DNA from: Pseudomonadota bacterium
Lineage (GTDB): Bacteria; Pseudomonadota; Alphaproteobacteria; Sphingomonadales; Sphingomonadaceae
Direction of reading: 5' to 3'
Length of the DNA stretch: 64,000 nucleotides
Assembly: GCA_021847605.1 (NCBI GenBank)
Contig: JAJZQN010000007.1
Span: 62,001 to 126,000, forward strand
Position numbers and translations under genes: made by a program. Positions 1-64,000 of this stretch are shown here, one piece after another. The first letter of the stretch is position 1; each line of letters opens with the position of its first letter. Below the pieces are notes generated by a model. The model was given only the letters and a program-made list of their open reading frames with translations, did not search any database and was not told the DNA's origin.

Positions 1-1196
1 TGGCCGATCTGGGCGCCGAAATCCGTTGGGCCTCGTGCAACATCTTTTCCACGCAGGATCATGCCGCCGCCGCCATCGCTGCACGCGGCATCCCCGTCTT
101 CGCCGTGAAGGGTGAGACGCTGGAAGAATATTGGGATTATGTCATCCGTATCTTCGACTGGGGTGACACGACCTGCAACATGATCCTGGACGATGGCGGT
201 GATGCCACCATGTTCGCCCTGTGGGGTGCGCGCGTCGAAGCCGGGGAAGAATTGTTCGCCCCGACCAACGAAGAAGAAGAAATCTTCGTCGCTACGCTGA
301 AGCGCTTCCTGGCTGAACGTCCCGGCTACCTGACCCAGACGGTTGCCGCCATCAAGGGCGTGTCGGAAGAAACCACCACCGGCGTTCACCGCCTTTATGA
401 ACTGGCGAAGAAGGGCAAGCTGCCTTTCCCCGCCATCAACGTGAACGACAGCGTCACCAAGTCGAAATTCGACAATCTTTATGGTTGCAAGGAATCGCTG
501 GTGGACGCCATCCGTCGCGCCACCGACGTCATGCTGGCCGGCAAGATCGCCTGCGTCGCCGGTTTCGGTGACGTTGGCAAGGGTTCGGCGGCCTCGCTCC
601 GCAACGGTGGCGCTCGCGTTCTCGTAACCGAAGTCGACCCCATCTGCGCGCTTCAGGCCGCGATGGAAGGTTATGAGGTCGTGACGATGGAAGACGCCGC
701 CAAGCGCGCCGACATCTTCGTCACCGCCACCGGCAACGCCGACGTCATCACGCTCGACCATATGCGCGAGATGAAGAATATGGCGATCGTCTGCAACATC
801 GGCCATTTCGACAGCGAAATTCAGATTGCCGCGCTGTCGAATCAGAAGTGGACCGAAATCAAGCCGCAGGTCGACGAAGTCGAATTCGCCGATGGCAAAA
901 AGATCATCGTTCTGGCCAAGGGCCGTCTCGTCAATCTGGGCTGCGCCACCGGCCACCCCAGCTTCGTGATGTCCTCGTCCTTCACCAATCAGGTTCTGGC
1001 CCAGATCGAACTGTGGACCGGCGCCGACAAGTATAAGAACGAAGTCTATGTGCTGCCCAAGCATCTGGACGAAAAGGTCGCCGCGCTGCACCTCGAAAAG
1101 CTGGGCGTGAAGCTCAGCAAGCTGACCCAGAAGCAGGCCGACTATATCGGCGTCAGCACCGAAGGCCCGTTCAAGCCGGACCATTATCGCTACTGA
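1..1196 (+). CDS. ahcY: Adenosylhomocysteinase (5' truncated by window edge)
   Basis: The reading frame is open from base 3, so the N-terminus lies outside the window; the first visible residues read [19 protein letters not shown], a diagnostic SAH hydrolase segment. The enzyme is cytoplasmic and NAD-dependent, and cleaves S-adenosylhomocysteine to adenosine and homocysteine, relieving product inhibition of methyltransferases. Visible marks are the NAD-binding Rossmann segment [20 protein letters not shown], the substrate segment [12 protein letters not shown] and the conserved C-terminal [10 protein letters not shown] strong hairpin with a T-run follows the stop, so the gene probably ends its own transcript. 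Identification is secure; any upstream SAH riboswitch would lie outside the window. Confidence 0.98.
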
Positions 1197-1206
1197 TGCG
1201 ATCCCG

Positions 1207-1241
1207 GGGGAGGGCGCCAATGCGCTCTCCCCTTTGCTTTT
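1207..1241 (+). terminator. Rho-independent terminator after ahcY
   Basis: An 11-bp stem (1207-1217 with 1222-1232, one G-T wobble) closes a CAAT loop and is followed by TTTGCTTTT. It lies 10 bases after the ahcY stop, and divL begins about 125 bases further on. This is the most canonical intrinsic terminator in the window. Confidence 0.8.
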
Positions 1242-1365
1242 GCCTATCCGACATAATCGGACAAATCTTTTGCATGGCGTCCTTTTCGCCGCCGTCAAGT
1301 TGCGATAGTCCGATTCAGATTATGACCATCGACAGGCAGGCTGGGCCATATTGGGGCGCTACGTC

Positions 1366-3714
1366 ATGACGACGCTGACGCCGCTTGCCACCCTTATTCT
1401 GGGCATCGTTCTGGCGGGATGGCTGGGTGCGGCCGTGTGGGCCTTGCTCAGTGGCCAGAGGATGCGCCACACCGGCACACAGGCGCAGGGCAGGCTCGAC
1501 CGACTCGCTGCCCTGCTGGCGTCTGCGCCGGCCGCGCCCATCATCATTCATTCGGACGGCCGCCTTGAGGCGGCAGATCGCGTCGCGAAATGGCTGGGCA
1601 AAGCGCGTGTGCCTGCTTTCGTTTCAGAACTGACCGCTGAAGATGGCGGACTTATCCCTGATGATGCCGCCGCCCTCGCGCGTGAAATTGCTTCGGCTCA
1701 ACGTGCGGGTAAGAGCTTTTCCCTGCCCGTACGGGGCAGCGATTCCTCCCGCCTGCTGCTTGTCCGCGGTGCGCCTGCTTCGCCGGAAATGGCTGGTAAT
1801 GGCGGCGTATTGCTTTGGATTTTCGACGCGACAGACAGCCAGGCGGAAATTCAGGCTCTCAGGGCGCATGTCGACCAACTCCGCGATGCGCTGGAGGCGC
1901 TGGCTGGACTGGTCGAGGCTGCACCTTTCCCCATGTGGCATCGCACGCCCGACCTGCGCCTCAGCCTCGTCAATACCGCCTATGTTCGCGCCGTCGATGC
2001 GCGCGATGCGCAGGATGTTATCGCTCAGGGCGCGGAACTGGTCGAGTCCGTGGGGGGGCTAACACCTCAAGCGGCTGCGGCGGATGCGGTCGAGCGCGAC
2101 GAAGCGGTGGAACGAATGGTTCCTGCCACCATCGATGGTGAACGGCGCACGATGAAGGTCGTGGACGTTCCGCTGGGCGCAGCCGGCGTTGCGGGTTATG
2201 CTGTCGACCAGCATGAACTGGAACAGGCGCGGGTCGAACATCGCCGATTGGAGGCTGTGCAGCGCGACCTGCTCGATCGCCTGTCCGCTGGCGTTGCCCG
2301 TTTTGGCCCGGATCGCACGCTACGTTTCTGGAACCAGCCCTTCATCAGCCTGTTCGGCCTGCATCAGGACGCGCTGAACGACGCCCCGCTGTTTGAACGT
2401 GTGCTGGATCAGATGCGCGACGCGCGGCGCCTGCCCGAACATCGGGATTTTCCGGCATGGCGCGCGGAGCGGCGTGACTGGTTCCTCTCACCTGACCCGC
2501 GTGAGGAAAACTGGCTGCTGGCGGACGGCACACATCTGCGCCTCTATGCCCAGCCTTTGCCCGATGGCGGCTTGCTCCTCATTTTCGAGGACCGTACCGA
2601 ACAGGTCCAACTGTCCAGTGCGCGTGACACATTGCTGCGGGTCCGCACGGCAACCTTCGACAATCTGTTCGAATCCATCGGCGTCTTTTCTGCCGATGGC
2701 CGTCTTCAGATGTGGAACAGCCGGTTCCGCACCATCTGGGGCGTTGCCGAGGAATTGCTCGCCACCCATCCTCGCATCGACGATCTGATGCGCGAAGTGC
2801 AGGCGCTTCTCGCCAAGCCGCAGCAGGCCACACTTGTTCGAGAGCTTGTTCGCGCGGCGACTGTGGAGCGCAAGCAGCGCATGGGCCATGTTGGCTTCGC
2901 CGATGGCCGCATCTTCGAATTCGCAGCCATTCCTCTGCCCGACGGCAACGCTCTTTTCACCATGCTCGATGTTACCGACAGCCGCCGGGTCGAACAGGTG
3001 CTGCGCGACCGGAACGAGGCACTGGAACAGGCGGATCAGGTCAAGACCGCGTTCGTCACCAACATGAGTTACGAACTGCGTACTCCGCTGACTACCATCG
3101 CGGGTTTTGCCGAGATGATGAGCGCAGGCTATGCTGGCGAACTCAGCCCATCGGCGCAGGGTTATGTCGATGGCATTCTCCAAAGCACCAGCCGCCTGTC
3201 CATGCTGATCGACAATGTTCTGGATCTGACGCAGGGCGAAGCCGGAACATTGCCGATCGAGCGCACGACTGTTGATCTGGCAGCGATTGCCCGCGACAGC
3301 GCAGACCGCGCCCGTCCCGACGCCGCCGCCAAGGGTATCGATCTGGCCATCACGCTCGACCCGACGTTGGGAGAGGTGCAGGGAGACGTTCGACGGATCG
3401 GTCAGGCCATCGATCATCTGCTGGAAAATGCCGTGCGCTATTGCACCAAGGGCGCCCGCATTCTCATCCATGGCGACGGCACCAGCGAAAAAGCGCGCAT
3501 CGTCGTGTCCGACAATGGCCCCGGCATCGCCGCCAAGCAGCAATCGACCATCTTCGACGCCACGGTCCGCGCCGGGCATGCCCGTGCGGGTGGAAAGGCC
3601 GGCATCGGCCTGCCTCTGGCCCGACAACTGGCGCAGGCACATGGCGGCGATCTGCAACTCGTATCGCAACCGGGACAGGGAACGATGGTCGTCATCGAAT
3701 TGCCGCGTGGCTGA
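1366..3714 (+). CDS. divL: DivL-like cell-cycle tyrosine-type sensor kinase
   Basis: The 782-aa product has an N-terminal membrane helix (about residues 5-25), several PAS-like segments and a C-terminal HisKA/HATPase core. The phospho-acceptor motif reads MSYELRTPL: Tyr569 (codon TAC at 3070) replaces the usual histidine, the hallmark of Caulobacter DivL (Tyr550). ATP-binding boxes are kept (LLENAVRY, DNGPGIA, GGKAGIGLPLAR). In Caulobacter, DivL works with the CckA-ChpT-CtrA phosphorelay and DivK to time the cell cycle; a similar role here is inferred. I chose the ATG at 1366; a TTG at 1351 in frame is possible. The stop overlaps the tsaE start, so it heads the tsaE-amgK-murU-addBA run. Confidence 0.85.
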   Translation: MTTLTPLATLILGIVLAGWLGAAVWALLSGQRMRHTGTQAQGRLDRLAALLASAPAAPIIIHSDGRLEAADRVAKWLGKARVPAFVSELTAEDGGLIPDDAAALAREIASAQRAGKSFSLPVRGSDSSRLLLVRGAPASPEMAGNGGVLLWIFDATDSQAEIQALRAHVDQLRDALEALAGLVEAAPFPMWHRTPDLRLSLVNTAYVRAVDARDAQDVIAQGAELVESVGGLTPQAAAADAVERDEAVERMVPATIDGERRTMKVVDVPLGAAGVAGYAVDQHELEQARVEHRRLEAVQRDLLDRLSAGVARFGPDRTLRFWNQPFISLFGLHQDALNDAPLFERVLDQMRDARRLPEHRDFPAWRAERRDWFLSPDPREENWLLADGTHLRLYAQPLPDGGLLLIFEDRTEQVQLSSARDTLLRVRTATFDNLFESIGVFSADGRLQMWNSRFRTIWGVAEELLATHPRIDDLMREVQALLAKPQQATLVRELVRAATVERKQRMGHVGFADGRIFEFAAIPLPDGNALFTMLDVTDSRRVEQVLRDRNEALEQADQVKTAFVTNMSYELRTPLTTIAGFAEMMSAGYAGELSPSAQGYVDGILQSTSRLSMLIDNVLDLTQGEAGTLPIERTTVDLAAIARDSADRARPDAAAKGIDLAITLDPTLGEVQGDVRRIGQAIDHLLENAVRYCTKGARILIHGDGTSEKARIVVSDNGPGIAAKQQSTIFDATVRAGHARAGGKAGIGLPLARQLAQAHGGDLQLVSQPGQGTMVVIELPRG

Positions 3715-4165
3715 CGCCGAACTGCTTCTGACCGGAGAACAGGCTATGCTTGCCTTTGGCGAGCGTATCGCTCGGGAAGCGCGCATCGGCGATGTCATCG
3801 CGCTGGAAGGTGGCCTGGGCGCTGGCAAGACGACGCTGGCGCGTGGCATCCTCGCCGGTCTTGGCCTGGCAGGAGAAGCGCCCAGCCCCAGCTTTGCGAT
3901 CGTTCAGCCCTATGACATTCCCGAAGTCCGCTTGCCCGTAGCGCATGTCGATCTTTATCGCCTGGATGGCGTGGAGGAGACGGAGGAGCTGGCGCTCGGC
4001 GATTATCTGATGGACAGCCTGTTGCTGATCGAATGGCCTGATCGATTGGGTGACGCCCTTTGGCCGCATGCGCTGCACCTCACCATAATGGCGGATGGAG
4101 ATGACGCTCGGCGCTTGACAGCGAACGTGCCGCCCGCTTGGACGGAAAGATGGTCCCAACTATGA
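3707..4165 (+). CDS. tsaE: tRNA t6A biosynthesis ATPase TsaE
   Basis: The 152-aa P-loop protein TsaE drives the TsaB-TsaC-TsaD cycle that makes N6-threonylcarbamoyladenosine at position 37 of ANN-decoding tRNAs. Seen here are the Walker A motif GGLGAGKTTLARG, the conserved PSPSFAIVQPY and HVDLYRL segments, and LIEWPDRLG near the C-terminus. I place the start at GTG 3707, which overlaps the divL stop by 8 bases; the upstream extension of the open frame is antisense-like low-complexity sequence and is not part of the gene. The 3' end overlaps amgK in an ATGA arrangement. Confidence 0.92.
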   Translation: MADAELLLTGEQAMLAFGERIAREARIGDVIALEGGLGAGKTTLARGILAGLGLAGEAPSPSFAIVQPYDIPEVRLPVAHVDLYRLDGVEETEELALGDYLMDSLLLIEWPDRLGDALWPHALHLTIMADGDDARRLTANVPPAWTERWSQL

Positions 4166-5151
4166 TCCCGCCTGCCGCTGCACCTGCTTTCCTCGCCCGT
4201 GCGGGCTGGGAAGGTGCCGACATATTGCCGCTTGCCGGCGATGCATCCTTCCGTCGCTATTTTCGCGTCGTCGATGGTGCGCGCCGTGCCGTGCTGATGG
4301 ATGCGCCGCCTCCGCATGAAGATCCGCGCCCCTTCATCGCCATTGCGGGGCATCTGAACACTCACGGCTTTGCCGCGCCGGAAATACTGGCCCGCGACCT
4401 CGACCTCGGTCTTGTTCTGATCGAGGATTTCGGGGATCTGCGCCTGAAGGAACATGTCGAAGAACAGCCAGCGGACGAACTGGCCGTTTACACCCGTGCG
4501 ATAGATTTGCTGGTCGATCTTCACGCCTTTCCCGCCGCCGAAGACCTGGCGCCATATGATCGCGCCGTATATCAGCGGGAAACGGGATTACTGACCGAAT
4601 GGTATTGCCCTGCCGTCAACCTGACCGTTGATGAGGCCGGCTATATAGCGGCATGGAATGCTGTACTCCCCATCGTGGAAGCATCCGCCTCACCAGCCGT
4701 CACGGTCCTGCGCGATTATCACGCCGAAAATATCATGCTGATCGATCGTCCGACGTCCCATGGGCTTGGCCTGCTGGATTTTCAGGACGCCCTTGCCGGG
4801 CACCCGGCCTATGATCTCGTCTCTCTGCTTCAGGACGCCCGTCGCGACGTCCCCCCCGCGCTGGAGGCTGCCATGGTCGAACGCTATCGCGCGCTCGCTA
4901 ATCCACCTGCAGATTTCGATGCGGCCTATGCGGTATTGGGCGCGCAGCGCAATGCGAAGATCATCGGCATTTTCACCCGTCTGTGGAAACGGGATGGCAA
5001 GGCACGCTACCTCTCGTTTTTGCCGCGCATGTGGGCGCTGCTGGAACGCGACCTGGCCCATCCCGCCCTTGCCCCTGTGGCGGAATGGTTCGCCACCAAC
5101 ATCCCGACACAGTATCGCCACGGCGCGCTTCAGGAGTTTGCCGCGGCATGA
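4162..5151 (+). CDS. amgK: Sugar kinase AmgK, aminoglycoside phosphotransferase fold
   Basis: The 329-aa APH/ChoK-fold kinase begins with the nucleotide loop GDASFRRYFRV. It carries the catalytic-loop variant RDYHAENIM and the metal-binding segment LLDFQDAL. Immediately downstream lies a MurU-type nucleotidyltransferase, and this pairing defines AmgK, which phosphorylates N-acetylmuramate (and GlcNAc) at C1. Together the two enzymes turn recycled MurNAc into UDP-MurNAc without de novo synthesis, a route linked to intrinsic fosfomycin resistance in Pseudomonas. The start is ATG 4162, overlapping the tsaE stop; ATG 4150 is an alternative. It ends in an ATGA overlap with murU. Substrate is inferred from family and neighbour. 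Confidence 0.85.
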   Translation: MIPPAAAPAFLARAGWEGADILPLAGDASFRRYFRVVDGARRAVLMDAPPPHEDPRPFIAIAGHLNTHGFAAPEILARDLDLGLVLIEDFGDLRLKEHVEEQPADELAVYTRAIDLLVDLHAFPAAEDLAPYDRAVYQRETGLLTEWYCPAVNLTVDEAGYIAAWNAVLPIVEASASPAVTVLRDYHAENIMLIDRPTSHGLGLLDFQDALAGHPAYDLVSLLQDARRDVPPALEAAMVERYRALANPPADFDAAYAVLGAQRNAKIIGIFTRLWKRDGKARYLSFLPRMWALLERDLAHPALAPVAEWFATNIPTQYRHGALQEFAAA

Positions 5152-5858
5152 TCAACACAGCCATGCTGATGGCCGCGGGCCTTGGCAAACGGATGCGTCC
5201 GCTCACCGCCACCCGGCCCAAGCCGCTGGTGAAGGTGGCGGGCAAACCGCTGATGGATCATGCGCTTGACCGGATGGAAGCGGGTGGCATCAGGAAGGTG
5301 GTGGTGAACGTCCACTATCTCGCCGACACGGTGGAGGCGCATCTCGCTGCCCGTCGCTGCGGTTTGCAGTTCACCGTGTCGGATGAACGCGCCAAGCTGC
5401 TGGAAACCGGCGGTGGCCTCATGAAGGCGAAGCCGCTGCTGGGCGACCAACCGATTTTTTGCGTCAACAGCGACAATTACTGGGTCGATGGCCCGTCCGA
5501 AACCTTTGCCATGATGCGCCGCATATGGAACCCCGATATCATGGACGCGCTGCTGCTCGTCGTGCCGCAGGCCCGCGCCTATTGCCACGCGGGGCAGGGG
5601 GATTTTCATATGGATGCCAATGGCCGCCTGACCCGGCGCAAAGCCGGTCATGTCGCGCCCTTCGTCTATATCGGCATTCAGATTATTTCGCCAAAGCTGT
5701 TTGTCGATCCGCCAGCCGATGTCTTTTCCACGAATATTTTCTGGAATCGCGCAATGGCGGAGGGACGTCTGTTCGGCGTCTCTCATCAGGGCATCTGGTT
5801 CGATGTCGGCACGCCTCAGGCCATTCCGGTGGTGGAAACCGTGTTGGCCCATGGCTGA
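5148..5858 (+). CDS. murU: MurNAc-1-phosphate uridylyltransferase MurU
   Basis: The 236-aa nucleotidyltransferase carries the signature AAGLGKRMRPLT followed by PKPLVKVAGKPL, the sugar-phosphate nucleotidyltransferase fingerprint. A metal-binding NSDNYW segment lies near residue 105 and the C-terminal WFDVGTP is typical of the family. MurU joins MurNAc alpha-1-phosphate, made by AmgK, to UTP, giving UDP-MurNAc for peptidoglycan. The start at ATG 5148 overlaps the amgK stop by 4 bases, and the stop overlaps the addB start by 8 bases, so translation is probably coupled. It could be mistaken for a mannose-1-phosphate guanylyltransferase, but size and context favour MurU. Confidence 0.87.
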   Translation: MINTAMLMAAGLGKRMRPLTATRPKPLVKVAGKPLMDHALDRMEAGGIRKVVVNVHYLADTVEAHLAARRCGLQFTVSDERAKLLETGGGLMKAKPLLGDQPIFCVNSDNYWVDGPSETFAMMRRIWNPDIMDALLLVVPQARAYCHAGQGDFHMDANGRLTRRKAGHVAPFVYIGIQIISPKLFVDPPADVFSTNIFWNRAMAEGRLFGVSHQGIWFDVGTPQAIPVVETVLAHG

Positions 5859-8823
5859 CAGGGGCCGACCGGCACTTTACTCGATCCCGGCGCATCGCGC
5901 CTTCGCCGACGCACTGGTGGCGGGCATATTGGCGCGCCATGGTGGCGACCCGCTGAAACTGGCGCAGGGCATGGTCCTGCTGCCCAGCAATCGCGCCGTT
6001 CGCGCCGTCAGCGACGCATTTGTCCGGCAATCGGGTGGTGGCCTTCTCTTGCCTCGCCTCGTCCCCATCGGCGACCCCGACCTGGGGGAACAGGTCGGCG
6101 GCGCGCTCGATCCGTTGGGGCAGGGCGATGATTTGCCTCCCGCCATCGCGCCCGTTCGCCGCCTGATGATCCTTGCCCGACTGGTGCAGGAAACCAAGGG
6201 TGGCATTGATGCCGGGCAGGCGTTGCAACTGGGGCAGGCGCTCGGCGCGGTGCTGGATCAGATGCAGGTGGAACGGGTGCCGGTCGATGCTTTGCATAAG
6301 CTCGATCTGGACAGCGATCTTTCCACTCACTGGCAAAGCTCGCTTGCGCTGTTCGACATTCTCCTGACGCGCTGGCCGGCCGAACTGGGCCGTCTTGGTT
6401 GCATCGATCTTGCCGACCGCCGCAACCGGCTGTTCGACCGCTTGGCCAAACGCTGGACCGACGTGCCGCCGGCCGGTTTCGTCATAGCGGCCGGCATATC
6501 GAGTACGGCCCCCGCTGTAGCCGGGCTGCTGCGCTGCATATCGCACATGGCTGATGGCATGGTCGTCTTCGCCGGGCTGGACCAGCATATGGATGAGGAT
6601 GCCTGGGATGCCATTGGCCCGTTCGCGCCTCACCCCGTCACGGGCCAGACGCCGGCGCCGCATGAAACGCATCCGCAATATGCACTCAAACACCTGCTCG
6701 ACCGGATGAGTTCCACCCGCGATGATGTGGCCCAATGGCGTTGGGGCAGTGAGCATGACGCCCGCGCCGTGCGTGGCCGCAACATTTCCAACGCGATGTT
6801 GCCTCCGCTGCTCACCAGCCGATGGCGTGATCTCAAAACGCCTGATCGTGCGCTTGCCGGAGTAGAGGCGCTGGACGTCGCCACCCCCGGCGAGGAGGCA
6901 CAGGCTATCGCCATCGCTTTGCGGGAAGCCTTGGAAACGCCCGGCCGTACTGCTGCATTGGTAACGCCTGATCGTCAGCTTGCTACCCGCGTTTCTGCCC
7001 ATCTGCGCCGATGGGGCATAGAGGCCGACGATTCCGCTGGTCAGCCGCTCTCGCGCCTGCCTCCCGGCACTTTGCTCATCGCTCTGGCCCAGGCACTGTC
7101 GGAGCGGTTTGCGCCCGTCGCGCTCCTGACCTTGCTCAAGCACCCTCTGGTCATGCGGGGCGAGGGGCGCCTTTCCTGGCTCGACGGGGTGCGTGCGCTC
7201 GATCTGCTGTTGCGAGGTCCGCGTCCGCAGGCTGGTCTTGTCGGCATCGATCAGTTGCTGGCCTCTCCGTCCGGATATGACCGGCAACAGACGGAACGTG
7301 ACAAGGTTCGCGCATGGTGGCCCACCGCTCGCGCCTTGCTCGAACCGCTGGAGGCCGCCTTTCTGGCCGCACCCGATCTGAGCGCTCAGCTTGCTGCCCT
7401 GCGCGAAGGCTCCGGCTCGCTTACCGCAGACGCCATATGGAGCGGCCATCAGGGGCAGGCTGCCGCCGACCTTTTCGCCGATATGGAGGCATGGGCGGCA
7501 GAAGGTCCGCGCGCAGCCGATATTCGCGCCCTGCCGGTGCTGATGGACCAGATGCTGGGCGGGGTATCGGTTCGCCCGCCACAGGGCGGTCATCCCCGCA
7601 TTTCCATTTTCGGCCTGATCGAAGCACAGTTGCAGCAGTTTGATCTGATGGTGCTGGGTGGCCTGAACGAAGGCACCTGGCCCGGCCTGCCATCCCCCGA
7701 CCCATGGCTTGCACCACGTATCCGTCGCGAACTGGGCCTGCCCGGCCTTGAAACGCGCATCGGCCTTGCTGCCCATGATTTCGCGAGCGCACTGGGGGCG
7801 CCCCGCGTCCTTATCACGCGCGCCCGGCGCGGTAGCGGCGGCCCTGCGGTCGCATCTCGCTTCTGGCTACGGCTCAAGGCAATGGCCGGCCCGCAATGGA
7901 AGGACGCCGGTCATTATGCCGCGCTCGCACGCGCCATCGATCGCCCGGCCGACCATCATCCCGCCTCGCGTCCATCGCCAGTGCCGCCATTGTCCGTTCG
8001 TCCCCGCCGCCTGCCTGTCACGGACGTGGACCGGCTCAAGGCCGATCCTTACGCCTTCTATGCCAAACGGGTGCTGGGCCTGCTCCGCCTTGATCCCGTG
8101 GATGCAGATGCCGGCCCGGCCTGGCGCGGTACCGCCGTTCACGAAATCCTGCAACATTGGGCGGAAGAGGGCGCGCTGGATCCCGGTTCGCTCGAGCAAC
8201 GCGCGCAGGCGATGTTCGACCGTCCAGAAGTTCACCCCTTGCTAAAAGCCCTGTGGCAACCGCGCCTGATGGAGGCGATCAAATGGATCGCCGAACAGGT
8301 CGCTTCGGATAAGGCGGAAGGACGCGCCATCCTGGCCGTGGAACAGGAGGGCAGGGCAGAAGTCGCGGGCGTCACGCTGACCGGCAAGGCGGACCGTATC
8401 GATCGCCTGCCCGGCGGCACTTTGGGCATTATCGATTATAAGACAGGCAAGCCACCGAGCGCGAAACAGGTTGCGGCCGGCTATGCGCTGCAACTCGGCC
8501 TGCTGGGTGTCATCGCCGAACATGGCGGGTTCGCGGGGCTGGGCGATCAGCCGACGGCGGGCGATTTCGAATATTGGTCGCTCGCCAAAAAGGGCGACCA
8601 GTTCGGCTATCGCGAAAGTCCGGCCCATCCGACCGGCGCACGCGACAAGGTGGTGACGAGCGAATTTACGGCCCATGCCCACGCCCATTTCGAACAGTTG
8701 GTGAACGACTATCTTTTGGGGGCAACTGGCTTCACGGCACAACTTAACCCCGAAGTCGCCAATTATGGCGATTATGACCAGCTCATGCGGCTGGAGGAAT
8801 GGTATGGGCGCGACCATGGCTAA
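5851..8823 (+). CDS. addB: Double-strand break repair protein AddB (alphaproteobacterial type)
   Basis: AddB (990 aa) is the nuclease and Chi-recognition partner of AddA in the RecBCD-like helicase-nuclease that resects double-strand ends for RecA. The N-terminus has an inactivated helicase-like fold (VLLPSNRAVRAVSDAF). Mid-protein LGGLNEGTWPGLPSPDPWL is a family mark. The C-terminus holds the PD-(D/E)XK nuclease (GKADRIDRL, GIIDYKTGKPP). Start ATG 5851 overlaps murU; the open frame extends further upstream but only as a shadow of murU. The stop overlaps the start of addA. Identification is firm. Confidence 0.95.
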   Translation: MADRGRPALYSIPAHRAFADALVAGILARHGGDPLKLAQGMVLLPSNRAVRAVSDAFVRQSGGGLLLPRLVPIGDPDLGEQVGGALDPLGQGDDLPPAIAPVRRLMILARLVQETKGGIDAGQALQLGQALGAVLDQMQVERVPVDALHKLDLDSDLSTHWQSSLALFDILLTRWPAELGRLGCIDLADRRNRLFDRLAKRWTDVPPAGFVIAAGISSTAPAVAGLLRCISHMADGMVVFAGLDQHMDEDAWDAIGPFAPHPVTGQTPAPHETHPQYALKHLLDRMSSTRDDVAQWRWGSEHDARAVRGRNISNAMLPPLLTSRWRDLKTPDRALAGVEALDVATPGEEAQAIAIALREALETPGRTAALVTPDRQLATRVSAHLRRWGIEADDSAGQPLSRLPPGTLLIALAQALSERFAPVALLTLLKHPLVMRGEGRLSWLDGVRALDLLLRGPRPQAGLVGIDQLLASPSGYDRQQTERDKVRAWWPTARALLEPLEAAFLAAPDLSAQLAALREGSGSLTADAIWSGHQGQAAADLFADMEAWAAEGPRAADIRALPVLMDQMLGGVSVRPPQGGHPRISIFGLIEAQLQQFDLMVLGGLNEGTWPGLPSPDPWLAPRIRRELGLPGLETRIGLAAHDFASALGAPRVLITRARRGSGGPAVASRFWLRLKAMAGPQWKDAGHYAALARAIDRPADHHPASRPSPVPPLSVRPRRLPVTDVDRLKADPYAFYAKRVLGLLRLDPVDADAGPAWRGTAVHEILQHWAEEGALDPGSLEQRAQAMFDRPEVHPLLKALWQPRLMEAIKWIAEQVASDKAEGRAILAVEQEGRAEVAGVTLTGKADRIDRLPGGTLGIIDYKTGKPPSAKQVAAGYALQLGLLGVIAEHGGFAGLGDQPTAGDFEYWSLAKKGDQFGYRESPAHPTGARDKVVTSEFTAHAHAHFEQLVNDYLLGATGFTAQLNPEVANYGDYDQLMRLEEWYGRDHG

Positions 8824-11800
8824 GCCCGCAAAAGCCCTGCAAAAGCTGCTTGGAGATCAGGCGCGCGCCGCCGCGCCGGATGCTCATGTCTGGCTGTCGG
8901 CATCGGCGGGTACAGGCAAGACCCACGTCCTGACCGCCCGCGTGTTTCGTCTCCTCCTTCAGGGCGTCAGGCCGGAAGCCATATTGTGCCTCACCTTTAC
9001 CAAGGCGGGCGCGGCCGAAATGGCGGACCGTATCCATGAACGCCTCGCCGCGTGGGTGCAGATGGACGATCACGCGCTGTTCCATGATCTGGAAGCATTG
9101 GGCGAGGTCGCCGATCAGGGCGCACGCGACAACGCCCGCCGCCTTTTTGCACAGGTGCTGGAATCGACTGGCGGCGGCCTGCGCATTCAAACCATCCACG
9201 GCTTTTGCCAGCAATTGCTGACCGCCTTCCCGCTGGAGGCGGATCTGGCGCCGGGTTTCCGTCCGCTCGACCAGCGGGAGCAATCGGCACTCGCGCGCGA
9301 AAGTCTGGCTGAAATGGTCATTCGCGCACATGCGACGGGCGACGATATGCTGATGCATGCGCTTCAGGCGATCAGCCTGCGTCTGGGCGAGGGCGGGGCG
9401 GAGCAATATCTGATGCGCTGCGCTGCCCGCGCAGAGGCGCTCGATGCGATGCCCGATGCCATTTATCCGTGGCTGGCGGGACAGTTCGAATTGCCGGAAG
9501 GCGACGTGGATCAATGGCTTGCGGGACAATGTTCCGATGATGCCTTCGACATGCGGACGCTGACCGCTCTGGTTGCCGCCAATGTCGACTGGGGCAAGAA
9601 CCGGGGACTGGAACGCTGCGATCGTATTGCGGCCTGGCGGGCGCTTGATCCTGTCGGCCGTGCAGCTGCGCTCGCTGACCTGCACCGCGCCTGGGCCAAG
9701 GCCGACGGCGATCTGATCGATGCAAAGGGCTGGGTTCCGCCCGTCGACACCTATTTGCCGCTTGCCATGCGCCTCTATGATCGCACCGCCGCGCTGCTCG
9801 CCATGAAGCAACGCGCCGATTATGCCGCCTTGCTGGGGCATGCGCTGCATGCTGGTCGAGCCTATGCCCGCATCTATGCCGATGCCAAGCGACTGGCGGG
9901 CGCAGTCGATTTCGACGACCTTATTGCCCGTACCGAAAAACTGCTGCTTCAGGACGGTATTGCCGACTGGATACGCTACAAGCTCGACCAGCGTATCGAC
10001 CATATATTGGTCGATGAGGCGCAGGATACAAACTTCAGCCAATGGGCCATCGTCGCCGCTCTCAGCGCCGAATTTTTCGCGGGTGAGGGGGCAAAGGGCG
10101 ATAAGGTTCGCACCATTTTCACCGTGGGCGATTACAAACAGGCGATCTTCGGTTTTCAGGGCACCAGCCCAGAGGCGTTCAACCTTGCGCGCCAGCGTTT
10201 CGAGCTTCATGCGGAAACCGCCGGTCATGATTTCTTCAACCTGTCGCTCGACCGCAGTTTTCGGTCCACGCCCGCAGTTCTGGATGTGGTCGACCGAACC
10301 ATAGCCACCATTCGCGCCGAACGTTTCGGCCTGCCCGATGGCGAAGTGCATCATATCAGCGCCAACCGCCATCCCGGCGAAGTCCTGTTGTGGAAACCCG
10401 TTATCGCCCATATTTCCGGCGAAGCGGATGGCGAGGAAGATTGGGCAGCCGATCAGGAACGCATCCTGGCCCAAAAGATCGCGCGCCAGATCAAATCATG
10501 GATCGCCGCCGAACTGATGCTGGAAAGTCAGGGTCGTCCGATCCGCGCCGGTGACGTCATGATCCTCGTCCGCCGCCGCAGCGAACTGGCCCGTCTCATC
10601 GTCGCCCGCCTGTATGAAGAGGGTGTGGCTGTCGCCGGCATCGATCGCCTGCGCCTGAATGCGCCGCTGGCGGTGCGTGACCTCCTCTCGGCGCTGCGTT
10701 TTGCGGTTCAGCCGGAGGATGATCTCAACCTTGCCTCGCTGCTCGTCTCGCCGCTGATCGGATGGACGCAGGATGAGTTGATGGAACGGCTTCTGGGTCG
10801 CAAGACGGGCCTGTGGCGCCATTTGCGCCAGACGCTTGAACCCGATCAGATCGCTCCGCTTGCCAACATGCTGGCTGTGGCGGACCTTACCACTCCCTAT
10901 CGCTATCTGGAATCGCTCCTGTCCGGCCCGCTCGATGGCCGCCGCCGCCTGATCGCCCGTTTGGGGTCCGAAGCAGCCGACCCGATCGAGGAATTACTGA
11001 ACGCCGCGCTTGCTTTCGAAAGCGATGATCACCCTTCGCTTCAACGCTTCATCGACTGGTTCGACCGGGGCGAAGTCGACATTGTACGTGACGCAGCGGC
11101 ACAGGGCGACATGCTCCGTCTTCTGACCGTCCATGGTTCCAAGGGATTGCAAGCGCCGGTCGTCATTCTGGCCGACGCCTGCCTTGATCCCGATGCAGGC
11201 AATCGGGCCGATAGCCTTGTGTGGAACGGCTTGCCCATCCTTCCGCCTCGCAAGGCGGAAAAGGAAGGACCGATCGGCGACGTTGCACAGGCTGCGGCAG
11301 AGGTAGAACGCGCAGAACATTGGCGGCTCCTCTATGTCGCGCTGACCCGCGCCGAAGAAAAGCTGATCGTCGCAGGCTCTCTTGGTCCGCGTGCGAAAGG
11401 TGAGGTGAAGCCGGAAAGCTGGTTTGGCGCGGTCGATAGCGCGATGGCGACGCTGGGGGCCGAATGGCAGGATGATCCACTATGGGGGCAGGCGCGCCGC
11501 TGGACCGGCACCGAGCAGCTCGCCCCTGCCAAACCGCGGGTGGAAAAATCTGCCCCAACCATCACTCACGTCGAACCCGAATGGCTGCGGCGCCCGGCTC
11601 CTGTCGAAGCACGTCCGCCGCGCCCACTCGCACCGTCTGCTGCGATCGAAGATGACATGCCTTACCCGCCGCCGACACCGGCAATGCGGGCAGCGGCAGA
11701 TCGTGGTCGCTGGCTACATGCCTTGTTCGAACGCTTGCCTGCCGTCCCGTCCGATCGCCGCCGCGATGCGGCCGACCGCTGGCTCGAACAACAGGGTGTA

Positions 11801-12244
11801 TCCGATCCCGCCCAGCGACAGGACGTCGCGCAACAGGCTTTGCGTGTCATCGAAGCGCCTGACTTCGCCGCCCTGTTCGGACCGGACGCCCTTGCCGAAG
11901 CCCCCATCGCAGCGGTCGTTGGAGAACAGGTGATCGCCGGCACCGTGGACAGGCTGTGCGTCGGCCCTGATCGCATCCAGTTGGTCGATTTCAAGACCGG
12001 GCGTTTCGCGCCGCTTTCCGTCGATGAGGTGCCGATCGCCCATCTGCGCCAGATGGCGGCCTATGTCGCCGCTTTGCACGTCATTTTCCCGGATCGGGCG
12101 GTGGAGGCAGCTCTGCTCTACACCGCCGCACCGCGCCTTATCCACCTGCCCGACGCCCTGCTTGCCATGCACAAGCCGGGCTTTTCCCCGACGCAGGAGA
12201 ATTTGCCGCTTCCGCCCGTTGAGCCGGGCATGCAGCCGTCCTAA
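8804..12244 (+). CDS. addA: Double-strand break repair helicase-nuclease AddA
   Basis: AddA (1146 aa) is a UvrD/RecB-type superfamily 1 helicase fused to a C-terminal nuclease. Motifs in order: Walker A SAGTGKT (about residues 35-41), [13 protein letters not shown] (Walker B), [13 protein letters not shown] (motif III), [15 protein letters not shown] (motif V), [12 protein letters not shown] (motif VI), and the RecB-like nuclease VDRLCVG with [10 protein letters not shown] near residue 1060. I chose ATG 8804 because GGAGGAAT sits just upstream; ATG 8816 is an alternative. The gene overlaps addB by 20 bases. It completes the AddAB pair. Confidence 0.95.
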
Positions 12245-12273
12245 ATATCGATCCACTTAAGGAGATTAAAATC

Positions 12274-12594
12274 ATGGCCACCAAGGCAGTAACGGACCTG
12301 AGTTTCAAGGAAGACGTGATCGATGCCGACAAGCCCGTGCTTGTCGACTTCTGGGCTGAATGGTGCGGCCCGTGCAAGATGATCGGCCCGGCTTTGGAGG
12401 AAATCTCCGACGAACTGGCGGATCAGGTCACGATCGCCAAGATCAACATTGACGAAAATCCCGACGCACCCGGCAAATATGGCGTGCGTGGCATCCCGAC
12501 GATGATCCTGTTCAAAAATGGCGAAGTCAGCGCGACCAAGGTCGGCGCGGCGCCCAAAAGCGCGCTCAAGGGCTGGATCGAAAGCGTCCTCTAA
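12274..12594 (+). CDS. trxA: Thioredoxin
   Basis: This 106-aa classical thioredoxin reduces disulfides in the cytoplasm using electrons from thioredoxin reductase. The WCGPCK active site is at residues 30-35 and the cis-proline loop reads GIPTM. A strong AAGGAG ribosome binding site precedes ATG 12274, which lies 29 bases after addA, so the gene may be read with addA or from its own promoter. A perfect 13-bp hairpin follows the stop. Confidence 0.97.
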
Positions 12595-12604
12595 GCTTTC
12601 ATGA

Positions 12605-12637
12605 TCGGCCGGGCCGTACGCATTACGGCCCGGCCGA
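12605..12637. terminator. Bidirectional hairpin between trxA and the peroxidase gene
   Basis: A perfect 13-bp inverted repeat (12605-12617 with 12625-12637) closes a 7-base loop. It sits between the 3' ends of two convergent genes, 10 bases after trxA and 5 bases before the stop of the minus-strand peroxidase gene. There is no clear T-run on either side. Position suggests a terminator serving both strands. Confidence 0.6.
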
Positions 12638-12642
12638 CAGCC

Positions 12643-13665
12643 TTATGATGCGATCGGACAGGATGGCGACGGCGGCCCCAATGCGGCATCCGTCAAAAAG
12701 CGTTGGTCCGTCAGCGTCTCCATAAAAGCCAGTAACGCGGGCATGTCAGCCCCGATCAGGCCAGCGGCAGCGTGTCGCCGGATCGCATTGTCGATCGTTT
12801 CGCTGCGCCCATCATGCATCCAGGGTCCGGTAACGGCAACGTTCCGCAAGGATGGTGTGCGAAACTGTTCTGGCGGAGGTTCGAAACCCGGCGGAGGCGG
12901 TTTTCCGCCATAGGCTGGATCGTCGGCTTCCCGCGCGGCCGCTGTCCCGACATAATGGACCTTTCCGTCCGTAAAATCCGGGCCGCTGTGACAGGACGCG
13001 CATCCCGATGCCGAAAATTGCGCTGCCCCCTTGCGTGCTAAAGCAGACACCGCCTGTCCTTGCCCGCCTTTGAAGCGGTCCCAATCGCTATCAAACGAAA
13101 TCATTGTCCGCTGAAACGCACCGAGCGCTGCCGTCACCTGCGTGAAGTCCACATGACCGCCGGCCTTGGGAAAGGCCTGCGCGAACATGCGCCTGTAGCA
13201 ATCATCATTGGCCAACCGTCGGGTCAATTCCGCGCCGGCCCCGGCCATGCCCATTTCAACTGGCTTTGTTCCGGTCATCGGGACCATCGCCTGCGCCTCC
13301 AGCGAGGTGATGCCTGCATCGGTCCAGGTCAACCCGCCACGCCAGGCGACATTTGCCAGTCCCGGCACGTTTCGTACGCCCATTTCACCGGTCACGCCCA
13401 GATGGGTGGGCAATCCGTCGGTAAAGCCCTTTGCCTGCTGATGGCAGTCCGCGCAGGCCATGCTATTGTCGTGTGAGAGCATCCGATCGTAAAACAGGCG
13501 TCGTCCCAACGCGACCTTGATCGCGCTCATGGCATTATCGTTGGGGACGGCAGGAGCAGACACGCCAGCCGGCAATGATGGCCAGCGCCAGCCGGACTGC
13601 ACCGCCGCCGTCGCACTGGTTGCTGCCAGAACGACGCCGATCAACGCCAGTACCCGTCTGCGCAT
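12643..13665 (-). CDS. Di-heme cytochrome c peroxidase / MauG family protein
   Basis: The 340-aa periplasmic protein has a signal peptide (residues 1-21, ending ATAAVQ). It carries two c-type heme sites, CADCH (71-75) and CASCH (222-226), the pattern of bacterial cytochrome c peroxidases and MauG-like enzymes. Family members reduce peroxide with cytochrome c electrons or oxidise protein residues. Segments GVRNVPGLANVAWRGGLTW and TPSLRNVAVTGPWMHDG are typical. It stands alone on the minus strand with no methylamine genes nearby, so a peroxidase role is more likely than TTQ maturation. Substrate is not determinable. Confidence 0.85.
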   Translation of the reverse strand: MRRRVLALIGVVLAATSATAAVQSGWRWPSLPAGVSAPAVPNDNAMSAIKVALGRRLFYDRMLSHDNSMACADCHQQAKGFTDGLPTHLGVTGEMGVRNVPGLANVAWRGGLTWTDAGITSLEAQAMVPMTGTKPVEMGMAGAGAELTRRLANDDCYRRMFAQAFPKAGGHVDFTQVTAALGAFQRTMISFDSDWDRFKGGQGQAVSALARKGAAQFSASGCASCHSGPDFTDGKVHYVGTAAAREADDPAYGGKPPPPGFEPPPEQFRTPSLRNVAVTGPWMHDGRSETIDNAIRRHAAAGLIGADMPALLAFMETLTDQRFLTDAALGPPSPSCPIAS

Positions 13666-13847
13666 ATTGCTCCATCCCCCAGTTGGATTGGTGGAAGGTG
13701 GCGAAAACGCAGGCGGAGGTCAAATGACCGATGAGCATTCTTCAATCAGGTGGATCTACCTGACGACTCATGGAATTCGCAAAACAGAAACTTGGAACCC
13801 GCGACCCTATGCAGTCAGATCGATGACTCTAATGACGCAACACCCCG

Positions 13848-14123
13848 TTACAGAGTTGGGCGCTTGGCAAAGCCATCCATTGGTTCGACAGGCACTTCGC
13901 GCACGTCAACCCGCGCCACCACAGCAGCATCTGGCCCCTCATGTGCCTGTCGTATCAGCGTTTCAACCGCTTGTGCATCACCCTGCACCAGGGCCTCAAC
14001 GCAACCATCTGTACGATTGCGGACCCATCCGGTCAGGTTCAGCATGCGCGCTGCATCAACCGTCCAGGCGCGATACCACACGCCCTGAACCCGACCGAAA
14101 ATCATCAGATGACGCGCAATCAT
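13848..14123 (-). CDS. acyP: Acylphosphatase
   Basis: The 91-aa enzyme hydrolyses carboxyl-phosphate bonds in small acyl phosphates. The phosphate-binding loop GRVQGVWYR has the catalytic arginine (Arg11), and the second signature GWVRNRTDG holds the catalytic asparagine (Asn36). I set the start at ATG 14123, one base after the carbonic anhydrase stop; the open frame continues upstream but only as that gene's shadow. The two genes are probably co-transcribed. Confidence 0.92.
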   Translation of the reverse strand: MIARHLMIFGRVQGVWYRAWTVDAARMLNLTGWVRNRTDGCVEALVQGDAQAVETLIRQAHEGPDAAVVARVDVREVPVEPMDGFAKRPTL

Positions 14124-14124
14124 C

Positions 14125-14763
14125 TCAGGCAGGGGAGAAAGTGCCGCTTTCCTCGTCCAGCAGATGCAGCTGGCCGTCGGCGATTGCAAAGAATGCACCG
14201 ATCAGCTTGAGTTCGCCCGACTTTTCTTTAGCTCTGACGCATGGGAATGTACGCAGATTGGCAAGGCTGACCTTGACGCCCTCCTGCTCCATCGCGCGCT
14301 CCACCTCACGGCTACGATCATCGCCATAGCGATCGATCACGACATCACGGGCATCATCCAGAAGCCGGATCCAGTTATGCACAAACCCGCCTTCACCGGG
14401 AGGCGCATCTTTCAGGTCATGGCTCAGCGCAGCCTTGCAGCCACCGCATTTGCCATGGCCCATAACGACGATCTCGCCGACCTTCAGCACCTGAACCGCA
14501 AATTCCAGTGCGGCCGACACGCCATGCAGGCCCGGCGTCGTTTCGAACGGAGGCACCAGCGCAGCGACATTGCGCACGACGAAGATTTCACCGGGGCTGG
14601 TGTCGAAAATCTGCGCAGGATCGACGCGGCTGTCGGAGCAGGCAATGACCATCACGCCGGGGCTTTGCCCTTCGTTCAGTTCGTCCCAGCGCTCACGCTG
14701 TTGCGTCCATCCAGTGTCGCGGAAACGGCGATAGCCGCTCATCATGTCAGCAAAATTGGTCAT
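14125..14763 (-). CDS. can: Beta-class carbonic anhydrase
   Basis: The 212-aa enzyme interconverts CO2 and bicarbonate in the cytoplasm. Zinc ligands and catalytic residues are in place: CSDSR (Cys42, Asp44, Arg46) and GHGKCGG (His103, Cys106). I chose ATG 14763 (MTNFADMMSGYRRF), a usual N-terminus for this family; in-frame ATG or TTG codons up to 14808 would add up to 15 residues. It is divergent from lipA, with a short shared regulatory region, and leads directly into acyP. Confidence 0.93.
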   Translation of the reverse strand: MTNFADMMSGYRRFRDTGWTQQRERWDELNEGQSPGVMVIACSDSRVDPAQIFDTSPGEIFVVRNVAALVPPFETTPGLHGVSAALEFAVQVLKVGEIVVMGHGKCGGCKAALSHDLKDAPPGEGGFVHNWIRLLDDARDVVIDRYGDDRSREVERAMEQEGVKVSLANLRTFPCVRAKEKSGELKLIGAFFAIADGQLHLLDEESGTFSPA

Positions 14764-14827
14764 GATCATGATGTGCCGCACAAAGTGAGGGCTGGCAACT
14801 CCCATCAAGCATCGCTATCTGGGGCGC

Positions 14828-15784
14828 ATGAACGACATCAGCCCCATTCCCGTCCCCGGTCAGCCCGCAGCCAAGCCCGAACGCGCCCGGAAACCGGACT
14901 GGATCAGGGTGAAGGCTCCGACCAGCCCCGGCTATCATGAAACCCGCAAGCTGATGCGGGAAAAGGGGCTGGCGACCGTATGTGAGGAAGCCGCTTGCCC
15001 CAATATCGGGGAATGCTGGACCAAGAAGCATGCGACCGTCATGATTTTGGGCGATGTCTGCACACGCGCCTGCGCCTTCTGTAATGTGAAGACCGGCATG
15101 CCGCGCAAGGTGGATGTCAACGAACCGCAGAATTTGGCCGATGCTGCCGCTGAAATGGGGCTTGAGCATATCGTCATCACCTCGGTCGATCGCGATGACC
15201 TGCCCGATGGCGGCGCGTCGCAATTCGTGAAGGTAATCGAGGCGCTGCGCCGTACCACGCCCGGCACCACCATCGAAATCCTGACGCCCGACTTCCGCAA
15301 CAAGCATGAGCGCGCGGTCGAGATGATCGTCGCCGCTCGTCCCGACGTCTATAATCACAATCTTGAAACCGTACCCCGGCTGTATCCCACCATCCGTCCC
15401 GGCGCACGCTATTATGCATCGCTGCGCCTGCTCGAAACGGTGAAGCGACTTGATCCGTCCATCTTCACCAAGTCGGGCATCATGCTGGGCCTGGGTGAAG
15501 AACGTCTGGAAGTGCATCAGGTGATGGACGACATGCGTTCGGCCGACATCGACTTTCTGACCATGGGGCAATATCTGCAACCCACGCCCAAGCATGCGAA
15601 GGTCATGGAGTTCGTGACACCCGCCGCATTCAACGCCTATGCGGCGATCGCGCGGGCCAAGGGCTTCCTTCAGGTCGCATCCAGCCCGCTCACCCGTTCC
15701 AGCTATCATGCTGGCAAGGATTTCGCGGAAATGCGCGCCGCCCGTGAAGCACAGCTGGCAAAGAAGGCTGCGGCGAAAGCCTGA
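14828..15784 (+). CDS. lipA: Lipoyl synthase
   Basis: The 318-aa radical-SAM enzyme inserts two sulfurs into octanoyl-lipoyl domains of 2-oxoacid dehydrogenases and the glycine cleavage system. It has the auxiliary cluster cysteines (Cys52, Cys57, Cys63 in [12 protein letters not shown]) and the radical-SAM motif CTRACAFC (Cys78, Cys82, Cys85). The conserved segment MLGLGE lies in the C-terminal third. It is followed 7 bases later by a COQ10/RatA-like gene, the usual alphaproteobacterial arrangement. Confidence 0.97.
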
Positions 15785-15791
15785 ACATCCC

Positions 15792-16262
15792 ATGCCCAAA
15801 CATAACGAAACGCGCCAGCTTCCCTACACGCCGTCCCAGATGTTCGACCTCGTGTCCAATGTCGCCGCCTATCCAGAATTTCTGCCTTGGGTAAGCGCTA
15901 TTCGTGTCCGTTCCGACAGTGGTACGGAAATGGTCGCCGACATGATCGTCGGGTTCAAGGGCGTGAAGGAGAGCTTCACCTCTCGCGTGGTCAAGCATCG
16001 CCCGGACCATGTGCGGGTCGATTATCTCGATGGTCCGCTCAAGCATCTCCATAATGAATGGGGATTTCGCGATGACGGGCAGGGCGGGGTGCTGGTGGAT
16101 TTCGAGGTGGAGTTCGAATTCAAGAACCGCATCTTCGAAATGCTGGCCGGTCAGTTTTTCGACAAGGCGTTGCGCAAGATGATTGGCGCCTTCGAAGCCC
16201 GCGCCGCAGAGCTTTATGCTCCGTCTGGCAGCAACAACTCCAGCGCACATAGCGCCGCCTGA
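15792..16262 (+). CDS. START-like COQ10/RatA family protein
   Basis: This 156-aa START/SRPBCC-fold protein begins MPKHNETRQLPYTPSQMFDL, with AYPEFLPWV following, the fingerprint of the family that includes mitochondrial COQ10 (coenzyme Q binding) and E. coli RatA. In alphaproteobacteria a quinone-related role is more plausible than the RatA toxin label, but that is inference. It starts 7 bases after lipA. Its last 49 bases overlap the 3' end of cinA on the other strand. Confidence 0.8.
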   Translation: MPKHNETRQLPYTPSQMFDLVSNVAAYPEFLPWVSAIRVRSDSGTEMVADMIVGFKGVKESFTSRVVKHRPDHVRVDYLDGPLKHLHNEWGFRDDGQGGVLVDFEVEFEFKNRIFEMLAGQFFDKALRKMIGAFEARAAELYAPSGSNNSSAHSAA

Positions 16263-16726
16263 AGCCGTACACCGGCGCGGCCGTTATTTTCGAAATGATG
16301 CATGTCGGCCACGACCTTGTCGGGGCTGGCGCCGCGCTCGGCACGGGCAAAGACGACCGTTCCCACCGGCTTCTGTTCGCTGCCGCCTCCTGGGCCTGCG
16401 ATCCCGGTGATGGCAACCGCCACATGGGCGTGGCTCTTTTTCAAGGCGCCCTGCGCCATGGCCCATGCCGTCGCGATCGACACCGCTCCGAACGTATCCA
16501 GCACATCATGCGATACTTTCAGAAGTTCGGTCTTCATATCGTTGGAATAAGTGACGAAACCGGCTTCGAATACGTCCGACGATCCCGCAATTTCGGTCAG
16601 CGCAGCCGACACCAGCCCGCCTGTGCAGCTTTCCGCCACCGCGATGGTACGACCGGCACGCCGGTTGGCGATGATGACGTTTTCGGCAAGTTCCGTCAGA
16701 GCGGTTGGCAAGAGATAATCTGTCAT
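16214..16726 (-). CDS. CinA-family nicotinamide-nucleotide amidohydrolase
   Basis: The 170-aa protein is a stand-alone CinA C-terminal domain (PncC type), which deamidates NMN to NaMN in the pyridine nucleotide cycle. Seen motifs are AVAESCTGGLVSAALTEI and the GIAGPGGGSEQKPVGTV loop. The start at ATG 16726 is 5 bases after the ispDF stop, so both form an operon. Its 3' end runs 49 bases into the convergent COQ10-like gene. Activity is inferred from the family. Confidence 0.87.
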   Translation of the reverse strand: MTDYLLPTALTELAENVIIANRRAGRTIAVAESCTGGLVSAALTEIAGSSDVFEAGFVTYSNDMKTELLKVSHDVLDTFGAVSIATAWAMAQGALKKSHAHVAVAITGIAGPGGGSEQKPVGTVVFARAERGASPDKVVADMHHFENNGRAGVRLQAALCALELLLPDGA

Positions 16727-16731
16727 ATTGT

Positions 16732-17919
16732 TCAGGATAGCGCGGGCAGGGACAGGGTGGCAACTGCTTGCGCAGCGATACCCTCGCGGCGACCGGCAAA
16801 GCCCAGACGCTCGGTCGTCGTCGCCTTGACGCTGACATGATCGACCGGCACCGCCAATATTTCCGCAATCCGCATTCGCATGGCGTCGCGGTGCGGCCCG
16901 ATTTTCGGCGCCTCGCATATGATGGTCAGGTCGACATGGTCGATCCGCCCGCCGCGCGCCTTCACTCGGTCACGCGCATAGGCCAGAAAACGGTCTGACG
17001 ATGCGCCGCGCCATTGCGCATCCGATGGCGGGAAATGACTGCCAATATCCCCTTCGGCCAACGCCCCCAGCATGGCGTCGACGATGGCATGCAGCGCCAC
17101 GTCCGCGTCACTATGCCCGGCAAGGCCTCTGTCATGCGGCACCAGTACGCCGCCAAGCCATAATTGCTCATTGGGCGCCAGCCTGTGAACATCATAACCC
17201 ATGCCCACTCTTACCGTCATGCCAGTGCCCATCCGCGCTTCAGCCCGTTCGAAATCCCGTGCATAGGTCAGTTTCTCCAGCCTTTCATCGCCTTCCACCA
17301 ACCACACGTCGTGACCGGCCGCGCTTAAAATCTGCGCATCATCGGTGGCCTCACGCGATACGTCCCATATGTCATGCGCCGCCATGATGGCGTCGAATGC
17401 GAAGGCTTGCGGCGTCTGAACCCGATACAGCGCATCCCGCGCCACGCCTTCGCCCATGATCTCCGCCGTACCTCGCACCAGCGTGTCGGCCACGGGAAGG
17501 GCCGGGACAGCCCCATCATGACTGGCCAGTGCATCCAACAGCCGGTCGATCACCACGCCCGGCAGGAAAGGGCGGGCAGCGTCATGGATCAGCACATGCT
17601 CCGCTCCACCAGCCGCCGCAATGGCATCCAGCCCAGCCTTCACCGACCCCCGCCGGCTGTCCGCGCCCTCGATCAATGCGGCAACGGTCCGGTCGCCGAG
17701 CATCGTGCGCGCTATCTCTTGCTGCCCTGCGCCAATCATTACAAAGATCGCATCGATCCCGCCATGTTGGGCCAGCGCGTCGACGGCATGCGCCATGACG
17801 GCTTTGCCACCAATCATCCGATATTGTTTCGGTGTGCCGCCACCCGCCCGGCTGCCGCTGCCCGCCGCCACCAGCAGGGCGACCGTTCCATAGCTTGCTA
17901 TCGTCATGGCGTGGGCCAT
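16732..17919 (-). CDS. ispDF: Bifunctional IspD/IspF isoprenoid enzyme
   Basis: The 395-aa fusion carries two MEP-pathway steps. The N-terminal IspD (CTP:MEP cytidylyltransferase, residues 1 to about 230) has the LVAAGSGSRAGGGTPKQY signature. The C-terminal IspF (MECDP synthase, about 235-395) has VGMGYDVHRL with Asp and His metal ligands, and the HSDADVALHA and KATTTERLGF segments. Fusions of this kind are common in alphaproteobacteria. The start is ATG 17919, preceded by GAGAGG; ATG 17907 is possible. It is divergent from dusB. Confidence 0.96.
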   Translation of the reverse strand: MAHAMTIASYGTVALLVAAGSGSRAGGGTPKQYRMIGGKAVMAHAVDALAQHGGIDAIFVMIGAGQQEIARTMLGDRTVAALIEGADSRRGSVKAGLDAIAAAGGAEHVLIHDAARPFLPGVVIDRLLDALASHDGAVPALPVADTLVRGTAEIMGEGVARDALYRVQTPQAFAFDAIMAAHDIWDVSREATDDAQILSAAGHDVWLVEGDERLEKLTYARDFERAEARMGTGMTVRVGMGYDVHRLAPNEQLWLGGVLVPHDRGLAGHSDADVALHAIVDAMLGALAEGDIGSHFPPSDAQWRGASSDRFLAYARDRVKARGGRIDHVDLTIICEAPKIGPHRDAMRMRIAEILAVPVDHVSVKATTTERLGFAGRREGIAAQAVATLSLPALS

Positions 17920-18028
17920 AGCGCCAAGCCTCTCACCCCGCCAGACCTCTTGCTCATGCTCAATCTTGCCGATCGCGCCATTTCACGCTATGGGCTGCCT
18001 GTTTTTTAGGCAGTTGAAGTTCCCCATC

Positions 18029-19051
18029 ATGCGCAGGCTTTCCCCCATTTCCATCGGTCCCGTGACCATCGACATGCCCGTCGTGCTGGCCCCGATGACC
18101 GGCGTTACAGATATGCCGTTCCGTACGCTGGTGCGCCGCTATGGCTCGGGCCTTAACGTGACGGAGATGATTGCGTCGGCCGCGATGATCCGCGAAACGC
18201 GCCAGTCCCTGCAAAAGGCTGCATGGCATCCGCTGGAGGAGCCGGTATCGATGCAGCTTGCCGGCTGTTCGCCGACGGAAATGGCCGATGCCGCCAAGCT
18301 GAATGCTGACCGTGGCGCCGCCATTATCGACATCAATATGGGCTGCCCGGTGAAGAAGGTGGTCAATGGCGACGCCGGCAGCGCCCTGATGCGCGACTTG
18401 CCGCTCGCCGCCTCCCTCATCAAGGCGACGGTGGAAGCGGTCGATGTGCCCGTTACTGTCAAAATGCGTATGGGATGGGACCATAGCAGTCTCAACGCCC
18501 CGGAACTCGCCCATATTGCCGAGGATCTGGGCGCCAAACTCATCACCGTCCACGGCCGCACCCGTAATCAGATGTACAAGGGTTCTGCGGACTGGGCCTT
18601 CGTGCGCAAGGTGAAGGACGCGGTGAAGCTCCCGGTCATCGTCAATGGCGATATCTGTTCGATCGAAGATGCCGACACTGCTCTCGACCAGAGCGGCGCC
18701 GATGGCGTGATGATCGGCCGCGGTGCCTATGGCCGTCCCTGGCTGATCGGTCAGGTCATGGCCTGGCTGACGGATGGAACGCGGCTGCCGGACCCGTCGC
18801 TGGCCGAACAATATCAGCTCATCGTCGATCATTATAAGGCTATGCTGGATCATTATGATGGCGTCACCGGTGTCAACATGGCCCGTAAGCATATTGGCTG
18901 GTATACAAAGGGGCTGACCGGGTCGGCGGAATTTCGCAACGCCGTCAATCAGGAACCGGATGCAGCAACCGTGTTGGACATGCTCGCCCGTTTCTACGAA
19001 CCGCTGATCGCCAGCGGGCTTGAGGTTGCGGACATACGCAAGGCCGCATGA
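18029..19051 (+). CDS. dusB: tRNA-dihydrouridine synthase DusB
   Basis: The 340-aa FMN enzyme (older name NifR3) reduces uridines in the tRNA D-loop. Visible are the FMN-barrel start VVLAPMTGVTDMPFR, the catalytic Cys106 in NMGCPVKKV and the phosphate-binding GADGVMIGRGAYGRPW. I set ATG 18029 as start because upstream residues are not family-like; a TTG at 18011 is possible. The stop overlaps the ntrB start by 4 bases, the long-known nifR3-ntrB arrangement of alphaproteobacteria. Confidence 0.95.
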   Translation: MRRLSPISIGPVTIDMPVVLAPMTGVTDMPFRTLVRRYGSGLNVTEMIASAAMIRETRQSLQKAAWHPLEEPVSMQLAGCSPTEMADAAKLNADRGAAIIDINMGCPVKKVVNGDAGSALMRDLPLAASLIKATVEAVDVPVTVKMRMGWDHSSLNAPELAHIAEDLGAKLITVHGRTRNQMYKGSADWAFVRKVKDAVKLPVIVNGDICSIEDADTALDQSGADGVMIGRGAYGRPWLIGQVMAWLTDGTRLPDPSLAEQYQLIVDHYKAMLDHYDGVTGVNMARKHIGWYTKGLTGSAEFRNAVNQEPDAATVLDMLARFYEPLIASGLEVADIRKAA

Positions 19052-20157
19052 CAATGGCCAGCGCGTCCATCCCGCCGCTTCGCATGCAGCAGGATGGACC
19101 TTCCCTTGCCGAACAGATGACTGCGCTGCCGGTCGCGACGCTCATCGTGCGTCCCGATAATGGCGTGGCGGAGGCGAATGTCAGCGCCGAAACGCTGCTG
19201 AACATGGCCCGCTCTGCCATCATCGGCAGCGATGTGTCGCGTACCATCCGCATTGCGGAGGCAGGCGCCCGTTTCGACATCTGGCACAGCAACAAACCGA
19301 TCGCAGCCTATGATATAAAGGTGCATGCCGGTCGCACTGCCGAAATGGAAGTCGATCTGATGATCGCGCCGATCATCGATCATGAAGGATGGCGGGTCGT
19401 CTCGCTCCATCCGCAAAGTCAGGCCCGCAAGATCGGCCATCGCGGCACATCGGGCGGCGCCCGTTCGGCCATGGGCGCCGCTGCTATTCTGGCGCATGAG
19501 ATCAAGAACCCGTTGTCCGGCATACGCGGCGCGGCGCAGCTTCTGGAATCCAGCCATGGTGGACGCGATGCTGCCCTGACCCAGCTTATCTGCAATGAAG
19601 TGGACCGGATCGCCGCGCTCATCGACCGGATGCAGGATTTTACCACCGATCGCACGCTTGAATGCACGCCGGGCAACATCTATCCGCTGGTTGATCGTGC
19701 CGCTGGTATCGCGGCGGCTGGGTTTGCAAAAAATATCAAGATTATAAAGCGCTATGACCCATCGCTGCCATTCGCCAACATCAATGAAGATGCACTGGTA
19801 CAGGTGATGATCAACCTGTTGAAAAATGCTGCCGAAGCATTGGAGCATGTACCCCGACCCCGCATCCGGGTCGAAACAGCTTTTCGCCATGGCGTGTCGG
19901 TGATGCTGGGTGGCAGCAAAGGGAGCGCCGTACTGCCGATCGAGATTTTGGTGATCGACAATGGACCGGGCGTCCCCGAACATATTCTCGACCATCTGTT
20001 CAACCCCTTCATCACCGGAAAGCGCGACGGGCAGGGGCTGGGCCTTGCACTGGTCGACAAACTGGTCCGCGATATGAGCGGGTTCGTCCAATATTCGCGG
20101 GATGCCGAAGCGGGAGAATCCACCTTCCGTATCCTTCTGCCGATGGCGATAGGCTGA
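19048..20157 (+). CDS. ntrB: Nitrogen regulation sensor kinase NtrB
   Basis: The 369-aa soluble kinase-phosphatase phosphorylates NtrC according to nitrogen status relayed by PII. There is a PAS domain (about residues 20-120) and the HisKA box LAHEIKNPLSGIRGAAQLL with His150. The catalytic boxes NLLKNAAEAL, DNGPGVPE and GQGLGLALVDKL follow. No membrane helix is present. It overlaps dusB upstream and ntrC downstream (TGATG junction), so the three are probably one operon. Confidence 0.95.
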   Translation: MTMASASIPPLRMQQDGPSLAEQMTALPVATLIVRPDNGVAEANVSAETLLNMARSAIIGSDVSRTIRIAEAGARFDIWHSNKPIAAYDIKVHAGRTAEMEVDLMIAPIIDHEGWRVVSLHPQSQARKIGHRGTSGGARSAMGAAAILAHEIKNPLSGIRGAAQLLESSHGGRDAALTQLICNEVDRIAALIDRMQDFTTDRTLECTPGNIYPLVDRAAGIAAAGFAKNIKIIKRYDPSLPFANINEDALVQVMINLLKNAAEALEHVPRPRIRVETAFRHGVSVMLGGSKGSAVLPIEILVIDNGPGVPEHILDHLFNPFITGKRDGQGLGLALVDKLVRDMSGFVQYSRDAEAGESTFRILLPMAIG

Positions 20158-21599
20158 TGGGCGCGACCGGAGCCGTACTGGTCGTCGACGACGATCCCGC
20201 TATCTGCGTTGTCGTCGGCGAAGCGCTGCGGCGTCAGGGGCACAAGGTCAAAACCGCCGCCTCCATTCGCGAACGCAGCGCCCTGATGTCCAGCTTCGCG
20301 CCGGACGTCCTTATCACGGATGTCATGCTGCCGGATGGTGACGGGTTGGACGGGGTGGCCGACATATTGGCCGATCGCCCGGACCTGAACGTCATCATCC
20401 TGTCGGCGCAGAACACGCTCAATACCGCCATTCGCGCGACCGAAAAGGGCGCATTCGAATATCTCCCTAAGCCATTCGATCTGAACGAACTGACCCGCGC
20501 CGTATCCGATGCGCTGGGCGCGCGTCAGGATGGGGAGGGCGGCTTCGCGGAAGCCGGCTTGCCTCATGACGGCCTGCCGCTCGTCGGCCGTTCGCCTGCA
20601 ATGCAGGAAGTCTATCGCACCATCGCCCGAGTATTGTCGAACGATCTGTCCATCCTCGTTCTGGGCGAATCGGGGACAGGCAAGGAGTTGGTGGCCGAAG
20701 CCATCCACAGTCTGGGACAACGGCGCACCAAGCCCTTTGTCGCCATTAACATGGCGGCTATCCCGCGCGAACTGATCGAAGCAGAACTATTTGGTTATGA
20801 AAAGGGCGCGTTCACCGGCGCGCACGCCCGCACCGCCGGCAAATTCGAACAGGCGCAGGGCGGCACCCTGTTCCTCGACGAAATCGGCGACATGCCGATG
20901 GAGGCGCAAACCCGCTTGCTGCGCGTACTGCAATCGGGCGAAGTCACGACTGTCGGCGGATCGAAGGCGGTGCGCGTCAATGTCCGTATTATCGCCGCCA
21001 CGAACAAGAATCTGCCCACGCTGATTGACGAGGGACGCTTCCGGCAGGACCTTTATTATCGCCTCAACGTCGTGCCCGTGTCGCTACCGCCTCTGCGGGA
21101 CCGGCGCGACGATGTCATCCTGCTCGCCCGGCATTTTCTGGAGCGTGCAGCGCAGGATGGCCTGCCGCGCAAAGCGCTGTCGGACGATGCGGCCCAGTTG
21201 ATGATGACATGGCACTGGCCCGGTAACGTGCGTGAGCTTCAGAACATGATGCAGCGTCTCGCCGTCCTCAGTCGTGAAAACATCATCACCGCCGACATGC
21301 TCCGAAACATGCTGCCGATGGATGCGGTATCTACGGATTATGCTGCGCCCGCCGATCAGATGGTTCATGCCGTGCGCGACTGGACGAAGAGGCGACTGGG
21401 CGTAGGACTGGGGCAGGATCGTGCGCTGCATGACGATCTTCTAGCTGTCGTCGAACCCATCCTGCTTCAGGAAGTGTTGGCCAGCGTCGACGGCAACCAG
21501 ATCCGTGCCGCCGCTTTGCTTGGCATCAATCGCAACACGTTGCGCAAGAAATTGACCGATTATGGCCTGGACCCAACTGCTCTTCGCCTTGCCGATTGA
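20157..21599 (+). CDS. ntrC: Nitrogen regulator NtrC, sigma-54 activator
   Basis: The 480-aa response regulator activates nitrogen-assimilation promoters. The receiver has the acceptor Asp55 (LITDVMLPDGDG). The AAA+ domain has Walker A GESGTGKE, the sigma-54 contact loop GAFTGA (about residues 217-222) and Walker B GTLFLDEIGDMP. The C-terminal Fis-type HTH includes NQIRAAALLGINRNTLRKK. Because the contact loop is intact it should activate sigma-54 promoters, in contrast to the downstream NtrX. Confidence 0.96.
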   Translation: MGATGAVLVVDDDPAICVVVGEALRRQGHKVKTAASIRERSALMSSFAPDVLITDVMLPDGDGLDGVADILADRPDLNVIILSAQNTLNTAIRATEKGAFEYLPKPFDLNELTRAVSDALGARQDGEGGFAEAGLPHDGLPLVGRSPAMQEVYRTIARVLSNDLSILVLGESGTGKELVAEAIHSLGQRRTKPFVAINMAAIPRELIEAELFGYEKGAFTGAHARTAGKFEQAQGGTLFLDEIGDMPMEAQTRLLRVLQSGEVTTVGGSKAVRVNVRIIAATNKNLPTLIDEGRFRQDLYYRLNVVPVSLPPLRDRRDDVILLARHFLERAAQDGLPRKALSDDAAQLMMTWHWPGNVRELQNMMQRLAVLSRENIITADMLRNMLPMDAVSTDYAAPADQMVHAVRDWTKRRLGVGLGQDRALHDDLLAVVEPILLQEVLASVDGNQIRAAALLGINRNTLRKKLTDYGLDPTALRLAD

Positions 21600-21710
21600 A
21601 CCCGACGCTTTCACAAAGCGGGACGAAACGACGGCCCATATCGACCGGCGACATGCTCCGACCAAAATACTGTGTTTGATTGGGCACGGGGTTGTTGTAA
21701 CTAGGCAACG

Positions 21711-23984
21711 ATGAGCGGCGCGACCACATTCTCTCGCAGGGCGACGGTATGGCGCAGGCGACTGCCGCCCTTCCTGCGGAACGGACGGCTGGCGAGCTTG
21801 GTCGAAGGGGTCACGCTGGCCCTTTTTCTGGTCATGGCCGGTGTCACCTATCGCCTGCTGTCCAGCAGTGACGATAGTTATTCGCTGCTGACTCCCCCAA
21901 TCGTCGCACTGTTGCTGGTCGCCAATCTGGTGCCCGCTATCGCCTTGCTGGTGCTGCTGGGGCGGCGTGTCGCCAAACGTAGAGCGGCAGCTTCCGCCAT
22001 TGGCAGCGACGGGCAATTGCACGTCCGACTGGTCGCCATATTCTCGATCGTGGCCAGCGTACCGATGCTTCTGGTCGTCATCTTCGCCTCGCTGCTGTTC
22101 CAATATGGCGTTCAATTCTGGTTCTCGGACAATGCACGCGGAATGCTCCAGAATGCAGGCGATCTGGCGCGCGGCTATTATGAGCAGAACCAGCGCGAGG
22201 TCAGCGATGAAACCGTAACCATGGCAGACGATCTGAGAGATTATCTGCGTGAATCTGCCGTTTCGTCACCACGCTTCGCTGAAGGATATATCTATCAGGT
22301 TGTTACCAGAAAGCTGAACCGGTCGGCCATTATTGAAGTGGGCAAGGACGGCATCGCCCGTACAGCAGCCGTGGTTGACCCGGAAAATCGGCCCGCTTCC
22401 GAAATGCTCTGGCCTGAGGCGATTGAGCGGCTTTCAAAGGGTGAGAATATCGTCGTCCGCGCCGGTCCCAATCGCGTGGAGGCGGTGACACTTCTCTACC
22501 CCAAGTCGAAAATCTATCTTTACGCCACGCGCGATGCCGTCACGACATCCTTTTCCAACGTCGAACGCGCGCAGAAAGTGATTGCGGACTATGACCAGTT
22601 TGCGGCTCAATCCCGGGCGCTCCAGTTGCGTTTCAACGTGGCCCTGTTCGTTGGGTCGCTGCTGCTGGTGGGCATCGCCGTTTACATTGCGCTGACTGTC
22701 GCTGACTGGATGGTCCGACCGGTGAATGAGTTGGTGACGGCCGCCCGCCGCATCACCGCGGGCGATCTGTCGGCTCGTGTTACCACACCGCAAAGCCGTG
22801 ATGAAATCGGCACGCTTGCCTCAGCCTTCAACCGCATGACCCAGCGACTGGAGGCCCAGACAGGTGCTTTGGTCGGCGCCAATAGCCAGCTGGACGAGCG
22901 CCGTGCTTTTATCGAAGCGATCCTGTCGGGCGTCAGCGCGGGTGTTTTGTCGGTGGATCAGGGTGGCATCGTCCTGCTGCTGAACCGCTCGGCTTCGGCC
23001 ATTCTCGCACGGGAAGGCGACGATCCGGTCGGCCGCCCGCTGGATCAGTTGTCGCCGGAACTGGCGGAACTGATCGCCTCTGCCGAAGGCGCGGGTATCG
23101 TTCAGGTCCGCGCGCATGGCGATCTGCGCACACTGGCTGTCAAGGTGACGCAGGATGCGGAAGCCTCGCGCCATATCCTGACCTTTGATGACATCACCCA
23201 ACAACTTTCGGACCAGCGCCGTGCGGCATGGTCCGACGTAGCGCGCCGTATTGCGCATGAAATCAAGAACCCTTTGACACCGATCCAGCTCGCTGCCGAG
23301 CGGCTCCAGCGCCGCTATGCCGAGGAAATCACCAGCGACAAGGCAACTTTTACGCGCCTCACAAGCACCATTGTGCGGCAGGTGGGGGATTTGCGCCGCA
23401 TCGTGGACGAATTTTCGTCCTTCGCGCGCATGCCCAAACCTGTATTCCGGCGAGAGGGGATAGGCGACATCGCCCGCCACGCCCTGTTCCTGCACGAAGT
23501 CGCACACCCTGATATTCGGTTCGAATATCAGGAAGAGACGCCCGACATGGAACTGGTCTGCGACCGTCGCCAATTGGGGCAGGCATTGACGAATATCGTC
23601 AAGAATGCCGTGGAAGCGATCGAGACGAAGCCGTCGCCGGAAGATGGCAGCCCGCGTGGGCATGTCCGCATGATGCTCCATCGCGATGGCGACGACCTGC
23701 TGGTGCGCGTAATCGACGATGGGGTCGGCCTGCCGCCGGAACGCGACCGGATATTGGAACCTTATATGACGACGCGGGCCAAGGGGACGGGTCTTGGCCT
23801 GGCCATCGTCAAGAAGATTGTCGAGGAGCATTTGGGGGAAATACGCTTCGACGATGCCGAGGGGGGCGGTGCTAGTGTGACATTGCGGTTTGCCGCAGGG
23901 TCGCTTGAAAAAATGGAAGAAGGGCAGGTGATTGCCATGCCCCAGCAAAAAATAACGGGAAAAGTGACGGCCAATGGCGCTTGA
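21711..23984 (+). CDS. ntrY: Membrane sensor kinase NtrY
   Basis: The 757-aa kinase has N-terminal transmembrane helices (about residues 29-50, 57-80, 100-125), an extracytoplasmic segment and another helix near 305-325. A HAMP domain (WMVRPVNELVTAARRI), a PAS domain, HisKA (RIAHEIKNPLTPIQLAAERL, His516) and HATPase ([31 protein letters not shown]) follow. NtrY pairs with NtrX; in other alphaproteobacteria the pair responds to nitrogen and redox or oxygen conditions. It lies 111 bases after ntrC and overlaps ntrX by 11 bases. Confidence 0.95.
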   Translation: MSGATTFSRRATVWRRRLPPFLRNGRLASLVEGVTLALFLVMAGVTYRLLSSSDDSYSLLTPPIVALLLVANLVPAIALLVLLGRRVAKRRAAASAIGSDGQLHVRLVAIFSIVASVPMLLVVIFASLLFQYGVQFWFSDNARGMLQNAGDLARGYYEQNQREVSDETVTMADDLRDYLRESAVSSPRFAEGYIYQVVTRKLNRSAIIEVGKDGIARTAAVVDPENRPASEMLWPEAIERLSKGENIVVRAGPNRVEAVTLLYPKSKIYLYATRDAVTTSFSNVERAQKVIADYDQFAAQSRALQLRFNVALFVGSLLLVGIAVYIALTVADWMVRPVNELVTAARRITAGDLSARVTTPQSRDEIGTLASAFNRMTQRLEAQTGALVGANSQLDERRAFIEAILSGVSAGVLSVDQGGIVLLLNRSASAILAREGDDPVGRPLDQLSPELAELIASAEGAGIVQVRAHGDLRTLAVKVTQDAEASRHILTFDDITQQLSDQRRAAWSDVARRIAHEIKNPLTPIQLAAERLQRRYAEEITSDKATFTRLTSTIVRQVGDLRRIVDEFSSFARMPKPVFRREGIGDIARHALFLHEVAHPDIRFEYQEETPDMELVCDRRQLGQALTNIVKNAVEAIETKPSPEDGSPRGHVRMMLHRDGDDLLVRVIDDGVGLPPERDRILEPYMTTRAKGTGLGLAIVKKIVEEHLGEIRFDDAEGGGASVTLRFAAGSLEKMEEGQVIAMPQQKITGKVTANGA

Positions 23985-25344
23985 TATTCTGATAGTCGAC
24001 GATGAAGAGGATATTCGTGATCTGGTAGCAGGCGTGCTGGAGGACGAAGGTTTCTCCACGCGGACTGCCGCCAACAGCGACAGCGCGATCGATGCGCTTG
24101 ATGCACGTCGCCCCTCTCTCGTCCTGCTCGATGTGTGGCTGCAAGGGTCGCGCATGGATGGGCTTGAACTGCTTGATGAGATCAAGCGCCGCGATTCCAC
24201 CATTCCTGTCCTCATGATTTCAGGGCATGGCAATATCGACACCGCCGTCGCCGCCATTCGCAAGGGTGCGGCGGATTTCATCGAGAAGCCGTTCGAGGCC
24301 GACCGCCTGCTCCACCTCGTCTCGCGTGCGACCGAAACCGAACGGCTGCGCCGCGAAAATCAGGTTCTGCGCGCCCGTTTTGGGCAGGATGACGAACTGA
24401 CCGGCACCTCCGCCTCGATCAACGGCGTGCGCGCCACCATCAAGAAGGTCGCCGGCACCGGGAGCCGGGTCCTCATCTCCGGCCCCGCAGGCGTAGGCAA
24501 GGAAGTCGCCGCCCGCATGCTGCATAGCTGGTCGGGTCGGGCCGACGCCCCCTTCATTATAGTCGCCGCCGCCCGTATGGACCCGGATCGCGTCGAAGAG
24601 GAATTGTTCGGCGTCGAAGACCCCAGCGGCCTTGTTCGCCCCGGTTTTCTGGAACAGGCGCATGGCGGCACGCTCTATCTGGACGAGATCGCCGACATGC
24701 CGATCACGACCCAGGGCAAGATATTGCGCGTCCTGACCGATCAGAGCTTCACCCGCGTGGGAGGTCAGCGTCAGGTAAAGGTCGACGTCCGCGTAATCTC
24801 GTCCACCGCTCGCAACCTGGCGACGGAAATCGAGGAGCGCCGCTTCCGCGAAGATCTGTTCTATCGCCTCAATGTCGTGCCGCTCGGCATTCCGCCGCTA
24901 TCGGAACGACGCGATGATATTCCGCCACTGGTCGAACATTATCTCGCCCGCTTCGCCGCAGACCGCCGTGTGCCGCCGCCAGACATGGCCAGCGACGCAA
25001 TGGCCGCGCTTCAGGCCAATGAATGGCCGGGCAACGTCCGTCAGCTGCGCAACGTCATAGAACGCACCATGATCTTGGCGCCCGGCGACCGCATCGGCCG
25101 CATTGAACTCGATATGCTGCCTGCCGAACTCACCAGCGGCGGGGGCGGAGACGGCATCGGCCAGTCTGTCATCATGGGCGCACCGCTGCGCGAAGCCCGT
25201 GAAAGTTTCGAGCGCGAATATCTGCGCATTCAGATCCGTCGTTTCTCGGGCAATATTTCGCGCACCGCGACCTTCATCGGCATGGAACGTTCGGCTCTGC
25301 ACCGTAAACTGAAGCTGCTAGGCATCACCGAGGGCAAGGAATAG
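23974..25344 (+). CDS. ntrX: Response regulator NtrX without GAFTGA loop
   Basis: The 456-aa regulator has a receiver (Asp53 in LLDVWLQGSRMDG), an AAA+ domain and a Fis-type HTH (ISRTATFIGMERSALHRK). The AAA+ domain keeps an altered Walker A (GPAGVGKE, residues 170-177) and Walker B (GTLYLDEIADMP). Where NtrC has GAFTGA it reads FGVEDPSGLVRPGF (212-225). Without that loop it should not remodel sigma-54 holoenzyme and probably regulates sigma-70 promoters by DNA binding. It is translationally coupled to ntrY through an 11-base overlap. Confidence 0.93.
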   Translation: MALDILIVDDEEDIRDLVAGVLEDEGFSTRTAANSDSAIDALDARRPSLVLLDVWLQGSRMDGLELLDEIKRRDSTIPVLMISGHGNIDTAVAAIRKGAADFIEKPFEADRLLHLVSRATETERLRRENQVLRARFGQDDELTGTSASINGVRATIKKVAGTGSRVLISGPAGVGKEVAARMLHSWSGRADAPFIIVAAARMDPDRVEEELFGVEDPSGLVRPGFLEQAHGGTLYLDEIADMPITTQGKILRVLTDQSFTRVGGQRQVKVDVRVISSTARNLATEIEERRFREDLFYRLNVVPLGIPPLSERRDDIPPLVEHYLARFAADRRVPPPDMASDAMAALQANEWPGNVRQLRNVIERTMILAPGDRIGRIELDMLPAELTSGGGGDGIGQSVIMGAPLREARESFEREYLRIQIRRFSGNISRTATFIGMERSALHRKLKLLGITEGKE

Positions 25345-25426
25345 CGTCCATTTTGCTCGCCTGTTGCTGAATTTGGCGGGTGGACATCTTGTACATGGAC
25401 GCCCCTTCGCAATTGCGGTAGGAATC

Positions 25427-25453
25427 GCCTGTCCCCGAAGCGCGGGGACAGGC
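25427..25453. terminator. Perfect hairpin between ntrX and hfq
   Basis: GCCTGTCCCC (25427-25436) pairs with GGGGACAGGC (25444-25453), and one more G-C pair leaves a 5-base loop. It lies 82 bases after ntrX and 65 bases before hfq. No T-run follows, so it may be a Rho-assisted terminator, a processing site, or an hfq 5' leader structure. Confidence 0.5.
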
Positions 25454-25518
25454 AAGACACTCTGCTTAAGGGTGCGAGAGCGGGCAACGTCCCGCCAAGA
25501 ATAGGACTGGCGACGACC

Positions 25519-26004
25519 ATGGCCGAAAAAGTGAACAATCTTCAGGATATTTTCCTGAACAGCCTGCGCAAGAGCAAGACCCCTGTGACCATGTTTCTGG
25601 TCAAGGGTGTGAAGTTGCAGGGTATTATCACCTGGTTTGACAATTTCTCCGTGCTGCTGCGCCGCGACGGCCAGTCTCAGCTGGTCTATAAGCATGCTAT
25701 TTCGACAGTCATGCCGGCTCAGCCCATGGACCTGACGGACTTGCGCAAATCCTCCTCGGACAGCAATGGCAAGGCCCGCCTGCTTCAGGAAATCTTTCTC
25801 TCGGCCGTCCGCAAATCGGGCAGCCCGGTGACGATGTTCCTGGTGAACGGCGTGATGCTTCAGGGTGAAATTGCCGCTTTCGACCTGTTCTGCATGCTGC
25901 TCGAACGCGACGGCATGGTTCAGCTTGTCTACAAACACGCCATCTCGACGGTTCAGCCACTCCACGCGCTCGACCTGACCGGCGAAAACGAACAGGACGA
26001 CTGA
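25519..26004 (+). CDS. hfq: Double-domain RNA chaperone Hfq
   Basis: The 161-aa protein holds two complete Hfq (Sm-like) domains, residues about 7-66 and 88-147, joined by a short polar linker. By my count 40 of 57 aligned residues are identical. Both keep the proximal-face glutamine (Gln9, Gln90) and the YKHAISTV core with its Lys-His pair. The distal-face lysine of VKGVKLQG is replaced by Met113 in the second copy (VNGVMLQG). Normal Hfq is a hexamer of about 75-100 aa single-domain chains, so this chain should form a trimer with six Sm folds. It pairs small RNAs with mRNAs. hflX follows, as in many proteobacteria. Confidence 0.95.
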
Positions 26005-26015
26005 TCGTCTGCGCG

Positions 26016-26042
26016 GCCGGTCCACTGATCCGGTGGACCGGC
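26016..26042. terminator. Perfect hairpin between hfq and hflX
   Basis: GCCGGTCCAC (26016-26025) pairs with GTGGACCGGC (26033-26042) around a 7-base loop, 11 bases after the hfq stop and 25 bases before hflX. There is no T-run. It may terminate part of the transcripts or stabilise the hfq 3' end. Confidence 0.5.
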
Positions 26043-26067
26043 ACGCCGTCAGATGCTTTAACCCCGC

Positions 26068-27402
26068 ATGGCTATATTCAATCGCGACTCCGAAGATGAG
26101 GTGACGCGCGGCGCTCGTGCCGTTGTCGTTCATGCCGAAACCCATGGCGCCGATCGTCGCGATAGCGACGCCCGCCTTGAGGAAGCGAAGGGGCTGGCCC
26201 TCGCCATCGGCATTCATGTCGTCGCGGCGCAGGCCTTTCGCGTCCGCGATCGTAAGCCCGCCACTTTGTTCGGCAGCGGCCAGGTGGATCAGATCGCAAC
26301 CCTCGTCCGTCAGGAAGAAGCCGAGCTGGTCATCGTCGACAACAGCCTGTCGCCGGTACAGCAGAGCAATCTGGAAAAGGCGTGCGAGGCCAAAGTCATT
26401 GATCGCACCGGCCTGATCCTCGAAATTTTCGGCGAGCGCGCCGCCACCAATGAAGGGCGGCTTCAGGTGGAACTCGCCCATCTCGACTATCAGGCCGGAC
26501 GTCTGGTGCGCAGTTGGACTCACCTTGAACGCCAGCGCGGCGGCTTCGGCTTCCTCGGCGGTCCGGGCGAAACACAGATCGAGGCGGATCGCCGCATGAT
26601 CCGTGATCGCATGGCGAAAATCCGTCGTGAACTGGATCAGGTTACGCGCACCCGCGGCCTCCATCGCGCCCGGCGCCAGCGCGCGCCATGGCCGGTCATC
26701 GCCCTTGTCGGCTATACCAATGCCGGCAAATCCACGCTGTTCAACCGCCTGACCGGCGCGCATGTTATGGCGGAAGACCTGCTTTTCGCCACGCTCGATC
26801 CGACCATGCGTCAGATTTCACTACCCGGCCTCGACAAGGCGATCCTGTCCGACACGGTCGGCTTCGTTTCCGATCTGCCGACCCAGTTGATCGCCGCGTT
26901 CCGCGCCACGCTGGAAGAAGTTCTGTCGGCCGACCTCATCGTCCATGTCCGCGACATTGCTCATCCCGACACCGATGCCCAACGTGACGATGTGCTGGAC
27001 GTTCTGGGGGAGTTGGGGGTCACAGGCGAAGCCGCGCTCGACCGGAGCGAGGATGATCCCGAACCGCCGCCAATTATCGAGGCATGGAACAAGCTCGACT
27101 TACTGGATGTCGAGAACGCCGCGCTGTTGCGTGAACACGCCGCCCGGCGCGACGATGTGCTGATCCTTTCCGCCCTTACCGGCGAAGGGGTCGACACGCT
27201 CGCCCGCGCGATCAGCGACCGAATGACGCGCGGTGCCAAAGTCTATGGGTTACGGCTGCCCGTCGGTGACGGCGCGGCTCTTGCATGGCTCCACGAACAT
27301 GGCGAAGTCCTGTCCACCATGATCGAAGATGAGGAGAACCGCGTCGAAGTCCGCCTCTCGGACGCTGCTTTCGCGCGCTTTTCAAAGCGGGGCGGGGGCT
27401 GA
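26068..27402 (+). CDS. hflX: Ribosome-associated GTPase HflX
   Basis: The 444-aa GTPase splits stalled 70S ribosomes under stress. The N-terminal HflX domain includes the glycine-rich RGGFGFLGGPGETQIE segment. G motifs are VGYTNAGKST (G1), DTVGFVSDLP (G3) and NKLD (G4), and the C-terminal domain is typical in length. It lies 63 bases after hfq with a hairpin between; co-transcription with partial read-through is likely. Confidence 0.95.
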   Translation: MAIFNRDSEDEVTRGARAVVVHAETHGADRRDSDARLEEAKGLALAIGIHVVAAQAFRVRDRKPATLFGSGQVDQIATLVRQEEAELVIVDNSLSPVQQSNLEKACEAKVIDRTGLILEIFGERAATNEGRLQVELAHLDYQAGRLVRSWTHLERQRGGFGFLGGPGETQIEADRRMIRDRMAKIRRELDQVTRTRGLHRARRQRAPWPVIALVGYTNAGKSTLFNRLTGAHVMAEDLLFATLDPTMRQISLPGLDKAILSDTVGFVSDLPTQLIAAFRATLEEVLSADLIVHVRDIAHPDTDAQRDDVLDVLGELGVTGEAALDRSEDDPEPPPIIEAWNKLDLLDVENAALLREHAARRDDVLILSALTGEGVDTLARAISDRMTRGAKVYGLRLPVGDGAALAWLHEHGEVLSTMIEDEENRVEVRLSDAAFARFSKRGGG

Positions 27403-27487
27403 CCAGCGGATGCCATTGGCTGCTCTTTCCATGGGTTTACGCTTTCGATAGGGTCAGCCGACCCTGGCATCATGAGGAGCATGGGAC

Positions 27488-28501
27488 GTGAAAATAGCTC
27501 TGTTCAGTGCCCACCGTTTCGACCGCCAGTCTTTCGATACAGCCAATGCCGCTCTCGCCGAACCGCATGACATCCACTATATCGAGGCGCGGCTCGACGC
27601 ACACTCGGCCATTCTTGCCTCGGACTGTTCGGCCGTCTGCGCGTTTGTCAACGACAGGGTCGATGCCGCAACGCTGAACATATTAGCGGGGCAGGGGACG
27701 CGCCTCATCGCGTTGCGCAGCGCGGGTTTCAACCATGTCGACCTTCCCGCTGCGGCTCGGCTCGGTCTTGTCGTCGCGCGGGTGCCGGCTTATTCGCCCG
27801 ACGCCATTGCCGAACATACGGTTGCGATGATCCTCAGCCTGAACCGGAAGATTCACAAGGCCTATGCCAGGGGCAGGGAGGGGAATTTCGCTCTCGACGG
27901 CCTGCTCGGCTTTGATCTGCGCGGTCGCACGGTCGGCATCGTGGGCACGGGAAAAATCGGCCTCAACGTCGCGCGCATCATGCGTGGATTCGACTGCACT
28001 GTCATCGCCCATGATCCTTTCCCGGATCAGACCGGATTAGCGGAGGTTGGCGGCACCTATGTCGACTGGCCCGAGTTGCTTGAGCGATCGGACATCATCT
28101 CGCTTCATTGCCCCCTGACGCCCGCCACCCATCATCTGGTTGACGCTACGGCCATTGCTGCGATGAAGCCCGACGTCATGCTCATCAACACCAGCCGCGG
28201 AGGCGTTGTGGATAGCCGCGCGCTGATAGAGGGTCTGAAAAGCGGCCAGCTTGGCCATGTCGGCTTGGACGTTTACGAGGAGGAGGGGGATCTCTTCTTC
28301 ACCGACCTGTCTGATCAGGCGATACAGGATGACATTTTTGCTCGGCTGCTGACCTTCCCCAACGTCCTCGTCACCGGTCATCAGGCCTTCTTCACCCGCG
28401 AAGCGCTAAGCGCCATCGCCGACACCACGCTCGCCAATGTCACTGCGTTCGAACGCAGCGGCGCGGCGCTCCATCCGGTATCGGTCGAGAAACTGGCGTA
28501 A
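27488..28501 (+). CDS. ldhA: D-lactate dehydrogenase / D-2-hydroxyacid dehydrogenase
   Basis: The 337-aa NAD-dependent enzyme is closest in pattern to fermentative D-lactate dehydrogenase. It has the Rossmann motif GIVGTGKIG, the catalytic region NTSRGGVVD, VYEEEGDLFF and the terminal GHQAFFTREAL with the active-site histidine. It probably reduces pyruvate to D-lactate; a broader 2-hydroxyacid specificity cannot be excluded. It is a single gene 85 bases after hflX, facing a minus-strand gene across two palindromic repeats. Confidence 0.87.
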   Translation: MKIALFSAHRFDRQSFDTANAALAEPHDIHYIEARLDAHSAILASDCSAVCAFVNDRVDAATLNILAGQGTRLIALRSAGFNHVDLPAAARLGLVVARVPAYSPDAIAEHTVAMILSLNRKIHKAYARGREGNFALDGLLGFDLRGRTVGIVGTGKIGLNVARIMRGFDCTVIAHDPFPDQTGLAEVGGTYVDWPELLERSDIISLHCPLTPATHHLVDATAIAAMKPDVMLINTSRGGVVDSRALIEGLKSGQLGHVGLDVYEEEGDLFFTDLSDQAIQDDIFARLLTFPNVLVTGHQAFFTREALSAIADTTLANVTAFERSGAALHPVSVEKLA

Positions 28502-28523
28502 TCTGCGGTTGCTGCCGATTAGA

Positions 28524-28569
28524 GCATCGTGCGGAAAAGTGGGAACCGGTTTTCCGCATCAAACGATGC
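28524..28569. repeat. Nested palindromic intergenic repeat
   Basis: An outer inverted repeat GCATCGT/ACGATGC (28524-28530, 28563-28569) encloses an inner one GCGGAAAA/TTTTCCGC (28531-28538, 28550-28557). The GCGGAAAAGTGGGAACCGG core is a type I recognise from intergenic repeats scattered through alphaproteobacterial genomes. It lies in the gap between convergent genes and can fold on either strand, so it may also end transcription. Confidence 0.65.
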
Positions 28570-28582
28570 GACAACAAAAACT

Positions 28583-28624
28583 TAGAGTGCGCGACCTGCG
28601 TCGGATTTAACGCAGCGCGCTCTA
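28583..28624. repeat. Second imperfect palindromic repeat
   Basis: TAGAGTGCGCG and CTGCGT on the left pair with ACGCAG and CGCGCTCTA on the right, with small bulges and a loop around 28603-28609. The last four bases include the stop codon of the minus-strand TPR-like gene (28622-28624). Together with the repeat just upstream it fills the whole intergenic gap. Confidence 0.55.
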
Positions 28625-29116
28625 GGATAGCAGCCGTTCAGTCACCAGAACGGCGCGATCCAGCGCGGCTGAATTGAGGCAACGACTGGCACAATGGGCC
28701 TGCTGCTGTTTCAATCGCGTCAGCATCGCGTGGGCGCTGTCCATATTGCCCAACCGTGCCTCTGCCACAGCCAGTCCTGACATGGCACCTGGGTGTCCCA
28801 TCCGACTGACGGACAAAGATTGCAGAAAAGATCGGCGCGCTGCTTCAGCATTTCCTTGGCCAAGGGAAGTCATGCCAAGCAGGAAACGCACCTGTCGACT
28901 GTCGGTCCGCCCATATAGATCGGACAGGATAGGGTCAGCCTCGGCATAACGCCCCTGCGCCACCAGATTGCCCGCCTTGGCGATCAATTTACCCGTGCCG
29001 GACAACGGACCGGCATCCATTGCCCAATAACGCTGGCCACCAGTTTGAGCATTGGCCGGTGTCAGTGCCGGAAGAGTTGCCACGCAAAGCAAAGACAGCA
29101 GAGAAACGAAGCGCAT
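28622..29116 (-). CDS. Exported TPR-like protein of unknown function
   Basis: The 164-aa protein has a signal peptide (about residues 1-23, cleavage after ANA). Helical repeats resembling tetratricopeptide units follow (about residues 40-140), for example QGRYAEADPILSDL and GNMDSAHAMLTRLKQQ. Two cysteines near the C-terminus (HCASRC) could form a disulfide. TPR proteins usually bind partner proteins, but no partner is evident here. It stands alone, with a short gap to the GNAT gene upstream. Confidence 0.65.
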   Translation of the reverse strand: MRFVSLLSLLCVATLPALTPANAQTGGQRYWAMDAGPLSGTGKLIAKAGNLVAQGRYAEADPILSDLYGRTDSRQVRFLLGMTSLGQGNAEAARRSFLQSLSVSRMGHPGAMSGLAVAEARLGNMDSAHAMLTRLKQQQAHCASRCLNSAALDRAVLVTERLLS

Positions 29117-29198
29117 ACCGATCTCCTTCCCGTGATGGTAGAAAACTATCCAGCCAACAGGGGGGCGTCAAATCTGAATTGCATTATGAAACCATTTG

Positions 29199-29678
29199 TC
29201 ACAAATCTCGAAACATCACCAGCGCATCGACCTTGTCGCCACGCGGATGGGCGAACGCACCGGGCAGGCGGCCGACTATGGCAAAGCCCATCCCTTGCCA
29301 TAGTGCTACGGCTCGTTCGTTGGTGGAAATGACGAAATTGAACTGCATCGCCGTGAAACCAAGTTCCCGCGCCAGATCGAAGGACGCCGCGCACATGCGC
29401 CGCGCAACACCACGTCCAGTCGCGCCCTGTGCGGTCACATAACCCGCATTGGCAACATGGGCGCCGCCGCCGGTCTGATTGGCGCGAACGTAGAAAATGC
29501 CGGATACCGCGCCGTCCTCCTCCAGCACACGAACGGTTCGCTCTGGTGCAAGCCACAGGGAAAGGGCCGCTTCCCGACTCATAGTACGGGGTGTCGCCAA
29601 TGTTTCGCCAGCGCGGATTACCGGCTCCAATATCGTCCAGATGATGTCATGATCTGCCGCCGTTACGGCACGGATCAT
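29199..29678 (-). CDS. GNAT-family N-acetyltransferase
   Basis: The 159-aa protein has the GNAT fold. A beta-bulge segment GYVTAQGATGRGVARRMC supplies the acetyl-CoA phosphate loop (Q-x-x-G-x-G-x-A type), and VISTNERAVALWQGMGF is the conserved C-terminal region. Substrate is unknown. The start at ATG 29678 overlaps the mazG stop by 4 bases, so it is translationally coupled to mazG. An association with nucleotide clean-up is only a guess. Confidence 0.82.
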   Translation of the reverse strand: MIRAVTAADHDIIWTILEPVIRAGETLATPRTMSREAALSLWLAPERTVRVLEEDGAVSGIFYVRANQTGGGAHVANAGYVTAQGATGRGVARRMCAASFDLARELGFTAMQFNFVISTNERAVALWQGMGFAIVGRLPGAFAHPRGDKVDALVMFRDL

Positions 29679-30463
29679 GCACCTTTTTCCTGCCGCTTGG
29701 CCGCCTGCCACAGCTCTTCCTTTTCCTCCAGCAAAGCCGCGACAAAGCCATTCCCGGCCATATCCTCCATTGCCCGGAATCGGCGTTCAAACTTATAATT
29801 TCCTTTACGAAGAGCATCTTCTGGATCAATATTGAGATGACGCGCGAGATTGACCACCGCGAACAGAAGGTCGCCCACTTCCTCTTCACGCTCTGCCTGG
29901 CTGGTGGCCGCGCGTACTTCTTCCAGTTCCTCTACAACCTTATCGACGACACGAGCCGTATCGGGCCAGTCGAACCCGGTCCGCGCCGCGCGTTTCTGCA
30001 ATTTCTCGGCCCGCAGCAATGCGGGCAGGGCGCTCGCCACACCGGCCATCGCGCTCGGGTCCGGTTCTTTCTCTGCCCGTTCAGCCGCCTTGATGACCTC
30101 CCACTGGGCATGCCCATCCTCACGCCGCGCACCTTCTCCAAACACATGGGGATGCCGCCTGATCATCTTCTGCGTGATGGAATCGATCACATCCTGCAAT
30201 TTGAAATGCCCGGCCTGCTCCGCCATCCGGCTGTGAAATGCGACCTGCAACAACAGATCGCCCAGTTCGTCGCGCAACCCAGCCATGTCATTATGGGCGA
30301 TCGCGTCGGCCACTTCATAGGCTTCCTCGATCGTGTAGGGCGCGATGGAGGCAAAATCCTGTTCAATATCCCATGGGCATCCTGTTTCAGGATCGCGCAA
30401 CCGCGCCATGACCTGGGCGAGCGGCATGATGTCGGCGGGACTGGCTTCGGGAAGATCGGGCAT
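29675..30463 (-). CDS. mazG: Nucleoside triphosphate pyrophosphohydrolase MazG
   Basis: The 262-aa tandem-domain protein hydrolyses (d)NTPs to monophosphates. Both MazG halves are present: RLRDPETGCPWDIEQ and YTIEEAYEVADAI in the first, and DWPDTARVVDKVVEELEEV with EVGDLLFAVVN in the second, supplying the acidic metal-binding residues. I set the start at ATG 30463; residues further upstream are not family-like. The IS30 element begins about 80 bases upstream of the start and could change its expression. Confidence 0.93.
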   Translation of the reverse strand: MPDLPEASPADIMPLAQVMARLRDPETGCPWDIEQDFASIAPYTIEEAYEVADAIAHNDMAGLRDELGDLLLQVAFHSRMAEQAGHFKLQDVIDSITQKMIRRHPHVFGEGARREDGHAQWEVIKAAERAEKEPDPSAMAGVASALPALLRAEKLQKRAARTGFDWPDTARVVDKVVEELEEVRAATSQAEREEEVGDLLFAVVNLARHLNIDPEDALRKGNYKFERRFRAMEDMAGNGFVAALLEEKEELWQAAKRQEKGA

Positions 30464-30589
30464 GATGGGAACGGTTCCGGCTAAGGGTAGGATGAGGATA
30501 TGGCCCATCGATAGGGACTGCACAGTCTACTGGCCAGCCCCAGGCGGTTTCGATTTGAAGTGCGACACCCGAGGTGATGCGTAGCATTT

Positions 30590-30621
30590 CATCCGGGGTT
30601 GGGCGAGCCCCACCCCGGATG
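30590..30621. terminator. Strong hairpin inside IS30, downstream of transposase
   Basis: CATCCGGGGT (30590-30599) pairs with ACCCCGGATG (30612-30621), then GGGC with GCCC, leaving a 2-base loop and one internal mismatch. It lies just after the transposase stop, in the direction of mazG. It probably blocks read-through from the transposase gene into mazG. Confidence 0.55.
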
Positions 30622-30628
30622 GCAAAAT

Positions 30629-31633
30629 TTATCCGGCCTTGAGAAGGGCGATCTGCTCACCCAGGACCTCATGCGGGGTGCGATAGCCCAGGCACTTGCG
30701 AGGTGTGCTGTTGAGGCGATCGGCAACGGCCTGGATCTCCTTGTCCGACAGCAGCGCGATGTCGGTATTGGAGGGTAGGAAGCGCCGTATCCGCCCATTG
30801 CAATTTTCCACGCCGCCTTTTTGCCAGGGCGCTGAAGGCAGACAGAAATAACTGGTGATGTCGAGCCTGTTTCGCAGCATTGCGAAGGCGGCGAATTCTG
30901 TGCCTCGATCGAAGGTGATGCTGCGCCGGAGGGAAGGGGGCAGAGCATGCAAATGCCGATCAATGCCAGCCATGACACCTGCGGAATGCCGGCTCGGATT
31001 ACGCGCGAGGAACGTGAACCGGCTGCGTCGCTCGACCAGCGAGGTGAGATTGGCTTTGCCATATTCTCTCCTGAAGATCAGGAGATCGCCTTCCCAATGT
31101 CCAAAACTGCTGCGATCCGCGATTTCCTGCGGCCGTGCGCCGATCGTGTTAACTACAGGGATATGGAGACCGCGTGGCTTTCGACCATAGCGTTGCCGGC
31201 GCGAACGGCGGGCAACAGGCAGATGGCACCACAGGCCCTGACTTCGTCCGTCCGGCCCGTAGACAAACTGGTAAATGGTCTCGTGACAGACGGCTTCATG
31301 ATTACCGCGATGGCGTCGAAGGTAGCCCGCAATCTGCTCCGGCGACCAGGCTGCTGACAAGCGGTCGGCGATATAGGCGGCGAGCTCGGGCTTTCGGGCG
31401 ATCTTGCCGCCACGCACTCGGCGTCTGTCTGCCATCGTTTGTGCGGCGGTCGGAAAATAGCCACGAAACAGCGGCTCTTCATCGAGATGCCGGTTGCGTT
31501 TGAGCTCCCGATAGATGGTCGAACGATGTCGCTGCAGCACCGCTGCTATCTGCTGCACCGACCGCCCGGTTGCCGCCAATCGATAAATGTCCCGCCGCTC
31601 GTCCAAACCCAGATGCTGATAGCCGTTCATCAT
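30629..31633 (-). CDS. IS30-family transposase
   Basis: The 334-aa DDE transposase has an N-terminal helix-turn-helix (RSVQQIAAVLQRHRSTIYREL) and the IS30 catalytic core. The acidic residues are in FGHWEGDLL (Asp), ITFDRGTEFA (Asp) and KGGVENCNGRIRRF (Glu). The C-terminal LNSTPRKCLGYRTPHEVL is a strong family mark. Start ATG 31633 follows AGGAAGG at a good distance. No stop or frameshift is seen, so it should be active. Confidence 0.95.
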   Translation of the reverse strand: MMNGYQHLGLDERRDIYRLAATGRSVQQIAAVLQRHRSTIYRELKRNRHLDEEPLFRGYFPTAAQTMADRRRVRGGKIARKPELAAYIADRLSAAWSPEQIAGYLRRHRGNHEAVCHETIYQFVYGPDGRSQGLWCHLPVARRSRRQRYGRKPRGLHIPVVNTIGARPQEIADRSSFGHWEGDLLIFRREYGKANLTSLVERRSRFTFLARNPSRHSAGVMAGIDRHLHALPPSLRRSITFDRGTEFAAFAMLRNRLDITSYFCLPSAPWQKGGVENCNGRIRRFLPSNTDIALLSDKEIQAVADRLNSTPRKCLGYRTPHEVLGEQIALLKAG

Positions 31634-31792
31634 GTGCCTTCCTGGAAAAGGGATCAAACCCCTATAAATCCTAGAATTTCGCACTTCGATTTAGAATCCA
31701 CCCCCATCGTCGAGATAAGATTGATAATATATATTATGTTAAACACGCACAGGTGCAAATTCAGCAGAAACTGTCTATCTCGCCGTTTCCTT

Positions 31793-32425
31793 TTACGGCC
31801 TCAGCACCATCTCACCATTCTCGACGCCCCAGCTTTTCAGCCGCGATAACAAATTCATGCCGATCACATTGGTACCGCCAAAGGCCGGCGATACCACGAC
31901 TGGCAGATCGCTGGCTTTGATCGGTCCGATGGTCAGCATGGCGATATTCGATCGCTTGGCCTCCACCTGACCATTGGCGGTATTCATGATGACGCCGGGA
32001 TCGCCGACATCATAATTCAGCCCGCTGCTGCGCGCCGTCTGATCTGACAAAGCGGTAAAGGTCGCTCCGCTGTCGATCAGGAAACGGGCTGATGTTCCAT
32101 TTATGTTCCCATCGACCCAGAAATGTCCGTCCGGTGCCACCGGAATGCGCAACGCCTGCCCCTCGGCAATGGGTTTGGGCAGCGCTGCTGGCGCGTCCCG
32201 GCTGACCAGTTCTTCGCCATCATCGGCCCAACGCCCGGTCATCCATCCCTGCCCCTGGGCCAATTTGAGCAGACCGAGCAACCCGGCGAATATCGCTACC
32301 CACAGCAACACCATGCGCAGCAATCCGCCCCACGCAAGCCGCCGCCCGATCAAAGAAGAACCAACCAGTATAATGGCCAGCACATACCAGAGGGTCGATG
32401 CCGCCTGATCCGTGCCGTCGCCCAT
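31793..32425 (-). CDS. Membrane-anchored retropepsin-like aspartic protease
   Basis: The 210-aa protein has two predicted membrane helices near the N-terminus (about residues 10-27 and 35-54). A single retropepsin-type domain follows, with the catalytic motif FLIDSGATFTALS and the downstream NVIGMNLLSRL. The family usually reads DTGA; here it is DSGA, as in pepsin-like C-terminal lobes, so activity is plausible. Such proteins act as dimers. Substrate is unknown. It is the last gene of the long minus-strand series, overlapping the MBL gene by one base. Confidence 0.82.
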   Translation of the reverse strand: MGDGTDQAASTLWYVLAIILVGSSLIGRRLAWGGLLRMVLLWVAIFAGLLGLLKLAQGQGWMTGRWADDGEELVSRDAPAALPKPIAEGQALRIPVAPDGHFWVDGNINGTSARFLIDSGATFTALSDQTARSSGLNYDVGDPGVIMNTANGQVEAKRSNIAMLTIGPIKASDLPVVVSPAFGGTNVIGMNLLSRLKSWGVENGEMVLRP

Positions 32426-33216
32426 CAGTTGCCCTGCCCTGCCAAATCCAGTTGTACGATCATGCCGTCATAGCCCGGTTCGACGCCATTAGGGAGGCTA
32501 TGGCACAATGTCGCATAATCCATGCTCTGGTCCATATGGGTCAGGATGGCGCGCGCTGGGCGGGCCGCTTCGATCCCGGCCAGCGTCATCGCCAGATGGG
32601 CATGGCTTGGATGCGGTTTTTCCCGCAACGCATCGACCACCCAAATATCGATCCCATCATAGAGTGCCAGCATATCAGCCGTTATCGCATGAAAATCGGT
32701 CGCGTAGCCGATCGTCCGTCCACCATGGGCAAAGCGAAAGCCGGTCGACCATATGTCGCCATGTGGCTGATCCACGCAGGCAATATCGATGTCGCCGATC
32801 CGCAATCCATCCGGCAGGATATTCGGCTCTATCGTCGGGTGATAGCCATTGGCCCCTTCGAACGCATAGGTAAAGCGCTGCCGCAACAACTTCATTGTCT
32901 GGGCACGAGCATAACCGGGTACCGGCGCACGGCGATGATGATAGATTTGGCGTACGTCATCCAGCCCATGACTATGGTCGGCATGATCATGCGTCCACAG
33001 GATGGCATCGATATCGATGACGTCGGCGGCCAGCAGCTGCGCCCGCATATCCGGCGATGTATCGACCAATATGCGCGTGGTCGGGCTTTCCACCAAAATC
33101 GAAACGCGGGTCCGCCGGTTTTTCGGCTCGGCGGGATCGCATGCACCCCAGTCATTACCGATACGCGGCACCCCCGAAGAGGTACCGCTGCCCAGCAAGG
33201 TCAGCTTGAAACTCAT
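32425..33216 (-). CDS. MBL-fold metal-dependent hydrolase (PhnP-like)
   Basis: The 263-aa metallo-beta-lactamase-fold protein starts with LTLLGSGTSSGVPRIG, followed by the metal motif THDHADHSHGLDD. Further ligands are likely in YATDFHAI and PSHAHLAM. This sequence style resembles PhnP-type phosphodiesterases acting on cyclic phosphates. It overlaps tatD by 4 bases and the protease gene by 1 base. The tatD-MBL pairing downstream of metG and holB is common in alphaproteobacteria and may point to nucleic-acid or nucleotide processing. Substrate is unproven. Confidence 0.85.
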   Translation of the reverse strand: MSFKLTLLGSGTSSGVPRIGNDWGACDPAEPKNRRTRVSILVESPTTRILVDTSPDMRAQLLAADVIDIDAILWTHDHADHSHGLDDVRQIYHHRRAPVPGYARAQTMKLLRQRFTYAFEGANGYHPTIEPNILPDGLRIGDIDIACVDQPHGDIWSTGFRFAHGGRTIGYATDFHAITADMLALYDGIDIWVVDALREKPHPSHAHLAMTLAGIEAARPARAILTHMDQSMDYATLCHSLPNGVEPGYDGMIVQLDLAGQGN

Positions 33217-33986
33217 ATCACCTTGGAAAAGAGCGTGCGGAAATTGGCCGATGTCGCCTCCGCCAGTTGCTCGACACTTTCACCCCGCAAATTGGCAAGA
33301 AAGGCGGCTGTGTCAGCGACGAAGGCCGGCTCGCACGGCTTGCCTCTATGCGGCACCGGGGCAAGGAAGGGGGAGTCCGTTTCAATCAGCAGTCGTTCCA
33401 GCGGCAACCGTGCCGCCGTCTCCTGCAAGTCGCGCGCGCTCTTGAACGTCACAATACCCGAGATACTGATATAAAAGCCCAGTTCCATCGCGGCGTCGGC
33501 AAAGGCGCCGCTGGCGGTGAAACAATGGATGACGCCGCTATACGGCCCCTTCTCCATTTCATCCCGCATGATCGCCAGCGTATCGTCTTCCGCCTCGCGC
33601 GTATGGACGATCAGGGGCAGTCCGGTTTCTCGACAGGCGGCGATATGCGACCGGAAGCTGCGTTGCTGCCGTTCCCGATCGCTATGGTAATAATAATAAT
33701 CGAGGCCGGTTTCCCCAATCCCGACCACCCGCGGGTGAGCCGCGCGCTCGACCAGCTTGGCGGTATCGATATGGGGATGTTCGTCCGCCTCATGTGGGTG
33801 AATACCGACGGTTGCCCATACATCCGGTTCACGGACCGCCGTTCCCAGCACATCGTCCCATTCGCGTTCGCGGGTGGCGATATTCAGCATCAGGCCAATC
33901 CCCCTCTCCCGCGCACGGTTCAGCACATCGGCCTGTTCTTCGATCAGGCCTTTGTAATTCAGATGGCAATGGCTGTCGATCAGCAT
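33213..33986 (-). CDS. tatD: TatD-family metal-dependent DNase
   Basis: The 257-aa TIM-barrel hydrolase has the metal motif DSHCHLN at residues 4-10, IGETGLDYYYYHSDRERQ (catalytic Glu), VHTREA and LIETDSPFLAP. TatD enzymes are 3'-5' exonucleases involved in DNA repair and degradation. It sits between metG and an MBL hydrolase, matching the conserved metG-tatD (ycfH) arrangement. Confidence 0.93.
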   Translation of the reverse strand: MLIDSHCHLNYKGLIEEQADVLNRARERGIGLMLNIATREREWDDVLGTAVREPDVWATVGIHPHEADEHPHIDTAKLVERAAHPRVVGIGETGLDYYYYHSDRERQQRSFRSHIAACRETGLPLIVHTREAEDDTLAIMRDEMEKGPYSGVIHCFTASGAFADAAMELGFYISISGIVTFKSARDLQETAARLPLERLLIETDSPFLAPVPHRGKPCEPAFVADTAAFLANLRGESVEQLAEATSANFRTLFSKVI

Positions 33987-33989
33987 GGC

Positions 33990-35558
33990 TCAGCCCTCAG
34001 CCTCGGTCAGTTCAAGGCGCGGGAAAAGCGGCTTGGGCGCCGCCAGCACGAAACCGCTTTCGGCCAGCGACGAATACCAGTGACCACCGATCGCCGCAAA
34101 GCCGCGCGCATCGTCTGGCACACCCATATGGTCGAGCAGCGCCGTAGCGCTCGCCGGAATAACGGGCAGGATAGCAACAGCCAATTGCGCAATGGCAATG
34201 TAGAGCGTTGCCAGCACCGTCTCCATCCGCTGCGGATCGCTCTTGCGCAGCGTCCAGGGCGCCTGCGCATCGATATACTGGTTACAGGCAAAGGCCGCCC
34301 GCAACCAATGGTCGATGGCCACAGAAGGAGCGAGATCATTCATCGCGGCCGGCATATCGGTCCACACCACGCGGTCGATCAAAGCGAACAGATCAGTGTC
34401 GGCAGCATCATGGCCGTTGACCGGCGGCAACCTGCCCTCGCAATTCTTGGCGATGAAGCTCAGCGTGCGCTGCGCCAGATTGCCAAATGCATTGCCCAGG
34501 TCGCTGTTCGCCCGCTGGACGATCGCCTCGGCGCTATAGCTGCCGTCATTGCCAAAGGTCACTTCCGACAGCAGGAAATAGCGCAACTGATCCACTCCGA
34601 ACCGTTCGGCCAGTTCCATCGGATCGGCGACATTGCCCAGTGACTTCGACATTTTTTCCCCGCGATTGAGCAGGAAGCCATGGCCGAACACCTGTTTTGG
34701 CAAGGGCAGCTTCGCACTCATCAGGAAAGCCGGCCAATACACCGTATGGAACCGCACGATGTCCTTGCCGATGATGTGAGTGATGTCGCCACCCTCGGCC
34801 CAATAGCGCGCCATGCGTTCGGCATCGTTCGGATAACCGCAACCGGTCAGATAATTGGTGAGCGCATCGACCCACACATACATGACATGGCCGTCGCTGC
34901 CCGGCACCTTGACACCCCAGTCGAAACTGGTGCGCGATACGCTCAGGTCCGACAAGCCACCCTCGACGAACCGTAAAATCTCGTTGCGGCGGCTGTCGGG
35001 CTGAATGAAATCAGGCTGGCTCTCATAAAGCGCCAACAGCTTTTCCTGATAGGCGGACAGGCGGAAAAACCAGCTTTCCTCCACGGTCCATTCGACCGGC
35101 GTCCCCTGCGGAGACAATTTGACGCCCCCTTCCCCTTCGATGATTTCCTTCTCGTCGTAAAAGGCTTCGTCGCGAACCGAATACCAGCCTTCATAACGCC
35201 CCAGATACAGGTCGCCATTCGCCTCCATCGCCTGCCAGATCGCCTGGCTGGCGCTATGATGATCCGGCTCGCTGGTGCGGATGAAACGATCGTAGCTGAT
35301 GTTCAGACGCTCGTTCATCTCGCGAAAATAGCCTGACATCTCGTCGGCCAGTTCGCGCGGTTCGATACCACGGTTGCGCGCCGTCTGCGCCATTTTCAGG
35401 CCATGCTCATCCGTGCCGGTCTGAAAGAAGACATCGCGGCCCATCATCCGCTGAAACCGGGCGACCGCATCGGTGGCGATCACTTCATAGGCATGGCCGA
35501 TATGGGGACGGCCATTGGGATAGGAAATGGCGGTGGTGATGGTGAAGGGTGTGGACAT
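33990..35558 (-). CDS. metG: Methionyl-tRNA synthetase
   Basis: The 522-aa class I synthetase charges initiator and elongator tRNA-Met. It carries the HIGH motif as HIGHAYE near residue 19 and KMSKSLGN (KMSKS loop). It is the short form without the C-terminal EMAP-type tRNA-binding domain. I set the start at ATG 35558 (MSTPFTITTAISYPNG); the upstream open frame is not family-like. tatD follows 3 bases after its stop. Confidence 0.96.
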   Translation of the reverse strand: MSTPFTITTAISYPNGRPHIGHAYEVIATDAVARFQRMMGRDVFFQTGTDEHGLKMAQTARNRGIEPRELADEMSGYFREMNERLNISYDRFIRTSEPDHHSASQAIWQAMEANGDLYLGRYEGWYSVRDEAFYDEKEIIEGEGGVKLSPQGTPVEWTVEESWFFRLSAYQEKLLALYESQPDFIQPDSRRNEILRFVEGGLSDLSVSRTSFDWGVKVPGSDGHVMYVWVDALTNYLTGCGYPNDAERMARYWAEGGDITHIIGKDIVRFHTVYWPAFLMSAKLPLPKQVFGHGFLLNRGEKMSKSLGNVADPMELAERFGVDQLRYFLLSEVTFGNDGSYSAEAIVQRANSDLGNAFGNLAQRTLSFIAKNCEGRLPPVNGHDAADTDLFALIDRVVWTDMPAAMNDLAPSVAIDHWLRAAFACNQYIDAQAPWTLRKSDPQRMETVLATLYIAIAQLAVAILPVIPASATALLDHMGVPDDARGFAAIGGHWYSSLAESGFVLAAPKPLFPRLELTEAEG

Positions 35559-35635
35559 GGCGCACTCCCTAAAACGAAACGAAGCCGGAGGGAACATGCG
35601 ACGAGGCGGAAATCGCCGAAAAGAAAAGCGCGACC

Positions 35636-36607
35636 CTATGCCGTGCGAGGTGCCAATGCCGCCACATGGCCGGCCAGTTCGAAAACGACGGCGGCCGGGT
35701 CGAGCGACAATATGATGGCCCCGCCCGCCAATTGTCGGGCCTTTTCCCAACGATCAAGGGCATCGCCCAGCGCAACGCCCTGTCGTTGCCGCGCAGCCTC
35801 CGCCAGATAGGCCGGCACCCGCTCCAGAAAAGCCTCATAGCGCGGCTTTGCAGACTTGATCGACAGGGCTTTGGCCAGCGCCAGCCTTTGCCGGTTCCCC
35901 TCATCCCCCTGCGTCGCGATCATGTTGAGCGACGCCTCTATATCGGACAGATTCAACCCCGCGTAGCGCAAAGCCTTACCCGGTGATCCTTCGCCAGCCC
36001 GCACCAGCGCGTCGATCTCCTGCGGCGACAAGCTGTCGTCCATTGATTTCAGTACGGCCCGCATTTGACCGGCATTAAGCGGATCGAACCGCAACATGCG
36101 GCATCGCGACCGGATCGTCGGCAGCAATCGCCCCGGCGCGTGGCTGACCAGCAGGAACAGCATGTCCGCTGGCGGCTCCTCCAATGTCTTGAGCAACGCA
36201 TTGGCCGCGCCACGCTCCAGATCGTCCGCGCTGTCGATCACCACTACGCGGCGTGTCGACAATGATGGCGCCGACTGGATCAGCCGGTGCAGCCCGCGCA
36301 CCTGATCCACGCTGATATTCCGGGCCGCCACACCATCTTTTTCGAGCGGCGCCAGTTCGGCATAGTCCGGATGAGCCGACGCCTCGATCAGACGGCGGAT
36401 CGGATGCCCTTCGGGAACGGTCAGCCCCGGCTCCGACACCGCCGGTCCCGCCGCATCCGCCAGCAAACGCAGCGCCAGCGATCGGGCAAAGCCTCCCTTG
36501 CCGATCCCCTTCGGACCCGCAAGTATCCAGCCATGATGCATGCGCGCGCCCTTCGCGGCGGCCAGCATCGCTGCCGCCTGCACATCATGGCCAAGAAGCA
36601 TGGTCAT
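35636..36607 (-). CDS. holB: DNA polymerase III delta' subunit
   Basis: The 323-aa AAA+ clamp-loader subunit has the P-loop variant GPKGIGKGGFAR, VVVIDSADDLERGAANALLK and the sensor region RSRCRML. The zinc-finger cysteines seen in E. coli HolB are missing: the matching stretch between residues about 45 and 80 has no cysteine. It helps load the beta clamp on DNA. The start at 36607 overlaps the tmk stop by 4 bases, the classical tmk-holB pair. Confidence 0.92.
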   Translation of the reverse strand: MTMLLGHDVQAAAMLAAAKGARMHHGWILAGPKGIGKGGFARSLALRLLADAAGPAVSEPGLTVPEGHPIRRLIEASAHPDYAELAPLEKDGVAARNISVDQVRGLHRLIQSAPSLSTRRVVVIDSADDLERGAANALLKTLEEPPADMLFLLVSHAPGRLLPTIRSRCRMLRFDPLNAGQMRAVLKSMDDSLSPQEIDALVRAGEGSPGKALRYAGLNLSDIEASLNMIATQGDEGNRQRLALAKALSIKSAKPRYEAFLERVPAYLAEAARQRQGVALGDALDRWEKARQLAGGAIILSLDPAAVVFELAGHVAALAPRTA

Positions 36608-37230
36608 GGCAGCAGATCGTCCAGCGCCGCGAGAAGGCGCCCTGTCACGACATCGGCTTCACCGGACGCATCCACCCGCCTTACCCGTTCATGTTCCCGA
36701 TCGACGAAGCGGTTAAAGGCTTGAGCGACCTGTGCATGAAAATCGCTGCTTCTGCCACCGATACGATCAGCAGCATCGCCATCGCGGGCATGGGCGCGCC
36801 GCTCGGCCTCTCCCTCCGGCAAGGTCAGGATGAACGTGCGGTCCGGCAGGAAATTCTGGCTCCCTATCCGATGCAGCGTCAATATATCGTCGTCGCTGAG
36901 CGCCCCCTGCCCCTGATAGGCGCGGCTGGAATCCAGAAAACGGTCGGATAGCACCCACGCGCCCCGTTCCATCGCCGGACGGATCGTCTTTTCCACATGA
37001 TCGGCCCGTGCCGCTGCGAACAACAGAGCCTCGGCCCGCGCGCTCCAGCGATCGGCGCCCCCCGTCAGCAACAGAGAACGGATCGCTTCCGCTCCTTCGC
37101 TGCCCCCCGGTTCGCGGGTTTCCACGACTTCGATATTTTTGTCACGCAAAGCGGTGGCCAGAGCGCGTAACTGAGTGGATTTCCCCGCGCCCTCCCCGCC
37201 TTCCAGCGTGATAAATCGCCCCTGCGTCAC
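36604..37230 (-). CDS. tmk: Thymidylate kinase
   Basis: The 208-aa enzyme phosphorylates dTMP to dTDP. It has P-loop LEGGEGAGKSTQ, the DR motif in LSDRFLDSSRAYQG and the TREPGG substrate loop. I place the start at GTG 37230, which forms a GTGA overlap with the dacA stop (37227-37229); a TTG at 37257 would be inside dacA and is less likely. It overlaps holB downstream. Confidence 0.94.
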   Translation of the reverse strand: MTQGRFITLEGGEGAGKSTQLRALATALRDKNIEVVETREPGGSEGAEAIRSLLLTGGADRWSARAEALLFAAARADHVEKTIRPAMERGAWVLSDRFLDSSRAYQGQGALSDDDILTLHRIGSQNFLPDRTFILTLPEGEAERRAHARDGDAADRIGGRSSDFHAQVAQAFNRFVDREHERVRRVDASGEADVVTGRLLAALDDLLP

Positions 37231-38390
37231 CCGAACAGCGACTTCAGGCCGTTCCAAAGCCGCCCGAAAATGCCCGCTTCGGCAACATCTTCCCCCGCGA
37301 CCAGCGGCATGATCTGGGGCGGCGTATCAGGCGTCTGCACGATGAGCTGGGCGATCTGCTGCCCCTTGGCAATCGGTGCCTTGATCGGGCCGGTATAGAC
37401 CACCTTCACCTGCACATTGGACGATGCCGTGCGTGGCAGGGTTACGGCCATATTCTGTGGCGCAACCAGTGGGACGCTCGTCGCGCTGCCCAACTGCACC
37501 TCAGCCGTTTCGACCGTCTGCCCCTTCTTGAACAGCGGCTGGGCCTTCCAGGCGCGGAAACCCCAATCCATGAAGCGAACCGCTTCCGTCGCACGCCCAT
37601 TGAACGTCGTCGAACCGGCCGTCACGATTACCAGACGACGGCCATCCTGCTCAGCCGATCCGGTAAAGCCGAACCCGGCCTCTTCGGTATGGCCGGTCTT
37701 CAGGCCATCGGCGCCGGCAACCTTGCCCAAAATCGGGTTCCGATTGGCCTGGTTGATGTCCGAACCACCCATCGTCTTGCCCCAGGTGAAGGAGCGGGTG
37801 GCGTAGAAACGCTTATAAAGATCCGGCGTCTCGACGATCGTCGCTTCGGCCAGCTTCGCCAGATCTTCGGCCGTGACATAGGTCACGCCACCGTCGGGCC
37901 AGCCATTGCTGGTACCGAAATGACTGTTCTTCAGGCCCAGTCGCTTGGCTTCGTCATTCATCAGCGCGACGAAGGCCTGCTCCGTCCCAGCGATCCCTTC
38001 CGCCAGAACGACGCATGCATCGTTACCCGACAGGGTGACGATGCCATGCAGCAGATTTTCGACCGATACTTGTTCACCGACCGACAGGAACATGGTCGAT
38101 CCGGCCTGAGGGCCATGCCATTGCTGCCAGGTTTCCGGTCGCACCGTAAATTTGGTATCCAGTTTCAGGTCGCCCTTCTGGATCAGGCGAAAAGCGACGT
38201 GCGCCGTCATCATCTTGGCCAGCGAAGCCGGGGGCATGCGCGTCTCGCCCCCCTTGTCATACAGCACCGCGCCCGATGACAGATCCTTCATATAGGCGAT
38301 GGGCGCCTCGGACGTGTAAGGCGGTGCCGCGGCAATCAACGGCTGGGCCAGCAGCCCGGCGGCTAGGAGGACGGCAACGGATTTCTTCAT
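37227..38390 (-). CDS. dacA: D-alanyl-D-alanine carboxypeptidase (PBP5/6 type)
   Basis: The 387-aa penicillin-binding protein trims the terminal D-Ala from peptidoglycan pentapeptides in the periplasm. It has a signal peptide (about 1-21), SLAK at 56-59 (catalytic Ser56), SGN at 121-123 and KTG at 231-233. The C-terminal domain ends in an amphipathic stretch (FGRLWNGLKSLFG) suited to membrane anchoring. It lies next to rlpA and mltB, giving a wall-remodelling block. Confidence 0.95.
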   Translation of the reverse strand: MKKSVAVLLAAGLLAQPLIAAAPPYTSEAPIAYMKDLSSGAVLYDKGGETRMPPASLAKMMTAHVAFRLIQKGDLKLDTKFTVRPETWQQWHGPQAGSTMFLSVGEQVSVENLLHGIVTLSGNDACVVLAEGIAGTEQAFVALMNDEAKRLGLKNSHFGTSNGWPDGGVTYVTAEDLAKLAEATIVETPDLYKRFYATRSFTWGKTMGGSDINQANRNPILGKVAGADGLKTGHTEEAGFGFTGSAEQDGRRLVIVTAGSTTFNGRATEAVRFMDWGFRAWKAQPLFKKGQTVETAEVQLGSATSVPLVAPQNMAVTLPRTASSNVQVKVVYTGPIKAPIAKGQQIAQLIVQTPDTPPQIMPLVAGEDVAEAGIFGRLWNGLKSLFG

Positions 38391-38439
38391 GAGACTGCCT
38401 TAAACTTTCTGGGTAGATTCGCGACGCGGACGCCGAACG

Positions 38440-39534
38440 TCATGGTGTGTCATTAGCCATGATCCGGGCATTCTCAAAGCCCTTGGCGGTTGCTTGTTTA
38501 ATGCCCGCTTGCGCCGCATTCTGATCAGCATAGGGGCCATAGCGCACCCGCCATGCCCCATTGCCCGGAACGGTGGAGGCGCCGATCTTTTTTGCCAGCG
38601 CATCCGCCCGCTCTTTCGTCGAAAAAGCGGCGACCTGCACACTATATCCTGCCCCCGATGCAGCGGGCCTCGGCCTCGGCGCCGGTGCCGATGCCGGTGC
38701 AGGGGTGGGCTTTGGCACCGGGGCAGGCTTGGGCGCTACCACAGGGCTGGGTGCTGGCGCTGCGGCCGCGGTTCGCGTTGCTGCCCCGATCTCTGGTACC
38801 TTATATTCCACGCCGGGCTTCACGCTCGCCGGTTTTGGCGCTGTCGCCGGACGAACGGCCGGCAAAGCCGGCTTTGCCTCGCTCCTCGATTTTCCCGCTG
38901 ATGCAACCGCAATGGCGCGCTTCGGGCCGAGTTTTGCCTGTAGCGCGCGAAGCAAAGCAGCTGGCGTTTCAAGTCGTTCGGCCACCCGGCCATGAGCGCG
39001 CAGCACCGCCCGCTCCTGCTCAGGCGGGTTCACCCGACGCACGCGCACCGCCGCATGCCCATCGCCGATGATGCCCAGTTGCTCGGCCGCCCCTTGTGAC
39101 AGGTCGATGATGCGGTCGTTGGAATAGGGACCACGATCATTGATCCGCACCAATATGGTGCGCCCGCTATCCAGTGCAGTCACTTCGACATAGCTGGGCA
39201 ATGGCAAGGTGCGATGCGCGGCCGTCACACCCGATGCGACGAATGTCTCTCCATTGGCGGTCTGGTTGCCCTGCGCTTCGGCGCCATACCATCCGGCATA
39301 GCCCACCTCGTCATAATTGGGAGCATCCTCCGGCGTATAAGTAGTTCCGCCGACCTGATAGGGCGCGCCAATCTTCACCGGTGTATCGGGAACTTGCGGC
39401 CCCTGCCCCACCGGCTTCGACATGGCTTTGGGAGGCGCAGCGGGTGTTACGGGCGGCGGTGTTTCCGCACCACCACAGGCTGACAGCAGCAACAGCCCCC
39501 CGACCGAACAAAGCAGCTTATTGTTTGACCGCAT
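38440..39534 (-). CDS. rlpA: Septal ring lytic transglycosylase RlpA (lipoprotein with SPOR)
   Basis: The 364-aa outer-membrane lipoprotein has the lipobox LSAC (Cys20). A double-psi beta-barrel domain follows (GWYGAEAQGNQTANGETF to VRINDRGPYSNDRIIDLS). A long Pro/Ala/Lys-rich linker (about 205-285) leads to a C-terminal SPOR domain (YSVQVAAFSTKERADALA) that binds denuded glycan at division septa. I set the start at ATG 39534, which overlaps the mltB 3' end by 17 bases. Adjacent dacA and mltB support a role in septal wall turnover. Confidence 0.92.
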   Translation of the reverse strand: MRSNNKLLCSVGGLLLLSACGGAETPPPVTPAAPPKAMSKPVGQGPQVPDTPVKIGAPYQVGGTTYTPEDAPNYDEVGYAGWYGAEAQGNQTANGETFVASGVTAAHRTLPLPSYVEVTALDSGRTILVRINDRGPYSNDRIIDLSQGAAEQLGIIGDGHAAVRVRRVNPPEQERAVLRAHGRVAERLETPAALLRALQAKLGPKRAIAVASAGKSRSEAKPALPAVRPATAPKPASVKPGVEYKVPEIGAATRTAAAAPAPSPVVAPKPAPVPKPTPAPASAPAPRPRPAASGAGYSVQVAAFSTKERADALAKKIGASTVPGNGAWRVRYGPYADQNAAQAGIKQATAKGFENARIMANDTP

Positions 39535-40567
39535 CCGCCAGTAACCCCACCGACAAGGCATAGAAATTGGAACAATTATAATCGAGTATCGCGCGATAGT
39601 TGCTGGTCAGCAGATAGGCCGTCTTGCCCGGTCCATCGGGTTCCAGCAACGTAGCCAGCATGGTGTCGCTCAATGCTCCGGCTCCGCTCGGCATCACGCC
39701 CAGCCTGCGCCATTCGGCCATGGTCATCCAGCGGCTGTGTCGATTGAATACGCGCGGACATCGCGCCGGATTGGTCTTGGCCGTTATGGTAGCGCGGTTC
39801 AGTCCGGCAGGCACGCTAACCGCGACGCCCCAGGGCTGCCCCTTGCGCCAGCCCGCCTGCACGAAATAATTGGCGATCGATGCCAGTGCGTCGGCTTCGC
39901 TCCCCCATATGTCGGCTTTACCATCGCCGTCGCCATCCTTGGCGACCTTTAAATATACCGAAGGCAGGAATTGGGGATAGCCAGTCGCTCCGGCCCAACT
40001 CCCAACCAAACGACTGCGCGGCACACCATTGTCCAGCATCTTGAGCGTCGCCAGCAATTCAGGCTCGAACAAAGCCCGTCGACGTCCTTCCCATGACAGG
40101 GTGGCCAGCGACCGGATCAGGTCGAAATCGCCGGTATAGGAGCCATAATTCGTCTCATGGCCGAAAATGGCGACCATGATTTCTTCCGGTACCCCGGTTT
40201 CAGCTTCGATCCGCGTCAACCTTGCCCGATTGGCCTGATAGGCAACCCGCCCCCGGTTAATGCGCGCTGCATCCACATGCTGCCGGCGATACGGTTCGAA
40301 ATTGGGAATGGGTGAATAGGCGCCACCGCCCGGCTGGTTCTGATCAAGCTGAATGACGCGCTGGTTGGGCGTCAGCGTCGCGAAGACGCCGTCCAGCGTC
40401 TGATCAGCGATCCCCATTGCCCGCGCCTTGGGCCTCAGGCTTTGTAAATATGCGTTAAAATCGCCATTCCCGCCATCCTGCGCCACCGCGGGAGCGCTAC
40501 TGCCTCCAACCGTCACAGTCAGCGTCAGCAGCAAGGAAGCCAATATAGTACGAAAAGAATCTGCCAT
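39518..40567 (-). CDS. mltB: Lytic murein transglycosylase (MltB family)
   Basis: The 349-aa periplasmic enzyme has a signal peptide (about 1-30, ending AVAQ). It has the catalytic glutamate in IFGHETNYGSYTGDF and the family segments GATGYPQFLPSVY and WGVAVSVPAGL. It cleaves the MurNAc-GlcNAc bond, forming 1,6-anhydroMurNAc. Those products could feed the AmgK-MurU recycling route encoded near the start of the window. ATG 40567 is chosen because it starts the signal peptide. Confidence 0.93.
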   Translation of the reverse strand: MADSFRTILASLLLTLTVTVGGSSAPAVAQDGGNGDFNAYLQSLRPKARAMGIADQTLDGVFATLTPNQRVIQLDQNQPGGGAYSPIPNFEPYRRQHVDAARINRGRVAYQANRARLTRIEAETGVPEEIMVAIFGHETNYGSYTGDFDLIRSLATLSWEGRRRALFEPELLATLKMLDNGVPRSRLVGSWAGATGYPQFLPSVYLKVAKDGDGDGKADIWGSEADALASIANYFVQAGWRKGQPWGVAVSVPAGLNRATITAKTNPARCPRVFNRHSRWMTMAEWRRLGVMPSGAGALSDTMLATLLEPDGPGKTAYLLTSNYRAILDYNCSNFYALSVGLLADAVKQ

Positions 40568-40649
40568 CGCCCGATTGTTGCACAGCCCGGACGGCAGGTG
40601 AATTCCCATAATGCGCAACGGCTGCATGGAAGACGACGAACCGAAATCT

Positions 40650-41369
40650 TTAGCGTTCAAGATTGCCCAGCCTCTGCTGAAGGTCGGACAAGCCATTCAA
40701 TATCGCTATGCCCATTGCGGCGATTTCCCGGGTCGGGGGTAGCAGGTCGGGAATCATGATCGTGGTCATCCCTGCGCCATGTGCGGCCCTCGCGCCGATC
40801 GGGCTGTCTTCCACAGCCAGACACAGCGCGGGCGCGATACCCAACCGATCTGCCGCCAACAAATAGCATTCGGGATCAGGCTTGGCCCGCTCGACATCGC
40901 TGCGGGTCACTACCGTTTGTAAAAAGGGCAATATACCCGCCTGTTCCAGTCTCCGTTCCGCATAGGGGCTAAGCGTTGATGTCGCCACCGCCATCGGAAT
41001 ATCCATCGCATGCAGATATGCGATTATTTCCAATGCACCGGGCCTTAATGGAATGCCATTTTCTATCGCGGCCTCGAACATAGTCTCGCTATCGATGTAA
41101 AACTGGTCGACCGGAAAATCAGGACCATATTCCTCCGCCAGCATCCGGCGGTTCTCATCACGATGAACCCCAACCATGCGCAGAAATATTTCTTGCGATA
41201 TTGGCCAACCCAGATTTCGCGATGCGGCCGCCATCATTTCCCCATGCTTCGCCTCCGTATCGAGCAGGGTACCATCCATGTCGAAAATGACGGCTGCGGG
41301 AAACTGTGACAGGTGGGGCAAAAATAATCCCTTGCGATCATATCGTTGGATATAGCGGTCAGAGGACAC
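40650..41369 (-). CDS. HAD-superfamily phosphatase (beta-PGM/Gph-like)
   Basis: The 239-aa HAD hydrolase has motif I DMDGTLLDTE, motif II VATSTLS, a conserved lysine in RAKPDPECYLLAADRL and motif IV VEDSPIGARAAHGAGM. Subclass I cap features suggest a small phosphorylated substrate, such as a sugar phosphate or phosphoglycolate. The start is GTG 41369, preceded by AGAAGG. It is the first gene of the long minus-strand series and is divergent from the signalling operon. Confidence 0.87.
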   Translation of the reverse strand: MSSDRYIQRYDRKGLFLPHLSQFPAAVIFDMDGTLLDTEAKHGEMMAAASRNLGWPISQEIFLRMVGVHRDENRRMLAEEYGPDFPVDQFYIDSETMFEAAIENGIPLRPGALEIIAYLHAMDIPMAVATSTLSPYAERRLEQAGILPFLQTVVTRSDVERAKPDPECYLLAADRLGIAPALCLAVEDSPIGARAAHGAGMTTIMIPDLLPPTREIAAMGIAILNGLSDLQQRLGNLER

Positions 41370-41544
41370 ATCGCCTTCTGTTAGCGTTCGGATAACTTAC
41401 TCTACAACCGCCATTCTTCCTCGTTGAACATTTTTCGCCTCGCATTGATTAATGGGCAAGTAACTAAAAATCGGTATTTTCTGTAACCTTCAGTTTTCGG
41501 TAATTAACCAATATAAAACTCCACTCGCGTCAAATAGTCGCGGC

Positions 41545-41967
41545 ATGAAACCGAAAGCGATCCGCTCTTTTGAGAAGGTCCAGCATGTCTCCGGGGGGAG
41601 AATGGACCAAGCGCTCGACGCAACCGCGTCCCGGGCAGGCGGATTGTTACGCTCGTTATGCCCTGCTGTACTTTTGCTGACGACAGGCCTTTTCGGGCTG
41701 ACTATCGCTTCTCTTCTCCAAGGCTCTACTTCGGGCTGGTATCTCGTCGTCGCCGCACCCGGATCATCGCTAGCGGATACGATTAACCTCGTTCGCGCCG
41801 CCAATGGACGCCTGGTTCAGCGCGGTGCTTTTTCCAACATCGTCATTGCCGGATCGAACCGACGGGATTTTCCTGCCGCCCTACGCCACGCCGGCGCCTG
41901 GCTTGCGATCGCCGCCCCCGCCGGTGTCGGCTGCATGGACCCGTCCTTTCAGGAACAGACCTCATGA
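41545..41967 (+). CDS. Small single-pass membrane protein, unknown function
   Basis: The 140-aa protein has one strong hydrophobic helix (about residues 40-60, [20 protein letters not shown]). A soluble C-terminal part of about 75 residues follows, containing AADTINLV-like helices and [15 protein letters not shown] recognise no family. Its stop overlaps the start of the hybrid kinase (ATGA at 41964-41967), so it is probably translated with it and may be a sensor accessory. A later start at ATG 41602 is possible. Confidence 0.55.
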
Positions 41968-44804
41968 TCATCGAACTCGACCAGTTGCGTTATCATTTCG
42001 GCCGTTTCCTGGTCCCGCTCTTCTGGGTCCACGTCCCGCTGCTGGCGGCGGTGGCGATGTTGACGGGCCATTCGCCGATCGGCGCGGCGGCGGCGGGCGC
42101 GCTCCTCGCTGCGGCCTATCACCTCATCTGGTGGAGGCAAGGCATCGCGCCGGGAACCCGTTACTTGTCGGCCGTCGCCCTCATGGGGGAGCCTGCCATC
42201 CTGCTGTTCCTGTTGCGTGGCCATGCCTGGCAAATGGACATGCATATGTATTTCTTCGCCATGCTGGCGTTGACCATCGCGTGGTGCGACAGGCGTGCCA
42301 TTCTGGCCGCCGCCGCCGCTACGGCTACACATCATCTGCTGCTGTTATATCTTTTGCCCTACGCCGTATTTCCCGGACAGGGCAATCTGGAGCGGGTTCT
42401 GCTCCATGCCGGCATCGTCGCCTTTCAAACGACAGTCCTCGTCTGGCTCAGCGATAAACTGGTTGAGAGCTTTCAGCGCAACCAGCGCATGGGCGAGGAA
42501 ATCATGGCAAAGAATGAGGCGCTGGAGGAACGCACCCACGAGGCGGAAGAAGCCAATCGCGCCAAGAGCCTGTTCCTCGCCAATATGAGCCATGAAATCC
42601 GCACGCCGATGAACGCCATTCTTGGCTTCTGCCATCTTGTGTTGCGCACCGATCTCGAACCCAAGCAACTCGACTATATCGGCAAAATCAACAGTGCCGG
42701 CGTATCGCTTCTGCGCCTTATCAACGACATCCTCGATTTCTCGAAAAATGAGGCGGGCAAACTGACGCTGGAGGCCAATCCTTTCAGCCCCCGGCGCGCA
42801 ATAGAAAACCAGATACACCTCGTCGCGGGCAATGCGGAAAGCAAGCAGGTCAAACTCGTTTCGCGGGTCGATGCCAATGTCCCCGAACAGGTCATGGGCG
42901 ACGAGATGCGCTTCTCCCAGGTCGCTCTCAACCTCCTCAGCAATGCAGTCAAATTCTCCGAGGGCGGCAGCGTAACCATTAACCTTGCCGTCGTCGCTGA
43001 ACAGGCCGGACAGATCAGGCTGCGCCTTTCGGTGCGTGACACCGGTATCGGCATGACGCCGGAACAGCAGACCTCGCTTTTCAACTCCTTCACGCAAGCA
43101 GACAGTTCCACCACCCGTCGTTTCGGGGGTACCGGCCTTGGCCTCGCCATCTGTCGTCAGATCGTTGAGCAGATGGGCGGCGACATCCGCGTCGACAGCG
43201 TGCCTGGTGAAGGCAGCACCTTCACCTGCGAGATGCAGATGGCGGCACAAGACAGCACGACCGCGCTTGAAACGCCGCTGCCCGAAAAGATCAGGCGTCT
43301 GCACATACTGGCCGCCGACGACAATCCGGCTTCGCGTCAGATCATGCAGGACCTTTTTGCCGGATGGGGTATCTCTGTCGATCTTGTGGCTTCAGGTGAC
43401 GAAGCGCTGGCGGCTGTCGAGAATGCCGACCTTTCGGCCAAGCCCTATGATCTCATCCTGCTCGACTGGAAAATGCCCGGCATGGACGGCCTGCAAGTGA
43501 TAGAGGCCATGCGCGCTCTTCCTTTCCGGGCTGCCCGCCCCAAATCCATGATCGTCACCGCCTATGGCGCGGATGATTTTGTGAAAGGCGTGCCGGCCGA
43601 AGAGGTATCCGCCTTTCTGACCAAGCCGGTCGTCCCCAAGACCCTGCTCGACACCATGATCGACATTTTCATGTCTCATGACGAATCCATCTCAGCCCCA
43701 TCACCCGCCATGGATGGTCCACCGATGGTCGCGCCACATCTTCGCGGGCTGCACGTCCTGCTGGCGGAAGATAACGAGATTAATCGCGAAATCGCCACGG
43801 AATTGCTGACCGATGCAGGCCTTACCGTGGATTGCGCGGAAAACGGCCGGATCGCCTGCGACATGGTGCGCAATGCCGCCCGTCCTTATGCCGCCGTCCT
43901 GATGGATGTTCAGATGCCCGAACTGGATGGTGTGGCCGCAACCCGCATCATCCGGGAAACATGGTCGTCCGACATGCTGCCGATCATCGCCATGACGGCC
44001 CACGCTTATGAGGAAGAAAAGCAGCGCTGCTTTTCCGCCGGTATGAACGACCATGTGTCAAAGCCTGTCGACCCGCGCATGTTGATGCAGACGCTCGATC
44101 GCTGGCTCAAGGCACCAGCAGAGCCTGTGCAACCCTGCATGGAGGCGGCCCCTCCGGCCGCGACTGTCGCCGGAACCTTGCCTGACCACTTACCCCCGTT
44201 CGATCTTCAGGCAGCGTTGCTGCGCGTGAACGGAAAATCAGCGCTCTTGCACAAGCTGATCGTCAGCTTCGGAAACAGCTACGCTCAGGTCGGGCGTGAT
44301 CTGCGCGCCCATATCGCTTCCGGCCTTCTGCCCGATGGTCGTCGCCTCGCCCATAGCCTAAAGGGCGTCGCCGGCTCACTCGAACTGCCACAGGTTCAGG
44401 CGATCGCGTCCGACATTGAACGCATGCTTGCGGCCGGTGAAACGGATCAGGCCCGGGTCGCCATAGACCAGCTTGAGGAAGCGATTGCACCCGCCATCGC
44501 CGCTGCGCACAGCCTCTCGCCCGAACAGCAAACCGACATGATACAATCCTCCACGCCCGTGGATGAACAGGCCATGCTCGTCAGCCGCGATGCGCTGCGC
44601 GACATGCTTCGACGGCGCAGTCTCGGCGCTCGCTCCGGTTTTCAGCGCTTTGCCGATGCACTTGGTCTTTCCGAACAACAGCGCGTGATCCATCCCGTTT
44701 ATCAGGCGCTCGAAAAACTGGATTATGAAACCGCGCTGACCCTTCTCGATAGGGGAACAGGCAGCGGCGCACGGAGCGATGAGCCGACAGGTGCGACATC
44801 ATGA
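41964..44804 (+). CDS. Hybrid histidine kinase with two receivers and HPt
   Basis: The 946-aa protein has an N-terminal module of about six membrane helices (residues 10-165, with [19 protein letters not shown], seen also in some chemoreceptors). Then come a coiled coil and HisKA ([15 protein letters not shown], His210), HATPase ([12 protein letters not shown]), receiver 1 ([11 protein letters not shown]), receiver 2 ([11 protein letters not shown]) and HPt ([11 protein letters not shown], His797). A short C-terminal helical extension follows. It can run a full internal phosphorelay. The stop overlaps the diguanylate cyclase start by 4 bases, so its output is probably c-di-GMP synthesis. Confidence 0.92.
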
Positions 44805-45730
44805 GCAAACCCACCATTCTCATCGTCGATGACGAAATTTCGAATATCGAAATTATGAATGCCGTGCTGGAGGACGATTATGAGGTCTGCTTCGCCACCT
44901 CCGGCCAGCAGGCATTGGACGTTGCTGCGGCGGCTCAGCCGGACCTGGTACTTCTGGATGTATTGATGCCCGGCCTCGACGGGTTCGAAGTATGCCGCCA
45001 GTTGAAGGCCGATCATTTGCTGGCCGATATTCCGATCATCTTCACGACCGGCCTTGGCGATACGGAAGATGAAATGCGCGGGCTGTCACTGGGCGCTATC
45101 GATTATGTGACCAAACCAATTCAGCCCGCCATCCTGCGGGCCCGCGTCGGCAATCATGTCGAATTGAAACGACTACGTGATCAACTTGCAGCCATGGCCG
45201 TTACGGATGCTCTGACAGGCCTCAGCAACCGTCGCCACCTGGAACGCTCTCTTTCCAACGAAGCGGCACGTCTGGGCAGGACGGGTGACTGGTTGTCGGT
45301 CATCATGCTCGACATCGACTTCTTCAAACAGTTTAACGATACCTATGGCCATCCCGCCGGCGACCGCTGCATCACGATGGTCGCATCCGCATTGACGCGG
45401 GCAGTCAAGCGCGCATCGGATCTTCCTGCCCGCTATGGCGGGGAAGAATTTGCCTGTATCCTGCCCGGGGCCGACCCGCGTGGTGCGGAAATCGTGGCAC
45501 AGGAAATCCGGCTTCAAATTCAGTCGCTCAACATTCCCCACGAACGCTCGCAGGTCAGTCCCTTCATCACAGTCAGCATCGGCGTAGCCAGCGCCCGCTG
45601 CCTGCCCAATATGTCGACTGACCGCTGGATCGCCGAAGCCGATCGTCAACTATACATCAGCAAACAAGAGGGGCGGAATCGCATTTCGACCACCGAATTT
45701 AAAGGACAGGACGAATATTGCCGTACCTGA
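44801..45730 (+). CDS. PleD-like diguanylate cyclase response regulator
   Basis: The 309-aa protein has a receiver ([11 protein letters not shown] acceptor) and a GGDEF domain with GGEEF at 213-217. An inhibitory I-site RASD (204-207) lies five residues upstream of the active site, so product inhibition is expected. It makes c-di-GMP from two GTP when phosphorylated, probably by the preceding hybrid kinase. Unlike PleD it has one receiver, not two. Downstream is a hairpin with a T-run. Confidence 0.93.
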
Positions 45731-45753
45731 CGGCTGTCCTGCCCTTGCTGCCT

Positions 45754-45777
45754 TTGCCGACATGATCCGGCAATTTT
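45754..45777. terminator. Terminator between diguanylate cyclase and topA
   Basis: TTGCCG (45754-45759) pairs with CGGCAA (45768-45773), followed by TTTT. It lies 24 bases after the diguanylate cyclase stop, in the gap between convergent genes. Confidence 0.5.
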
Positions 45778-45864
45778 AACGATCACCAACAGGATATAGC
45801 GATCGGGTTTGGCCTACGTACCATCATAGGCAAACAGCGTAGATACACGCTGCCCATTTTTCGA

Positions 45865-48453
45865 TCATGCCTTTTCGCTCTCTGCCTTTTTCTTGGCCGG
45901 GGCTTTCTTGGCTGCGGGCTTCTTTTCTGTACTATCTTTCTTTGCTGTCGGCTTCTTGGCTGCGGCCTTTTTCGCTGGAGCTTTCTTACCCTTTTTGGCC
46001 GGAGCGGCAGCAGCGCGGGCGTCGATCAACTGGGCGGCTTCCTCCAGCGTCAACTGATCCTTGTCCACCGTCTTGGGCAAGGTCGCATTGGTCGTGCCGT
46101 CGGTCACATAGGCGCCATAGCGCCCCTCCATCAGCTTGATTTCGGCTTCGGTACGCGGATGTGCGCCCAGCACCTTCAACGGCTCGCGACCGGCGCTGGA
46201 ACGACCGCCGCGGGTCGCAGCTTCCGCCAGCTTCACGACCGCACTGTTCATGCCGACTTCGAAAATCTCTGCGGTCGACGACAGGCGGCCATATTTGCCA
46301 TCATGCAGCAGATAAGGACCGAACCGTCCGATATTGGCAACAATTGGCTTGCCGGTTTCCGGATGCAGGCCGACTTCGCGCGGCAGACTCAACAGCTTGA
46401 TTGCCCAGTCCAGCGTCATCTCGCCATCGGGCAGATCCTTGGGAATGGAACCGCGCTTGGCCTCCTTGCCCTCGCCCATTTCGATGTAAGGACCAAAACG
46501 GCCGGACTTCTTCACAATGTCCTGTCCGGTTTCCGGATGCTTGCCCAAAATCTCCGGGCCGGTATCGGCGCCGTCGCTGCCGCCCGGCTGACCGAACTTA
46601 CGGGTATATTTGCACTCGGGGTAATTGGAGCAGGCAATAAACGCGCCAAAGCGGCCACCGCGCAGCGACAACTGCCCGTCGCCGCACAGCGGGCAGGCAC
46701 GCGGGTTGCTGCCGTCCGCCTTGGGCGGAAACAGCATCGGCTCAAGGAACTTGTCCAGTTCGGCCGTGATGTCTGACGGCTTCTGCTCCATCACCTCGGC
46801 GGTTTTGGGCTTGAAGTCCTTCCAGAAGGCTTCCAGCACTTCCTGCCACTGGGCACGGCCGCCGCTGATGTCATCCAGTTCATCTTCCAGACCTGCGGTG
46901 AAGTCATAGGAGACATAGCGTTCGAAAAAGCGTTCGAGGAAGGCCGTGACCAGACGCCCGCTTTCTTCAGCGAAGAAGCGGTTCTTTTCCACCCGCACAT
47001 AGTCGCGGTCCTTCAACACCTGAAGCGTCGAGGCATAGGTGGATGGGCGACCGATCCCCAGTTCCTCCAGCCGCTTGACCAGGCTGGCTTCCGAATAGCG
47101 TGGCGGCGGCTGAGTGAAATGCTGCTCCGCCGTTACCTTCTTCTTGGCCGGGGCATCACCCTCGCTCATGCGTGGCAGCAATTTGCTGTCGTCGTCGTCG
47201 CTATCGTCGCGACCTTCCTCATATAAAGCGAGGAATCCGTGGAAAATGACCACCTGACCCGTAGCGCGAAGGGCATGGCTACCCGTGCCGTCCACCAGAT
47301 CGATCGTGGTCCGCTCCAGCCGCGCAGACGCCATCTGGCTTGCCAGCGCCCGCTTGAAGATCAGGTCGTAAAGGCGCGCATGATCGCCAGATCCCACCTT
47401 GTCCCGCGAAAATTCGGTCGGGCGAATGGCTTCGTGTGCTTCCTGCGCATTCTTGGCCTTGGTCTGATACTGACGCGGCTTTTCAGGCAGATATCCACCA
47501 TCATAGCGTTCCGCAATCGCCTTGCGTGCCGCGGAAATGGCGCTGCCGTCCATCTGCACGCCGTCGGTACGCATATAGGTGATCGCACCGTCTTCGTAGA
47601 GCTGCTGCGCGATCCGCATTGTATGGCTGGCGGAAAAGCCCAGCTTGCGCGCCGCTTCCTGCTGCAACGTCGATGTGGTGAAGGGAGCCGGAGGATTGCG
47701 GCTGACCGGCTTCGTCTCGACCTTGTCGACGGTGAAGCGCCCGGCCTCCACATCGGCCTTGGCGGCCATGGCGTCGCCTTCCTTGCCGATGGTCAGGCGG
47801 TCGATCTTTTCGCCCTTCCACCGGACGAGGCGTGCAGTAAACCCCTGCCCGCCCTGCTCCATTTCGGCGGCGACCGACCAATATTCCTGCGGCACGAAAC
47901 TTTCGATCTCGCGCTCCCGCTCCACCACCAGCCGCAGCGCAACCGACTGTACGCGGCCCGCCGACTTGGCGCCGGGCAGCTTGCGCCACAGCACCGGCGA
48001 CAGGGTGAAGCCCACCAGATAGTCGAGCGCGCGGCGCGCCCGATATGCGTCGATCAGATCCTCGTCCAGTGCGCGCGGCTTGGCCATCGCGTCCAGTACC
48101 GCCGCCTTGGTGATCGCATTGAACGTCACCCGGTCGACCGTCTGGGGCAGCGCTTTCTTGGCGCGCAGCACTTCCTGCACATGCCAGCTGATCGCCTCTC
48201 CTTCGCGATCAGGGTCAGTCGCCAGGATCAATCGTGTCGCCTTTTTCGCCTCATCGGCGATGGCCTTCAATTGCTTGCCCTTGTCCCCATAATTTTCCCA
48301 CGACATGGCAAAGCCATCATCCGGGTTAACCGAACCATCCTTGGCCGGCAGGTCGCGGATATGGCCATAGCTGGCGAGGACATGGAAATCGCCGCCCAGA
48401 TATTTCTCGATGGTCTTCGCCTTGGCCGGCGATTCGACGATGACAAGTTGCAT
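45865..48453 (-). CDS. topA: DNA topoisomerase I
   Basis: The 862-aa type IA topoisomerase relaxes negative supercoils. The TOPRIM domain starts VIVESPAKAKTIEKYLG and the catalytic tyrosine lies in TYMRTDG (about residue 293). One four-cysteine zinc ribbon (CPLCGDGQ to CSNYPECKY) is followed by several C-terminal repeats (GRFGPYIE, GRFGPYLL, GRYGAYVTDG). The final 55 residues form a Lys/Ala/Pro-rich basic tail, as in many alphaproteobacterial and actinobacterial enzymes. It usually lies next to dprA; here two opposite-strand genes separate them. Confidence 0.96.
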   Translation of the reverse strand: MQLVIVESPAKAKTIEKYLGGDFHVLASYGHIRDLPAKDGSVNPDDGFAMSWENYGDKGKQLKAIADEAKKATRLILATDPDREGEAISWHVQEVLRAKKALPQTVDRVTFNAITKAAVLDAMAKPRALDEDLIDAYRARRALDYLVGFTLSPVLWRKLPGAKSAGRVQSVALRLVVEREREIESFVPQEYWSVAAEMEQGGQGFTARLVRWKGEKIDRLTIGKEGDAMAAKADVEAGRFTVDKVETKPVSRNPPAPFTTSTLQQEAARKLGFSASHTMRIAQQLYEDGAITYMRTDGVQMDGSAISAARKAIAERYDGGYLPEKPRQYQTKAKNAQEAHEAIRPTEFSRDKVGSGDHARLYDLIFKRALASQMASARLERTTIDLVDGTGSHALRATGQVVIFHGFLALYEEGRDDSDDDDSKLLPRMSEGDAPAKKKVTAEQHFTQPPPRYSEASLVKRLEELGIGRPSTYASTLQVLKDRDYVRVEKNRFFAEESGRLVTAFLERFFERYVSYDFTAGLEDELDDISGGRAQWQEVLEAFWKDFKPKTAEVMEQKPSDITAELDKFLEPMLFPPKADGSNPRACPLCGDGQLSLRGGRFGAFIACSNYPECKYTRKFGQPGGSDGADTGPEILGKHPETGQDIVKKSGRFGPYIEMGEGKEAKRGSIPKDLPDGEMTLDWAIKLLSLPREVGLHPETGKPIVANIGRFGPYLLHDGKYGRLSSTAEIFEVGMNSAVVKLAEAATRGGRSSAGREPLKVLGAHPRTEAEIKLMEGRYGAYVTDGTTNATLPKTVDKDQLTLEEAAQLIDARAAAAPAKKGKKAPAKKAAAKKPTAKKDSTEKKPAAKKAPAKKKAESEKA

Positions 48454-48744
48454 TCAAGCCCCGGTTGGAAAATCTCTCACGTACATGCGCGAGTCTGATA
48501 GGTGATCATGATTGGCGTCAAGCCTTTGGGTCCGACTAGGCCAGTTAAACGCCCAACGCCAGTAATATGAACAAAAGTCGGAATGCACGGCGCACAACCC
48601 CTAACCATCTCTTCGCCCTTTCTTGCGCGGAAACGGAGGCAAATATCTGGCCATTTCAGTGACCGATCCATTTCGGATGCACATTCATTGGCGTGTCTCA
48701 TGCATCTGCGCCCCTAATCACCCCAAGGTGGAGGGAGTGACGCG
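48454..48744. other. Divergent intergenic region upstream of topA and the CHAP gene
   Basis: This 291-base gap holds the promoters of topA (minus) and the hydrolase gene (plus). GGAGGGAG just before ATG 48745 is a good ribosome binding site. I see no RNA gene, repeat or convincing small ORF; a 74-codon minus-strand frame here has no family-like features. Confidence 0.5.
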
Positions 48745-49335
48745 ATGTCGAAAATACCGGCGAAATATGCCTATCTGCAACAGGAACCGCTCCCGCCATT
48801 GATGGTGCGCGTGGCCATGGAAATGCTGGGGACGCTGGAACAGCCGGGCAGCGGCAACAATCCGGTGATCTTGGGATGGGCCGATGAAGTCGCCCGCACC
48901 TGTGGCCGCAAATATGATCTGTGGGCGGCCGATTTCTTCAATGCGGATTCCATCCCATGGTGCGGCCTGTTCATGGCGGTGGTCGCCGCGCGCACATGCC
49001 AGGGGCGCCCGGAACGTATGCCGCCCGACAAATATCTTGCCGCGTTGGCATGGGCCAATTGGGGTAAGGTCGTGCCGACTTCCGACATCAGGGTCGGCGA
49101 TGTCATCATACTGGTGCGCAATGGCGGCGGCCATGTCTTCCTGGCCGCCGGCGTCAGTCAGGATGGCAAGCGGATCATGGGAATTGGTGGCAACCAGTCG
49201 GACAAGGTATGTTTTTCCGAGTTCGACGCTGCCCGTCTCTATGCGGTGCGGCGCCCTCCTTACCGCACCATTCCTGACGGGGCACGTCGCGTCATTCTCA
49301 ATCCCGACGGCGCCGTTTCTATCGACGAACGCTAA
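48745..49335 (+). CDS. CHAP/NlpC-type cysteine peptidase (TIGR02594-like)
   Basis: The 196-aa protein has a cysteine-peptidase layout: PWCGLFMAVVAAR (Cys73), GGGHVFLAAG (His130) and GIGGNQSDKV (Asn150). This is typical of phage-endolysin-like TIGR02594 proteins that cleave peptidoglycan. There is no signal peptide, so export would need a helper or lysis. A GGAGGGAG ribosome binding site precedes the start. It is followed 22 bases later by an unknown membrane protein on the same strand, and the pair sits between dprA and topA. Confidence 0.75.
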   Translation: MSKIPAKYAYLQQEPLPPLMVRVAMEMLGTLEQPGSGNNPVILGWADEVARTCGRKYDLWAADFFNADSIPWCGLFMAVVAARTCQGRPERMPPDKYLAALAWANWGKVVPTSDIRVGDVIILVRNGGGHVFLAAGVSQDGKRIMGIGGNQSDKVCFSEFDAARLYAVRRPPYRTIPDGARRVILNPDGAVSIDER

Positions 49336-49357
49336 TCTTTCGGGAAGGAGCGGCTTC

Positions 49358-50653
49358 ATGAACTGGCACCTGTTGCTCGCCGCCCTGCTGGCAGCGCTAC
49401 TGCCGCTAGCATTGATGGCGACGGGGCTGGAATTGCGCCGGGTTCGTCTCTGCATAGTAGAGGATTTGCGCGACACGATCTTTGTCGAGCATCAGGAACT
49501 GCCCCAGATCAAGCTGGCTCTCGCCCGTTATGACAGCGCCGGTACGACCTCCATCCGCCCCGCCCGACAGGATGAAGTCATGATCCGCACGGGCGCAATC
49601 ATCTATGCTTTCACCTGTTTTCCGGGTTTTATCCTTCTGTTCGACCCGGTCGTCGACCTGATTGAACCTTCCACACGGATGCTGGCCGTGTCGAATGCCA
49701 TTTTCTGGCTGCCTGAACCGCAAATGATGCCGAAAGCACATGCCTTGCTACACCGTGCAGCCGCCGTTGCAGGTTTCGCATTTCTGGGCAGCTATATTTT
49801 CAATCTGCGCTATCTGGTTCGCCAGACATTGAACCAGGAATTGAGCGCCCTTGCCTTCGTCCGGGCTTCGATGCGGGTGGTACAAGGAATGGTGCTGAGC
49901 ATCGTTGCCTATCATAGCGGCGCCCTGCTGCTGACCGGGGCACCCAATGAGGCATGGCTAAGCAATTTGGGATTTGCCGGTGCGTTGGCCATAGCCTTCA
50001 TTCTGGGCTATTTTCCTGATCTTGGGCTGGGACGCATCGCCCAATGGGTCCGCATCCATATCAAAATGGTGGATCAGAACGCGCTGGAAAAAGCGCGGAT
50101 CATTCCGCTGGAGGTTATCGACGGGATCGATCATGAATTCGCGTTCCGCCTTCAGGAATGCAATCTGTATGACGTTCAGAATCTGGCTGTGACCAATCCT
50201 ATCGAACTTTACGCAGAAACACCCTACTCGCTATTACAGAGTTTCGACTGGGTGTTGCAGGCCCAGCTATGTCTGGTGGTGGGCGTTCCGTCATTTCAAC
50301 AACTCAAACATCATCGCATCCGCACCATATTCGATCTGGAAAGGGCAATATTGTCTGAGGATGCGCCGGAAGACTATATTCGCGCACTGGCCTGTATTCT
50401 GCTGTGCGACGCCTCCCCCTGCTTTCGCAAGCACATCGGTTTACCGATTGACTGCAATGACAAATCCCATGCACCGACGACATCGCGCGATGTCATTCGT
50501 CATATCTGTGCCATCATCACCGATGATCTCCATGTCCATCGGCTGCGGGTATTATGGCAGGCGATCATGCGAGAAACCCAGGGCGGATCAGAAACCAAAC
50601 CGCTGTGGCTTTTCCATGTGGGAGCATTGCCCGGCGACCAGCCCGGCTCTTGA
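49358..50653 (+). CDS. Five-helix membrane protein with HhH-like cytoplasmic domain
   Basis: I do not recognise this 431-aa protein. Hydrophobic segments lie at about residues 4-23, 74-96, 130-152, 174-193 and 201-220. The C-terminal half is soluble: residues 249-285 (LEVIDGIDHEFAFRLQEC then NLYDVQNLAVTNPIEL) and 300-330 resemble helix-hairpin-helix units. GGGAAGGAG precedes ATG 49358. It follows the CHAP-type hydrolase by 22 bases and probably forms a two-gene operon with it. A membrane platform or release partner for the hydrolase is one possibility, unproven. Confidence 0.6.
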   Translation: MNWHLLLAALLAALLPLALMATGLELRRVRLCIVEDLRDTIFVEHQELPQIKLALARYDSAGTTSIRPARQDEVMIRTGAIIYAFTCFPGFILLFDPVVDLIEPSTRMLAVSNAIFWLPEPQMMPKAHALLHRAAAVAGFAFLGSYIFNLRYLVRQTLNQELSALAFVRASMRVVQGMVLSIVAYHSGALLLTGAPNEAWLSNLGFAGALAIAFILGYFPDLGLGRIAQWVRIHIKMVDQNALEKARIIPLEVIDGIDHEFAFRLQECNLYDVQNLAVTNPIELYAETPYSLLQSFDWVLQAQLCLVVGVPSFQQLKHHRIRTIFDLERAILSEDAPEDYIRALACILLCDASPCFRKHIGLPIDCNDKSHAPTTSRDVIRHICAIITDDLHVHRLRVLWQAIMRETQGGSETKPLWLFHVGALPGDQPGS

Positions 50654-50676
50654 GAAGAGGACCGACAAGAGCTGGT

Positions 50677-51765
50677 TTAATCCAAAATTTTCGACACCCG
50701 TCCACCGGCGTGTCGTTCCACCCGACCGGCAAGCTCCATCTCCAGCAACACGGTTTGGACCACGGCCGGCGCCAGCCCTGACAGGCGGATCAATTCATCC
50801 ACCGGCACAGGAGCCGGTCCCAACAAGGCGACGATCGCCATTCTTTCCCGATCCGCGACATCGCTCGACACCGGTTCACCGATAAAATCGAAGCTGTGTT
50901 GACGCACCATGCGCGGATCGAAACCGCCGATCGCCTCCATGATGTCGGCAGCATTCTGCACCAATATCGCCCCTTCACGGATCAACAGGTTGCACCCCTG
51001 TGCGCGGGGGTCGAGTGGCGATCCGGGAACGGCCATCACCTCTCGTCCGGCTTCACCCGCCAGCCGCGCAGTAATAAGCGAACCGGATTTGGGTGCAGCC
51101 TCCACCACCACCGTTCCCAATGCCAGACCGGCGATGATGCGATTGCGCGCCGGAAAATGGCGGGCCAGCGGTTGCGTACCGGGCGGATGCTCCGTCACCA
51201 ACAGCCCGCGCTGCGCCACCTCTTCCTGCAACGCCTTGTTCTCGGGCGGAAAGCTGACGTCGATGCCACTGGCGATCACGCCAATCGTGCCACTGTCGAT
51301 CGAGCCGCGATGCGCCTCCGTATCGATACCGCGCGCCAGCCCCGACACCACCACGGCCCCGCGCTGGCCCAGATCCTGCGCGAGCATCCGGGCAAACCGA
51401 CAGGCCGCTGCCGACGCATTGCGTGCGCCGACAATCGCCACGCAGGGGCGGGCCGAAAAGGCGGCATCGCCGCGCACGATCAACGCGGGCGGCGCCCCCT
51501 CCATCTGATCGAGCAAAACGGGATAATCTGCGTCGCCCATCATCAGGTAACGCGCGCCACAGGCCCGGCTGGCCGTAATCTCCCGCTCGACCAAGGCGGC
51601 ATCGGCAACGCTCGCCCTGCCACCACCGCGCGCGGCCATATCGGGAATGGCCCTCAGCGCCTCCCCCGCCGTGCCGAAACGGTCGATCAATTGTCGAAAG
51701 CTGACCGGACCGATCCGGGGGGAGCGAATAAGCCGTAACCGGTCAAATCGCTCCCGCTCGCTCAT
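50677..51765 (-). CDS. dprA: DNA-processing protein DprA
   Basis: The 362-aa protein protects incoming single-stranded DNA and loads RecA during natural transformation. An N-terminal SAM-like helical region is followed by the Rossmann-fold core ([66 protein letters not shown]). A C-terminal winged-helix domain (about 300-362) is kept. Start ATG 51765 overlaps the plsY stop by 4 bases. Confidence 0.95.
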
Positions 51766-52361
51766 CCCTTCTTGGCTCCGACCTTGGGTTCCTCGCCCTT
51801 CATCAGCCGGGCGATATTGGCGCGGTGCCGCCATAGCACGATCAACGCCAGCGCCAGGCTGACAGGCAACAGGTCGATCCGGCCAAAGCCCCACATGGCC
51901 ACCGGCGCACTGATGGCAGCCGCCATGCCGCCAACCGACGACCATTTCGTACCGAACAGCGCGCCCAGCCACACCACAGCGAAGACGATACCCGCGGGCC
52001 AGTACAGGGCCGTTACTACGCCCATCATCGTCGCCACGCCCTTACCGCCGGCAAAGCGCAGCCATACCGGATAGCAATGGCCGATGAAGGCCATGGCCCC
52101 CGCCATCGGACCGCCATTGTCGATCAGTGCCGCGCCAATCAACACGGCCGCCGCGCCCTTCAACAGATCGAGCAACAGGGTGGCGGCCGCCAGCCCCTTG
52201 CGCCCGGTACGCAGCACATTGGTCGCACCGATATTTCCGGAGCCGATCTGGCGCAGATCGCCCGCACCCGTCACGCGGGTCAGGATCAGGCCAAAGGGGA
52301 TGGAGCCGAGCAGATAGCCGACAGCCAGAACGAAAGCGGGAAGGAGCCAGGGAGATGTCAT
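51762..52361 (-). CDS. plsY: Glycerol-3-phosphate acyltransferase PlsY
   Basis: The 199-aa membrane enzyme transfers acyl groups from acyl-phosphate to glycerol-3-phosphate, the first step of phospholipid synthesis. It has several membrane helices and the conserved loops [44 protein letters not shown] chose ATG 52361 ([20 protein letters not shown]). plsY-dprA is a frequent alphaproteobacterial arrangement. Confidence 0.95.
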
Positions 52362-52494
52362 GAAATTCGCCAGTAGATTTTGGCGGCGACCATAATGTGA
52401 CAGGCGCACGGAGCAAGCGAAAGCTGCCCTGCTTGATTTGCCGGGTCGCTGCGATAGGCTGCTTTCATCGTCATCCCAACCCGATGGAGCGATC

Positions 52495-52965
52495 ATGGCC
52501 GACCCTGCCGAACCCACCTTTGTCGACAGTCTCTACCAGTCATGGTCCGCAATGGCATTGGCGCCGCAGAAGCTGATGCAATCTTTCAACAATGGATGGT
52601 CGTTCGGCAATCTGACCATCAACAGCAGCAATTCCAGCGCGCCGGAAACGGAACAGGCGATCGTCGCCGCCGAAAGCTATGGTCGGCAAATTGGTAAATT
52701 GCTGGATGCGGTCGCCTTGCTGGCCGACCGACACCCCGATGCGGCGGAGAAAGAGCCGTTCAAGGAAGTCGCTGCCCTCAAGAAGAAGATCGATGACGTG
52801 AAACATGGGATGGCGGTCGCCCGCATCAAACAACTGCGTGGAGACCTCGAATCTTTGCGCCTTTCACCGGACAAACAGGATCGTAAGCGCTATCTGGAAT
52901 GTATCGCCGAACTGCGACTGTATCTGGCCAAATTACCTCCCGATCCGACGGAAAAGCAGGGTTAG
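52495..52965 (+). CDS. Hypothetical coiled-coil protein
   Basis: I do not recognise this 156-aa protein. The N-terminal third is Ser/Asn-rich ([16 protein letters not shown]) and the rest is predicted mostly helical, with charged stretches such as [19 protein letters not shown] that suggest a coiled coil. No signal peptide or membrane segment is present. GATGGAG precedes ATG 52495. It is divergent from plsY and convergent with the acetyltransferase gene, so it stands alone. Codon use looks like that of its neighbours, which supports a real gene. Confidence 0.6.
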
Positions 52966-52971
52966 CATTCA

Positions 52972-53514
52972 TCAGCGGACTCGGGCAGGGTTGCCCACTA
53001 CGGTTGCACCGGCGGGAACATTGCGCGTCACTACGCTGCCCGCGCCGATCAGCGCATCATCGCCCACCGTCACACCCGGCAGGATGATTGCGCCACCACC
53101 GATCCACACATTACGGCCGATTATAATGGGACGTCCCCATTCGATGCCGGTCGCGCGTTCGGCAGGATCGCGAGGATGATCGGCGGTCAATATCTGAACA
53201 CCGGTCCCGATCTGCGTCCCATCGCCGATCGTCACCGGCGTGACGTCAAGGATGACGCAGTTGAAGTTCAGGAACACGCCCGCGCCCAGAAAGATGTTGA
53301 ACCCATAATCGCAATGAAATGGCGGCCGAATGGTCGATCCCGCCCCCATCCCGCCCAGTCGCTCGCGCAGCAACGCATCGCGCTCTGGCGGCAGCGTGGC
53401 GTTGAAGCGCTGCATCCACTGCGCCGCCGCCAGTTGATCGGCAACGATTTCCGGGTCGCTGGCATGATAGGGTTCTCCGGCGATCATCCGTTGCTTCATG
53501 CTGCGTTCGGTCAT
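52972..53514 (-). CDS. Sugar O-acetyltransferase (maltose/galactoside type)
   Basis: The 180-aa left-handed beta-helix acetyltransferase starts with the Mac-type N-terminal domain (MKQRMIAGEPYHASDPEIVA). Hexapeptide repeats follow (VTIGDGTQIGTGV, ADHPRDPAERATGIEWGRPI with catalytic His, IGRNVWIGGGAIILPGV). It matches maltose/galactoside acetyltransferases (Maa/LacA) and NodL. Sugar substrate is not determinable. It stands alone, divergent from murI. Confidence 0.88.
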   Translation of the reverse strand: MTERSMKQRMIAGEPYHASDPEIVADQLAAAQWMQRFNATLPPERDALLRERLGGMGAGSTIRPPFHCDYGFNIFLGAGVFLNFNCVILDVTPVTIGDGTQIGTGVQILTADHPRDPAERATGIEWGRPIIIGRNVWIGGGAIILPGVTVGDDALIGAGSVVTRNVPAGATVVGNPARVR

Positions 53515-53564
53515 TGTCGGCTCCTGTTTTAGCTCTTATCGCGCGGCGTTCATGAAGCGGGCTG

Positions 53565-53592
53565 ATGTCAGCCCAATGTCAGCCCAATGTCA
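53565..53592. repeat. Short 11-base tandem repeat upstream of murI
   Basis: ATGTCAGCCCA occurs twice in tandem (53565-53575, 53576-53586), followed by a partial third ATGTCA. It lies in the divergent gap between the acetyltransferase gene and murI. It could be a regulator binding array or slippage. Confidence 0.4.
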
Positions 53593-53646
53593 TTCTGACA
53601 AGTCACAGCCGTTGACAGTCTGCCCCCATGCCGCGACACAGCCGCC

Positions 53647-54450
53647 ATGACTGTCGCGCCTGACGCTCCGATCCTCTTCTTCGATTCCGGTGTAGGGGGC
53701 TTGTCCATCCTTGCCCCTGCCAGGGCGGCCTTGCCGACCGCACCCGTCATCTATGCCGCAGACAGCGCCGGCTTTCCTTATGGCACCAAGAGTGAGGCGG
53801 AAATCGCCGCCCGCGTGCCCGCTCTGCTCGGCCGCCTTGTCGAACGCTATCGTCCGCGTCTGGCGGTGATCGCCTGTAACACGGCATCGACCATTGCCCT
53901 GCCCCATGTGCGCGCGGCGCTCGACATTCCGGTTGTCGGCACCGTCCCGGCGATCAAGACGGCCGCGACCCTTTCGAAAAGCCGGGTATTCGGCGTACTG
54001 GGAACCGACGCTACCGTGCGGCAACCCTATGTTGATCGGCTGGCTGCCGAACATGGCGCGGATTGCACGGTGCTGCGTCACGGATCGGCGGCGCTGGTCC
54101 AACTGGCCGAAGCGAAATTACGGGGCGAGCCACTTGATCCGCACATCGCGCGTGATGCGCTGGCGGGCCTGATCGACCAGCCGGGTGGTGACAAACTGGA
54201 CGTGGTGGTGCTGGCCTGCACCCATTTCCCGTTGGTTCAGGCCGAATTGGCGGCGGCCGCGCCACACCCCATCAATTTTGTGGATGGGGGAGAAGGCATT
54301 GCACATCGCATCGTGCATCTGACGCAGGGACAGCCATGGCCTGATGCGCCAGCGCCGGGAATTGCGGTTTTTACCCGCGTCGATAAGGGTGTAGAGGCGT
54401 TGCGCCCCGCCCTTGCCAGCTATGGCCTCAACCGCATCGACAGCCTGTAA
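53647..54450 (+). CDS. murI: Glutamate racemase
   Basis: The 267-aa enzyme makes D-glutamate for peptidoglycan. It has FFDSGVGGLS at the N-terminus, the first catalytic cysteine in IACNTAST (Cys77), the second in VLACTHFPL (about residue 196), and PYGTKS. It lies 198 bases before hemA on the same strand. Confidence 0.95.
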   Translation: MTVAPDAPILFFDSGVGGLSILAPARAALPTAPVIYAADSAGFPYGTKSEAEIAARVPALLGRLVERYRPRLAVIACNTASTIALPHVRAALDIPVVGTVPAIKTAATLSKSRVFGVLGTDATVRQPYVDRLAAEHGADCTVLRHGSAALVQLAEAKLRGEPLDPHIARDALAGLIDQPGGDKLDVVVLACTHFPLVQAELAAAAPHPINFVDGGEGIAHRIVHLTQGQPWPDAPAPGIAVFTRVDKGVEALRPALASYGLNRIDSL

Positions 54451-54577
54451 GGGGGCTTTGGGCATGCATGGGCCATTTGTCCAATGGTCAAGCCGCTCGA
54501 TCACTCTGATAGGTATTTCTCCCTAGAGTTGCGAGCGGTTATCGCTGGTAAAGACGGGACCGCGCGGGTAAATGCCG

Positions 54578-54594
54578 CCTCTGTAAGACAGAGG
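54578..54594. promoter_or_regulatory. Small hairpin in hemA 5' region
   Basis: CCTCTG (54578-54583) pairs with CAGAGG (54589-54594) around TAAGA, with a possible GCC/GGC extension. It lies 55 bases before the hemA GTG start, in the 198-base gap after murI. I see no clear Fnr or iron-responsive box there. Confidence 0.3.
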
Positions 54595-54648
54595 ATGGCG
54601 CGAGAGACACAAGGATAAGACGCGCGAGCGAACGGGAAGACAGGCGTA

Positions 54649-55875
54649 GTGAATTACAAGCACATCTTTTCGCAGGCGATCGACCGGCTCCACAGCGAAG
54701 GCCGTTATCGCGTGTTCATCGACATCCTGCGCAATAAGGGGGCCTTCCCCAATGCGCGCTGTTTCCACGGCCATAATGGTCCCAAACCGATCACGGTCTG
54801 GTGTTCCAACGACTATCTCGCCATGGGCCAGCATCCCAAGGTGATCGCCGCGATGGAAGAGGCGCTGCACGATGTCGGTGCCGGTTCGGGCGGCACGCGC
54901 AATATCGGCGGCAACACGCATTATCATATCGATCTGGAAGGCGAACTGGCCGACCTGCATGGCAAGGAAGCGGCGCTGCTCTTCACATCGGGCTATGTTT
55001 CGAACGAAGCGACCCTGTCGACTCTCGCCAAACTGCTGCCGGGCTGCATCATCTTTTCCGACGAACTGAACCACGCCTCCATGATTGCGGGCATCCGCAA
55101 TTCGGGTTGTGAGAAGCGCGTCTTCCGCCACAATGATCTTGAGCATCTGCGCGAATTGCTGGCGGCCGAGGATCCCGACGCGCCGAAACTGATCGCGTTC
55201 GAAAGCGTCTATTCGATGGACGGCGACATCGCGCCGATCTCGGAAATCTGCGATCTGGCGGACGAATTCAACGCCCTTACCTATCTCGACGAAGTCCATG
55301 CCGTGGGCATGTATGGCGCACGCGGTGGCGGCATTTCCGAACGTGACGATGTGGCGGGACGCCTCTCCATCATCGAAGGCACGCTGGGCAAGGCATTTGG
55401 CGTCATGGGCGGCTACATCGCCGCCGACCAGATGATCGTCGATGTCATTCGCAGCTATGCGCCCGGCTTCATCTTCACCACATCGCTGTCGCCTGTACTG
55501 GTCGCTGGCGTGCTGGCCAGCGTGCGGCACCTCAAGGGGTCCAGCGCCGAACGCGACGGGCAACAGGCATCTGCCGCTCTGCTCAAGCAGTTGATGGCGG
55601 AGGCGGGCTTGCCGGTCATGCCGTCGGTCACGCATATCGTGCCGCTGATGGTCGGCGATCCGGTCAAGGCAAAGCGGATCAGCGACATTTTGCTCGCGGA
55701 GTATGGCGCCTATGTTCAGCCCATCAACTATCCTACCGTGCCACGCGGTACGGAACGGCTGCGCTTCACCCCCGGCCCAGCCCACAGCGAAGAGATGATG
55801 CGCGATCTGGTGTCGGCGCTGGTCGAAATCTGGGATCGGCTCGATCTGGAATTGCTGGAGCGCAAGGCGGCCTGA
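54649..55875 (+). CDS. hemA: 5-aminolevulinate synthase
   Basis: The 408-aa PLP enzyme condenses glycine and succinyl-CoA to 5-aminolevulinate, the Shemin entry to heme typical of alphaproteobacteria. Lys248 in EGTLGKAFG is the PLP lysine; [12 protein letters not shown] and [12 protein letters not shown] are conserved. The start is GTG 54649 ([14 protein letters not shown]), with GGGAAGA upstream. A perfect 11-bp hairpin follows the stop. Confidence 0.97.
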
Positions 55876-55882
55876 CCTTTTA

Positions 55883-55907
55883 CGGAGAGGGGGAAACCCC
55901 CTCTCCG
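55883..55907. terminator. Hairpin after hemA
   Basis: CGGAGAGGGGG (55883-55893) pairs perfectly with CCCCCTCTCCG (55897-55907) around an AAA loop, 7 bases after the hemA stop. TTTT occurs just upstream rather than downstream on the plus strand. Position supports a terminator. Confidence 0.6.
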
Positions 55908-55988
55908 CCTGCGCTATCCCGATGTCCTACATCGCATAAAATGGGCATAAGGATGGCCTGAAAATCGATCCACCCCCCTGCCCGTCAC

Positions 55989-56026
55989 TTGTAATTTAAT
56001 TTCCAGAAAACATTCTTAAATTACAA
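55989..56026. promoter_or_regulatory. AT-rich perfect inverted repeat between hemA and btaB
   Basis: TTGTAATTTAA (55989-55999) is matched exactly by TTAAATTACAA (56016-56026) with a 16-base spacer. It lies 42 bases beyond the btaB stop. Its AT content contrasts with the high-GC surroundings. It may be a terminator for the btaAB transcript or a protein binding site. Confidence 0.4.
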
Positions 56027-56067
56027 AATTACCGGGAAATATGCGAAGTTAAGCCCGTTCGCTCCTA

Positions 56068-56712
56068 CTAAACGCGGATCAGGCCACCGCGCACCGCATA
56101 GCCGCGATAGAGCGCCCGACTGTGGGGAAACCCGCCCATATCTTTGGCCAGCCGCTCGATAGCCAAACCTAACTCACGGCGCGGCGAAACATGAAAACGC
56201 GCCAGCCATCCGAACAGCAATAGCTTCCACAGGCTCGGCAATCGCTCCTGCTGTCCGAAGTCCACGATTTCCAGCCGACCGCCCGGTGCAACGCAGGCCG
56301 CCGCTTGAGCAAGTGCGGCTTCCCAGTTGGGGATCATGGAAAGAGCGTAGCTGATGAACACCCGTTCGAACTTTGCCTGCCCAAACAAAGTCTGCGGGTC
56401 AAAGCGGCAGGCATCCCCTTGCGCCAGCAGCGCCCGATCACTCAACCCGGCCTTGGCAACCGAGATTCGCGCCGTTTCCAGCATCGCTTCGCTGATGTCG
56501 ACCCCGTAAAGGCGCGCGCCCGTCCACGCCCTGCCCACCGCAATCAGATTGCGCCCGGTGCCGCACCCGATCTCCAGCACCGCCCCGCCCGGCGGCGGCG
56601 CAAGATCGGCGATCAGACCATCCCGGCCCAGCAGATAATATTTGCGGGTGAGGTCATAGATATGCCGCTGATAGCGATAGACGGTGTCCATCAAATGATC
56701 ATGGCCACTCAT
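56068..56712 (-). CDS. btaB: Diacylglyceryl-homoserine N-methyltransferase BtaB
   Basis: The 214-aa class I SAM methyltransferase has motif I VLEIGCGTGRNL (about residues 45-56) and YGVDISEAML. Lying directly after btaA identifies it as BtaB, which trimethylates diacylglyceryl homoserine to the betaine lipid DGTS. Start ATG 56712 overlaps the btaA stop by 4 bases. Without the neighbour it could be mistaken for a phosphatidylethanolamine N-methyltransferase. Confidence 0.88.
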   Translation of the reverse strand: MSGHDHLMDTVYRYQRHIYDLTRKYYLLGRDGLIADLAPPPGGAVLEIGCGTGRNLIAVGRAWTGARLYGVDISEAMLETARISVAKAGLSDRALLAQGDACRFDPQTLFGQAKFERVFISYALSMIPNWEAALAQAAACVAPGGRLEIVDFGQQERLPSLWKLLLFGWLARFHVSPRRELGLAIERLAKDMGGFPHSRALYRGYAVRGGLIRV

Positions 56713-57944
56713 GCACCGTCACCCTTCAGCACATAAAGGTGAACCCCGCCATAGATGGCCGACCGATCCCGCGCGGTATAATCGAGCGATGCTTCCGCCC
56801 GGTAGTCCCAACGATCCAGCACGGCATCGGCGACGCGACCCGGCAATATGCTGGGTTCGCCCGCCGTGCGGAATAGAACACGCGCGCCGGGCTTTGCCGT
56901 CCGCGTGATCTGCGCCCAGAGCGCGTTCAGTTGCTCATCATCCATCCAATCCTGCGCATCGAGCAGGATATAGCGGTCGCATGACGCAGCCGATTGGCTG
57001 GCGAGAAAGTCAGTGAAATTGATGTGCCGCACATCTACCCGCTTGGCCCGATCACGCACCGCCTGATGATTATCGGCTTGAAGATAGGGCGGCAACGGCC
57101 CCTCACCCTGACCATCCTTACCCGCATAACCCCGGCCGAATGCCTGAACCGCAAAATAATTATCTTTAAGATCAAAGTCGCAGGCCAGCTTTTCCAGCCG
57201 GGCGCGCAGCACCTTGTCCATCCGGTCATCGCCAGCCAGCGCGTCGAATTGCGCCGGCGGAATGCCAAGGCCGAACAGCGAAGCCGGCTGGCTCGTCAGC
57301 CAGCGGACAAAACCCCGGTCAAAGATGGGGGCGAGTTCGCGTTCGAAAATCTCCCGCTGTTCCTCACGGCTGCGCGCATCCAGCATCCGCTTGGGATTGA
57401 CGCCATGCAGCCGCGCCAGCAGATGCGCCGCGCCGATGAAGCGTCCCAGCAGGCCATGCTTGTAAATGCCGCGCGCAAATCCGCCAATGCGGCGGCGGCC
57501 GATCAGATCGCGCCCCTCCCAATAACGGCGGGTCGCTTCATCGAGATGCGGGGCGACGACGCTGCGATAAGCGGCGATATTCGCCCTATCATCAGCACGG
57601 GCGAAAAAGCGGTGGAAAGCTGCATGGTCCGGCAGCGTGCGCGCCGCCATCAGCTTTAGCCGGTTCAGCGCAATATGGGCGGTGTTGAGATCGACCGCCG
57701 TGATCTTTGCGGGGTCAGCCGTCAGATAGGATAGAACGTTGCACCCGCCCGACGCGATCGTCACCACATGGCTGTCAGGCGTAATGGCCAGCGCTTCCAT
57801 ATCGACGGCAGGGTCTTCCCATATCTGGGCATAGACGAGACCGCGAAACGCGAAGGTGAAGGCGCGTTCAAGCAAGCCCTGCTTCGAGAGATGGCGGTGG
57901 CGATGGACCGCATTGGTGACTTTGTTATGGGCCGATGCGGCCAT
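56709..57944 (-). CDS. btaA: SAM:diacylglycerol 3-amino-3-carboxypropyltransferase BtaA
   Basis: The 411-aa DUF3419-type enzyme transfers the aminocarboxypropyl group of SAM to diacylglycerol, the first step of DGTS synthesis. Family segments include LVYAQIWEDPAVDMEAL, ASGGCNVLSYL, AVDLNTAHIALNRLKL and LLDAQDWMDD. I set ATG 57944 as start. In Rhodobacter and Sinorhizobium btaAB replaces phospholipids under phosphate starvation. A divergent exonuclease gene lies upstream, with a palindrome between. Confidence 0.92.
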   Translation of the reverse strand: MAASAHNKVTNAVHRHRHLSKQGLLERAFTFAFRGLVYAQIWEDPAVDMEALAITPDSHVVTIASGGCNVLSYLTADPAKITAVDLNTAHIALNRLKLMAARTLPDHAAFHRFFARADDRANIAAYRSVVAPHLDEATRRYWEGRDLIGRRRIGGFARGIYKHGLLGRFIGAAHLLARLHGVNPKRMLDARSREEQREIFERELAPIFDRGFVRWLTSQPASLFGLGIPPAQFDALAGDDRMDKVLRARLEKLACDFDLKDNYFAVQAFGRGYAGKDGQGEGPLPPYLQADNHQAVRDRAKRVDVRHINFTDFLASQSAASCDRYILLDAQDWMDDEQLNALWAQITRTAKPGARVLFRTAGEPSILPGRVADAVLDRWDYRAEASLDYTARDRSAIYGGVHLYVLKGDGA

Positions 57945-57997
57945 GGCGCACTCCTCGCTACCGGGTCGTTCGACCGACGGATAGGGCAATGGCGTGT

Positions 57998-58016
57998 CGC
58001 CTGCATGACGCAGGCG
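57998..58016. promoter_or_regulatory. Operator-like palindrome between btaA and the exonuclease gene
   Basis: CGCCTGC (57998-58004) and GCAGGCG (58010-58016) form a perfect 7-bp inverted repeat with a 5-base spacer, 54 bases upstream of btaA. ATGACGC occurs at 58005 and again 22 bases later at 58027, which is two Pho-box periods. Either a dimeric repressor or PhoB could bind; neither is proven. Confidence 0.35.
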
Positions 58017-58074
58017 TTACTAGATGATGACGCATCTTGCGGAACCGCGACACCCCGTCCCATCTTCTGCACAT

Positions 58075-59067
58075 ATGGCCCATTGGATCGAACCTCACCC
58101 CAACGGTATTTATGTCCGCCCCGCCGATGCCTGGATCGACCCGTCCCTGCCGCAAGAGCGGGCGCTGGTAACGCACGGCCATGCCGATCATGCGCGCGGC
58201 GGGCATGGCCATGTGTGGGCTACACGCGAGACGCTGGCGATTATGGCGCTGCGCTATGGCACCGCCAGCGGCACAGCCGTCGGCTATGGCGAAGAGATAC
58301 GGATGGGCGGCGTCACGATCAGCTATGTGCCGGCAGGCCATGTGTTGGGATCGGCGCAGATCCTGCTGGAACATGCTGGGGAGCGCGTGGTTGTGACCGG
58401 CGATTACAAGCGTCGCCCCGATCCCACGTGCCTGCCGTTCGAGCCGGTGCCTTGCGACATATTTGTAACCGAAGCGACTTTTGGCCTTCCGGTATTTCGT
58501 CATCCCGATACAGGCAGCGAAATGGACCGATTGCTGGGTGCGCTCCAGGCCAATCCGGATCGCTGCGTATTGGTGGGCGCCTATGCGCTGGGGAAAGCAC
58601 AGCGGGTGATCTGTGAGTTGCGCGCACGGGGGCATCATGAGGCCATTTATATCCATGGCGCATTGGAGCGGATGTGCGCGCTGTATCAGGAGTTCGGCGT
58701 CGATATGGGCGAATTGCGCCCAGCTACCGGCGTGGTGGCAAAGGAGATGTGCGAGCATATCGTGCTGTCACCACCCTCAGCGCTCAATGATCGATGGAGT
58801 CGGCGCCTGCCCGACCCGATCACGGCGATGGCATCGGGGTGGATGCGTGTACGGCAACGCGCGCGGCAGAAGAATGTCGAACTGCCTCTCGTCATTTCCG
58901 ATCATGCCGACTGGGACGAACTGACCGACACCATTCGCGAGGTCGCGCCCACCGAAACATGGATCACCCACGGATGCGAGGAAGCTCTGCTGCACTGGTG
59001 CATGACCCATCAGATCCGTGCGCGGGCGCTGGCGATGGCTGGCCGCGAAGACGAGGATGAGGGATAA
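58075..59067 (+). CDS. Ligase-associated DNA exonuclease (MBL fold)
   Basis: The 330-aa metallo-beta-lactamase and beta-CASP-type nuclease has THGHADHARGG (His34, His36, Asp38, His39), VPAGHVLGSAQILLEHAGE, VTGDYKRRPDPTC and ISDHADWDEL. It matches the family found with a bacterial ATP-dependent DNA ligase (TIGR04122 type) and processes DNA ends. Start ATG 58075 is preferred over ATG 58024. The stop overlaps the ligase start by one base. Confidence 0.9.
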   Translation: MAHWIEPHPNGIYVRPADAWIDPSLPQERALVTHGHADHARGGHGHVWATRETLAIMALRYGTASGTAVGYGEEIRMGGVTISYVPAGHVLGSAQILLEHAGERVVVTGDYKRRPDPTCLPFEPVPCDIFVTEATFGLPVFRHPDTGSEMDRLLGALQANPDRCVLVGAYALGKAQRVICELRARGHHEAIYIHGALERMCALYQEFGVDMGELRPATGVVAKEMCEHIVLSPPSALNDRWSRRLPDPITAMASGWMRVRQRARQKNVELPLVISDHADWDELTDTIREVAPTETWITHGCEEALLHWCMTHQIRARALAMAGREDEDEG

Positions 59068-60650
59068 TGCGGGCTTTCTCCAAATTACTCGACGGCCTCA
59101 TCTACACGCGGTCACGCAACGGCAAGCTGGCGTTGATCGCGACCTATATGCGCGAGGCGCCCGACCCGGACCGAGGATGGGCGTTGGCGGCGCTGACCGG
59201 CAATCTGGATTTTAAATCGGTCAAGGCGTCCGCCATCGGCGAGATGATCCGGGCGCGGACCGATCCGGTGTTGTTCGAGATGAGTCGAGACTATGTCGGC
59301 GATCTTGCCGAAACGGTCGCTTTGCTCTGGCCCAAAAATGAAGACCAGCCCGCCGAGGTAGATGACGGATCACTGAGCCTGTCCGGCATTATTGATCGCC
59401 TGCATGGTGTCAGCCGGGCGGCGGCGCCTGATGCGCTGGCGGCGATGATGGATCATCTGGATGCATCGGGGCGCTTTGCCTTGCTGAAACTGGCGACCGG
59501 GGGGCTGCGCGTGGGTATTTCCGCGCGCCTTGCCAAGACCGGCTTTGCGCAGGCATTCGGGCTGGACGTCGATGATGTCGAGCAGGTTTGGCATGCCTTG
59601 TCACCTCCCTATACAGCCCTGTTCGACTGGGCGGAGGGACGGAGCGGTCGGCCCGACCCGGAGGGTACGCCCTATTTCCGCCCCTTCATGCTGGCCCATC
59701 CGCTGGAGGCCGACAGCGTGGACCTGACCGACTATGCTGCGGAATGGAAATGGGACGGCATTCGTATCCAGATCGTTGGCACGGGATCGGAAACGCGCCT
59801 TTACAGCCGGGCTGGCGACGACATCAGCGGCAGTTTTCCAGAGATTGCCGAGGCTTTCACCGGGCATGCCGTACTGGACGGCGAATTGCTGGTGAGGGGG
59901 GAGGTTCAGGGCGGCGAGGCTGCCAGTTTCAATGCGCTTCAACAACGGCTGGGCCGCAAGAGCGTGACCGCGAAGATGATGAGCGATTTTCCGGCGTTCG
60001 TGCGGCTGTATGACCTGTTGATCGAGGGCGACGATGATTTGCGCGCCCTCCCCTGGAGCGACCGTCGTTCGCGGCTTGAAGCCTATATGGCGCAGCTTCC
60101 GACCAATCGGTTCGATTTGTCCGCGCTGATCGAGGCGGCAGATTTCGAAGCGCTGGCCGATATTCGTGCCGGCGCCCGCGATGCCGCGATCGAGGGGGTG
60201 ATGCTGAAACGGCGGGACAGCCCCTATGTCGCCGGGCGGAAGGCGGCTTTGTGGTACAAGTGGAAGCGCGATCCGCTGACCGCCGATTGCGTGATGATGT
60301 ATGCGCAGCGCGGGCATGGGAAACGATCCTCCTTCTATTCCGATTATACGTTTGGCTGCTGGACCGAAGGCGGCGAATTGCTGCCGGTGGGAAAGGCCTA
60401 TTCCGGCTTCACCGATGAAGAGCTGAAATGGCTCGATCGCTTCGTCCGGCAGAATACGGTCAACCGCTTCGGCCCAGTGCGGGAAGTCGAAAAGACGCTG
60501 GTGCTGGAGGTCGCATTCGACAGCATCCATGACAGCAAACGGCATAAATCCGGCCTTGCCATGCGCTTCCCGAGGATTGCCCGGATCAGGAAGGACAAGC
60601 CTGCCAGCGAAGCCGATACGGTGGCGGGCCTGAAGCGGCTGGTTAGCTGA
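59067..60650 (+). CDS. ATP-dependent DNA ligase (exonuclease/helicase-associated)
   Basis: The 527-aa ligase has an N-terminal DNA-binding domain and the adenylation motif EWKWDGIRIQ with Lys228. GEAASFNALQQRLGRK, GVMLKRRDSPYVAGRK (motif IV/V) and LWYKWKRDP follow, with an OB domain at the C-terminus. This TIGR04120-type ligase usually occurs with an exonuclease, an Lhr-type helicase and a phosphoesterase. Only the exonuclease is adjacent here. Confidence 0.92.
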   Translation: MRAFSKLLDGLIYTRSRNGKLALIATYMREAPDPDRGWALAALTGNLDFKSVKASAIGEMIRARTDPVLFEMSRDYVGDLAETVALLWPKNEDQPAEVDDGSLSLSGIIDRLHGVSRAAAPDALAAMMDHLDASGRFALLKLATGGLRVGISARLAKTGFAQAFGLDVDDVEQVWHALSPPYTALFDWAEGRSGRPDPEGTPYFRPFMLAHPLEADSVDLTDYAAEWKWDGIRIQIVGTGSETRLYSRAGDDISGSFPEIAEAFTGHAVLDGELLVRGEVQGGEAASFNALQQRLGRKSVTAKMMSDFPAFVRLYDLLIEGDDDLRALPWSDRRSRLEAYMAQLPTNRFDLSALIEAADFEALADIRAGARDAAIEGVMLKRRDSPYVAGRKAALWYKWKRDPLTADCVMMYAQRGHGKRSSFYSDYTFGCWTEGGELLPVGKAYSGFTDEELKWLDRFVRQNTVNRFGPVREVEKTLVLEVAFDSIHDSKRHKSGLAMRFPRIARIRKDKPASEADTVAGLKRLVS

Positions 60651-60881
60651 AAACTCGAGTCGGCCGATCGAGCGGATGCAAACGCCCTGTTGGAGCGTCG
60701 CGCCTTAGCTTCCCATATTCCCCAGCGATTTTGTCATTTTATTTCCTACCATTGATAGTATCGCAAAGTGTCAGTCGTTCGACAAAGGCTGGATCGTCAG
60801 TCATGATGACGATAATCTGACCGCGCTGACCAAGTAGGAAAGAAGAAATTTCGGCCGTCGGCAAAAACGAGGAGATATGCG

Positions 60882-61229
60882 ATGCCCTATAGCGGAAGCT
60901 GCCATTGTGGCGCCGTCACCTTCAGTATTGCGGCCAATGTTCCGGATGAAGCCATGACCTGCAACTGTTCGCATTGCAGCCGCAAGGGCTTTGTTTTGAC
61001 CTTCGTTCCCGCTGACCAATTTACGATCGACAGCGGGGCAGATCAGATCGCCGACTATCAATTCTATAAACACAACATCACCCACCAATTCTGCAAGACC
61101 TGCGGCACGCAGGCTTTCGCTCTTGGGAAGTCGCCGCAAGGGGCGATGCGCGCGATCAACCTGCGCTGCGTGCCGTCGGTGGACATCGACGCGCTGGCGA
61201 TCACGAAAGTCGATGGCGCGAGCTTCTGA
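60882..61229 (+). CDS. GFA-family (glutathione-dependent formaldehyde-activating-like) protein
   Basis: The 115-aa protein has the Mss4-like zinc fold: CHCGAVTF (residues 7-14), CNCSHCSRKG and CKTCGTQAF supply cysteine ligands. The family includes Gfa, once linked to formaldehyde and glutathione; most members have unknown function. GAGGAG precedes ATG 60882. It stands between the ligase and casDH genes, apart from both. Confidence 0.85.
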   Translation: MPYSGSCHCGAVTFSIAANVPDEAMTCNCSHCSRKGFVLTFVPADQFTIDSGADQIADYQFYKHNITHQFCKTCGTQAFALGKSPQGAMRAINLRCVPSVDIDALAITKVDGASF

Positions 61230-61313
61230 TAGTCTGACTTTGCTCTGTCACGCGACGTCCCTATATGGGCGCTTTCGCGCACAGGGCGCGGCCATAGTTA
61301 TGGAGCAGTTGAA

Positions 61314-62519
61314 TTGAGCAAGGTTCTGGTCATCGGCGCAGGCGGCGTCGGGTCTGTCGCGGTCCACAAGATGGCGATGAACCCCGATATTTTCAGCCAT
61401 ATCACGCTGGCCAGCCGACGTATCGTCAGTTGCGAAAAGGTCGCCGAATCGGTCAAGAAACTGGTCGGCGTGGACATCGACGTGGCTCAGGTGGATGCCG
61501 ACAATGTCGAGGAAACCATCGCGCTGATTGAAAAGGTTCAGCCCAAGCTGGTCGTGAACCTGGCCCTGCCCTATCAGGATCTGGCGATCATGGACGCATG
61601 CCTTGCGACCAAGACCGATTATCTGGACACCGCCAATTATGAACCGCGCGACACGGCGAAGTTCGAATATAGCTGGCAATGGGCCTATCAGGAACGCTTC
61701 AAGGAAGCGGGCATCATGGCGCTGCTGGGTTCGGGCTTCGACCCCGGTGTCACCAGCGTCTTCGCCGGCTATATCAAGAAGCATCTGCTCGATACCATCG
61801 ACACGCTCGACATTCTCGATTGCAATGGCGGCGACCATGGCCAGCATTTCGCCACCAACTTCAACCCGGAAATCAACATCCGCGAAGTGACCGCACCGTC
61901 GCGCCACTGGGCGAATGGCGAATGGGTCGAAGGCCCGGCGCTGAGCCACAAGCAGAGCTTCGACTTCGAGGCTGTCGGCCCGAAGAATATGTACCTCATG
62001 TATCATGAGGAATTGGAGAGCCTTGCGACCCATTATCCCGAAATCAAGCGCATCCGTTTCTGGATGACGTTTGGCGACGCTTACCTCAAGCATCTAGAAG
62101 TGCTTCAGAATGTGGGCATGACCCGCATCGATCCGGTGATCTACAATGGTCAGGAAATCATCCCGCTTCAGTTCCTGAAGGCCGTATTGCCCGAACCGTC
62201 CAGCCTGGGTTCGACCACCAAGGGCAAGACCAATATCGGCGACATCGCCACCGGCACCAAGGATGGCGCGCAGAAGACCGTCTATGTCTATCAAATCTGC
62301 GACCATGAAGAAGCCTATGCCGAAACCGGCAATCAGGCGGTGAGCTATACCACCGGCGTTCCCGCGATGATCGGCGCCGCCATGATGCTGACCGGCGAAT
62401 GGAAGGGCGAAGGCGTGTTCAACATCGAACAGTTTAATCCCGATCCCTTCATGGACATGCTGAACAAGCATGGCCTGCCCTGGCAGGTGAAGGAACTGGA
62501 CGCGCCGCTCGACTTTTGA
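61314..62519 (+). CDS. Carboxy(nor)spermidine dehydrogenase
   Basis: The 401-aa saccharopine-dehydrogenase-family enzyme has the NAD(P) motif VIGAGGVGSVAVHKMA, LALPYQDLAIMDACL and GSGFDPGVTSVFAGY. With nspC downstream it makes carboxyspermidine (or carboxynorspermidine) from aspartate semialdehyde and a diamine. The start is TTG 61314 (MSKVLVIGAGG), with GGAG 8 bases upstream. An alternative label is saccharopine reductase, but the neighbour decides. Confidence 0.9.
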   Translation: MSKVLVIGAGGVGSVAVHKMAMNPDIFSHITLASRRIVSCEKVAESVKKLVGVDIDVAQVDADNVEETIALIEKVQPKLVVNLALPYQDLAIMDACLATKTDYLDTANYEPRDTAKFEYSWQWAYQERFKEAGIMALLGSGFDPGVTSVFAGYIKKHLLDTIDTLDILDCNGGDHGQHFATNFNPEINIREVTAPSRHWANGEWVEGPALSHKQSFDFEAVGPKNMYLMYHEELESLATHYPEIKRIRFWMTFGDAYLKHLEVLQNVGMTRIDPVIYNGQEIIPLQFLKAVLPEPSSLGSTTKGKTNIGDIATGTKDGAQKTVYVYQICDHEEAYAETGNQAVSYTTGVPAMIGAAMMLTGEWKGEGVFNIEQFNPDPFMDMLNKHGLPWQVKELDAPLDF

Positions 62520-62534
62520 CGATCCCTACGGGAT

Positions 62535-62615
62535 CGTCATCCCAGCGTAGGCTGGGATCTCATGCGGCATCGCCGTGCCCTCTCGCCTGAGACCCCAGCC
62601 TTCGCTGGGGTGACG
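62535..62615. repeat. Inverted pair of 28-base repeats before nspC
   Basis: A 28-base unit at 62535-62562 (starts CGTCATCCCAGCGTAGGCTG) recurs in reverse complement at 62588-62615 with 25 of 28 matches. Each unit also folds alone (CCCAGC/GCTGGG). The two can pair across a 25-base loop. A small GATCCC/GGGATC hairpin (62521-62535) precedes it. This sequence type is familiar from sphingomonad intergenic repeats. The right end reaches the nspC GGAG. Confidence 0.7.
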
Positions 62616-62627
62616 GAGTATGACGTT

Positions 62628-63800
62628 ATGGAAACCCGCGCCGGCGATCCTGCCGCTTTTGCTCATTTCGACCTGTATCGCGTCCCCTCGCCCGCTTTCG
62701 TGGTGGACGAGGCCGCGATCCGACGGAACCTGTCCGTCCTGCGCGACATCGGCGATCGCGCCGGGATCAAGGTGCTGGGCGCGCTCAAAGCCTTTTCCAT
62801 GTGGTCGCTTGGCGGCGTGCTGGGCGAATATCTGGACGGCGTGTGCGCTTCGGGCATCTATGAAGCGCGCCTTGGCCGGGAAGAATATAAGGGTGAGGTC
62901 GCGACCTATTGCGCGGCGTACAAGCCCGACGATCTGGCCGAAATCCTGAAAATTTCCGACCATGTAATCTTCAACAGTCCCGGCCAGATCGCCCGGATGA
63001 AGCCGGTAATCGATGCCGCGCGTGCCGAAGGCCGCGTGTTCGACATCGGCCTGCGCCTCAACCCCCTCCACCCGGAGGGCGAGGTGCCGAAATATGATCC
63101 GTCGCAGCCGCATAGCCGCCTGGGCTTCCCGGTCGACCAGTTGCGGCCTGAGCATCTGGAGGGGGTCGATGGCCTGCATGTCCATAATCTGTGCGAACAG
63201 GATTTCCTGCCGCTGGAGCGGACTTGGGCGGCGATCAAGCCACATGTCATGCCCCATATCGCCGGCCTTAAATGGCTGAATTTCGGTGGAGGGCATCACG
63301 TCACCCGCGCCGATTACCAGATCGACGACCTCATCGCCTTCCTGCAACGGATCAAGGGCGAGACTGGCCTTGAACTCTATATCGAGCCGGGCGAGGCGAT
63401 GGCGCTGGACGCGGGCATATTGATCGGCGAAATCCTCGACGTGATCGACAATGGCATGCCCGTCGCCATCACCGACATTTCCGCCACATGCCACATGCCC
63501 GACGTGATCGAGGCGCCCTATCGACCCGCCATGTTGCATGAGCAGGCGGAGGGCTCAGTGACCCGTCTGGGCGGTCCATCCTGCCTCGCCGGGGACATTA
63601 TCGGCGACTATCGAGTCCCCGGCGGGGCCGAGCCGGGGGCGCGCATCGCCTTCCTCGATCAGGCCCATTATTCGATGGTAAAGACCAACACCTTCAATGG
63701 CGTGCCGCTTCCTGCCATCTGGCTATGGAACTCGGAAACGGATCAACTCACGGAAATTCGGTCCTTTTCCTACGAGGATTTCAAGGCTCGTCTCTCCTGA
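62628..63800 (+). CDS. nspC: Carboxynorspermidine decarboxylase
   Basis: The 390-aa PLP enzyme of the alanine-racemase-fold decarboxylase family has the PLP lysine Lys54 in GALKAFSMWSL. LNFGGGHHVTRADYQ and EPGEAMALDAG follow, with the CHMPDVIEAPYRP segment that carries the catalytic cysteine. It decarboxylates carboxy(nor)spermidine to spermidine or norspermidine. ATG 62628 follows GGAG (62615-62618). The frame extends upstream into the repeat, which I exclude. Confidence 0.93.
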   Translation: METRAGDPAAFAHFDLYRVPSPAFVVDEAAIRRNLSVLRDIGDRAGIKVLGALKAFSMWSLGGVLGEYLDGVCASGIYEARLGREEYKGEVATYCAAYKPDDLAEILKISDHVIFNSPGQIARMKPVIDAARAEGRVFDIGLRLNPLHPEGEVPKYDPSQPHSRLGFPVDQLRPEHLEGVDGLHVHNLCEQDFLPLERTWAAIKPHVMPHIAGLKWLNFGGGHHVTRADYQIDDLIAFLQRIKGETGLELYIEPGEAMALDAGILIGEILDVIDNGMPVAITDISATCHMPDVIEAPYRPAMLHEQAEGSVTRLGGPSCLAGDIIGDYRVPGGAEPGARIAFLDQAHYSMVKTNTFNGVPLPAIWLWNSETDQLTEIRSFSYEDFKARLS

Positions 63801-64000
63801 CGCACGGTTCGTGGCAGCGGACGAAACAAAATTTACATGCGTGCTTTACAGGGGGGACCCCTACGCATATATCGGCCGTCCGCTGCCCCATGGGACTTCC
63901 ACCGCAAGGCAGCTTTTTCGCCCTGAACTACACTGGAGGTCCCTTGAGTTGCACAAGCATCATAGCGCGCTGGGGGTAGCGACCGCCCTCACACCGGCAG
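63801..64000 (+). ncRNA. Structured 5' leader resembling the speF RNA motif (truncated by window end)
   Basis: No convincing gene fills these 200 bases, but several perfect stems do. GGCAGCGGACG (63813-63823) pairs with CGTCCGCTGCC (63877-63887) and encloses ATGCGT/ACGCAT (63837-63842, 63863-63868) stacked on AGGGG/CCCCT (63850-63854, 63858-63862). GGGACTTCC (63892-63900) pairs with GGAGGTCCC (63935-63943). The size, nesting and neighbouring polyamine genes fit the alphaproteobacterial speF motif (Rfam RF00518) that precedes ornithine decarboxylase genes. The downstream gene is outside the window; identification is from memory of the motif and inference. Confidence 0.6.
63890..63979 (+). other. 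Possible 29-codon leader ORF inside the structured leader
   Basis: ATG 63890 opens 29 codons (MGLPPQGSFF at the start, IIARWG at the end) and stops at TAG 63977-63979. No ribosome binding site is visible and the start lies just after a strong stem. It may be chance, or a translated leader peptide. Low support. Confidence 0.2.

Follow-up and report, generated by a model that had tools for sequence, protein, structure and literature searches.

In enterobacteria, a short frame upstream of the ornithine decarboxylase (ODC) gene encodes the leader peptide SpeFL, at which ornithine causes arrest. SpeFL is 34 aa long and its SD is not shared with the main gene, unlike the uORF of the locus described here. 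An ODC leader of alphaproteobacteria is speF (RF00518), and its description reports that speF RNA was not bound by ornithine, lysine, diaminopimelate, putrescine, cadaverine or spermidine (PMC1273637). RNA control of polyamine genes is also seen with the spermidine riboswitch, a SAM-I variant, but that system has a SAM-I architecture, occurs in Gram-positive bacteria and works by transcription termination (PMC10853860). The closest system is the odc1 motif, alias uORF-25-1, an alphaproteobacterial ODC leader (RNA Biol 2021; PMC8632094). It is described there as having a hairpin stem, P1, that carries the SD on its right shoulder, and as forming a pseudoknot by pairing of its 5' end with the P1 loop. 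Its two UUG starts are separated by 2 nt, and the length of the uORF peptide is constant at 11 aa. With the Sphingomonas echinoides reporters of that paper in E. coli, both UUGs were used, the uORF giving approximately threefold more, and main-ORF expression was lost or lowered when conserved bases were altered in M4-M6. Because M4-M6 lowered this expression, the fold is not simply repressive. PMC8632094 was the only paper found in our literature search on the "odc1 motif", and odc1 is not mentioned in the main text of PMC11109978.

The window, a 64,000-nt stretch of a Sphingomonadaceae genome, carries a conserved element at 63882-63979 that we consider almost certain to be a member of the odc1 motif. 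The element lies directly upstream of an ODC gene and overlaps an 11-codon uORF as well as the ODC start. Here too the SD sits in the right shoulder of P1 and the two UUGs are 2 nt apart, and pairing and covariation point to the pseudoknot (63882-63887 with 63908-63913). No feature was found that separates the window copy from odc1, and this copy of an already published motif is ordinary as a discovery. It is very probably a regulator. Compared to PMC8632094, the promoter-like pair, the counts of compensatory pairs, the distribution in the family and the selection test on the uORF stop are new.

Gene context and the speF assignment

The polyamine context given in the original prediction held up, as an ODC-type gene follows casDH-like and nspC-like genes and the RNA element overlaps the ODC start region. 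All of these genes are on the + strand. The casDH-like gene (carboxynorspermidine synthase family; 61314-62519) scored 443.1 bits with NF043000, for which the cut-off is 800, and has saccharopine dehydrogenase domains. The nspC-like gene (carboxynorspermidine decarboxylase family; 62562-63800) scored 371.9 bits with TIGR01047 (cut-off 409); its coordinates are those of the longest frame, and the real start is possibly further downstream. It had been claimed that no gene fits in the space after nspC. However, the ODC gene begins within the window at TTG 63949, behind the SD GGAGG at 63935-63939, and the last 52 bases of the window (63949-64000) are therefore coding. The rest of the gene is on contig C30. 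The window ends 24 bases short of the end of its own contig, C20 (126024 bases), whose final 127 bases are identical to the first 127 of C30. This shared stretch is an overlap of the assembly. Since no third match to the 127 nt was found in the window's own genome, the join between the window end and the ODC contig looks simple.

The ODC product is a 398-aa PLP decarboxylase with PF02784 and PF00278. Its nearest solved structures are lysine and ornithine decarboxylases, in agreement with the prediction that the next gene would be of this type. The best NCBIfam models are lysA-like and under cut-off and, therefore, ornithine is the likely, not proven, substrate. Among 80 related loci, 42 have at least part of nspC upstream of ODC at a distance of no more than 2.5 kb, and 3 have it downstream on the opposite strand. 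In these loci, synteny with nspC is common but not required.

Some other features of this neighborhood were noted. The gap between casDH and nspC (62519-62615) holds strong hairpins, matched only by sub-threshold miRNA and hammerhead models, that look like an intergenic repeat. At 58024-60650, a predicted metallo-beta-lactamase-type exonuclease gene adjoins an ATP-dependent DNA ligase gene, both named by eye from their translations. A long hairpin directly behind ODC in one related locus (L062:3713-3807) drew sub-threshold hits to miRNA models on either strand and is probably a terminator or a repeat.

The leader itself had been predicted to be of the speF type. As with speF, the host is an alphaproteobacterium and the gene downstream belongs to the ODC family. 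Membership of RF00518 is set at a covariance-model score of at least 37 bits, and the RF00518 search of 62001-64000, L001/L002 and 8 relatives gave no match up to E 10. Of 190 genomes across the class, 4 had an RF00518 match above cut-off, and the two weak matches in the window's own genome were both on other contigs. In the other direction, our covariance model R1, whose sole pairs are the two P1 arms, scored no better than chance (best E 1) in the six best RF00518 loci (four over cut-off and two below). As far as covariance models can tell, with no match in either direction tried, the speF assignment is refuted, and we regard it as almost certainly wrong. No Rfam 15 family reached its cut-off in 62001-64000, L001/L002 and 8 relatives, and none of the sub-threshold matches listed was on the leader's strand inside the leader.

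P1, the crossing helix and the promoter-like pair

The window was compared with 79 of 80 ODC relatives, L010 being left out as it is cut at a contig end. The blocks GGGACTTCC, CGCAA-GGCAG and GG[AG]GGTCCC-TTG were all kept in 80/80 loci. On the + strand of the window, the 5' arm of the crossing helix (A; GCUGCC, 63882-63887) is followed by the left arm of P1 (B; 63892-63900), which is the anti-SD GGGACUUCC and is represented by the first of these blocks. Next are the conserved loop ACCGCAA (63901-63907), the 3' arm of the crossing helix (A'; GGCAGC, 63908-63913) and the right arm of P1 (B'; GGAGGUCCC, 63935-63943), which contains the SD. P1 forms 9 of 9 pairs, and the SD is buried in the stem. 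Since A pairs with A' and B with B', the block order A, B, A', B' means that the two helices cross and make a pseudoknot.

Close relatives alone showed almost no variation, and covariation among them was uninformative. The structure was scored on 87 matches (84 distinct), which comprised the window, 21 loci from L005-L169 and 65 of the 67 from L170-L236; L202 and L205 were out because of long inserts, and 13 duplicates were left out among the collected loci. In this set, 96.8% of the cells pair, compared to 47-59% with slid partners. Four of the six A/A' pairs show double-sided changes (8 cells) and all double changes fall in A/A', as P1 had one-sided changes only. Shuffles of the whole structure gave means of 0.8 pairs and 0.9 cells double-changed, and 0 of 500 reached the observed values. 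With slid structures, double changes still appeared in 1-3 pairs and 1-6 cells and, thus, the double-change count is weak by itself. Because slid versions score too and the related rows are non-independent, more weight falls on the percentage paired and on the covariation score, which was 0.118 compared to at most 0.072. The number of pair types was equalled by 3 of 500 shuffles.

The variant GCAGCC/GGCTGC was found in at least genera g280, g297, g298, g300 and g349, and GCCGCC/GGCGGC, GTTGCC/GGCGAC and GCTGCT/AGCAGT are further forms of A/A'. Anchoring without regard to pairing was possible for 119 of 138 sequences, and 113 of these 119 formed 6/6 pairs in A/A'; 3 of the 6 misfits look like wrong anchors. 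Alignment A2 was made from 47 of 67 sequences, and an extra G or a long loop is present in most of the others. In alignment A3, rows such as L213, L230, L234 and L236 carry additional hairpins beside the 5' arm, where their alignment is probably wrong; such rows were retained and count against the crossing helix. Taken at the level of pairing and covariation, these data show P1 joining the SD to the upstream anti-SD and the predicted crossing helix completing a pseudoknot.

Plain folding cannot show pseudoknots, and the plain fold of the putative transcript was not unusual (z -1.19; 26 of 200 shuffles were as good). In that fold, the partner of the 5' arm is the uORF end. This pairing of GCUGCC formed 6/6 in 23 of 119 sequences compared to 7.6 shuffled, which is above chance and not general, and it was rejected as a candidate. 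Separately, L062, L163, L184 and others have an extra small hairpin (for example, GCCGCAAGGC) in the variable stretch between the P1 arms, and in L228, L229, L230, G706 and G866, for example, a hairpin separates the pseudoknot arm from P1.

The stems named in the original prediction included an 11-bp helix of 63813-63823 with 63877-63887. Its complementarity is perfect in the window, and the fold of 63801-63951 (-55.3 kcal/mol, z -2.25; 3 of 200 shuffles equal or better) contains this helix, an inner hairpin and the SD stem. However, the helix was not kept in the 79 related loci. Over the 60 nt upstream, the longest match to the 3' arm averaged 4.05 in these relatives compared to 4.16 when shuffled; it was 11 in the window, 9 in L007 and 7 in L005, L050 and L075. 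The helix encloses the promoter-like pair described below, with its own 5' arm (63813-63823, + strand) upstream of that pair. Given no conservation beyond the shuffled level, the long helix was rejected as a functional unit. The claimed stems are present in the sequence, but what is conserved is another unit (63882-63979), and the stem that related genomes do keep is that of the SD. The original observation was, therefore, partly confirmed and its interpretation partly supported.

Transcription attenuation would use part of the same helix, with two alternative partners for GCUGCC: 63813-63818 upstream, or GGCAGC with its trailing TTTTT (63908-63918) as an intrinsic terminator. The two pairings are mutually exclusive in the window, where a T run does come after the 3' arm. 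Still, the upstream partner is not conserved and is probably not transcribed, the T run is missing in many relatives, such as Sphingopyxis, and a terminator scan restricted to loops of 3-8 found none. The route through GGCAGC and the T run was rejected since it is not conserved in the alignment, and we think attenuation is very improbable here.

A -35-like TTTACA (63845-63850, + strand) precedes, with a 17-nt spacer, a -10-like TATATC (63868-63873, + strand) that was assigned from the sequence and from its counterparts in relatives. TTTACA is 35-39 nt upstream of an anchor, defined as the first base of GCTGCC or the C/T immediately before it, in 80/80 loci. In the relatives it is mostly followed by a CATATAT- or CCTATNT-like box. 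Transcription may begin near 63880, just before the pseudoknot arm. A sigma-70 scan with the E. coli consensus flagged no promoter, TTTACA at 63845-63850 included, and so the argument for a promoter is one of conservation. In the spacer (63851-63860 in the window), a palindromic G/C run, GGGG...CCCC, directly after TTTACA was seen in 33 of 80 loci and is possibly an operator at the DNA level.

The overlapping uORF and its stop

One SD serves both UUG starts, 63944 and 63949. The first opens the uORF (63944-63979, + strand), which has 11 codons and ends at a UAG (63977-63979) located 28 nt inside ODC, over ODC codons 10 and 11. The uORF was examined in 175 related loci, 79 via ODC and 96 via R1, the window itself not being included. 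TTG+2+TTG was found in 169/175. The first start is TTG in 170, GTG in 4 and ATG in 1, and the second is TTG in 174 and ATG in 1; the changed starts, GTG+TTG (4/175) and ATG+ATG (1/175), remain start codons. The uORF has 11 codons in 172 loci, 9 in two and 10 in one, whereas PMC8632094 reports no length other than 11. A stop at codon 12 was present in 174/175 (TAG 151, TGA 20, TAA 3), including both loci with the 9-codon uORF; the 10-codon locus, L190, has a different start spacing.

The stop constrains the codons that ODC uses. ODC codon 10 (n = 174) is GTA in 86, CTA in 50, CTG in 20, TTA in 16 and ATA in 2; 154 of the 174 thus carry GTA, CTA, TTA or ATA, and the other 20 use CTG ATT to give TGA. 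In the remainder of the 79 ODC genes, GTA makes up 3.2% of Val codons, and CTA and TTA make up 0.8% and 0.2% of Leu codons. When ODC residues were held and codons were drawn from ODC usage, the codon-12 stop, present in 138 of 138 distinct sequences, was reached in a mean of 6.7 and a maximum of 15 over 300 resamplings. For this set, repeats of one genome under two names (for example, L039 and L174) were merged and L190 was dropped. The related sequences are non-independent, but all three stop codons occur at this position, and the stop is kept whether the ODC residue is Val, Leu or Ile. The resampling shows that the small overlapping frame is preserved even though ODC has to use rare codons for it, and the fixed stop suggests that uORF termination matters. 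Another frame, from the ATG within CCCC-ATG-GG, was rejected because Sphingopyxis has CAGG there.

These results bear on an alternative centered on the uORF, in which a ribosome would stall or be slowly released at the fixed stop in response to ornithine or polyamines, thereby blocking or reloading the main ODC start, while the fold only sets access. The resampling result and the rare codons at ODC codon 10 favor it, as do the known ornithine arrest at SpeFL and the six peptide positions (4, 6, 7, 8, 10 and 11) that vary less than resampled. However, position 5 is more variable than resampled, positions 3 and 9 show no difference, and the kinship of the sequences lowers peptide entropies by itself. 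Also, the peptide is not strongly conserved, with residues 5-11 differing widely among the 175 loci, and 11 residues are short for a tunnel sensor. We consider this alternative rather unlikely. It is similarly doubtful, though conceivable, that selection acts on the place where the uORF ends and that the control device is this fixed termination point inside ODC, gated by a pseudoknot that chooses between starts 5 nt apart. In this reading, either termination would pause in response to polyamines or ornithine, or ribosomes would re-initiate backward at the start of ODC, with a modestly constrained peptide.

Distribution and proposed mode of control

R1 was searched in 246 genomes of the order. 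Matches at E <=0.1 were obtained in 162, of which 161 belong to the window's family. The element is, therefore, carried by at least 161 of the family members sampled. Each matched genome had one match, except the window's own genome, which had two because of the contig overlap. Two family members were unmatched among the genomes listed, and 64 further unmatched genomes were outside that list. The sole match outside the family (G417, E 0.05) is in an incomplete genome where no ODC relative was found. A stricter pattern search was positive in 331 of 397 family genomes; it undercounts, since some of the 66 negatives, such as G501 and G513, have an R1 match. G498 has an ODC (67% identity) with a degraded leader in which GGGGGTCTCTTGAGTTG and little else is kept. 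In genus g293 the strict pattern was absent in 10/10 genomes, and the best ODC relative in the three of them searched was 27-29% identical, suggesting that the ODC gene is missing there. Further copies that would indicate a regulon were not found above chance in the window's own genome, where the best E besides the contig overlap was 2.04. Class-wide, the exact pattern was present in 15 of 385 genomes, of which 3 are in the family and the other 12 differ in loop sequence.

An odc1-type short leader RNA that controls ODC translation is probably the best explanation overall. Within it, we lean somewhat towards SD sequestration with start choice, and a directly bound ligand of the polyamine pathway is a more tentative proposal. 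Transcription would begin just before the pseudoknot arm, and the folded element would restrict ribosome access. The conserved loop ACCGCAA may sense a signal, most likely a polyamine or ornithine. The output would be which of the two UUG starts the ribosome uses, and translation of the uORF would thereby compete with ODC synthesis.

Another possibility is that only the promoter and an SD hairpin are under conservation and the remainder is incidental. TTTACA at its fixed distance in 80/80 loci fits such an arrangement, and SD hairpins generally lower translation. Yet it leaves the compensated crossing helix, the CGCAA loop present in all 80 loci and the uORF stop unexplained, and a change in expression on loop mutation is already reported in part in PMC8632094. 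We judge it highly unlikely and prefer the odc1-type leader.

The locus corrects a plausible misassignment, since alphaproteobacterial ODC leaders are not all speF. Because no Rfam 15 family matched in the sequences searched, Rfam-based annotation would miss an element that at least 161 of the genomes sampled in one family possess. The uORF-stop result makes the question of how odc1 works directly testable. If the fixed-stop reading is true, a pseudoknot that selects the start codon, combined with an overlapping uORF of fixed length, would be a new regulatory mechanism.
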